Assembly: GCA_002869315.1 (NCBI GenBank)
Contig: PKTD01000027.1
Coordinates: 1 to 35,573 of the forward strand
DNA length: 35,573 nucleotides
Direction of reading: 5' to 3'
Origin: Marinilabiliales bacterium
GTDB lineage: Bacteria > Bacteroidota > Bacteroidia > Bacteroidales > F082
Position numbers and translations under genes: made by a program. The notes beneath the pieces are model-generated. The model was not told where the DNA came from. It was given only the letters and a program-made list of their open reading frames with translations, and ran no database searches. Shown piece after piece: positions 1 to 35,573 of the stretch. Numbering within the stretch: the first letter of the stretch is position 1; each line of letters opens with the position of its first letter.

Positions 1-2184
1 AATGATTTATCAGAAAACTCTACTGATGTGCATTCAGCAAGTACTGGTTTAACTATTGCCTCGGTTAATAATATGGCTTACGTATCATTTGACGGAGATC
101 CAAATAATTTTCAATTGCGCTCGTATGACGATTCTACAGGAATGTTGCCAGTTACAAACGTTAAGAGAATTGAGTTTGCAATAGCACCATCCGATGAAAG
201 CATAGTATATGCAAGTGTTGTTAATCAGTTTGAAGAAGTTTATAACGTATATAAATCAATGGATAACGGTGACACATGGGAAGTGGTTATGCCGGGTTCA
301 AGTTCATTGAATGTTCTTGGCGGACAGGGTGTCTATAATAACTTAATAAGTGTTTACCCTGATGATCCTAATAAAATTATTGTTGGTGGAAATACACTAT
401 GGTTAGGTCAACTAACAGATATAGGTGGATACTACGCATGGGAAAGTGTTTCACAGAATTTTGTTAATCAGTTTGATGATTATGTTCATGTAAACATTCA
501 TTCACTTAGTTTTAATCCAACTAATTCTAATAAATTCCTTATTGGAACCGATGGTGGTATTTATATTGGAACACTTTCTGGCGGTCAATATACTTTTACA
601 TCTGGAAACAGAGATTATATTTCAACACAGTTCTATTCTGTTGGAATATCTGGGGTTGAAAAATACGTTATTGGAGGTGCTCAAGGCAATGGATCAATAT
701 TAATTACCGGTAATGGAAATACTGTAAAACAAGGTAAAGAAATTATGGGCTTGCCAGGTTTTGGTTTTCAGGATGGAGACGATGGTGGTCCTGCAGTTAT
801 ATCTCAAATTGATAGAAACGTAATTGTTGCTAGTACAACCTTTGGGGATGTCAGGAGATCTGATGATGGCGGAGAAAATTATTCTACTAACGATCAGTTT
901 TTGGATGGTATTGGTAATGTAAATGGATTTCTAACACCAATGGCACTTTGGGAAAGGTTTGACAATCCAAATAGTAGAGACTCTGTAATGTTTTATAACA
1001 GAACTGGTGAAACAATAACTCAGGGCACCAACACTATGATTCATAGTAGTAATAGTGATCAACCATTTTATATCGACATGCCTTATGATTTAACAAATGG
1101 TGACTCTATTAAAGTTGTTGACCCAGTTTCTTCCAGGTTCTTCTTAGCTACAGCAAATCACATTTACATGATTTCAGATCTTCATAATTTTGCAAAAACA
1201 CCTGATTGGTGGGAAATAGCAAATAGTGATTTTACTGAGTTTGGTGGTATTCCACAGTGTATTAGTGTTTCTAATGATGGAAATTATGTATTTGTAGGAA
1301 CCCAAAGTGGCGAATTATTCCGTATATCAAATATTGCATTAGCATATAATTTTGAAAGAGCAGATGTGAGTAGTCCATCATGTATCGTTTCTGTAGAAAA
1401 AATTCCTGTTTATGAAACTGGAACAACTAATGAGATATCACAAATTATAACTTCCATAGCTATCGACCCTCAAGATCCAAATAATATACTGGTTACTTTA
1501 GGAAACTATGGCAATGAGCAATACTTAATGTATAGTACAGATGCTCTTGCTCAAACACCAAGTTTCGAATCGAAACAAGGTAATTTACCAAATATGCCTG
1601 TTTATTCTGCTGTAATAGAAATGAAGGATAATAAAATTGCAATTATAGGTACAGAACACGGAATTTTCAGCACATCAAATATAACTGCAAACAACCCAAC
1701 ATGGGAAATGGATTATACATCTATGGGTTCGGTACCTGTTTTTGATTTAAAACAGCAATTAATTGGTAAAGAAAAAATTACTGTTCAAGTAGGTGAAGAT
1801 GAGGTTGTATTTGAAGGTGTTCATAATAAAGGCCTTATATACGCTGCTTCATTTGGAAGAGGATTATTATATTCAAATAAGTTTTGGCAACCAGCAGTTG
1901 GTATAAATGAAATTGAAGATAATTCTTCAAAGTATTTAAGTTTGGATGTTTATCCTAATCCCGCTAGCGAAATTGTAAATATTGATATCGAAGCTAAAAC
2001 TAATGGTGCAGCCACATTATCAATATATGACTTAAGTGGTAAACTAATTATTAAGTCAAATAAACAATTAATTACTGGGCAGAATAAACTAAATATTGAT
2101 ATCAGCGGCATTAATGCAGGAACTTATATTCTCAAAACTGTTGCCGAGGGTAAAGTATATTCCAATAAACTAACAATAAATTAA
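1..2184 (+). CDS. T9SS-sorted beta-propeller (BNR/sortilin-like) surface protein, 5' end outside window
   Basis: The frame is open from base 1 to the stop at 2182-2184, so the true start lies upstream; the GTG at 28 is only the first possible start codon inside the window and should not be used. The 727 visible residues contain repeated BNR/sortilin-like blades: a 'S-M-D-N-G-D-T-W' asp-box, 'S-D-D-G-G-E-N', and recurring 'P-x-D-P-N-K/N-I' strands such as those near bases 355-375 and 1470-1490. The last 80 or so residues form a type A T9SS sorting domain: 'VYPNPASE' near base 1947, 'SIYDLSGKLI' near 2020, and a closing 'Y-x-N-K-L-T-I-N'. Such proteins are exported by Sec, cross the outer membrane through the T9SS and are attached to or released from the surface. 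The ligand or enzymatic role is not visible. The next gene begins 28 nt downstream and is also a propeller protein, so the two probably share a transcript. Confidence 0.85.
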   Translation, partial: NDLSENSTDVHSASTGLTIASVNNMAYVSFDGDPNNFQLRSYDDSTGMLPVTNVKRIEFAIAPSDESIVYASVVNQFEEVYNVYKSMDNGDTWEVVMPGSSSLNVLGGQGVYNNLISVYPDDPNKIIVGGNTLWLGQLTDIGGYYAWESVSQNFVNQFDDYVHVNIHSLSFNPTNSNKFLIGTDGGIYIGTLSGGQYTFTSGNRDYISTQFYSVGISGVEKYVIGGAQGNGSILITGNGNTVKQGKEIMGLPGFGFQDGDDGGPAVISQIDRNVIVASTTFGDVRRSDDGGENYSTNDQFLDGIGNVNGFLTPMALWERFDNPNSRDSVMFYNRTGETITQGTNTMIHSSNSDQPFYIDMPYDLTNGDSIKVVDPVSSRFFLATANHIYMISDLHNFAKTPDWWEIANSDFTEFGGIPQCISVSNDGNYVFVGTQSGELFRISNIALAYNFERADVSSPSCIVSVEKIPVYETGTTNEISQIITSIAIDPQDPNNILVTLGNYGNEQYLMYSTDALAQTPSFESKQGNLPNMPVYSAVIEMKDNKIAIIGTEHGIFSTSNITANNPTWEMDYTSMGSVPVFDLKQQLIGKEKITVQVGEDEVVFEGVHNKGLIYAASFGRGLLYSNKFWQPAVGINEIEDNSSKYLSLDVYPNPASEIVNIDIEAKTNGAATLSIYDLSGKLIIKSNKQLITGQNKLNIDISGINAGTYILKTVAEGKVYSNKLTIN

Positions 2185-2212
2185 ATTTTTGAAAAAAGAA
2201 AATAATTCAGAT

Positions 2213-4498
2213 ATGAGAAATCTATATTCAATTTTTAGTCTAATTATGGTACTCATAACGGTATCTGTTTTCGGGCAAGATAGGGTTTACGCACCTTCTC
2301 TTAATTTACCTGAAAGCGGAGAAGTTGAGTTAGCTCCAAATGTTACACTCGATTGGAATGCAGTTACCGGCGGAACGCTAGAGGTTTTATACGAATTGCA
2401 AGTTGCCACTGAAGTTGATTTCAGTGATGCTACTACATTCCCTAAATCAGATTTAACTTCAAAAGAAATGGAGGACCTATATTTTGGTACAACTTATTTC
2501 TGGAGAGTAAGAGCATATGACGGTGAGGATGTTTCTGAATGGTCGGAAGAATGGTCATTTACAATTGCCAGTACTATAGAACTGGAAACTCCTAATAATG
2601 GAACAATGGTATATGCCAACCCAAAAGTTACATGGGTAGAATTAACCGGACTATTAAAGTATCAATTACAAATTGATACATCATATATATGGAATAATGT
2701 TGAACTAGCTACCACAGAAGATATTTTTGGCTCTTATGTAGTTGATGAAAATGATATGTGGTTAGTTGGAGATGACGGCCTTATTTTACATTATGATGGG
2801 TCCATTTGGAATAGCATGGATGGTGGAACAACTGAAGCATTAAACTCGGTAAATTTCGTAGACGCTACGCATGGTTTTATTGTTGGAGACAATGGTACAT
2901 TTTTATCATATGATGGCACTACATGGACGGCAATGGATGCAGGAACTACAGAAAATTTAAGAGCTGTAGCATTTGCCGATGCCGATAATGGCTATGCTGT
3001 TGGAGATGGTGGTGTTATTGTTAAATATGCCAGCGGAACTTTTAGCCTTGAAGTAGCCAGTGATGGTTCAAATGAAATTACTGAAGATTATACTGGAATA
3101 GATGTCCTGGATGCAAATAATTATTGGGCATGTGGATCAGGGAAAATTGTAATCAATTACAATGGAACTGATTGGACAGGAACCGAAGCAGGTACAAAGG
3201 ATCATAATGCAATTTGGTTTACCTCAGAAACCGATGGTTGGGTAGCCTCACAATCAGGAAAAATAAACCATTACGATGGTACAGAATGGGTAGAGTATTC
3301 AACATCATCAAAGCACTTATATGGTATAGCCGTAGACGGTGGCACTGCATATGCAGTTGGTAGAGATGGTGTAATGTGGACATTTAACGGTTCTGAATGG
3401 GAACAAATTACCTCAGGAACTACTCTTGATCTACTTACTATTTATATGGCTGATGGGTATGGCATTTCTGCCGGTGAAAGTGGAGTTTTAATAAATAAAG
3501 CAGGTGAAGGATTTAACTCTGAATGGAGTAAAGTTATCAGTATAAATGCTGACTCTACAAATTATCAGTTTGGCAACTTACTATTTGGAAAACCTTTCTA
3601 TTACAGAATAAGAGGAATTAATAATAATGATACTTCAGCATGGTCAGGAGCAAAATCAATGATTTCATATGACTATCCTGAACTTGACAATCCTTCAGAT
3701 GGTGCATCTGGTGAACAGTTGCAGGTTGAATTTGAATGGAGTGAATATGATGGTGTAACAAGATATTATATTGAAGTCTCAAAATTTGAAGATTTCTCTT
3801 CATCACTGAATTATATAACAGATACTGTAGGTATTATAATTAGTGGATTTAACTTCTCGGAAGAGTATTTTTGGAGAGTAAGGGCAGAACATCCAGAAGA
3901 CATTTCAAACTGGACTGAAGCCTTTTCATTTACAACAATTGATAAAATTGAACTAATTTCTCCTGAGAACGATGAAACAGGAGTAACAAGAAGTGTTAGA
4001 TTTGAGTGGGAAGAAGTATTAGGTGCAGCCTCATACGAAATAGTAATTGATCAGAATGAAAACTTCACTAATTCTGAAAAAGGCTTTGTTAACGATGCAT
4101 ATTATCAAACCATTAGCCCTCTGGATGAAAATGGAGTATACTACTGGAAAGTTAGAGGTGTTGCAGGTTTGGATACCTCCTCATGGAGTAATGTGTGGTC
4201 ATTTAAAGTAGAAGGACCTGATGCTATTGAAGACTTATTCTCAGAGAAATCTGTTAGATTATATCCAAATCCGAGTAATGGTATTTTTAATATTGAAATT
4301 AACAGTATAGACGCTGCTGAATACCAAATTATTATTTCGGATATGAGTGGAAAAGAAGTATATAATTCCTATTATTCAGCAAAACCAGGATCCAATGTAA
4401 TTGGAATAAATCTTGGAGATGATGTATCAAAGGGTATATATATGATAAATATTAAACGTGATAAAATTTCTGTTAACAAGAAAATGTTTAGGAAATAG
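2213..4498 (+). CDS. T9SS-sorted protein with fibronectin-III-like modules and a seven-bladed YCF48-like propeller
   Basis: I prefer the ATG at 2213 over the in-frame TTG at 2189 because it places a clean signal peptide (M-R-N-L-Y-S..., ending V-F-G-Q) at the N-terminus; the product is 761 aa. Modules in order: FN3-like about 25-120; the first half of a second FN3-like module about 122-165; seven YCF48/BNR-type repeats about 165-430, each carrying a variant of 'A-V-G-D-x-G-x-I-x-x-Y-D-G-x-x-W'; the second half of the FN3 module about 432-485 ('Y-Y-R-I-R-G'); two more FN3-like modules about 488-573 and 576-668; and a T9SS type A tail about 675-761 ('LYPNPSNGIFNIEI', 'KGIYMINI'). FN3 modules usually act as spacers or binding units, and YCF48-type propellers occur in secreted binding proteins. 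Role unknown; probably surface display or adhesion. It lies 28 nt after the preceding cargo gene and is followed by a strong terminator. Confidence 0.88.
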   Translation: MRNLYSIFSLIMVLITVSVFGQDRVYAPSLNLPESGEVELAPNVTLDWNAVTGGTLEVLYELQVATEVDFSDATTFPKSDLTSKEMEDLYFGTTYFWRVRAYDGEDVSEWSEEWSFTIASTIELETPNNGTMVYANPKVTWVELTGLLKYQLQIDTSYIWNNVELATTEDIFGSYVVDENDMWLVGDDGLILHYDGSIWNSMDGGTTEALNSVNFVDATHGFIVGDNGTFLSYDGTTWTAMDAGTTENLRAVAFADADNGYAVGDGGVIVKYASGTFSLEVASDGSNEITEDYTGIDVLDANNYWACGSGKIVINYNGTDWTGTEAGTKDHNAIWFTSETDGWVASQSGKINHYDGTEWVEYSTSSKHLYGIAVDGGTAYAVGRDGVMWTFNGSEWEQITSGTTLDLLTIYMADGYGISAGESGVLINKAGEGFNSEWSKVISINADSTNYQFGNLLFGKPFYYRIRGINNNDTSAWSGAKSMISYDYPELDNPSDGASGEQLQVEFEWSEYDGVTRYYIEVSKFEDFSSSLNYITDTVGIIISGFNFSEEYFWRVRAEHPEDISNWTEAFSFTTIDKIELISPENDETGVTRSVRFEWEEVLGAASYEIVIDQNENFTNSEKGFVNDAYYQTISPLDENGVYYWKVRGVAGLDTSSWSNVWSFKVEGPDAIEDLFSEKSVRLYPNPSNGIFNIEINSIDAAEYQIIISDMSGKEVYNSYYSAKPGSNVIGINLGDDVSKGIYMINIKRDKISVNKKMFRK

Positions 4499-4514
4499 AT
4501 AAACGATAATAAAC

Positions 4515-4553
4515 AAAAAAAGAGGTTGCCTTAATTGTCAACCTCTTTTTTTT
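4515..4553 (+). terminator. Rho-independent terminator, possibly bidirectional
   Basis: An 8-bp GC-containing stem (AGAGGTTG at 4521-4528 with CAACCTCT at 4539-4546) is extended by six A:T pairs on the outside and closes a 10-nt loop. A run of seven T follows on the plus strand and a run of A precedes the stem, so it would also look like a terminator on the minus strand. It lies between the plus-strand propeller gene ending at 4498 and the minus-strand gene ending at 4714, so it can serve both. Confidence 0.85.
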
Positions 4554-4713
4554 AATCTAATTTAAGGGGTTTTACCCTTCTAGATTAATAATATTCTTAA
4601 AAGATTAAACCATTTTATAAGCCTTTCAACAATGAATTGCCTTTTATTGGATTATTAGCCTCTCGTAAAGATAAAGGATTATTGAGGTTTGATGATTGAT
4701 AAATTAGAGTGTA

Positions 4714-5487
4714 TTAATATTTATTAAACCTCTTACCCAGACTAAAACTAAAGAATAATTGTGGAAAAACAATATCATTGGGGTTATAGGCCATTACTGA
4801 TACTCCATATGGCAACACATCTACTAAAAGGCCTACTTCCAGCACTTTCAGTTTAGTAGGGTCTTTTCCAAACTCAAAACTTAAGCCTATCCTTCCGTAT
4901 GCACCAGGGTGAATACTAATTTCATTAAATCCCCTAGAAAAAGGTGCTCTACCAAATTCATCCAGCCAATCACGATTTACAGGGTCTTCGTCATATACTT
5001 TAGGTAATATTTCATACGAATCAGTATTATCTATTTGATAAATAACATATAGATAGTATGGCTTTGCAAGTCCGAAACTCAATCCACCACCATACATAAA
5101 TCTTACTTCTACCCCACCCCAGTAAGGTTTACGGTTTAACAGTTTCTTTTTTATTATTCCTGCCCTCAGGAAAAAAACATCATTTTGTTTACCATAAATA
5201 TACCTTTTGGCATTTTGATAAGGTTTTTGGATTTTGTACTGCTTATATGATTTAAGGTATGAAAAATCAAACTCCCACATCCTTGTTGAGAAATAAGATA
5301 ATCGTTTACCAGTTCTGTACTGTATACCTAAACCTAGGTTATTCAGCTCGATACCATATGTTTTAGATCTGTTATATAGGATTTTAAATTCTGATGTATC
5401 AACATACTCTGTGTCAAATTGTGCAACTACATCAATGTTAGTAAACAACATTGTTAAGAAAAGCAATATGTAAAAACGACTTTTCAT
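4714..5487 (-). CDS. Hypothetical secreted protein, probably an outer-membrane beta-barrel-like protein
   Basis: This 257-residue protein starts with a signal peptide (M-K-S-R-F-Y-I-L-L-F-L..., probable cut after V-V-A before Q-F). The mature part has short alternating polar/aromatic stretches rich in Tyr, Phe and Gly ('YGIELNNLGLGIQYRTG', 'VEVRFMYGGGLSFGLAK', 'IHPGAYGRIGLSFEFG') and ends in an aromatic strand, 'FFSFSLGKRF'. That pattern is typical of Bacteroidota outer-membrane barrels of about 10 strands. No catalytic motif is visible. A 42-residue putative lipoprotein gene lies 56 nt upstream on the same strand, and the two are likely co-transcribed. It could instead be a periplasmic beta-sandwich protein. 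The family is not recognised by name. Confidence 0.7.
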   Translation of the reverse strand: MKSRFYILLFLTMLFTNIDVVAQFDTEYVDTSEFKILYNRSKTYGIELNNLGLGIQYRTGKRLSYFSTRMWEFDFSYLKSYKQYKIQKPYQNAKRYIYGKQNDVFFLRAGIIKKKLLNRKPYWGGVEVRFMYGGGLSFGLAKPYYLYVIYQIDNTDSYEILPKVYDEDPVNRDWLDEFGRAPFSRGFNEISIHPGAYGRIGLSFEFGKDPTKLKVLEVGLLVDVLPYGVSVMAYNPNDIVFPQLFFSFSLGKRFNKY

Positions 5488-5543
5488 AAGCTAACAATTT
5501 TCAACCCTTAGGTTAACAAAAAGAAAAAAAGAAATTCAGACTA

Positions 5544-5672
5544 CTAGTATTTTGATTCCTTCTGATACTTGTGAGTCTCTCCATAAGCTGCACATTTACT
5601 GGATGATGTGCATGACGTAGCAAATGCTATTAATACTACAACTGCGGAGATAAGTATTATTATTTTCTTCAT
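5544..5672 (-). CDS. Small putative lipoprotein (42 aa) with C-A-A-Y-G motif
   Basis: Reading the minus strand from ATG at 5672 to TAG at 5544 gives 42 residues. They comprise M-K-K, a hydrophobic stretch to residue 20, a lipobox-like F-A-T-S-C with the lipidated Cys at 21, then a short Ser/Thr linker, Cys27-Ala-Ala-Tyr-Gly31 and a charged tail ending K-E-S-K-Y. The mature chain would be only 22 residues. Similar tiny lipoproteins with a C-x-A-Y-G core seem familiar from other Bacteroidota, but I cannot name the family. The gene is just upstream of the barrel-like gene on the same strand. Function unknown; a small outer-membrane accessory protein or an anchor are possibilities. It is below the size cut-off of many gene callers. 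Confidence 0.7.
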   Translation of the reverse strand: MKKIIILISAVVVLIAFATSCTSSSKCAAYGETHKYQKESKY

Positions 5673-5789
5673 AAATTTCAAATTCTTAAAGTAATATTTC
5701 AAATAAAACTATATGACAAAGAAAAACAGTTTTTATCTAAATAACAAGCATTTTCGAAGATTATTGTTAAGTTTACACAAAAAAAATAA

Positions 5790-6464
5790 GTGAAACCTCA
5801 AATTGAAGAAAGTTGGCTTGAAGCACTTAGCCAGGAATTCGAAAAAGATTACTTTAATAACTTGAAGACCTTTTTGAAAGAAGAAAAATTAAAGCATACT
5901 ATTTTTTCTTCCGGAAAAAAAATTTTCACTGCATTTAACCTTTGTCCTTTACATAAAGTGAAGGTTGTAATTATTGGTCAAGATCCTTATCATGGGCCAG
6001 GTCAGGCACACGGGCTCTGTTTTTCTGTTCCTGAGGGCATCCCTTTACCACCATCATTAAAAAATATCTATAAAGAATTGAATAACGATTTGGGCATTCC
6101 AATTTCCAAAACAGGCAATCTTGAAAACTGGGCTAAACAAGGTGTATTACTTTTAAACTCAATTTTAACTGTGCGTGCCAACCAGGCAGCATCACATCAT
6201 AATAAAGGCTGGGAAACATTTACCGACAAGGCAATTAAAACAATATCTGATCTCAGAGCAGGCGTTGTCTTTTTGCTATGGGGTAACTATGCAATAAACA
6301 AAAGGAAACTAATCGACACTAATAGGCATTTCGTATTTACAAGTGTACACCCATCGCCACTTTCAGCACATCGGGGGTTTTTTGGCTGCAATCATTTTTC
6401 AAAAACCAATAAAATTTTAAAGGATAATGAATTAGGTGAGATTAACTGGAATCCTTCACTTTAG
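5790..6464 (+). CDS. ung: Uracil-DNA glycosylase, family 1
   Basis: It removes uracil from DNA, arising from cytosine deamination or dUTP incorporation, as the first step of base-excision repair in the cytoplasm. The 224-residue protein has the family-1 signatures: G-Q-D-P-Y-H at 63-68 with catalytic Asp65, the L-L-L-N uracil-binding segment at 120-123, and H-P-S-P-L-S at 187-192 with catalytic His187. Length and spacing match E. coli Ung closely. The start is GTG at 5790; an in-frame TAA lies immediately before it, so no longer form is possible. Its stop codon overlaps the stop of the opposing methyltransferase gene by 4 nt. Confidence 0.97.
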   Translation: MKPQIEESWLEALSQEFEKDYFNNLKTFLKEEKLKHTIFSSGKKIFTAFNLCPLHKVKVVIIGQDPYHGPGQAHGLCFSVPEGIPLPPSLKNIYKELNNDLGIPISKTGNLENWAKQGVLLLNSILTVRANQAASHHNKGWETFTDKAIKTISDLRAGVVFLLWGNYAINKRKLIDTNRHFVFTSVHPSPLSAHRGFFGCNHFSKTNKILKDNELGEINWNPSL

Positions 6465-7174
6465 TAAATTCGGGCCAAATAATTATTGTAATCTACCTCT
6501 AGCAATAAATCGCATCTAAATCCCACTTGTTCAGCATAAAACTTAAGTTGTGAATAATCAATGTATAACCATTTAAAACTTTCTGATTTTACATCCTTGT
6601 ACTCGAAATTATATTCTACTATTCCATAATAGTCTGAATTGAGGTCTATAAGGTATGATCCGTCTTCCTCTTGATATAAATAGATCAAATCAGAAGAATC
6701 AAGTATTATACTGCCTCCCTTTTTTAATATTTTTTTTGCTCTCTTCAGAAATATCTCAAGTCCTTGAAAATCTGAAACCAAGCCTATCCCATTCATTAAC
6801 ATGAGTAAGATGTCAAATTTGCCACCTGAATAATTAAAAATATCTTCACATATAACATTCCTAACTCCCCTCCTACTTATTATATCAACTAAACCGGGTT
6901 TAATTTCCAATGCAGTTACATCAATATTATTTTCCTGAAGATATAATGAATGAGAGCCCACACCTGCTCCTATATCTAGAACTTTTCCTTTACATAAAGA
7001 TAAGGCATGCTTCTCCAGTATAGGCATTTTCGAGTAAGGTCTGAAAAAATAAGATAACTCCACCTCTTCTACATCTGCCTTATTGCTATTAATAAGTACT
7101 TTAGCATTTAATTCTCCATTTAAAAAATCATTACAAGCCCTTACAAATGGTTCCTTATTTTTTTCCTGAATCAT
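6461..7174 (-). CDS. Class I SAM-dependent methyltransferase
   Basis: The ATG at 7174 is preferred over an in-frame TTG at 7183, giving 237 aa. The Rossmann-type SAM-binding motif I (V-L-D-I-G-A-G-V-G-S-H) is at about residues 65-75. An acidic residue ends the second strand ('T-A-L-E-I-K-P-G'), as expected for binding the SAM ribose, and 'D-I-L-L-M-L-M-N-G-I-G' occupies the motif IV position. The overall look is of a Methyltransf_11/25-type enzyme. The substrate cannot be told from sequence: a small molecule, a protein or an RNA are all possible. It converges on ung, sharing the TTAG at 6461-6464, and is divergent from the SGNH lipoprotein gene. Confidence 0.85.
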   Translation of the reverse strand: MIQEKNKEPFVRACNDFLNGELNAKVLINSNKADVEEVELSYFFRPYSKMPILEKHALSLCKGKVLDIGAGVGSHSLYLQENNIDVTALEIKPGLVDIISRRGVRNVICEDIFNYSGGKFDILLMLMNGIGLVSDFQGLEIFLKRAKKILKKGGSIILDSSDLIYLYQEEDGSYLIDLNSDYYGIVEYNFEYKDVKSESFKWLYIDYSQLKFYAEQVGFRCDLLLEVDYNNYLARIY

Positions 7175-7235
7175 CCAAATCAAGTTTCAGCAAATCTATA
7201 AAATGAATTCAATATTTTAATGTTAAATGAAATGT

Positions 7236-7243
7236 TATTTTTG
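7236..7243 (+). promoter_or_regulatory. Candidate Bacteroidota -7 element for the SGNH lipoprotein gene
   Basis: TATTTTTG fits the TAnnTTTG -7 consensus of the Bacteroidota primary sigma factor and lies 21 nt before the ATG at 7265. No clear TTTG -33 element is found about 20 nt upstream, so support is partial. Confidence 0.35.
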
Positions 7244-7264
7244 CAGCCATATAAAACTATTTAA

Positions 7265-8650
7265 ATGAAAACTATACAAACAATAATGCTTGCAGCACTC
7301 CTAATATTTGTTACTGCATGTAAAAAAGACGACCAAGACACTCCCAAACAAGAACCTACAATAGATATAAGCAGTTATGTGGCAATGGGGAATTCATTAA
7401 CAGCAGGTTATGCTGATGGTGCACTATATAAGTCAGGTCAGAATTATTCTTATGCTAAAATAATCTCTCAACAAATGGCTCAAGCAGGAGGAAATGGAAT
7501 ATTTAAAACTCCAATAATCAATACTGAAGATGGTGTTTATCCTTCAATTGAAGGGTCCGGATTAGTATTGGAAACAAAATATGTTCTATCAAACACCAGC
7601 ATGTGCGATGGTAGTAACAAATTGCTTCCGGTAAGGGCAGTTGAGAATCCAGACCAGGGTATATTAATGGAAGAGTTATTTAAAAACATTTCCTCCGAAG
7701 GTCCTTTTAACAATTTAGGAGTACCCGGAATTTTAGTATCACATATGTTAACACCGGGAATGGGATCAGTTAATCCATACTATGGAAGGTTTGCAGAAAA
7801 TTCCTCCACAGACAAGTTATTGGATGAAGCCCAAAAGGTTAATCCCACTGTTTTTAGCCTTTGGGTAGGAAATAATGATGTCCTTGGATATGCATCATCA
7901 GGAGGCCTATCTAGTATTACATCCGTTGAATTATTTAAGGTTTCCTACCAGGCGGTAGTTTCATATTTATCAAGCATTACTGAAGGTGGGGTAATTGCCA
8001 ACATTCCGGATATTTCATCAGCAGCATTTTTTACAACTATAAAATATAATGAAGTCGTTTTAGAAAATCAGCAAGAAATTGACAACCTTAATGCTCATTA
8101 TTCTGATTATAACCAATATATGGAAGATGAGGGAAAAAACTACAGGATCAATTTTAAGGAAGGCATGAATGCTATGGTTATAAAGGATGGAACTATGGAT
8201 GTTAATGCTGAATATCAGATTCGTCAAATGAATGAGGATGAATTAGCATTACTGAGTATTCCATACGATTCTTTACTATGTGGTGATTGGGGAACATACA
8301 AAGCCCTGGGCAATAACTACATTCTCACAACAGATGAAATAGCAGAAACAAAATCAGCTACGGAAACTTTCAACAACTTAATTAGTCAATCTGCATCTCA
8401 GTACGATTTAGCATTAGTTGACTTTAATAGTTTTATGAAAGATGTTGCAGAAAACGGAGTTAGTTCCAACGGAGTTGATTTTACAACTGAGTTTATATAT
8501 GGTAATATTTTTTCTTTGGATGGGATTCATTTAACACCACAGGCAAATGCGCTTGTAGCAAATAAGTTTATCGATGCTTTAAATGAAAAATATTTTACTT
8601 CCATACCAATGGTTGATGTTTCCACTTTTCCATCTGTTGACATTCCTTAA
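7265..8650 (+). CDS. SGNH/GDSL-family hydrolase, lipoprotein
   Basis: A lipoprotein signal (M-K-T-I-Q-T..., V-T-A-C with Cys19) is followed by a charged K-K-D-D linker. The SGNH hydrolase blocks are present. Block I is G-N-S-L-T-A-G-Y with the nucleophile at Ser44 (the usual G-D-S is G-N-S here). Block III is V-G-N-N-D at 201-205. Block V is D-G-I-H at 419-422, giving the catalytic Asp and His. Members are esterases or lipases acting on acyl or acetyl esters, and in Bacteroidota such lipoproteins are usually at the outer membrane. The 461-residue length is long for the family because of insertions between blocks I and III and between III and V. The exact substrate is unknown. Confidence 0.85.
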   Translation: MKTIQTIMLAALLIFVTACKKDDQDTPKQEPTIDISSYVAMGNSLTAGYADGALYKSGQNYSYAKIISQQMAQAGGNGIFKTPIINTEDGVYPSIEGSGLVLETKYVLSNTSMCDGSNKLLPVRAVENPDQGILMEELFKNISSEGPFNNLGVPGILVSHMLTPGMGSVNPYYGRFAENSSTDKLLDEAQKVNPTVFSLWVGNNDVLGYASSGGLSSITSVELFKVSYQAVVSYLSSITEGGVIANIPDISSAAFFTTIKYNEVVLENQQEIDNLNAHYSDYNQYMEDEGKNYRINFKEGMNAMVIKDGTMDVNAEYQIRQMNEDELALLSIPYDSLLCGDWGTYKALGNNYILTTDEIAETKSATETFNNLISQSASQYDLALVDFNSFMKDVAENGVSSNGVDFTTEFIYGNIFSLDGIHLTPQANALVANKFIDALNEKYFTSIPMVDVSTFPSVDIP

Positions 8651-8666
8651 TAAAATTAATTCTGCC

Positions 8667-9257
8667 ATGCAAGAAAGAAAACTGGTTTTTGCAACCAATA
8701 ATGAGCACAAACTAAAAGAAATTAAAGAAATACTTTCAGGAAAATTTAGTGTTTACGGTTTAAAGGAAATTGGTTTTAACGAAGATATTGAAGAGTCCGG
8801 AAGCACTCTTAATGAAAATGCTTCCATTAAGTCGCATACAATTCATGACAGATTTAATATTGATGTATTTGCTGATGATACGGGTTTAGAGGTAGAGGCC
8901 TTGAATAATCGTCCTGGAGTATATTCTGCACGCTATGCAGGTGAGGATGGCAACAGTGAAGCAAACATCAAAAAATTACTTGAAGAATTAAGTGGCAAAG
9001 ACAACAGAAATGCAAGATTCAGGACAGTAATCTCACTCATCATTAACGACAAAGAATTTCAGTTTGAAGGAAGAGTATATGGTAAAATAGCATATAAAAA
9101 ATATGGTAAAGATGGTTTTGGCTATGACCCAGTTTTCTTACCCGACGGATATGAAAAATCATTTGCTGAAATGACTTCAGAAGAGAAAAACAGAATCAGC
9201 CACAGAGCAAATGCTATGGCCAAATTTATCGATTTTCTTAGTAAAGAAAGTTTCTAG
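8667..9257 (+). CDS. rdgB: RdgB/HAM1-family non-canonical purine NTP pyrophosphatase
   Basis: It hydrolyses ITP, dITP and XTP to monophosphates, keeping deaminated purines out of DNA and RNA. The frame is open upstream to 8583, but that extension overlaps the end of the SGNH gene and does not match the family. The ATG at 8667 gives 196 aa starting M-Q-E-R-K-L-V-F-A-T-N-N, as expected for RdgB. Motifs: F-A-T-N-N-E-H-K-L-K-E at 8-18, the D-D-T-G-L-E-V metal/substrate site at 70-76, G-F-G-Y-D-P-V-F later, and S-H-R-A-N-A-M near the C-terminus. It sits 16 nt after the SGNH gene on the same strand and may be co-transcribed. The opposing ddl gene ends 2 nt after it. Confidence 0.95.
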   Translation: MQERKLVFATNNEHKLKEIKEILSGKFSVYGLKEIGFNEDIEESGSTLNENASIKSHTIHDRFNIDVFADDTGLEVEALNNRPGVYSARYAGEDGNSEANIKKLLEELSGKDNRNARFRTVISLIINDKEFQFEGRVYGKIAYKKYGKDGFGYDPVFLPDGYEKSFAEMTSEEKNRISHRANAMAKFIDFLSKESF

Positions 9258-9259
9258 AA

Positions 9260-10237
9260 TTAAATTATATTATCCAATACTATATTTAAGAATCCCTTTA
9301 AACTTAAGCCATATTCCAATGCCATTTGGGGTAATATGCTGGCCTCTGATATTCCCGGAATTGTATTTACTTCCAGAAAATACAGATTTTCTTCTGTAAA
9401 TATATAGTCGAAACGAACAAAGCCTTTGCAGTCCATTTGATGAAACAGGAATGCTGAAAGTGCTTTCACATCCTGCTCAATCTCATGAGGTACATTAGGT
9501 GCAGGACATATTTCGTCTGCCATACCTTTTGTATATTTCGCCTCGTAATCAAAAAATTCATTCTTGCTAACAATTTCTGTTAAAGGAAACACTATCAATT
9601 CACTTCCTTTCTGAAGTATCCCGCAAGCTATTTCCCTACCATCAATAAACTCTTCAATCAGAACCCTGTCATCTGCCTCCAGGGCCTTCCCAATTGCAGC
9701 TTCAATTTCATCCACATTATTTACTTTAGTAATTCCAACACTGGAACCACTTCTGTTCGGTTTTATAAATAAAGGCAACCCTAATTTTTTAACTATCTCC
9801 TCATAGTTGACTTTCTCTCCCTCTTTATAAGATATAGAGTTTGCTCTGTTTATACCATAAGAACTTACAAAAGCATTACAATTAAATTTATTGAAAGTTA
9901 GAGAAGAAGAGTCAACTCCACTGGAAGTATAAGGTACTCCAATTATATCAAAATAAGATTGAAGTTTACCATCTTCTCCAGGTGTACCATGTATAACATT
10001 AAAAACAGCATCAAATTTAATGGTTTCTGATCCTATTTGAACTGAAAAATCATTCAGATTCATCTTAATTTTTTGTCCATTATCGGCTTGGTAATACCAA
10101 TCATTTGGCTCTATTACAACGACATATGAATTATATTTTAGTGGGTCTAGATTTCGCTTTACTAACTTGGCACTTTCAATAGAAACATCATATTCACCAC
10201 TATATCCACCGCAAACTATTGCAATATTCTTTTTCAT
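9260..10237 (-). CDS. ddl: D-alanine--D-alanine ligase
   Basis: This ATP-grasp enzyme makes D-Ala-D-Ala for the peptidoglycan stem peptide in the cytoplasm. At 325 aa it has normal length. Visible signatures: the N-terminal G-G-Y-S-G-E-Y-D-V-S substrate loop at about 10-19, the ATP-grasp lysine segment 'L-P-L-F-I-K-P-N-R-S-G-S-S-V-G', 'I-E-E-F-I-D-G-R-E-I', 'F-F-D-Y-E-A-K-Y' and the C-terminal metal site 'F-L-E-V-N-T-I-P-G'. It is divergent from the PASTA-protein gene, with a 223-nt intergenic region between them. The neighbouring PASTA gene strengthens the peptidoglycan link. Confidence 0.97.
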   Translation of the reverse strand: MKKNIAIVCGGYSGEYDVSIESAKLVKRNLDPLKYNSYVVVIEPNDWYYQADNGQKIKMNLNDFSVQIGSETIKFDAVFNVIHGTPGEDGKLQSYFDIIGVPYTSSGVDSSSLTFNKFNCNAFVSSYGINRANSISYKEGEKVNYEEIVKKLGLPLFIKPNRSGSSVGITKVNNVDEIEAAIGKALEADDRVLIEEFIDGREIACGILQKGSELIVFPLTEIVSKNEFFDYEAKYTKGMADEICPAPNVPHEIEQDVKALSAFLFHQMDCKGFVRFDYIFTEENLYFLEVNTIPGISEASILPQMALEYGLSLKGFLNIVLDNII

Positions 10238-10364
10238 ACCTTAATTTCAGCTTAATTTTTAATTTCTACATTAATAATTCAAAAGTAATTTAAAAAATTA
10301 TTAATCTGTTAAATATGGATTTTTTATACTTAAAAATTTAGATTATTCAATACTCAATAATTCT

Positions 10365-10372
10365 TAACTTTG
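10365..10372 (+). promoter_or_regulatory. Candidate -7 element for the PASTA-rluD transcript
   Basis: TAACTTTG fits the Bacteroidota -7 consensus TAnnTTTG and is followed by T-C-G-G, a common downstream context. A transcript starting near 10380 would have an untranslated leader of about 80 nt before the ATG at 10461. The -33 element is not clear. The rest of the 223-nt gap is AT-rich with no other structure I can support. Confidence 0.4.
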
Positions 10373-10460
10373 TCGGTTCTAAAATACAATAATAATATAT
10401 AAAAGTAGTTATCAATCTGTGTCCTTCAATTTAGTATTTAGGCATATAAAATAATAAACA

Positions 10461-11321
10461 ATGGGTTTCTTTTATTTTCTGGGACGTAAGAAATTTTATA
10501 TCCACTTCCTTATAATTATGGTTTTAACGATTATAATATTTTTAGGAGTGATGAAATCATTGGATTATTATACTCAACATGGTAAGGTATATTTAGTACC
10601 TGACTTTTATGGAAAGACCGTTGATCAACTCATTGAGAACCATTATGAAGAGTATTTTGACTTATTAGTTATCGATTCTGTTTTTGACAGGAATAACGAA
10701 AAAGGTGCAATTCTAATGCAAAATCCAAAGGCAGGATCTAAGGTAAAACAAGGAAGACATATTTACCTAACCGTTGTAGCTCAGCAACCTGAGAAAACCA
10801 TAATGCCCAACTTAAAGAATCTGTCTCTCCGCCAGGCAATAGTTACTTTAGAAATGAACAAACTCAAAGTAGGACGCTTAAACTATGTTGATTATTTTGC
10901 GCGAAATGCAGTTATCGACCAAACAATAAATGATGAAATAATTGAGGAAGGAACAGAACTAAATACTGGAACTTCAATTGATTTAACTGTTGGTAAGGGC
11001 AGAATGGATGTAAAAGTAAATATGCCATTGTTGATAGCTAAAAAACCCAAAGCTGTAATTAGCGCCTTACATTATGCCTCACTTAATTTAGGCAGAGTAT
11101 ATTTCACTGATGTAGAAGATACTACACATGCCAGAGTATATAAAACAGAACCAAGTATACTGGAATCTAAACTTGTGGATTTAGGAACGGATATAGATAT
11201 TTGGTATAGATCTGATGAATCTTTCGATTTCGATGAGTATTTACTAAAGTTTACAAGCGACACACTTAATGTTGATTCAACTTATATTGACAAAAATATT
11301 GATTTAAATGATGAATATTAA
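10461..11321 (+). CDS. PASTA-domain membrane protein
   Basis: The 286-residue protein has a short basic N-terminus, one membrane helix at about 16-34 (I-H-F-L-I-I-M-V-L-T...) and three extracytoplasmic PASTA-like repeats at about 42-110, 111-180 and 181-250. The first two carry the typical V/M-P-(D/N)-(F/L) start and a 'P-x-x-G-x-x-V/L-x-x-G' hairpin; the third is divergent. PASTA repeats bind peptidoglycan fragments or act as spacers in kinases and penicillin-binding proteins. Here no kinase or transpeptidase domain is attached, so it is a stand-alone membrane-tethered PASTA protein facing the periplasm. It is divergent from ddl and overlaps the next gene by 14 nt, indicating an operon with translational coupling. 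Confidence 0.9.
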   Translation: MGFFYFLGRKKFYIHFLIIMVLTIIIFLGVMKSLDYYTQHGKVYLVPDFYGKTVDQLIENHYEEYFDLLVIDSVFDRNNEKGAILMQNPKAGSKVKQGRHIYLTVVAQQPEKTIMPNLKNLSLRQAIVTLEMNKLKVGRLNYVDYFARNAVIDQTINDEIIEEGTELNTGTSIDLTVGKGRMDVKVNMPLLIAKKPKAVISALHYASLNLGRVYFTDVEDTTHARVYKTEPSILESKLVDLGTDIDIWYRSDESFDFDEYLLKFTSDTLNVDSTYIDKNIDLNDEY

Positions 11322-13452
11322 ATCACTACTAAGCATAATATTTAGCCTTTGCTTTACTTTCATTAGTGCTCAGGAAGTAATTACTGGCCTTCAGTTTAAT
11401 GAGATAGTTAAACACGAACACAGTGCACTTTCTACTGATAAACATCTTAATAATGACCAAGAAAAGACTTATCTTCATCTACCATTTTTTGATGATTTTG
11501 CTACTTCAAATATATACCCAGATAAAAATTTATGGCTAGACAATTATGTTTTTATAAACAGTGATTTTGCCTTCAGACCAACTAATATTGGGGTAGCAAC
11601 TTTCGATGCTGTTGATGATAAGGGGGCTATTTATCCCCATGCCGATTGGGTCCCTTTTCAGGCAGATTATTTGACGTCAGGATACATACGACTGGATACG
11701 GTTTTTGATCCAGTTGAAAAGGCTTTAAATCCTTCCGATTCAGTATATCTCAGTTTTTTCTATCAACCTCAGGGTATTGGTGAAAAACCAGAGTCATGGG
11801 ATACACTGGTATTAGAACTTAGTCGCCCCACTGGAGATACAATATTTGCTTACTATGATTCTATTAGTGTGAATATTGAGTATTACTTAAACTATTATGA
11901 AAAAGACACTTTATTTTCAGGGGATACGCTATGGTCACCACCAGGATGTAATCCAGATCTTTATGTAATTAACTACTCTACATTAACTGCCAATGATGGA
12001 TTTGTAAGCGTTATATGCGATTCTGTTATGGAAGCTGAATATGTTTGGGAAAAAGTGTGGAGCACTGAGGGAATGTCTTTGCAGGATTTTCAGAACTCCA
12101 CAGGAAAAGATTTTGTTCAGGTAATGATTCCTGTAAAAGATTCCGCATTTTTTACGAAAAACTTTCAATTCAGGTTTAAAAATTATGCCAGTATCGCCAA
12201 TGATGTACTTCCTACATGGAGAAGTAATGTGGATCATTGGAATATTGATTATGTATACTTAAATTATGAAAGAAGGAATTCTGATACTACCTATCGTAAA
12301 CTGGTATTTTCAGAAAGGGCTCCAAGTTTTCTGAAAAATTACGAGGTAATGCCTTATCGACAATATAAAGCAGATGCACCAGTAAACACTTTAAGGCCTG
12401 ATATAGAGATGTTTATTTCAAATCTAGATGATATTGGTCATAATACTAAATATTCCTATTCTTTTCAACAGTTAAACGGAAGTTATAGTATTAGATATGA
12501 CGGCGGAAGTTGTAATCTACCACCATTTTATTCTTTTGGTTTCCAAAATTGCGAAACAGGTTGCGGTGCTGCACATGCATGCCCTCCTGTATACCCATTT
12601 AACCTTGATTTTGATATAGACACTGCATCCTATATCATAAAACATTATATAAGTGATTCTTCTGAAACAAATATTCTGGTAGACTCTACCATATACAAAC
12701 AGGGCTTTTATAATTATTATGCTTATGATGATGGAACTCCTGAATTTGGGTATGGAAACGATTATTCCGGAGCAAAAGTCGCTTACAGATTTAATCTGAG
12801 TGTGGCTGATACTATTTTTGGGGTTCAGATGTACTTCAACAAAACACTTAATAATAGCAATGATATAAGTTTTGACCTACTTGTTTTCCAGGATAATAAT
12901 GGCAAACCAGGTGAGATAGTAGTGCGAAAAGAAAATCTTGAACCAGAATGGAATAATGGATTGTATGAGTTTTACACTTATTTATTTGATGACCCAAAAA
13001 TATTAAGCGGAACTTTCTATGTTGGCTGGGAACAGTTTCAAGCAGGTTCACTAAATGCTGGTTTCGACACACATAGAAATAGTTCAAATAACATATTCTA
13101 TACTGTTGATGATAACTGGTATCAAAGCAGTACTGAAGGTAGTTTAATGATCAGGCCAATTATTGGAAGTATTGGAGGTGAATATGTTTTTGGAACTGAT
13201 GAAATAATAAGTAGCGTTTCTGATATTAAAATATTCCCTAATCCTGCTCATAAAAGTTTTAAAGTCGACATAAATAATATTTCTCAACCGGAATCTGCTA
13301 TATTAAACATATATAATATTTATGGATCCCGAGTTTTATCCCAAATAGGTGTGGAAGGAAATATCGCAATAAGTAATTTACCAAAGGGAATTTATATAGT
13401 AAAAATTTCAGATTTGGGAAAAATATTCAGTTCTAAACTAATTATAAACTAA
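11308..13452 (+). CDS. T9SS type A-sorted secreted protein, function unknown
   Basis: Two adjacent ATG codons (11308 and 11311) lie inside the end of the PASTA gene; either gives a signal peptide ending I-S-A before Q-E (cut after residue 21). The 714-residue product has a long central region with no motif I recognise, including a Cys-rich segment around bases 12510-12590 (C-E-T-G-C-G-A-A-H-A-C-P-P) that may form disulfides. It ends in a T9SS sorting domain: 'IFPNPAHKSFKVDI', then 'ILNIYNIYGSRVL', then 'GIYIVKI' and a final K-L-I-I-N. The overlap with the PASTA gene and the 1-nt gap to the pseudouridine synthase gene place it inside an operon. Its repeated acidic, aromatic beta-type sequence suggests a cell-surface protein. 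Confidence 0.85.
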   Translation: MMNIKSLLSIIFSLCFTFISAQEVITGLQFNEIVKHEHSALSTDKHLNNDQEKTYLHLPFFDDFATSNIYPDKNLWLDNYVFINSDFAFRPTNIGVATFDAVDDKGAIYPHADWVPFQADYLTSGYIRLDTVFDPVEKALNPSDSVYLSFFYQPQGIGEKPESWDTLVLELSRPTGDTIFAYYDSISVNIEYYLNYYEKDTLFSGDTLWSPPGCNPDLYVINYSTLTANDGFVSVICDSVMEAEYVWEKVWSTEGMSLQDFQNSTGKDFVQVMIPVKDSAFFTKNFQFRFKNYASIANDVLPTWRSNVDHWNIDYVYLNYERRNSDTTYRKLVFSERAPSFLKNYEVMPYRQYKADAPVNTLRPDIEMFISNLDDIGHNTKYSYSFQQLNGSYSIRYDGGSCNLPPFYSFGFQNCETGCGAAHACPPVYPFNLDFDIDTASYIIKHYISDSSETNILVDSTIYKQGFYNYYAYDDGTPEFGYGNDYSGAKVAYRFNLSVADTIFGVQMYFNKTLNNSNDISFDLLVFQDNNGKPGEIVVRKENLEPEWNNGLYEFYTYLFDDPKILSGTFYVGWEQFQAGSLNAGFDTHRNSSNNIFYTVDDNWYQSSTEGSLMIRPIIGSIGGEYVFGTDEIISSVSDIKIFPNPAHKSFKVDINNISQPESAILNIYNIYGSRVLSQIGVEGNIAISNLPKGIYIVKISDLGKIFSSKLIIN

Positions 13453-13453
13453 T

Positions 13454-14497
13454 ATGGTAGATGAGAAACTAGATGGAACTGAAGAACAAAGCGAATTATA
13501 TGAACATTATAAGTTTGTTGCTGACCCCCGTCAATCACCACTAAGAGTTGATAAGTTTTTACAAAGCCGAATTGAGAACGTATCTCGTAATAAAGTACAG
13601 CAGGCTGCAACCGCAGGAAACATTTTAGTAAATGGAAAAGTTGTAAAACAAAACTATAAGGTAAAGCCTGCTGATATTATTACTGTGGTAATGTCTACTC
13701 CACCGAAAGTTGTTGATATATTCCCTCAGGAATTAGAATTAAATATCGTTTATGAAGATGATGATGTTATTATAATCAACAAGCCAGCAGGCATGGTGGT
13801 TCACCCAGGCTTTGGAAACGAAAACTCCACTCTTCTAAATGGATTAATGTTCTATTTTGAGAAGACTAATCAGGAAATTGAAAATGGTTTTGGCTATTTG
13901 GTACATAGAATTGACAAAGACACATCGGGATTATTGATAGTAGCCAAAAACGAAATGGCACAAACTAAACTGGGCAAACAGTTTTATGATCATAGTATCG
14001 AAAGGAAATATCAGGCATTGGTATGGGGTGATTTTGATGATGATGAAGGAACCATAGAAGGTCATATAGGACGCAGCCTTAAAGACAGACGCATGATGAC
14101 TGTATTTCCCAATGGAGAGTATGGAAAAGAAGCAATATCACATTATACAGTACTGAAACGTTTTGGTTATGTGAGTTTGGTAGAATGTAAACTGGAAACA
14201 GGACGTACACATCAAATAAGGGCACATTTTAAGCATATAAAACATCCTTTATTTAATGACGAGAAATATGGGGGTGATCAAATATTAAAGGGAACAACAT
14301 TTACAAAATACAAACAGTTTATTCAAAACTGCTTTAAAATTATACCTCGTCAGGCTTTACATGCTTATGTTTTAGGATTTGTACATCCCAAAACCGGAAA
14401 ACTTCTTCGCTTCGAATCTGAACTTCCTCAGGATATGAAAGATGTTCTCGAAAAATGGGATAATTATGCCCGTCATAAAGATCTATTCGAAGATTAA
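13454..14497 (+). CDS. rluD: RluA-family 23S rRNA pseudouridine synthase (RluD-like)
   Basis: It isomerises specific uridines of 23S rRNA to pseudouridine; RluD-type enzymes act on helix 69. The 347-residue protein has an N-terminal S4 RNA-binding domain (about 27-90, 'R-V-D-K-F-L-Q-S-R', 'I-L-V-N-G-K-V-V') and the RluA catalytic domain with H-R-I-D-K-D-T-S-G at 151-159, where Asp154 is the catalytic residue. 'R-T-H-Q-I-R-A-H' follows near residue 253. The ATG is 1 nt after the preceding stop codon, so it is translated from the same mRNA as the PASTA and T9SS genes. Its TAA overlaps the stop of the opposing XdhC gene. Assignment to RluD rather than RluC is by length and S4 domain, not proven. 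Confidence 0.93.
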   Translation: MVDEKLDGTEEQSELYEHYKFVADPRQSPLRVDKFLQSRIENVSRNKVQQAATAGNILVNGKVVKQNYKVKPADIITVVMSTPPKVVDIFPQELELNIVYEDDDVIIINKPAGMVVHPGFGNENSTLLNGLMFYFEKTNQEIENGFGYLVHRIDKDTSGLLIVAKNEMAQTKLGKQFYDHSIERKYQALVWGDFDDDEGTIEGHIGRSLKDRRMMTVFPNGEYGKEAISHYTVLKRFGYVSLVECKLETGRTHQIRAHFKHIKHPLFNDEKYGGDQILKGTTFTKYKQFIQNCFKIIPRQALHAYVLGFVHPKTGKLLRFESELPQDMKDVLEKWDNYARHKDLFED

Positions 14498-15438
14498 TTC
14501 TCCGAATTTTTTACTTTAATAATTTTAGCTGCTATACTAATGGCAATTTCACCGGCAGTTTTACTATTTATATTTAATCCTATGGGAGCATCTACTTTAT
14601 CCAGATCTTTAGTAGAATAGCCTTTTTTAATTAGTTTACTAAAAATATTTTCAACAGTACTTTTGCTACCCATCATTCCAAGATATCTGACATCCTTTTC
14701 AAGTAATTGCCTCAAAACCTTTTTATCATTTTTATGCTCATAGGTCATTATTACAACATAAACATTATTGCCATCAGGAAGATATTTAGATGCTTTTTTG
14801 TAGTTAATAATCTTCTTTGAGTTAGCATAGTTATTTTGTTTAAAACTATTCTGACTCTTTTGCCTGTCATCGAAAACGCTTATGTAAAAACCTAACCTCC
14901 TAAAAATATAACTAAGTTCCACACTAATATGGCCTCCACCAAAAATATAAAGGAAATTACTATATCCAATTTTCTCCGTAAACGACCAATTGTTTTCATT
15001 TATTAGTTTGCTTTCGTATTGACTTTTTATATCCGACTCTCTGTTAAAAAGCAATCCTTGCTGACTAAAAGTAAGCCTACCGGTTTTTGCTTTAGAAATT
15101 GCTTCTATTAGTGGCATATATGTCTTATCGAAAAGGTAGAATGCAATTTGCTGGCTTCCTGTTTTTACTATCTCTTTTGGCTTATTAAGATTTGTAGAAT
15201 TATGATCCTGAGTAATATTAAGAACATAATTTCTTTTGGAAAACTGTTTTTTTGCCAGTTCAACACTTTCAAACTCAAGCAGTCCGCCCCCTAGTGTTCC
15301 ATTTAATTCTCCATCATGTGCAACAGACATTTTAGAGCCTATCTGGCCAGGACTACTCCCTTTTGAGTCAATTACAATCATCAAAACTACCTCTATATCA
15401 TTTTTTAGTTTTGAATATATAAAGTTCCAAATCTTCAT
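14494..15438 (-). CDS. XdhC/CoxI-family protein
   Basis: The frame extends to a TTG at 15486, but the ATG at 15438 (M-K-I-W-N-F-I-Y) gives the expected XdhC start and 314 aa. The XdhC_CoxI domain shows 'D-S-K-G-S-S-P-G-Q-I-G-S-K-M' at about 24-37 and 'G-T-L-G-G-G-L-L-E'. The C-terminal Rossmann domain shows 'F-G-G-G-H-I-S-V-E-L' and ends with 'Y-L-G-M-M-G-S-K' and 'G-L-N-I-N-S-K-T-A-G-E-I-A-I-S-I'. Family members help insert or sulfurate the molybdenum cofactor of xanthine dehydrogenase-type enzymes. No such enzyme or other Mo-cofactor gene lies in the window, so the partner is unknown. Cys in the family G-G-C-x-E motif is replaced by Gly. It converges on rluD with a 4-nt overlap. Confidence 0.85.
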   Translation of the reverse strand: MKIWNFIYSKLKNDIEVVLMIVIDSKGSSPGQIGSKMSVAHDGELNGTLGGGLLEFESVELAKKQFSKRNYVLNITQDHNSTNLNKPKEIVKTGSQQIAFYLFDKTYMPLIEAISKAKTGRLTFSQQGLLFNRESDIKSQYESKLINENNWSFTEKIGYSNFLYIFGGGHISVELSYIFRRLGFYISVFDDRQKSQNSFKQNNYANSKKIINYKKASKYLPDGNNVYVVIMTYEHKNDKKVLRQLLEKDVRYLGMMGSKSTVENIFSKLIKKGYSTKDLDKVDAPIGLNINSKTAGEIAISIAAKIIKVKNSEN

Positions 15439-15628
15439 GAAGTAAATATATATTTTGAATTGCAATTTATAAAATAAACTTCTCAAATTAACAAATCATT
15501 TTAAGTAATCCATCTCTGTGAGTAAGGGTAAAATGTATTCTATCTGTCACAATAATATACAACATAATATAACTCAAGCCCTTACTTCCTGAGAATTATT
15601 ATGTAAAAACCTCTTTAATTATATCGCC

Positions 15629-17710
15629 ATGAAAAAGATTACATTTTTATTTCTATTAACAATATTGCTAACTACAAATTCCGCTATTGCGAATGGTGTA
15701 GCAATAAAAAACGCTTCTACAAGCGAATATTTCAAACTACTAAGCTCTGATGTACAGGTAACTGTTTACGACCAGATTGCAATAGTAGTAACAACTCAAA
15801 AGTTTCTAAACAATACAGGGGAAAAAACGAAAATTAAGTATGGGTTTCCATTGGCAGAAGGTGCAAATGGAATTAATTTAAGGTGGGAACTCTACGGACA
15901 ATGGAATTCGGCCTCAATTTCGCCATCTCCTCAGGATACTACACTTCCCGGAGGAGGAGGAGGAAATGAAACTCTAAAGGAATTTCTAGGTGAAACACCT
16001 TTGTTTTTTCCATTGGAAGATTCAATAGCAAACGATTCTATACTTACAATAGAGTTAACATATGTACAATTACTCCCTTATGATTTTTATGTTGTTGATT
16101 TCAAATATCCCAATGACTATTCACTCATTCAATCAGAAATTTTAAATTTTCAATCCATAAATTTCAATCTGGAATCACAAAGGATCATCACTAATTTGGA
16201 AATGACAAGCCATAATGCCGACAACACCGTGTTTAATGATAGCATTGGTGAATTTAATTATACTGAATATGAATCGGCAGCAACCACAGATTATGCGGCT
16301 TACTACGAACTTAGCCCTGATGATCTTGGACTATTTTCATATAGTACATATATAACTGATACCACCTTTAACTGCGATGATTTTGGAAATGGGTTTTTTA
16401 CTTTTATTGTTGAACCCGATCCTAGTTCCGAAGTTATTGAAAAAGTTTTTACCCTTATCATTGACAGGTCTGGAAGTATGAGTGGAAATAAAATTGTACA
16501 AGCCAGAGATGCGGCCACTTATATCGTTGATAATTTAAATGAAGGTGACTATTTTAACATAGTTGATTTTGCATCCAATGTAACAAGTTTATTTGAGGAT
16601 CATGTGGCTTTCGATTTAGCATCACAAAATACTGCATTCGATTATATTGACGGTATTAATGCTAATGGTTCAACAAATATATCAGGTGCTTTCGCAACAG
16701 CTATCCCTGATTTTGCTTCCAACGATACAACACTAGCAAATATTATTATTTTTCTAACAGATGGCGAAGCTACAGCAGGAATTACTGACACTGAGGGTAT
16801 TCTTGACTATATACAGGAACTTATTACAACAAATGAGGTCAACAACCTTCAAATTCATACTTTTGGTATTGGAGATTATACGAATGAAGTATTATTATCG
16901 CAAATTGCCTCACAAAATAATGGTTTAAGTGAGTTTTTGGGTGAAAATGAATTAGAAGATGTTATTACTTCCTTTTATAGAAAAATACGTAATCCTGTTC
17001 TTATAAATACTTCCATGGAAGTAACTCCACCCCTACTCAGTGAAATTTACCCAAATCCGTTGGATAATTTATACCTGGGTCAGCAATTGGTTGTCGTGGG
17101 CAGATATGACTCTGCGGCTCCTATTACCGTTAATTTTTCCGGCGAAGCATTCGGACAGCCAATATCATATGACTATGATGTAAATCTGGCAGACACAACA
17201 ATACCAAATAACCAGTTTCTGACGAAGCTTTGGGCCAAGAAAAAAATGGATAATCTGTTTATTTTATATCACAATTTTGACGAAAATTCCAACGAAGCTG
17301 AGGAGATAAAAAATGAGATTATAGATATTAGTATTTGCTATAATGTAATGAGCCCCTTTACTTCATATACCGGCGGTGGAGGTGGTGGCGGCACTACTTT
17401 TATTGAGTATGATGAAATGGACACTGAAACCATTGATCAAAAATCATATGCTAGCCCAAATCCGTTTACTAAGAATGCTACATTTAGTTTCTATGTAAAC
17501 AGCCAAATACAACAGCAAGCTACAATAAGCATATTTGATTCATTTGGTAGAATAATATTTATTGCTAAAGAACAAATAAATGGAATAGGTGAATACTCAA
17601 TTCACTGGAATGGTAATGATGTTAATGGTAATCCTGTACCAAAGGGATATTATTTTTATACAATCCAATTCGGAAATACAAGTTTAACAGGAAAAGTTAT
17701 CAAAATTTAG
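15629..17710 (+). CDS. VIT and vWA domain protein with T9SS/FlgD-like C-terminal domain
   Basis: The signal peptide (M-K-K-I-T-F-L-F..., cut near S-A-I-A-N) is followed by a VIT domain at about 25-150 and a von Willebrand A domain at about 272-450. The vWA domain has a complete metal-ion site: D-R-S-G-S at 279-283, a Thr in 'N-G-S-T-N-I-S-G', and T-D-G at 377-379. After it comes 'M-S-P-F-T-S-Y', reminiscent of the conserved S-x-Y-T-S segment of bacterial VIT/vWA proteins, then a seven-Gly linker near base 17380. The C-terminal beta domain carries 'W-N-G-N-D-V-N-G-N-P-V-P-K-G-Y-Y-F-Y', the FlgD-Ig/T9SS type A tail pattern. It is 693 aa. VIT+vWA proteins are metal-dependent adhesion or assembly proteins, and this one is predicted to be on the cell surface. 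It stands alone between two minus-strand genes. Confidence 0.88.
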   Translation: MKKITFLFLLTILLTTNSAIANGVAIKNASTSEYFKLLSSDVQVTVYDQIAIVVTTQKFLNNTGEKTKIKYGFPLAEGANGINLRWELYGQWNSASISPSPQDTTLPGGGGGNETLKEFLGETPLFFPLEDSIANDSILTIELTYVQLLPYDFYVVDFKYPNDYSLIQSEILNFQSINFNLESQRIITNLEMTSHNADNTVFNDSIGEFNYTEYESAATTDYAAYYELSPDDLGLFSYSTYITDTTFNCDDFGNGFFTFIVEPDPSSEVIEKVFTLIIDRSGSMSGNKIVQARDAATYIVDNLNEGDYFNIVDFASNVTSLFEDHVAFDLASQNTAFDYIDGINANGSTNISGAFATAIPDFASNDTTLANIIIFLTDGEATAGITDTEGILDYIQELITTNEVNNLQIHTFGIGDYTNEVLLSQIASQNNGLSEFLGENELEDVITSFYRKIRNPVLINTSMEVTPPLLSEIYPNPLDNLYLGQQLVVVGRYDSAAPITVNFSGEAFGQPISYDYDVNLADTTIPNNQFLTKLWAKKKMDNLFILYHNFDENSNEAEEIKNEIIDISICYNVMSPFTSYTGGGGGGGTTFIEYDEMDTETIDQKSYASPNPFTKNATFSFYVNSQIQQQATISIFDSFGRIIFIAKEQINGIGEYSIHWNGNDVNGNPVPKGYYFYTIQFGNTSLTGKVIKI

Positions 17711-17743
17711 TATTGATGAATATTAGAAACTGCCTCAAGGCGA

Positions 17744-18910
17744 TTAATAATTAAAAATTCCTTTTTCGGATGAAATTGTTAATTGCTTTGAGTTTGATTC
17801 CTCCACCCTACCAATAATTTGGGCATCAACATTAAATGAATTTGAAATATTTATAATATTCTGGGCAATGGCTTCAGGAACATACAATTCCATTCTATGT
17901 CCCATATTAAATACCTTATACATTTCTTTCCATTCTGTTCCAGATTGTTGTTGTATAAGTTTAAATAATGGTGGTATCTCAAACATATTATCCTTTATAA
18001 TATGCATATTATCAATAAAATGTAATACTTTTGTTTGAGCCCCTCCACTACAATGTATCATACCGTTTATTTGCTTACGAAATTTTTTAAGTATTTCTTT
18101 AATTATAGGTGCATATGTACGAGTTGGAGCTAATACCAGTTTACCAGCGTCAACACCATCAACCTCAGTATTGTCAGTAAGTTTCATATGACCTGAGTAA
18201 GTTAAATCTTCAGGAATAGAAGGATCGAAACTTTCCGGATATTTGTTAGCTATATATTTGGCAAATACATCATGGCGGGCAGAAGTAAGTCCATTACTTC
18301 CCATACCTCCATTATATTCATCCTCATAGGTTGCCTGTCCTGAAGATGACAAACCAACTATAACATCACCTGACTGAATATTGTTCTCAATTATATCTTC
18401 TTTTTTTATACGGGCAGTTACAGTACTATCAACTATTATTGTTCTCACAAGATCTCCGACATCAGCAGTTTCTCCTCCGGTGAGTATCATGTTTACTCCC
18501 AAATCTCTCATTTTAGCAAGAAAAGATTCAGTACCATTAATAATTTCAGCAATTACTTCACCTGGAATAATATTTTTATTCCTTCCAATTGTAGATGAAA
18601 GTAGAATATTATCTGTTGCTCCAATACAAAGCAAGTCGTCAGTATTCATAACTATCGCATCCTGAGCTATTCCTCGCCACACTGATATATCGCCGGTTTC
18701 TTTCCAATAAAGGTATGCAAGGGAAGATTTTGTACCTGCGCCATCAGCATGCATAATATTGCAATACTCATCATCAGAACCAAGAATATCGGGAATTACC
18801 TTACAAAAAGCGTTTGGAAATAATCCTTTATCAAGATTTTTTATTGCTGAATGAACATCTTCTTTGGACGCTGAAACCCCTCTTTTATCGTATCTGGATT
18901 GCGATTTCAT
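17744..18910 (-). CDS. purM: Phosphoribosylformylglycinamidine cyclo-ligase (AIR synthase)
   Basis: It converts FGAM to AIR with ATP in purine synthesis, in the cytoplasm. The 388-residue protein fits the divergent Bacteroidota PurM-type: 'Y-D-K-R-G-V-S-A-S-K' at the N-terminus, 'H-A-D-G-A-G-T-K-S' (equivalent to the usual G-T-D-G-V-G-T-K), 'M-N-T-D-D-L-L-C-I-G-A', the Gly-rich 'L-T-G-G-E-T-A-D-V-G-D' and 'G-L-S-S-S-G'. The usual L-G-G-F-G segment near the N-terminus is missing. The start ATG overlaps the stop of the OmpA-type gene (TAATG at 18908-18912 on the minus strand), pointing to translational coupling. No other purine gene is in the window. A non-purine AIR-synthase-like role is possible but less likely. 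Confidence 0.86.
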   Translation of the reverse strand: MKSQSRYDKRGVSASKEDVHSAIKNLDKGLFPNAFCKVIPDILGSDDEYCNIMHADGAGTKSSLAYLYWKETGDISVWRGIAQDAIVMNTDDLLCIGATDNILLSSTIGRNKNIIPGEVIAEIINGTESFLAKMRDLGVNMILTGGETADVGDLVRTIIVDSTVTARIKKEDIIENNIQSGDVIVGLSSSGQATYEDEYNGGMGSNGLTSARHDVFAKYIANKYPESFDPSIPEDLTYSGHMKLTDNTEVDGVDAGKLVLAPTRTYAPIIKEILKKFRKQINGMIHCSGGAQTKVLHFIDNMHIIKDNMFEIPPLFKLIQQQSGTEWKEMYKVFNMGHRMELYVPEAIAQNIINISNSFNVDAQIIGRVEESNSKQLTISSEKGIFNY

Positions 18911-21378
18911 TAATCGATAGTTAATTTGTGTGTTTGCTTATTATATTTAAAATCACCAAATTGTTTCAATGCTGCATCACCTAAAACAAGTCCGTAACGT
19001 AAACTATGCTTTACTTTTATTTTGAAATCCTTTACTGTTTTATTGGCAATGGTAATTTCTGGAATAATTATAATAGCATTATCACGTATTGAATTGTCCA
19101 CTAAAATTTCTGCGGCATCGCCTTCAAAGTTTTCTTTACCAATGGTTCCACCTTTTAATAACATTAGTGCTTTATCGAGTGATATCATGGCCTCTGAATG
19201 TCGGTCGTATGCAAATTCCTCATAATAACCCAAAATAACACATGTAGAAATAAATGTTCCTGTTCTGTCTTCCTCCTTAAATATGATAGAATTGTCATCA
19301 GGATTTATGAGGACATTCAATTCGTTTATATCAATATTTGAGGCAGATGGCACGAAGTCTTTTCGTAATACTCTAAATTCTGTTCTTCTATTAAGTTGGT
19401 GAGCATATTCTTTGGCATTATCTGTTTCCAGAGAGTTAATGAATTCTTCATCAAGAACAGTCCCCTCTTCAAATGAAACTCCATCTTGTGTTTTATTTAC
19501 TTTCAATACTCTTGGGACTCTTTCACCATATCCTTTTGCCACCAATCTAGCAGGCTCTATACCCCTGATTATCAAATAATCAACAACCGACTGCGCTCTT
19601 CTTTGTGAGAGTATATCATTTCTCTCGTCAGAATCTCGTATATCGGTATGAGAAGCTAACTCTATCACAAGATTTGGATTATCACGCAAGGTTTGTATTA
19701 AACCTTGAAGCGAATCCTGATATTGGGGTTTCAAATCCCATTTTGCAAGATCATATAAAATATCAGGTAAAACTACCGGTTCTGCCGGGATAGGTGATAA
19801 AATAATTTCTCTCTCAAAATCCTTACTAAATTCTACTCCTACAGTTGTAAGTGTTGCCTTACTATTCAAGTAATTAGGTTTTTGCACAATAATATCGTAG
19901 GTTGTATTTGGATCTACCTGACTATTCCCAAATGAGAAAAATCCTTCAGGATTTGTAATTGTTGTAACAGATATTCCGTTAGAGCCAACAAGTTGAACAT
20001 TTGCATTTTCTACGGCGAACAATGTTCTATCGTCAGTAACCGTACCAGATATTGTAAATAATAATGGAGGCTCAATGAAATACCAAATATCATCCTCACC
20101 TCTGGTTCCTTTTCTATTTGAACTTAGATAACCATATTCTTCCTCTGGATGAAAGATAATTGCATAATCGTCAAATGTTGAGTTAATGGGATACTTCAAA
20201 TTAACTGGTTTTCCCCAATTACCTGCTGTATCTATTGTAGTCATAAAAATATCAAGACCACCCATACCGCCATGGCCATCAGAAGCAAAGTAAAGTGTTG
20301 TATCGTTTCTCAGGAAGGGGAACATTTCATCTCCGGGAGTATTTACAATATCGCCAATATTCATTGGACGGCTAAATGCTTCTTTAGTTGATTCTCTCAT
20401 GGCCACCCAGATATCTTTACCTCCAAATCCACCTTTTCTTCCTGAGGAGAAATAAAGTAATAGTTCGCTTTCACTAATAGTAGGCTGTCCTATTACAGAC
20501 ATTGTATCTATACCATTAATTTCAACCATTTCAGGTTCCTGCCAATTACGTCCACTTCGTTTGGATTTATAAATCTGGCATCCTGAAATTTGTTTAGCAT
20601 CATTATGACAACGTGTAAAATACAAGGTTTTGAAATCAGCACTCATGGCTGGCGTTCCTTCATTCGCATTTGTATTAAGGGTTTCAGATTTATCAAGTAA
20701 TACCGGTGCTGACCATTCCTCTTTTCTGTCAAGTTTCGCTACAAATAAGTCGCTAAAGTTCTCCCCTGTCCATTCATCTGTAAGTTTGCCAGTGGCACCA
20801 TCACGTGTGGATCCAAAAACTATTTCATTATAATTTGAACTGGTAAAGGCTGCTGCAAAATCAGCCTCTCTGGAATTTATTTTTTTGACATTTGTAACTT
20901 CATATTTTGATGGATTTTCTATCCATTCTTGAATTAAAGCAGCAGATTCGGCTCCAGCCTCTCCTCTTGGATCATCAGGCACTCTCTCTATATAGGCATG
21001 ATATTGTTCGATAGACTCTTCATATTTACCATTAATCTTTAACATTTCAGCATAGCGTAAAAGCACAATTGGATTCTTTCTATACCATTCTTTTTTTACT
21101 AATAATTTATAAGAAATTTCTGCTCTTTTATAATTAGCAGTAAGACGATAACATTCGGCAAGTTGGGCGGTAATACGATTTTTCTCTTCCTTATTACGCT
21201 TTACTTTTGTATATGCCTTTTTATATTTATCGATGGCAATGCTATATTGTTGAGCATTGAATGCCTCATCAGCAGATTTAGCAGGGTTGCGTTGAGCTAA
21301 TAAGATGACAGGTAGTACAAACAGTATACTAAAAAGTATTATTCTAAGTGAATTCATCGACATCATATTATTTTTCAT
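18910..21378 (-). CDS. OmpA-family protein with TPR, PD40 propeller, CRD and C-terminal retropepsin-like domain (PorE-like)
   Basis: The 822-residue protein has a signal peptide (N-S-L-R-I-I-L-F..., ending L-L-A-Q), so it is periplasmic or in the outer membrane; starts at Met5, 6 or 8 are also possible. Order: TPR-like helices 35-140; WD40/PD40 propeller about 160-435 with repeats such as 'L-Y-F-S-S-G-R-K-G-G-F-G-G-K-D-I-W'; carboxypeptidase-regulatory-like domain 440-520; OmpA peptidoglycan-binding domain about 545-675 ('A-S-H-T-D', 'L-S-Q-R-R-A-Q-S-V', 'G-Y-G-E'). This matches the architecture known for the T9SS component PorE. A further segment at about 705-822 resembles Bacteroidota retropepsin-like proteases: 'F-A-Y-D-R-H-S-E-A-M-I-S-L-D-K-A-L-M-L-L-K' and 'G-L-V-L-G-D-A-A-L-K-Q-F-G', but D-T-G is D725-R-H. 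Many paralogues with the first four domains exist, so the PorE role is only an inference. It sits between tatA (35 nt away) and purM. Confidence 0.85.
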   Translation of the reverse strand: MKNNMMSMNSLRIILFSILFVLPVILLAQRNPAKSADEAFNAQQYSIAIDKYKKAYTKVKRNKEEKNRITAQLAECYRLTANYKRAEISYKLLVKKEWYRKNPIVLLRYAEMLKINGKYEESIEQYHAYIERVPDDPRGEAGAESAALIQEWIENPSKYEVTNVKKINSREADFAAAFTSSNYNEIVFGSTRDGATGKLTDEWTGENFSDLFVAKLDRKEEWSAPVLLDKSETLNTNANEGTPAMSADFKTLYFTRCHNDAKQISGCQIYKSKRSGRNWQEPEMVEINGIDTMSVIGQPTISESELLLYFSSGRKGGFGGKDIWVAMRESTKEAFSRPMNIGDIVNTPGDEMFPFLRNDTTLYFASDGHGGMGGLDIFMTTIDTAGNWGKPVNLKYPINSTFDDYAIIFHPEEEYGYLSSNRKGTRGEDDIWYFIEPPLLFTISGTVTDDRTLFAVENANVQLVGSNGISVTTITNPEGFFSFGNSQVDPNTTYDIIVQKPNYLNSKATLTTVGVEFSKDFEREIILSPIPAEPVVLPDILYDLAKWDLKPQYQDSLQGLIQTLRDNPNLVIELASHTDIRDSDERNDILSQRRAQSVVDYLIIRGIEPARLVAKGYGERVPRVLKVNKTQDGVSFEEGTVLDEEFINSLETDNAKEYAHQLNRRTEFRVLRKDFVPSASNIDINELNVLINPDDNSIIFKEEDRTGTFISTCVILGYYEEFAYDRHSEAMISLDKALMLLKGGTIGKENFEGDAAEILVDNSIRDNAIIIIPEITIANKTVKDFKIKVKHSLRYGLVLGDAALKQFGDFKYNKQTHKLTID

Positions 21379-21413
21379 CTTTCTTGTTAATCAACAACGC
21401 ATAAATATCGAAA

Positions 21414-21746
21414 TTATGATTTTCTTTTCTCAGAATTTTCAGGTCCTTCATCAATAATACGTTTGGGCTTTTCTTCCTCAACTGTTTCTTTTGCCTCTAC
21501 ATCAGCATTATTATCATCCAAGCCAATATTTTTTTTGTACTCTTCTAGTTTTTTTTCCCTTTCCTTCCTGTCGGCTTCTTTATTGATTTCAGTTTTAATA
21601 TCCTCGGAAGCACGCTTTACATCATTGATAACTTTTCCCAGATTTCTGGCTAGTTCCGGAATTTTATCCGGTCCAAAAACTAAAAATACTACCAATAGAA
21701 TCAATAGAATTTCACCTGAACCAAAATCGAAAAAAAGTAGAGTCAC
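21414..21746 (-). CDS. tatA: Sec-independent protein translocase TatA/TatB-type subunit
   Basis: It forms the pore-type subunit of the twin-arginine system, which exports folded proteins. The 110-residue protein has a short polar start, 'G-S-G-E-I' just before a single membrane helix at about 13-29, the hinge 'F-G-P-D-K-I-P-E-L-A-R-N-L-G-K' beginning an amphipathic helix, and a long charged, Lys/Glu-rich tail. The start codon is GTG at 21746; no ATG fits. A TatC gene is not in the window, and TatA versus TatB cannot be fully separated by sequence. The hinge Phe-Gly-Pro is TatA-like. Its promoter seems to lie in the secDF terminator region, so it is probably transcribed independently of secDF, followed by the OmpA-type gene and purM. 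Confidence 0.92.
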   Translation of the reverse strand: MTLLFFDFGSGEILLILLVVFLVFGPDKIPELARNLGKVINDVKRASEDIKTEINKEADRKEREKKLEEYKKNIGLDDNNADVEAKETVEEEKPKRIIDEGPENSEKRKS

Positions 21747-21769
21747 AATTATGTTTTATTATTTCATTG

Positions 21770-21801
21770 CAAAAATAGTAAAAAAAAGCCCCGTCGTGAA
21801 A
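21770..21801 (-). promoter_or_regulatory. Candidate promoter of tatA
   Basis: On the minus strand, TATTTTTG (21777-21770) fits the TAnnTTTG -7 element. Exactly 20 nt upstream is TTTC (21801-21798), one base off the TTTG -33 element. It lies 24-55 nt before the GTG start of tatA and overlaps the terminator hairpin of secDF. Confidence 0.5.
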
Positions 21802-21818
21802 CTAATCATGACAGGGCT
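21781..21818 (-). terminator. Rho-independent terminator after secDF
   Basis: On the minus strand a 13-bp imperfect stem (arms 21806-21818 and 21787-21799, with one G:U wobble and one A:C mismatch) closes a 6-nt loop and is followed by seven T from 21787 down to 21781. The GGGGC next to the T-run and the wobble pair both favour the minus orientation, which places it 21 nt after the secDF stop. Confidence 0.8.
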
Positions 21819-21838
21819 ATATTATTTATTTTCTAAGA

Positions 21839-24800
21839 TTATTTCTTTTTCTTAGACTTAGTTTCTTTATCCTTTTTATCCTTTAATGCATCTGATTTAC
21901 TTCCACCAAGCAAGTCATAAACAATCGGACTTGCTGTAAACAATGATGAATATGTAGCAATTAAAATACCTACTAACAATGCAAATACAAATCCACGGAT
22001 AACCTCACCACCAAAGATAAATATCATCAGCAATACAACAATTGTTGTACCTGAAGTATTTATAGTACGGGCAAGAGTTGAATTCAGTCCCGTATTAATA
22101 TTATCTATCAACTTATGTTTTGGGAATAGTGAATTATTCTCTCTGATACGGTCGAAGATAATAACAGTATCATTGATAGAGTAACCAATAATTGTCAGGA
22201 TAGCTGCAATAAAAGCCTGATCAACTTCCATACTAAATGGCATTACTGAGTAGAACAATGAGAACATACCCAATGTTATAAGTGTATCGTGGAACAATGC
22301 AGCAACACCTGCTAAACCATACTGCCATTTTCTAAATCTTACTGCTATATAAGCAAAGATTAAAATCAATGCGAATGAAATCGCCATGATAGCATTGTTT
22401 CTGATATCGTCGGCTATTGTTGGTCCTACTTTCTGCGAACTAAGGATTCCCAATAGTTTATTTTCTCCTTCTGTATCACTTGAGAAATCGTTATATCTGA
22501 TTTCAGTGGTATAGTAGTCTTTTAATCCGGTATATAATTTCGATTGTATTATTGAGTCTACCTCTCTACCTTCATCATCTATCATATATTTTGTGGTAAC
22601 CTTAATCTGGTTACTTGAACCAAATGTCTTCACCTCAGGTGCAACATTGTCGAATGAAGTAGTTAGTGACTTTCTTACATCAACTGTATTTACATTTTGA
22701 TCGAAACGTACTAAGTAAGTTCTACCTCCTGTAAAGTCGATACCATAGTTAAGACCAATTGTAGCCAAAGACCCTATACTAAGAATAATTAGAGCAAATG
22801 AAACAGCATATGCCTTCTTCCTACTTCCAATAAAGTTAAAATTAACGTTTGATAAAACATTAGCGGTAGCTTTACTAGCAAATGCGATAGGCATATTCTT
22901 TCTCTGCATCCATGTAAAAGTCATTCTTGTAATAAAGATGGCTGTAAACAATGATGATAGAATACCTATAATAAGAGTAGTTGCAAAACCCTGAACAGGA
23001 CCTGAACCAAATACGTAAAGAACAATACCAGTTAATAATGTTGTAACGTTACCATCCACAATTGCCGAATATGCATTCTTATAACCATCCACAATTGCGA
23101 GTTGCATTCCTTTACCGGCTCGCACCTCCTCTTTAATACGCTCATAAATAATTACGTTGGCATCCACCGCCATACCAAGGGTAAGTACAATACCTGCCAT
23201 ACCTGGCAGTGTAAGTACTGCACCTATAGAAGCAAGTACTCCAAAAAGGAAGAATATATTTGTAATAAGTGCAATATTGGCAACAACACCTGCACGGCTA
23301 TAATAAACAATCATATAAGCCAGTACAAGAATAAACGCAAGAATAAATGAGTTCATTCCTGAGTTAACAGCTTCACGACCAAGAGAAGGTCCTACTACGT
23401 TTTCCTCAACAATATGTGCAGCAGCAGGAAGTTTACCCGCTTTTAGAATATTTCCAAGGTCTTGAGCCTCTTCAATTGTCATTCCTCCTCCTGAAATTGT
23501 AGAACGTCCGGATGGAATTTCATCATTTACAACTGGGAAAGAATAAACATAATCATCAAGGACGATTGCAATTTGTCTTCCAATATTTTCACCAGTTAAT
23601 CTCTTCCAGATTTTAGCACCCTGTGAGTCCATCTGAAGGTCAACTGTAACTTCTCCATTTTGTCCATAATCCTGACGAGCATCTGCAATAACATCACCAC
23701 CCATAGCGGCACTACCATCACGTGAACTGGCTTTCAATGCAACCAACTCCAAAAAGTCGGGAGCTTGAGGACTAGGCTTAACACTCCATACTAAACGCAT
23801 TTCCCTTGGGAATACATCTTTAACTTTGGACAACATATAGTTGATACGAGCTGTATCTTTAATGGCAGCCATACCTACACGTGCTGTTTTAACTGCAAAA
23901 GGTCTTCCTGACTCATCAGTACTATATGAAGGCATTAAATAAGCATAAAGAGGATTATCTTTAGCATATTGCTCAAAATCTGCTTCATTATTAGCGGCTG
24001 TTGTATCAGCTTCAATTTGCTCCAACAGTTGGTTTGATGAAGTATCCGCAACATTTTCAATTGCTTCAGCAATTTCATTGTTTTCTTCGGCTGCAATAGT
24101 TTCATCTTTAGAAACTTCTCCTTCAGGAGTTTCTCCAACACCTTCATCAGCGATACTTTTCTCTACGCTCATTTCTTGCTTTAGCCTTTTATTGGCATCA
24201 TCGAAATAAGAATAAACTTCTGAAAAGTTATATGTTTCCCAGAACTCTAATTTGGCAGTTCCCTGTAAAAGTTTTCTTACACGTTCCTGATCTTTAATAC
24301 CTGGCAATTCTATAAGAATGCGACCAGTAGTTGCAAGTTTTTGAATATTTGGCTGTGCAACACCAAAGCGGTCGATACGAGTACGAAGGATCTGGAATGA
24401 TCTGTCGATAGCACCTTCTGCTTCTGTTCTGATAACCTGAAGAACTTCCTGGTTAGTTGAACTGGTTGTAATTCCCTTGTCTTTAAATTCGAAGAGGAAT
24501 ATTGATGCCAAACGTGCGTTTGGATCTACTTCATTAAATGCCTGACCAAACAGAGTTACAAAATCATCACCACTGTTTTTTTGCTTTTGATGAGCAAGAG
24601 TCATTGCCTGACGGAAAACCGGATCCTGGCTGTTACCTGAAAGGGCGTTAACGATATCAGAAACCGAAACTTCCAATGTTACGTTCATACCACCTTTAAG
24701 GTCGAGACCCAGGTTGATTTCACGTTCTTTTACATCATTATAAGTATACTTAACTATACCTAAATTATACACAACAACATTTGCAATGCTGTCGAGATAA

Positions 24801-25018
24801 TATTTTTCTCTTTTTTGGGAGATAGAATCAAACAAATATGATTCTTTAACTTCGTCTCCATTGGCCAAATCTTTTGCCAGTTGCTGAGCAGTTTCATTTA
24901 CAGCGTAATCTTTAGCATTTCCTTCTGCGTTATAAGCAAAGAAAGTAAAACTAAGTTGATATAAACAAACTAATGCAAAGGCGATTGCAAAAAACTTAAT
25001 AGCTCCTCTGTTCTGCAT
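21839..25018 (-). CDS. secDF: Fused protein translocase subunit SecDF
   Basis: It uses the proton gradient to help pull proteins across the inner membrane after SecA/SecYEG. The 1059-residue fusion is typical of Bacteroidota. The SecD half has an N-terminal membrane helix (about 8-29), 'L-G-L-D-L-K-G-G-M-N-V' at the start of the periplasmic P1 domain, and 'G-I-V-L-T-L-G-M-A-V-D-A-N-V-I-I-Y-E-R-I' in the helix-4 region. The SecF half has 'G-I-D-F-T-G-G-R-T-Y' and 'G-Y-S-I-N-D-T-V-I-I-F-D-R-I-R-E'. About 12 membrane helices in total are expected. An acidic, low-complexity stretch of about 75 residues interrupts P1 at about bases 23940-24170. The C-terminal tail is Lys-rich. A consensus promoter and a terminator bracket the gene, so it is a single-gene transcript. 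Confidence 0.97.
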   Translation of the reverse strand: MQNRGAIKFFAIAFALVCLYQLSFTFFAYNAEGNAKDYAVNETAQQLAKDLANGDEVKESYLFDSISQKREKYYLDSIANVVVYNLGIVKYTYNDVKEREINLGLDLKGGMNVTLEVSVSDIVNALSGNSQDPVFRQAMTLAHQKQKNSGDDFVTLFGQAFNEVDPNARLASIFLFEFKDKGITTSSTNQEVLQVIRTEAEGAIDRSFQILRTRIDRFGVAQPNIQKLATTGRILIELPGIKDQERVRKLLQGTAKLEFWETYNFSEVYSYFDDANKRLKQEMSVEKSIADEGVGETPEGEVSKDETIAAEENNEIAEAIENVADTSSNQLLEQIEADTTAANNEADFEQYAKDNPLYAYLMPSYSTDESGRPFAVKTARVGMAAIKDTARINYMLSKVKDVFPREMRLVWSVKPSPQAPDFLELVALKASSRDGSAAMGGDVIADARQDYGQNGEVTVDLQMDSQGAKIWKRLTGENIGRQIAIVLDDYVYSFPVVNDEIPSGRSTISGGGMTIEEAQDLGNILKAGKLPAAAHIVEENVVGPSLGREAVNSGMNSFILAFILVLAYMIVYYSRAGVVANIALITNIFFLFGVLASIGAVLTLPGMAGIVLTLGMAVDANVIIYERIKEEVRAGKGMQLAIVDGYKNAYSAIVDGNVTTLLTGIVLYVFGSGPVQGFATTLIIGILSSLFTAIFITRMTFTWMQRKNMPIAFASKATANVLSNVNFNFIGSRKKAYAVSFALIILSIGSLATIGLNYGIDFTGGRTYLVRFDQNVNTVDVRKSLTTSFDNVAPEVKTFGSSNQIKVTTKYMIDDEGREVDSIIQSKLYTGLKDYYTTEIRYNDFSSDTEGENKLLGILSSQKVGPTIADDIRNNAIMAISFALILIFAYIAVRFRKWQYGLAGVAALFHDTLITLGMFSLFYSVMPFSMEVDQAFIAAILTIIGYSINDTVIIFDRIRENNSLFPKHKLIDNINTGLNSTLARTINTSGTTIVVLLMIFIFGGEVIRGFVFALLVGILIATYSSLFTASPIVYDLLGGSKSDALKDKKDKETKSKKKK

Positions 25019-25061
25019 TTGTAAACTTTATTAATTATTTTACTTCAAATTTTTGAGGGTG

Positions 25062-25093
25062 CAAAATTAGAATAATATTTGACATATAACAAA
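25062..25093 (-). promoter_or_regulatory. Promoter of secDF (Bacteroidota-type)
   Basis: On the minus strand, TTTG (25093-25090) is followed after exactly 20 nt by TAATTTTG (25069-25062), matching both elements of the Bacteroidota sigma-A-like consensus. Transcription would begin near 25055, about 37 nt before the ATG at 25018. Confidence 0.7.
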
Positions 25094-25175
25094 TTAATAT
25101 TACAATTTACTTTAGAGGTGTAATTTGTTAATTATTACGGCTGTAAAGAATTAAACCCGGGCTTTTTAGTACAGC

Positions 25176-25238
25176 GTAAAAAGTCTAAAGTAGAAAGGCT
25201 AAAGACCAAATGTATAAGGCTAAAGGCTAAATTTTAAA
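25176..25238. repeat. Degenerate 7-bp tandem repeat array, consensus GGCTAAA
   Basis: Nine consecutive 7-bp units fit in register from 25176: three are exact GGCTAAA (25197, 25218, 25225) and the others keep the A-A-A end (for example GTCTAAA at 25183 and GACCAAA at 25204). The array fills the middle of the 276-nt gap between the ABC permease stop and the secDF start. It has no open frame and no strong hairpin. No mobile element is seen next to it. Confidence 0.7.
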
Positions 25239-25294
25239 GTGGTTTACATTTTTAACTTACAATTCAATTCTCTGTACTCAAACTCAATACTATT

Positions 25295-26611
25295 TTAGTG
25301 CCTGTATCTCAGCCATTTCCACATAATGGCGTAGTTTACTTTTTGTCCGTACATCAAAATACCGGTGCGGTAAATTTTACCTGCCATCCAGGTTGAAATA
25401 ACAAAGCCAGCAATTAGTAAACTCATGGATGTGGCTATTTGCCATATTGGAACACCAAATGGTATACGTATCATCATAATAACCGGTGAGGTAAGAGGGA
25501 ACATGGATAGAAAAACCGACAAACTACTGTCTGGCTGATTAATTATTAAGCCAGACATCGCCACTGAAAATATTAGTGGTATAGAAACCGGAAACATAAA
25601 TTGCTGAGTATCTGCATCATGATCAACTGCACCACCAATAGCAGCAAATAAGGAAGCAAATAATAGATATCCTCCAAGAAAATAAAATAGGAAACTAAAT
25701 ATCATAACCTTAAAGTTGATTCCTGATATTATTTCGCTTACCATCATAAATGGGTCACCAGCAGTTATTTCTGTTGGTGTTGAACTTGTAATCTGATTTT
25801 GGGATAACATGTCCATCATACCAGAATCTCCACCAAAAATTCCGGATTGGAAAATACCGAGGATTACTCCAGTCAGTAAAATCCATAAAAGAAACTGTGT
25901 GAGTCCAACTAAGGCGATACCCACAATTTTACCCATCATTAGTTGGAAAGGTTTTACAGAAGCAAGAATAACCTCTACTATTCTGTTTTGCTTTTCTTCC
26001 ATTACACCTTTAAGAACCTGGGCTCCAAACATAAAAATAAAGAAGTATATCATTATACCGGCAAAAATTGCAAGACCTACTTCCACCTCTGTATTACTTT
26101 TCTTTTCTATACCACCTTCTTCAACGCGTATAGTCGATAGATTAATTTTAACTTTTGACGACTTAATAACATTTGGGTCGATACCGGAGGCCACGAGTTT
26201 TTTATTCTCAGCCTCAGATTTCATTACATTTTTTATGTAAGAAGTGAGATTTAGCCCAGGTTGCTTTGTGGAAAACAATTCTGCATAAACAGGAATATTT
26301 AATTCGGTTTTTGGAATGTAAAGCAAAATGTGGCCTTTTTCATATAAGGCTTTCTCCTTATCGGTTTCTAAATCATTGTGAACATGGTAAAAACTAATAT
26401 TTTCCTGATCTTTAAATTTTTCATAATACCAGCCAGTTTCATCTAAAACTGCAACATTCTTATGAGTTGCTTCACTCCAGTCGGCAAGAAATGAAGGAAG
26501 AATAATCATAGCAGCCATTAGGATTGGTCCAAGAAAAGTCATAATTATAAACGACTTTTTCTTTACCCTGCTTAAATATTCACGCTGTATAATTAGAAAA
26601 ATTTTATTCAC
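25295..26611 (-). CDS. ABC-2 type transporter permease (NatB-like)
   Basis: This 438-residue inner-membrane protein has an N-terminal helix after 'Q-R-E-Y-L-S-R-V-K-K-K-S-F', a long periplasmic domain (about 45-185) and five or so further helices in the C-terminal half, the layout of NatB/YhaP-type ABC-2 permeases. The signature 'E-E-K-Q-N-R-I-V-E-V-I-L-A-S-V-K-P-F-Q' between the first two core helices is diagnostic of the group. The start is GTG at 26611; no in-frame ATG is nearby. It follows the ATPase gene by 27 nt and surely forms one transporter with it. NatAB-type systems export Na+ or other cations; other members move drugs or lipids, so the substrate is open. Confidence 0.9.
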   Translation of the reverse strand: MNKIFLIIQREYLSRVKKKSFIIMTFLGPILMAAMIILPSFLADWSEATHKNVAVLDETGWYYEKFKDQENISFYHVHNDLETDKEKALYEKGHILLYIPKTELNIPVYAELFSTKQPGLNLTSYIKNVMKSEAENKKLVASGIDPNVIKSSKVKINLSTIRVEEGGIEKKSNTEVEVGLAIFAGIMIYFFIFMFGAQVLKGVMEEKQNRIVEVILASVKPFQLMMGKIVGIALVGLTQFLLWILLTGVILGIFQSGIFGGDSGMMDMLSQNQITSSTPTEITAGDPFMMVSEIISGINFKVMIFSFLFYFLGGYLLFASLFAAIGGAVDHDADTQQFMFPVSIPLIFSVAMSGLIINQPDSSLSVFLSMFPLTSPVIMMIRIPFGVPIWQIATSMSLLIAGFVISTWMAGKIYRTGILMYGQKVNYAIMWKWLRYRH

Positions 26612-26638
26612 GACTTCATATTTATTTTTTCACCATGA

Positions 26639-27565
26639 TTAATATATGGTAGAAATATCATTACCCTCTACTTCACTGATGAATATATCGTTAATACTTG
26701 GTAAAATTTCATTAAATGACTTAATCTCACATTGGGAATTTAACTTCTCAATAAGTTCTGAAGAATTAGCATCATTCATTAACCTGATATTAGAAGACTT
26801 TAATCCATTTATTTGCTGAGATGATACAATTTCAAACTTATCGTTTTCCAATTCCAAATCTCCTGAAATATTATATTCAATCTTAAAAATATTAGGTTTA
26901 AATTTTTCCTTCACCTGATTTATCTCTCCTGATAAAATTACTTTTGATTTGTTTACCAATGCAATATTATCGCAAAGTTCTTCTACCGAGGCCATATTAT
27001 GAGTAGAGAAAATTACCGTGGCACCTTCTTCTCTCAGGTTCAGAATTTCCTGCTTAAGCAGATTTACATTAATCGGGTCAAATCCACTAAAGGGTTCATC
27101 GAAAATCAGGAGTTTTGGGCGGTGCATAACAGTGGCGATAAACTGCACTTTTTGCTGCATACCTTTGGATAATTCTTCTACTTTTTTGTTCCACCAACTA
27201 CCTATTTCAAATTTCTCAAACCATATTTTAAGTTCTTTGATGGCATCTACACGTTTAAGTCCTTTAAGTTGTGCAAGATAAACAGCCTGTTCTCCAACCT
27301 TCATTTTTTTATAAAGACCTCTTTCTTCCGGAAGATATCCAATTAAGGCAGTATCAGAAGGCTTTATATTCTTACCGTTCAATAGTATACGCCCCTCATC
27401 CATCACAGATATTTGGTTAATAATCCTGATGAGGGTTGTTTTTCCAGCACCATTTGGTCCTAACAAACCGAATATACTCTTCTCAGCCACCTGAATACTT
27501 ACATCATCAAGAGCCTTATGATTAATATAAGTTTTGCTAACATTGAGAGCCTCTAGTGCATACAT
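26639..27565 (-). CDS. ABC transporter ATP-binding protein (NatA-like)
   Basis: This is the ATPase partner of the downstream ABC-2 permease. The ATG at 27565 is preferred to an in-frame TTG at 27571, giving 308 aa. Visible motifs: Walker A G-P-N-G-A-G-K-T-T at 36-44; the Q-loop region 'G-Y-L-P-E-E-R-G-L-Y' (Glu in place of Gln, common in NatA-type proteins); signature L-S-K-G-M-Q-Q-K from 132; Walker B L-L-I-F-D-E-P with catalytic Glu157; and the H-loop 'F-S-T-H-N-M'. A C-terminal domain of about 90 residues follows the ATPase core. It lies 18 nt after dnaJ, so grpE, dnaJ and the transporter look like one operon. Confidence 0.94.
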   Translation of the reverse strand: MYALEALNVSKTYINHKALDDVSIQVAEKSIFGLLGPNGAGKTTLIRIINQISVMDEGRILLNGKNIKPSDTALIGYLPEERGLYKKMKVGEQAVYLAQLKGLKRVDAIKELKIWFEKFEIGSWWNKKVEELSKGMQQKVQFIATVMHRPKLLIFDEPFSGFDPINVNLLKQEILNLREEGATVIFSTHNMASVEELCDNIALVNKSKVILSGEINQVKEKFKPNIFKIEYNISGDLELENDKFEIVSSQQINGLKSSNIRLMNDANSSELIEKLNSQCEIKSFNEILPSINDIFISEVEGNDISTIY

Positions 27566-27583
27566 TTTCAAATCCTTTAATTA

Positions 27584-28741
27584 TTAGCTAAAAAACTCTC
27601 GCATCCTATCGAAATAACTTTTGTCTTTGGATGTTGGTGATGGCTTAAAGTTAGGTGAATCTTTTAATTTCTCAAGCATCTCGCTTTCTTCTTTACTCAA
27701 ACTCTTTGGTGTCCAGATATTTACATTAACCAAAATATCACCTCTTCCGTAACCATTTACATCTGGAATACCTTTTCCTTTCAACCTTAAAACTTTTCCG
27801 CCCTGAGTACCGGGGGCTATTTTTATTCTTGCTTTTGAATCAATAGTTGGTACTTCTATACTTGTTCCCAGTGCAGCATCTATAAAGCTGATGTAAAGGT
27901 CATAAAGGAGATTATTTTCATCACGTATTAATTCAGGATGTTCTTCCTCAACAATCTGTACTAAAAGATCTCCAGGAACTCCACCCCTTGCGGCAGCATT
28001 TCCTTTTCCACTTACTGAAAGTTGCATACCTTCTGCAACTCCGGCAGGTATTTTTATACTTACAACATCATCGCCTTTAACAATACCATTACCATGACAG
28101 GCATTACATTTATTAGTAATTATTTCACCTTCTCCATTACATGTAGGACAAGTTGATGTTGTTTGCATTTGTCCCAGGAATGTATTTGTTACCTGGCGCA
28201 CCTGACCATGTCCGTTACAAGTAGTACAAGTAGACTTACCACTTCCTCTTTCAGCACCTGTACCATTACAAGGCTCACATGGGACATATTTTTTTAGTTT
28301 TATTTTTTTCTCTACGCCATGAGCAATTTCTGAAAGTGTAAGTTTCACTTTTACTCTAAGATTCGAGCCACGGTTCACACGAGTACGCCTACCCCCCTGA
28401 CTGCTAAATCCTCCGCTGAAACCGCCTCCGAAGGCACCTCCAAAAATATCTCCAAAATGGCTGAATATGTCATCCATCGACATACCGCCGCCTCCACCAC
28501 CGAAACCAGCAGAGCCTGACATGCCAGCATGGCCATATTGATCGTAGCGTGCCTTTTTTTGTGGGTCACGCAATACCTCGTATGCTTCTGCTGCCTCTTT
28601 AAATTTTTCCTCTGCCTCCGAATTACCGGGGTTTTTATCAGGATGATACTTAATTGCCAATTTGCGATAAGCCTTTTTTAACTCATCGGCAGTAGCATTT
28701 TTTGAAACTCCCAGTACGTCGTAATAATCCCTTTTGCTCAT
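27584..28741 (-). CDS. dnaJ: Chaperone protein DnaJ
   Basis: This co-chaperone stimulates the ATPase of DnaK and delivers unfolded proteins to it. All type I domains are present in 385 aa: the J domain at 1-65 with H33-P34-D35; a Gly/Phe-rich linker at about 75-120 that also contains 'G-G-R-R-T-R-V'; four C-x-x-C-x-G-x-G zinc repeats at about 155-225 ([32 protein letters not shown]); and the C-terminal substrate-binding domain. It lies 14 nt after grpE. dnaK is not in the window. Confidence 0.98.
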
Positions 28742-28755
28742 GTAAATTCCTATTA

Positions 28756-29367
28756 TTAATTGCCCACTACTACTTTAGCGAATCTGATTATTTTACCATT
28801 TAAAAGATAACCCTTTTGGATAACATCTATTACTTTTCCTTTCATATCATCACTAGGAGCAGGAATATTTGTTATGGCTTCGTGATAATCAGTATCGAAT
28901 TCCTTACCCTGAGCATCCATTGGTTCTAGTCCTTTTTGTTTTAGCAGAGTAAAGAGTTTATTAAAAATTAACTCTACGCCTTTTACAGATTCCTCTTGTG
29001 CATTATTGTCATTCATTGCAGCAATGGCCCTGTCAAAATCGTCAAGAACAGGCAGTAATTCCACCATAATGTCTTGCGAAGCAGTTTTTAATAAATCCAA
29101 TCTTTCCTTACTGGTTCTCTTGCGGTAATTATCAAATTCAGAATAAAGTCGTAAATATTTATCGTTGAGCTCAGTACATTTTTCCTCATACTCAGCCAAT
29201 AAATCTTTGTCGGTTTTTTTCTTCGACTTTGATTTCTTCTTCGACTTATTTTCTTTTTCGTTTTCTTTGGACTGATTTTCAAACTCTTCATCTTCATGAG
29301 CCTCAAAACTCACGTCTTCCATTTGACTTTCATCAGTTTTAATATCTTCTTTTCCCTTCTTTCCCAT
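28756..29367 (-). CDS. grpE: Nucleotide exchange factor GrpE
   Basis: It releases ADP from DnaK and closes the DnaK-DnaJ cycle. The 203-residue protein has an acidic N-terminal tail, an unusually Lys/Ser-rich block at about 40-55 ([11 protein letters not shown]), a long coiled-coil region ('[16 protein letters not shown]') and the C-terminal beta domain with '[16 protein letters not shown]'. It is the first gene of the grpE-dnaJ-ABC transporter cluster. The basic block in the N-terminal tail is disordered and probably dispensable. Confidence 0.97.
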
Positions 29368-29400
29368 TTTTTCTAAAATTAATTAGGTAATTCTGCCAAA

Positions 29401-29408
29401 CAAATATA
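29401..29408 (-). promoter_or_regulatory. Candidate -7 element of the grpE transcript
   Basis: On the minus strand TATATTTG fits TAnnTTTG and lies 33 nt before the grpE ATG. The matching -33 element is unclear. A short odd palindrome, GTCAT-N-ATGAC (29428-29438), sits 19 nt upstream of it and could be an operator; no known heat-shock element is recognised. Confidence 0.35.
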
Positions 29409-29464
29409 TTGCCAAGCTTTGTAAACAGTCATAATGACAGGTCGTAAATTAATTAATTTGTTTT

Positions 29465-29612
29465 GAATTATGTATAATGAATTTTGAGTTAGAAACAAGT
29501 AAGCTACCGGATACTACCAAATTGTTTTTATATTCCTATTATGAATTAATCTCATAATAGAAAATTAATTATAAGTCATTGATTTTTAATTCATAACTCG
29601 CAACTTGTTAAT
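29465..29612. repeat. Degenerate 7-bp repeats in inverted arms, consensus GAATTAT
   Basis: Between murA and grpE, the left arm (29465-29499) reads as 7-bp units close to GAATTAT (GAATTAT, GTATAAT, GAATTTT, GAGTTAG, AAACAAG). The right arm (29586-29612) reads as units of the same kind on the other strand (GAATTAA, GAGTTAT, AAGTTGC and a start of GATTAAC). Between them lies a perfect 9-bp hairpin, CTATTATGA 29536-29544 with TCATAATAG 29552-29560. No gene is present in this 245-nt gap. Confidence 0.5.
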
Positions 29613-30917
29613 CTATACACGCTCAATATCAGCACCAAGTTTTCTCAGACGTTCATCTATTTTTTGGTAACCTCTATCAATTTGTTCAATATTATCGATT
29701 ATGCTTGTGCCAGTGGCAGATAATGCAGCAATAAGTAAAGCAACACCTGCTCTGATATCGGGAGAACTCATACGTATTCCACGGAATGGAAACTCATGAT
29801 TTAGTCCTATAACCGTTGCCCTGTGTGGATCACAAAGTATAATGCGGGCTCCCATATCAATCAGTTTATCAACGAAAAACAGTCGGCTCTCAAACATTTT
29901 TTGATGTATCAAAACGCTTCCGTTTGCCTGGGTAGCAACAACCAGGACAATGCTTATAAGATCGGGAGTAAAGCCTGGCCATGGTGCATCCGCAATACTC
30001 ATTATAGAACCATCAATATAGTTTTCTATGCTATAATTTTCTTGTTTCGGAATGTATATATCTTTGCCTCTTTGTTCTAATTTAACTCCCAGTCTGCGGA
30101 ATACAGTAGGTATTAATCCCAGATCATCAAGTTTAACATCACAAATTGTTATTTCCGATCTGGTCATGGCAGCAAGTCCAATAAAACTGCCAACTTCAAT
30201 CATATCAGCGAGCATTGTATGCTGAGTTCCATGAAGTTTTTCAACCCCCTCTATTTTTAATAAGTTGGAGCCAATACCTTCAATTTTAGCTCCCATGCTG
30301 TTGAGCATCTTACTTAGTTGAACCAAATAAGGCTCGCAAGCTGCATTAAATATTGTGGTTTTTCCTTTGGCCAAGACAGCGGCCATCAGAATATTTGCTG
30401 TACCAGTTACTGAAGCCTCTTCCAGCAGCATTTCAGCACCATGTAATTGTTTTGCATTTATATGATAACTCTTTTCCTTATCATCATATTCAAACTCTGC
30501 TCCAAGTTTCTGCAAACCTGTGAAGTGAGTATCGAGTCTTCTACGACCAATTTTATCGCCTCCCGGCTGGGGTAAAAACCCTTGTCCGAAACGGGCAATC
30601 ATTGGACCTAATAGCATTACACTGCCTCTGATACTTGCTGCATTTTTGTAATATTCTGGTGTAAATACTTTGGTAATGTCAACATTAGAGGCATTGAATA
30701 CAAACTCATTATCATCCTTTTTGACAACTTTTACACCTAGGCCCCTGAGTAAGTCAATAAGTTTATTAACATCCCTGATATCAGGAATATTTGAAATAAT
30801 TACATCCTCATTAGTTAGTAATACTGCACAGATAATTTGTAAGGCTTCGTTTTTAGCACCCTGTGGCTTTATACTCCCTGATAAACTCTTACCTCCCTTT
30901 ATCCTGAAAGAACCCAT
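29613..30917 (-). CDS. murA: UDP-N-acetylglucosamine 1-carboxyvinyltransferase
   Basis: It catalyses the first committed step of peptidoglycan synthesis, adding enolpyruvate to UDP-GlcNAc in the cytoplasm. The 434-residue EPSP-synthase-fold protein has the substrate loop 'G-A-K-N-E-A-L' with Lys22-Asn23, 'A-S-I-R-G-S-V-M-L-L-G-P' and 'A-R-F-G-Q-G'. In the catalytic loop 'P-G-G-D-K-I-G-R-R-R-L-D' the residue usually Cys115 (E. coli numbering) is Asp121. That substitution is known to keep activity but make MurA resistant to fosfomycin, as in Mycobacterium and Chlamydia. The gene follows the DUF4290 gene by 2 nt and both are surely co-transcribed. Confidence 0.97.
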   Translation of the reverse strand: MGSFRIKGGKSLSGSIKPQGAKNEALQIICAVLLTNEDVIISNIPDIRDVNKLIDLLRGLGVKVVKKDDNEFVFNASNVDITKVFTPEYYKNAASIRGSVMLLGPMIARFGQGFLPQPGGDKIGRRRLDTHFTGLQKLGAEFEYDDKEKSYHINAKQLHGAEMLLEEASVTGTANILMAAVLAKGKTTIFNAACEPYLVQLSKMLNSMGAKIEGIGSNLLKIEGVEKLHGTQHTMLADMIEVGSFIGLAAMTRSEITICDVKLDDLGLIPTVFRRLGVKLEQRGKDIYIPKQENYSIENYIDGSIMSIADAPWPGFTPDLISIVLVVATQANGSVLIHQKMFESRLFFVDKLIDMGARIILCDPHRATVIGLNHEFPFRGIRMSSPDIRAGVALLIAALSATGTSIIDNIEQIDRGYQKIDERLRKLGADIERV

Positions 30918-30919
30918 AA

Positions 30920-31555
30920 CTAAAATCTTCTTTTATATTTCTTTTTATTTGATTTAGTCTGTGTAGATTTTTTATTTACAATATTTTTTTGCTTCTTAGG
31001 TTTTGCAAGTGCTTCTGAGGAAGAAATAAGAGTATAATCCTCCTTCAGGTTTAGTTTTCCATTAGACATTTCCTGTAGATTCTTAATAATAGTTTCATCA
31101 TTTACAGAGTCTCTATTCCAGTTCAGGTATGACTTTTTCAAAAAATTAGAAATGGCTAATACTATAGCATCTTTCTTTTCTCCATCTTCTATTTCTGTAA
31201 CCGCTTCAATTATACGTTCCACGTGTTTTCCATAGTGTGGATATTCCATCTCACTTTTTGAGTAAGATATTCTTTCTGGTTTTTTACTTACATCATCTTT
31301 ATTTGGTGGAGGAAATGGTGAGTCAACATCCAGATTAAAACCTGAAATTATATGAAGATGGTCCCAAAGTTTATGCTCAAAGTCGGTTCCTTTATAATTA
31401 GGAGTATTCATTTGGCCCATAACATTTACTATGGCATGTGCCGTTTTTGTACGTTTTTCTCTATCCTCAATATTAACGCAATAGTCAATCATTTTATGGA
31501 TGTTCCTTCCATATTCCGGAATTGCCATTGCTTCTCTTTTAGTGTTATATTCCAT
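30920..31555 (-). CDS. DUF4290 family protein
   Basis: This 211-residue cytoplasmic protein has no signal peptide or membrane helix. It starts 'M-E-Y-N-T-K-R-E-A-M-A-I-P-E-Y-G-R-N-I-H-K-M' and repeats a related segment, 'M-E-Y-P-H-Y-G-K-H-V-E-R-I', in its second half at about residues 102-114, so it looks like two related helical halves. The C-terminal 25 residues are very Lys-rich. This fits the uncharacterised Bacteroidota family DUF4290, which I recall as occurring next to murA. The tight 2-nt spacing to murA supports a cell-wall-related or growth role, but the function is unknown. Confidence 0.88.
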   Translation of the reverse strand: MEYNTKREAMAIPEYGRNIHKMIDYCVNIEDREKRTKTAHAIVNVMGQMNTPNYKGTDFEHKLWDHLHIISGFNLDVDSPFPPPNKDDVSKKPERISYSKSEMEYPHYGKHVERIIEAVTEIEDGEKKDAIVLAISNFLKKSYLNWNRDSVNDETIIKNLQEMSNGKLNLKEDYTLISSSEALAKPKKQKNIVNKKSTQTKSNKKKYKRRF

Positions 31556-31600
31556 TTTTATGTTTTACTAAAATAAGTATTTTTTATCAAAATTATTGTG

Positions 31601-31608
31601 CAAAAGTA
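31601..31608 (-). promoter_or_regulatory. Candidate -7 element of the DUF4290-murA transcript
   Basis: On the minus strand TACTTTTG followed by CAC fits the Bacteroidota -7 element and lies 45 nt before the DUF4290 ATG. The -33 element is not clear. A second match, TAATTTTG at 31595-31588, is closer to the gene. Confidence 0.4.
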
Positions 31609-31662
31609 CTTAATATTTACTTATAAAGCACGCATTTAAGGGTGTTTAACAATTTACAGGTA

Positions 31663-33933
31663 TTAACCTAATATTTTCAACTTTGCAAAACGGAGCAATA
31701 AACTTTTCTGGCCTACGCCATTAAAAAATACAGTTGCTTTCTTATTTGGCCCACTACCTTCAACATTTAGGACTTTTCCTTTCCCAAATTTAGGATGTTC
31801 AACTTGCATACCTGTTTGCAGGGAAGTTGTATCCGACTCAGCAAAACTTGTTTGTCCTCCTGTAGCAGCAGTCATGGATTTAAGATTACGCTTGGAAATT
31901 GTCTTTGCTTCGGAACTACTTTTCTCCTCAAAAGGAAGTCCTTTACTTACTTTCTGAGGTCGGTCAATTAAAGAATCATCTATTTCTTCCAGACATCTGC
32001 TCGGTTCAGTAATTGTAAACTGCCCCCAACTGTATCTGCTTTCAGCAAAACTGAGTGTAAGTTGTTTTTCGGCTCTGGTAATTGCAACATAAAACAATCT
32101 TCTTTCCTCCTCAAGGTCAGATCTTGTACTAATTGATTGTATTGATGGAAACAAATTTTCTTCAAGACCAACAACATATACATATGGAAACTCCAATCCT
32201 TTTGCGGAGTGAATAGTCATAAGAGTTACCTTATCATTATCATCCTCATCCTCATTATCCTGATTTGTGAGAAGGGCAACATCCTGCATAAATTCTTCCA
32301 AAGTTCCCTGACTTTCCAAATCACCTATATTTTCCTCCGCTCCTTTATCGCTAAACTCTTTAATCCCATTTAATAACTCATCAATATTTTCAACACGGCT
32401 TATGGATTCAGGAGTATCTTCGTCACGATACATTTTTAAAATACCTGAAGAAACTGCAATGTGATGAGCAGCATCATAAGCTTCCTTCTTCTTCATTTCA
32501 GCGGCAAAACTCTTTATTTGAGTAGCAAAATTTAAAAGTTTGGTTGTTATTCCCGAATTAAACTTCAATCCGAATTGAGCAGGTGCATTTATAACTTCCC
32601 ACATATTTACGGAATGCTCATCGGCGGCAACAGTTATTTTTTCTATGGTAGTTTTACCTATTCCGCGCGCTGGTGTATTAATGCATCGCTGCAAGGAATC
32701 TTCATCATTATGATTTATAGTCAGACGAAAGTATGCAAGTAAATCCTTTATCTCCTTACGGTTATAAAATGATAGCCCTCCATAAATTTTATAGGGAATA
32801 TTCATTTTCCTGAAGGCTTCCTCCATTGATCGTGATTGTGCATTTGTGCGATACAATATTGCAAAATCACTGTTTGGAAGTTGATTGTTCATCTTATATT
32901 CAAATACTGAGTTGGCAACTAAATTACCTTCTTCAGTATCACTTGATGCATGAATAAACCCTATTTTATTTCCCTGATCATTATTGGTCCACACTTTCTT
33001 CTTTATCTGATCTTTATTATAGGAAATCAACTGGTTGGCTGCCTCTACAATATTTTTTGTGGAACGATAGTTTTGTTCCAGTTTATATAATTCAAAATCA
33101 GGATAGTCATGTTTAAAATTCAGCATATTGCTGATATTTGCTCCGCGAAAACCATATATACTTTGGGCATCATCGCCAACAACACAAATATTTTCGGTAT
33201 TTGCAGCAAGTTTTTTAAGAATTAGATACTGAGCATGGTTGGTATCCTGATACTCATCAACCATGATATATCTGAACTTCCTTTGATATTTAAGTAATAC
33301 TTCAGGGAAATTTGTGAACAATAGGTAGGTGTTAAACAACAGATCATCAAAATCCATTGCATCAGCCCTTCTCAGACGATTATTATAAGTTACATAAATG
33401 TTTTTTATTTCGGGCTTACGGGCACTCTCATCGGCAGAAATTATTTCCGGATTAGCAGCATAATCTTCCGGTGAAACAAGTGAAGATTTAGCCATAGAAA
33501 TTCTGCTTGCAACATAAGAATACGAATAGACTTTAGTATCCAGACCCTTATCTTTGATGATATTTCTTATGAGCCTTTTACTATCGTCAGAATCATAAAT
33601 ACTGAAATTTGAGGGGTATCCCAGATGTTTTCCTTCTATGCGTAATATTTTTGCAAAAATAGAGTGAAAAGTACCCATCCATACATTACGTCCTTCCTTA
33701 TCACCAATTAGCTGCATAATCCTGTCTTTCATCTCTCTGGCAGCCTTATTGGTAAATGTTAAAGCCAATACATTAAATGGATCAACTCCTTGCTGTAGCA
33801 GGTTAGCAATTCTATAAGTAAGTACACGTGTTTTGCCTGAGCCTGCACCGGCAATTACCATTTTTGGCCCTTCAACAGCCTCAACAGCAGCAAGTTGATC
33901 TTTATTTAATCCCTTTAAAAATTCTTTCACCAT
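31663..33933 (-). CDS. UvrD/PcrA-type superfamily 1A DNA helicase
   Basis: This 3'-5' DNA helicase acts in excision repair, replication restart and removal of stalled complexes. The ATG at 33933 is used (a TTG precedes it), giving 756 aa. Helicase motifs in order: Q-motif near N10; Walker A A-G-A-G-S-G-K-T at 28-35; 'V-D-E-Y-Q-D-T-N' (Walker B); 'D-D-A-Q-S-I-Y-G-F-R-G-A'; 'L-E-Q-N-Y-R-S-T'; 'Y-R-T-N-A-Q-S-R'; 'M-T-I-H-S-A-K-G-L-E-F-P'; and 'Y-V-A-I-T-R-A'. The C-terminal 45 residues ('H-P-K-F-G-K-G-K-V' onward) match the Tudor-like tail of PcrA/UvrD that contacts RNA polymerase. It is transcribed alone, 107 nt before the DUF4290 gene. Confidence 0.95.
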   Translation of the reverse strand: MVKEFLKGLNKDQLAAVEAVEGPKMVIAGAGSGKTRVLTYRIANLLQQGVDPFNVLALTFTNKAAREMKDRIMQLIGDKEGRNVWMGTFHSIFAKILRIEGKHLGYPSNFSIYDSDDSKRLIRNIIKDKGLDTKVYSYSYVASRISMAKSSLVSPEDYAANPEIISADESARKPEIKNIYVTYNNRLRRADAMDFDDLLFNTYLLFTNFPEVLLKYQRKFRYIMVDEYQDTNHAQYLILKKLAANTENICVVGDDAQSIYGFRGANISNMLNFKHDYPDFELYKLEQNYRSTKNIVEAANQLISYNKDQIKKKVWTNNDQGNKIGFIHASSDTEEGNLVANSVFEYKMNNQLPNSDFAILYRTNAQSRSMEEAFRKMNIPYKIYGGLSFYNRKEIKDLLAYFRLTINHNDEDSLQRCINTPARGIGKTTIEKITVAADEHSVNMWEVINAPAQFGLKFNSGITTKLLNFATQIKSFAAEMKKKEAYDAAHHIAVSSGILKMYRDEDTPESISRVENIDELLNGIKEFSDKGAEENIGDLESQGTLEEFMQDVALLTNQDNEDEDDNDKVTLMTIHSAKGLEFPYVYVVGLEENLFPSIQSISTRSDLEEERRLFYVAITRAEKQLTLSFAESRYSWGQFTITEPSRCLEEIDDSLIDRPQKVSKGLPFEEKSSSEAKTISKRNLKSMTAATGGQTSFAESDTTSLQTGMQVEHPKFGKGKVLNVEGSGPNKKATVFFNGVGQKSLLLRFAKLKILG

Positions 33934-33950
33934 CAATTTTAATTAGATGG

Positions 33951-33980
33951 CAAAAGTACTCAAATGATGTTTGATACAAA
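33951..33980 (-). promoter_or_regulatory. Candidate promoter of the uvrD/pcrA gene
   Basis: On the minus strand TTTG (33980-33977) precedes TACTTTTG (33958-33951) by 18 nt; the -7 element lies 17 nt before the ATG at 33933. Both elements match the Bacteroidota consensus, with the spacer slightly short. Confidence 0.5.
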
Positions 33981-34012
33981 ATAAGACTTCATGAATTAAT
34001 TAACAAATGAAA

Positions 34013-34145
34013 TAAAGTCTGAAAAGTCGCAGAGTAGAAGTGTCGAATAGTCGTTGATATTAAAACCATTCCAGGACAAGACACTATTTGACTTTTTGAC
34101 TATTCGACCCTTGGACTATTTGACCCCTGGACTATTTGACCCTCG
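34013..34145. repeat. Inverted array of degenerate 8-bp repeats, consensus GACTATTT / GACCCYTG
   Basis: The right arm, 34082-34145, is eight consecutive 8-bp units. GACTATTT-like and GACCCYTG-like units alternate, so the higher period is exactly 16 bp (repeat starts 34082, 34098, 34114, 34130). The left arm, 34013-34052, carries the same motif on the other strand (GAAAAGTC, GAAGTGTC, GAATAGTC and decayed copies). GTCGAATAGTC at 34042-34052 is a perfect inverted match to GACTATTCGAC at 34098-34108. A spacer of about 29 bp separates the arms. It lies between the helicase promoter and the adhesin promoter. Confidence 0.75.
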
Positions 34146-34172
34146 TTCCTTGCAACTCAAAAAAATAAAAAG

Positions 34173-34203
34173 TTGTCATATATGACTGAAATAATTATTT
34201 TTG
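34173..34203 (+). promoter_or_regulatory. Candidate promoter of the choice-of-anchor-L gene
   Basis: TTG (34173-34175) is followed after 20 nt by TATTTTTG (34196-34203), a good fit to the Bacteroidota TTTG-N20-TAnnTTTG pattern. Transcription would start near 34210, about 20 nt before the ATG at 34231. Confidence 0.55.
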
Positions 34204-34230
34204 CGCCACACCATTACCGAAATAAATAAT

Positions 34231-35573
34231 ATGAAACCAAAATTACTTTTACTTTTAGCGATATTAACCTTTGGATTAACCATAACTAATATTGAAAAAG
34301 CCAACGCCCAGTTTGGGGATTTTGAAGTTTTTCCTTGTGCTGACAATGATGCTGTAGTGGCTTTGATAGACACAGTATTTCTGGAAAGCGTACCTGGATA
34401 TGCAAAAAGAAATATTAAGTTTTATGGAGACCCGTCTGCAGTAGGGTATTTTCATAAGGGATTTTTTCTTGGTTTCCCACAAGGTAAAGGAATTGTAATG
34501 TCAACCGGAAATGTATCAGACATACCTCCATCAAACACTTGTTCCGGACAAGCTTCAACAAATTTACAAAATGGAATAGATGGAGACCCAGACTTAAATC
34601 AATTAGCAGAAGACCCTACCCAGGATGGATGTATAATTGAGTTCGAATTTAAACCATCTACTGAAATTGCTAGTTTTACATATGTATTTGGTTCTGAGGA
34701 GTATAATGAATATACAGCTCCTTCTGACTTTAATGATGCATTTGGTTTTTTATTGTTTGGGGATGGTATTAATGGTGATTTTCAGGATAATGCAATAAAT
34801 ATTGCAGAAATACCTGGAACTCATACACCATGTTCCATAAAAAATATAAATATTGGAGATGGGGGATCAAATTGTGGGTCATCTCCTACAGGTTGTAACC
34901 ACTGTGAGTACTTTATCGATAATAGTCAACCAACTCAAGATCATTTTTCTGATTTTGTATTTGACGGCTTTACTGTGCCAATGCCAGCAGAGGGTGAAGT
35001 AGAAAAGTGTAAATGGTATACAATTAGATTAAAATTAGCGGACGCAGTTGATGCAGCGTATGATACAGGTGTATTTTTAGAAAAAGGTAGTTTTATTTTA
35101 GGTAATGCTGAAGCAGATGCTGAGTATTCACACCCAACAATTGACAGTTTGGTGTATGAATCATGCAATAATAATGATGTTGATTTGGTATTTAACCTTA
35201 CTGCTGAACAAAGTACTGATTTTGAAATTTCTTACTGGTTTGAAGGATCTGCAACTATGGGAGTTGATTATGTAACTCAATCAGACCCAATTGACACGTT
35301 ATTCTTTCCAGCAGGAGTAACTAGTGATACTATTAATTTTTACAACTTTTATTCAGGTGATGGCGATGAAGGAATAGAGGACATACAAGTAATTTATAAA
35401 GCAGAAATATGTAACCCCTTTAGGTACGACACTGCCTTCATTTATATTGCCGACAAACCCTATTTCGGTGATACAACCAGAAGATATGAAACAACTTGTG
35501 AGGATATGGTTACTTTAAGTTTTCTAGATGGATACTCAACAGGTATCCCTCCATATTCTTATAGTTGGCAACC
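34231..35573 (+). CDS. Choice-of-anchor L domain surface protein with SprB-like repeat, 3' end outside window
   Basis: From ATG 34231 the frame is open for 447 codons to the window edge. The signal peptide (M-K-P-K-L-L-L-L-L..., cut after A-N-A26 before Q-F) is followed by a choice-of-anchor-L domain at about 70-305, recognisable by 'G-I-V-M-S-T-G-N' at 87-94, 'Y-V-F-G-S-E-E-Y-N-E-Y' at 151-161, 'D-A-F-G-F-L-L' and 'Y-D-T-G-V-F-L-E-K-G-S-F'. Next is a Calx-beta-like stretch at about 320-400 ('A-T-M-G-V-D-Y'). The visible part ends at the start of an SprB/PKD-type repeat, 'G-I-P-P-Y-S-Y-S-W'. Such proteins are usually very long T9SS-secreted adhesins, sometimes linked to gliding. Paired cysteines around bases 34814-34914 may form disulfides. 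The C-terminal sorting domain, if present, lies outside. Confidence 0.85.
   Translation, partial: MKPKLLLLLAILTFGLTITNIEKANAQFGDFEVFPCADNDAVVALIDTVFLESVPGYAKRNIKFYGDPSAVGYFHKGFFLGFPQGKGIVMSTGNVSDIPPSNTCSGQASTNLQNGIDGDPDLNQLAEDPTQDGCIIEFEFKPSTEIASFTYVFGSEEYNEYTAPSDFNDAFGFLLFGDGINGDFQDNAINIAEIPGTHTPCSIKNINIGDGGSNCGSSPTGCNHCEYFIDNSQPTQDHFSDFVFDGFTVPMPAEGEVEKCKWYTIRLKLADAVDAAYDTGVFLEKGSFILGNAEADAEYSHPTIDSLVYESCNNNDVDLVFNLTAEQSTDFEISYWFEGSATMGVDYVTQSDPIDTLFFPAGVTSDTINFYNFYSGDGDEGIEDIQVIYKAEICNPFRYDTAFIYIADKPYFGDTTRRYETTCEDMVTLSFLDGYSTGIPPYSYSWQ

Follow-up and report, generated by a model that had tools for sequence, protein, structure and literature searches.

The window analysed here, the whole stretch of 35,573 nucleotides on contig PKTD01000027.1 of a Marinilabiliales bacterium, encodes a PorE-type protein that continues for about 150 residues beyond its OmpA domain. 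The best NCBIfam model for this protein is T9SS_PorE (NF052230), which scores 570.5 bits over residues 27-672, reaches the profile end (648/648) and stays below the NCBIfam cut-off of 600. According to Pfam, the protein follows the PorE domain order of TPR, beta-propeller, CRD and OmpA_C-like domain, with weak evidence for the TPR part. The following features lie at the locus:

18910-21378, reverse strand: PorE-type protein of 822 residues with a fifth, C-terminal domain (ORF, Pfam and NCBIfam)
21295-21378, reverse strand: signal peptide, about residues 1-28 (LLAQ-R), without a lipobox Cys (limits set by eye, N-termini compared)
20929-21282, reverse strand: TPR region, about residues 33-150 (weak Pfam TPR matches; position by analogy to PorE residues 25-149, PMC7192894)
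20074-20871, reverse strand: beta-propeller region, about residues 170-435 (PD40 at 342-378; limits by analogy to PorE residues 167-435, PMC7192894)
19840-20055, reverse strand: carboxypeptidase regulatory-like domain, residues 442-513 (PF13620, CarboxypepD_reg, E 8.2e-9)
19366-19770, reverse strand: OmpA-type peptidoglycan-binding domain, residues 537-671 (PF00691, E 5.2e-15; PDB 6top_B, E 3.2e-27)
18913-19311, reverse strand: predicted pseudo-retropepsin domain, about residues 690-822 (AlphaFold2 model m0df64e221774, Foldseek, VIA-align and hhalign)
19180-19215, reverse strand: former catalytic loop F-A-Y-D725-R-H-S-E-A-M-I-S, residues 722-733 (aligned with F-I-F-D-T-G-A-S of homologues)
19072-19119, reverse strand: flap segment, residues 754-769 (by alignment; includes columns 92-100, conserved as in D-T-G homologues)
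18979-18990, reverse strand: hydrophobic-hydrophobic-Gly motif L-V-L-G800 (by alignment; retained in 98 of 139 fused tails)
17744-18910, reverse strand: PurM/AIRS-like gene (Pfam), whose ATG shares one base with the PorE stop codon
21414-21746, reverse strand: TatA-type gene upstream of PorE (PF02416)
21839-25018, reverse strand: SecDF gene upstream of PorE (Pfam SecD/SecF domains)

PDB 6top, the best PDB match of the OmpA-type domain, is the corresponding PorE domain of Porphyromonas gingivalis. As read from the sequence, no Cys follows the signal peptide, and the protein thus lacks the lipoprotein character of PorE. The genome encodes a T9SS, including SprA (2640.8 bits), four PorP-family genes and cargo sorting domains inside the window. 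Together with the PorE-type architecture, these genes support the proposal of the preliminary description that the protein may be tethered to peptidoglycan near the T9SS. Of the four window genes at 28-2184, 2189-4498, 11308-13452 and 15629-17710, three clearly carry a T9SS C-terminal sorting domain, and the remaining one shows weaker matches and also has VIT and VWA domains.

The Pfam and NCBIfam searches conducted here left the tail stretch blank. By itself, the window tail matched no Pfam family, Pfam being silent past about residue 624, and its kinship is therefore visible only via alignment or structure. The window tail alone also gave no useful match against the PDB, so that profiles were required. 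The tail could be aligned in 38 relatives; for the window tail neither PF13975 nor PF13650 exceeded the gathering score, and among the 38 members the best E-value was 5.2e-5 for gag-asp_proteas, a Pfam family touched by 18 of them, with nine touching DUF4957 (best E 0.0022). Against the PDB, the 38-tail profile found Rickettsia APRc at E 0.005, ahead of an unrelated chain at E 0.21, and aligned the Asp of Y-D-R with the catalytic Asp of APRc.

A single-chain AlphaFold2 model of the tail, built from the window tail and 48 tails from named records, reached a pLDDT of 85.7 and a pTM of 0.77, with 114 of 154 residues at pLDDT >=90 and the first 22 (residues 669-690) below 50. A Foldseek search of the PDB with this model returned APRc 5c9f_A as the top match (E 1.1e-5, probability 1.00), and all 11 chains at E<=0.001 were APRc or Ddi1 retropepsin domains. 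VIA-align superimposed the model on Ddi1 7d66_E (Z 11.7, 2.1 Å over 99 residues) and APRc 5c9f_B (Z 11.1, 2.9 Å over 110 residues). Furthermore, hhalign joined the 49 tails to 23 homologues without a PorE core (99.8%, E 1.5e-27, 125 columns) and put D725 on the catalytic Asp of D-T-G-bearing Bacteroidota homologues. On the strength of these models and alignments, the tail domain is almost certainly retropepsin-like.

The preliminary description had suggested this fold from the letters alone, and its matches to APRc and Ddi1 bear the suggestion out. The motif FAYDRHS and the segments MISLDKALMLLKGG, ITIANKTVKDFKIKV and GLVLGDAALKQFG on which it drew were all found in the tail of the 822-residue ORF (18910-21378, reverse strand), the D of D-R-H-S being residue 725 (codon 19206-19204). 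The interval 18913-19275 given for the domain corresponds to residues 702-822, the confident part of the model starting slightly before it, near residue 691. The D-T-G from which D-R-H was thought to derive is present at the aligned position in homologues, yet these lack a PorE core. Neither of the two outcomes that the preliminary description named as refuting, an unrelated fold or the absence of D-T-G from the homologues, was thus observed.

The loss of the motif was quantified in 139 distinct fused tails, which remained from the fetched loci after removal of fragments and include close relatives, 94 remaining below 72% identity. Before counting, we dropped one fused fragment (L010-2_8), two fragments in which the loop is missing (L010-2_9 and L089), a contig-edge piece that is probably a fused tail and has no D-T/S-G in its loop (L182) and a duplicate reading of the L183 protein (L187-1_0); a match with a broken frame in G297 was not in the set. 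D-T-G occurs in none of the 139 PorE-fused tails, and D-S-G in a single one (L029, from G025), where 0.48 would be expected by chance from the column frequencies and where the loop has one residue less than that of D-T-G homologues. By contrast, 22 of the 23 homologues without a PorE core carry D-T/S-G. The remaining homologue, L171 (G585), has D-T-L in place of D-T-G, possibly a second, separate loss. The D-T-G motif is thus lost across the whole PorE-fused group, beyond the window protein alone.

The preliminary description had called for an alignment to see whether D-R-H is conserved; an acid proved common in the D725 column (99 of 139 fused tails, D in 86) without being fixed, and there is free variation at the positions of T and G. 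The frequent acid and the single D-S-G are what one would cite for a tail that still cleaves proteins by an unusual catalytic arrangement using D725 in D-R-H. We regard such an activity as extremely improbable given that 40 of the 139 tails have no acid in that column, that T or S follows in only six and G in the column thereafter in only 18, and that the loop is one residue shorter in 71 tails than in all 23 other homologues. It is very likely that the tail is not a normal aspartic protease.

The three D-T-G columns have a mean entropy of 3.00 bits in the 94 fused representatives (2.68 bits, minimum 2.26, in size-matched draws of the fused set) compared to 0.27 bits in the 23 homologues, whereas the flap columns 92-100 stand at 1.90 bits in the fused set (1.71 size-matched) compared to 1.73 in the 23 homologues. 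The helix region (columns 64-85) has 1.83 bits in both sets, and columns 30-153 overall have 2.35 bits in the fused set (2.11 size-matched) versus 1.82. The catalytic positions have thus been released and the flap has not, which argues that this side of the domain is still in use. The flap constraint could also come from folding or self-association, the helix region being as constrained in both sets. In a domain tree (123 columns), a single branch with a support of 0 separates the 94 fused domains from the 23 others, so that the tree is compatible with a single origin of the D-T-G loss and no more.

Relatives of the whole window protein were present in all 61 genomes searched, the window genome included. 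The fused form was found at E<=1e-5 in 40 of these genomes and a PorE over the NCBIfam cut-off in 14, with no overlap between the two sets; seven genomes had neither, and in at least one of these (G001) a contig edge truncates the PorE gene. The 16 over-cut-off PorE ORFs comprise 654-738 residues, and the tail profile found nothing at E<=1e-5 in the 14 genomes that encode them. In the 40 fused-form genomes, PorE scores range from 476 to 592 bits, every one of them under 600. SprA, the T9SS translocon, is encoded in 60 of the 61 genomes, including all 40 with the fused form. The tail profile matches 91 of 294 genomes from the order, of which 81 have the fused form, eight have other homologues only, one has a contig-edge piece and one a broken frame; these classes were assigned by hand, and in many genomes the scoring covered only 13 candidates. 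Among 296 genomes across the phylum, matches were limited to the window genome and four others, none of the four being fused.

The order of the genes around PorE is kept in the 49 loci of the named records, all of which are MAGs: TatA is present in 45, the PurM-like gene in 45 and SecDF in 31, several of these loci stopping at contig edges. A PurM-like gene also lies within 3 kb (<=3 kb) of four of the 14 over-cut-off PorEs without a tail, and the full SecDF-TatA-PorE-PurM order surrounds one PorE with a replaced tail (L041/L269, G048:C439). In the latter protein, a low-complexity stretch rich in Q, P, K and T stands in place of the retropepsin-like domain. The shared neighbourhood favours the same ancestral locus for tailed and untailed PorE, and it thus looks as if PorE itself had gained or lost the tail in a lineage-specific manner. 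In an unrooted PorE-core tree of 47 tailed and 16 untailed rows, the tail label needs four changes, at least two of them by starred branches, and twelve untailed rows form one clade in the quick tree (SH-aLRT 100); this tree is compatible with gain as well as with loss of the tail. The idea that the tail goes together with lipobox loss was tested and dropped: counted by eye, and with L019 and L117 (tailed) and L047 (untailed) set aside for a Cys before the likely start, only L250 and L251 of the 16 untailed rows seem to have a lipobox, as do the tailed L204 and L208.

Selection on the tail was assessed in 15 pairs, four of which had no usable tail dS. Among these four are the pairs of the window protein with its two nearest relatives, for which dS is saturated, so that the selection claim rests on the other pairs. 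Tail dN/dS was 0.00-0.11 in 10 of the 11 computable pairs and 0.244 in one distant pair, and core dN/dS was 0.014-0.056 where computable; in several pairs the tail is somewhat less constrained than the core (e.g., 0.111 versus 0.023). These values support the maintenance of the tail by purifying selection in the relatives, in line with the earlier suggestion that the domain is kept. In addition, 138 of the 139 fused tails matched the profile nearly end to end. A decaying relic or a spacer without function might be suspected from the missing catalytic residues and from the relatives that do without the domain, such as L041 with its low-complexity tail. Against the low tail dN/dS in 10 of 11 pairs, the nearly full length of the tails and the presence of the domain in 81 of the 294 genomes of the order, this explanation is improbable.

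The window genome contains a second fused PorE-like gene (L173, G000:C72:1-3036), which is 42.7% identical, is cut by the contig start and has an end that abuts a PorP-family gene. In G012 (L271 1-7380), a T9SS cargo gene, a tailed PorE-like gene and a PorP-family gene stand in a row, and in G082 (L273 3-2317) a tailed PorE-like gene overlaps a PorP-family gene by 4 bases. The sorting type of the G012 cargo is ambiguous, as it matches both an internal type B domain (residues 1146-1231, 52.7 bits, cut-off 35) and a terminal type A domain (27.2 bits, cut-off 23). These three are the clear second copies among the tail-profile matches, a 72-residue contig-edge piece in G009 being excluded. PorP adjoins second copies only, the main PorE locus having no adjacent PorP. 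In F. johnsoniae, six porP-like genes have been described to adjoin porE-like genes, and in P. gingivalis PorE binds PorP, for which the N-terminal TPR or propeller of PorE has been suggested as the site, PorP binds the type B cargo PG1035, and cross-linking suggests a direct PorE-PG1035 contact as well (PMC9143113).

The tail could also form a heterodimer in which it is the inactive partner of a separate D-T-G homologue. A separate homologue is indeed encoded in seven of the 81 fused-form genomes (G039, G108, G138, G197, G221, G249 and G282), and also in G012. The other 74 show no separate homologue of the subfamily at E<=1e-5, by a hand count that may miss some, since in many genomes only 13 candidates had been scored. 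In the window genome, for which all candidates were scored, the profile found only the two fused copies, and a PF13650 search yielded one distant two-motif protein. A heterodimer is thus very improbable.

The reading that we lean towards is that the tail is a non-catalytic protein-binding module on the peptidoglycan anchor of the T9SS. The predicted fold, the homology to D-T-G domains, the loss of the triad, the selection in relatives, the genome context and the replacement of untailed PorE are results of computation, from which we infer binding. The three second copies beside PorP-family genes and the binding of PorP by PorE in P. gingivalis speak for this reading; the score below the PorE cut-off, the missing lipobox, the functioning of P. 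gingivalis PorE without such a domain and the main PorE locus with no neighbouring PorP speak against it. A domain of retropepsin fold would have lost catalysis in the fused group and become a fixed fifth domain of the PorE-type protein. After export, the OmpA domain would grip peptidoglycan, as described for PorE of P. gingivalis (PMC7192894), and the N-terminal domains might dock to PorP as proposed for that protein. Beside the peptidoglycan-bound domain, the tail could then bind a protein segment under its retained flap without cutting it. This segment would most likely belong to a T9SS partner, be it a PorP-type barrel, the PorK/N ring or cargo, and thereby give the anchor an extra contact.

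Retropepsins work as dimers, and the tail might instead serve mainly for homodimerisation, with PorE tails pairing in the retropepsin manner and cross-linking neighbouring anchors without any ligand groove. The well-kept last strand (F in column 153 in 78 of 94 rows) is consistent with such pairing, as is the precedent of the RloA retropepsins, in whose dimers the subunits meet through their D-T-G loops and a strand platform (PMC12239564). However, the D-T-G loop, which lies at the dimer interface in active enzymes, is the very part that drifts here, and we consider homodimerisation possible but rather unlikely as the main role.

With the binding module as the preferred reading, the T9SS wall anchor might exist as a variant in part of the order, a former protease groove acting as a peptide-binding hand on PorE that holds a segment of PorP-type barrels or cargo beside the peptidoglycan. 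We put this forward as speculation that probably goes too far; if true, second copies of PorE and PorP would belong together as sets, each with a tail specificity of its own. The T9SS is proposed to be connected to the cell wall through PorE, and little is understood about how this machine is anchored. That a lineage without ordinary PorE conserves a fifth domain suggests an additional partner or oligomeric state of the anchor in these bacteria. The tail also provides a bacterial case of a retropepsin fold that has given up catalysis, yet stays under selection.

A full-text search of the literature, with most subscription journals outside its coverage, yielded no description of this PorE-fused retropepsin-like domain, nothing joining PorE of the T9SS with a retropepsin and nothing on a pseudo-retropepsin; on retropepsins and Bacteroidota it yielded the RloA paper, which gives the phyla of RloA hits (PMC12239564). 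Some PG1058 homologues have been mentioned to possess N- and C-terminal extensions (data not shown in Heath et al., 2016, PMC5053529). PorE (PG1058) of P. gingivalis shares with the window protein the order of TPR, beta-propeller, CRD and OmpA domains. Its last domain spans residues 534-668 (PMC7192894), whereas the window protein runs about 150 residues past OmpA, and it is a lipoprotein anchored in the outer membrane, whereas the window protein has no lipobox Cys. P. gingivalis PorE works without a retropepsin-like domain.

Among retropepsins, the window tail shares its predicted fold with Ddi1 (Foldseek and VIA-align), and with APRc of Rickettsia (PDB 5c9b/5c9f) both the fold and the aligned catalytic loop. 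APRc, described as an aspartic protease, retains D-T-G where the tail has D-R-H. The RloA retropepsins of Pseudomonas likewise have the retropepsin fold and, unlike the D-R-H tail, form active D-T-G dimers; Bacteroidota account for 20% of RloA hits (PMC12239564), and no analysis conducted here places the tail in the RloA family. The window genome also encodes a protein of 430 residues with two D-T-G motifs and a lipobox-like start (L090 2183-3475, G000:C263), possibly a single-chain two-lobed aspartic protease judging from its sequence.

By tail profile, the nearest relatives are Bacteroidota clan AA proteins without a PorE core, free-standing or fused to TPRs (PF13975, near TIGR02281; e.g., L197, L082 and L184), with E-values of, e.g., 2.7e-23 for L082 and 1.4e-18 for L083. 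According to Pfam, a D-T-G-A retropepsin domain forms the C-terminus of the large TPR proteins L082, L181, L183, L187 and L189, and these relatives of the tail are probably active. The TPRs of L184 come after the protease domain, and in L178 (G138) a D-T-G-A retropepsin domain is followed by a Fib_succ_major domain. The clan AA proteins have the flap and the hydrophobic-hydrophobic-Gly motif in common with the window tail, from which they differ in that 22 of 23 keep D-T/S-G.
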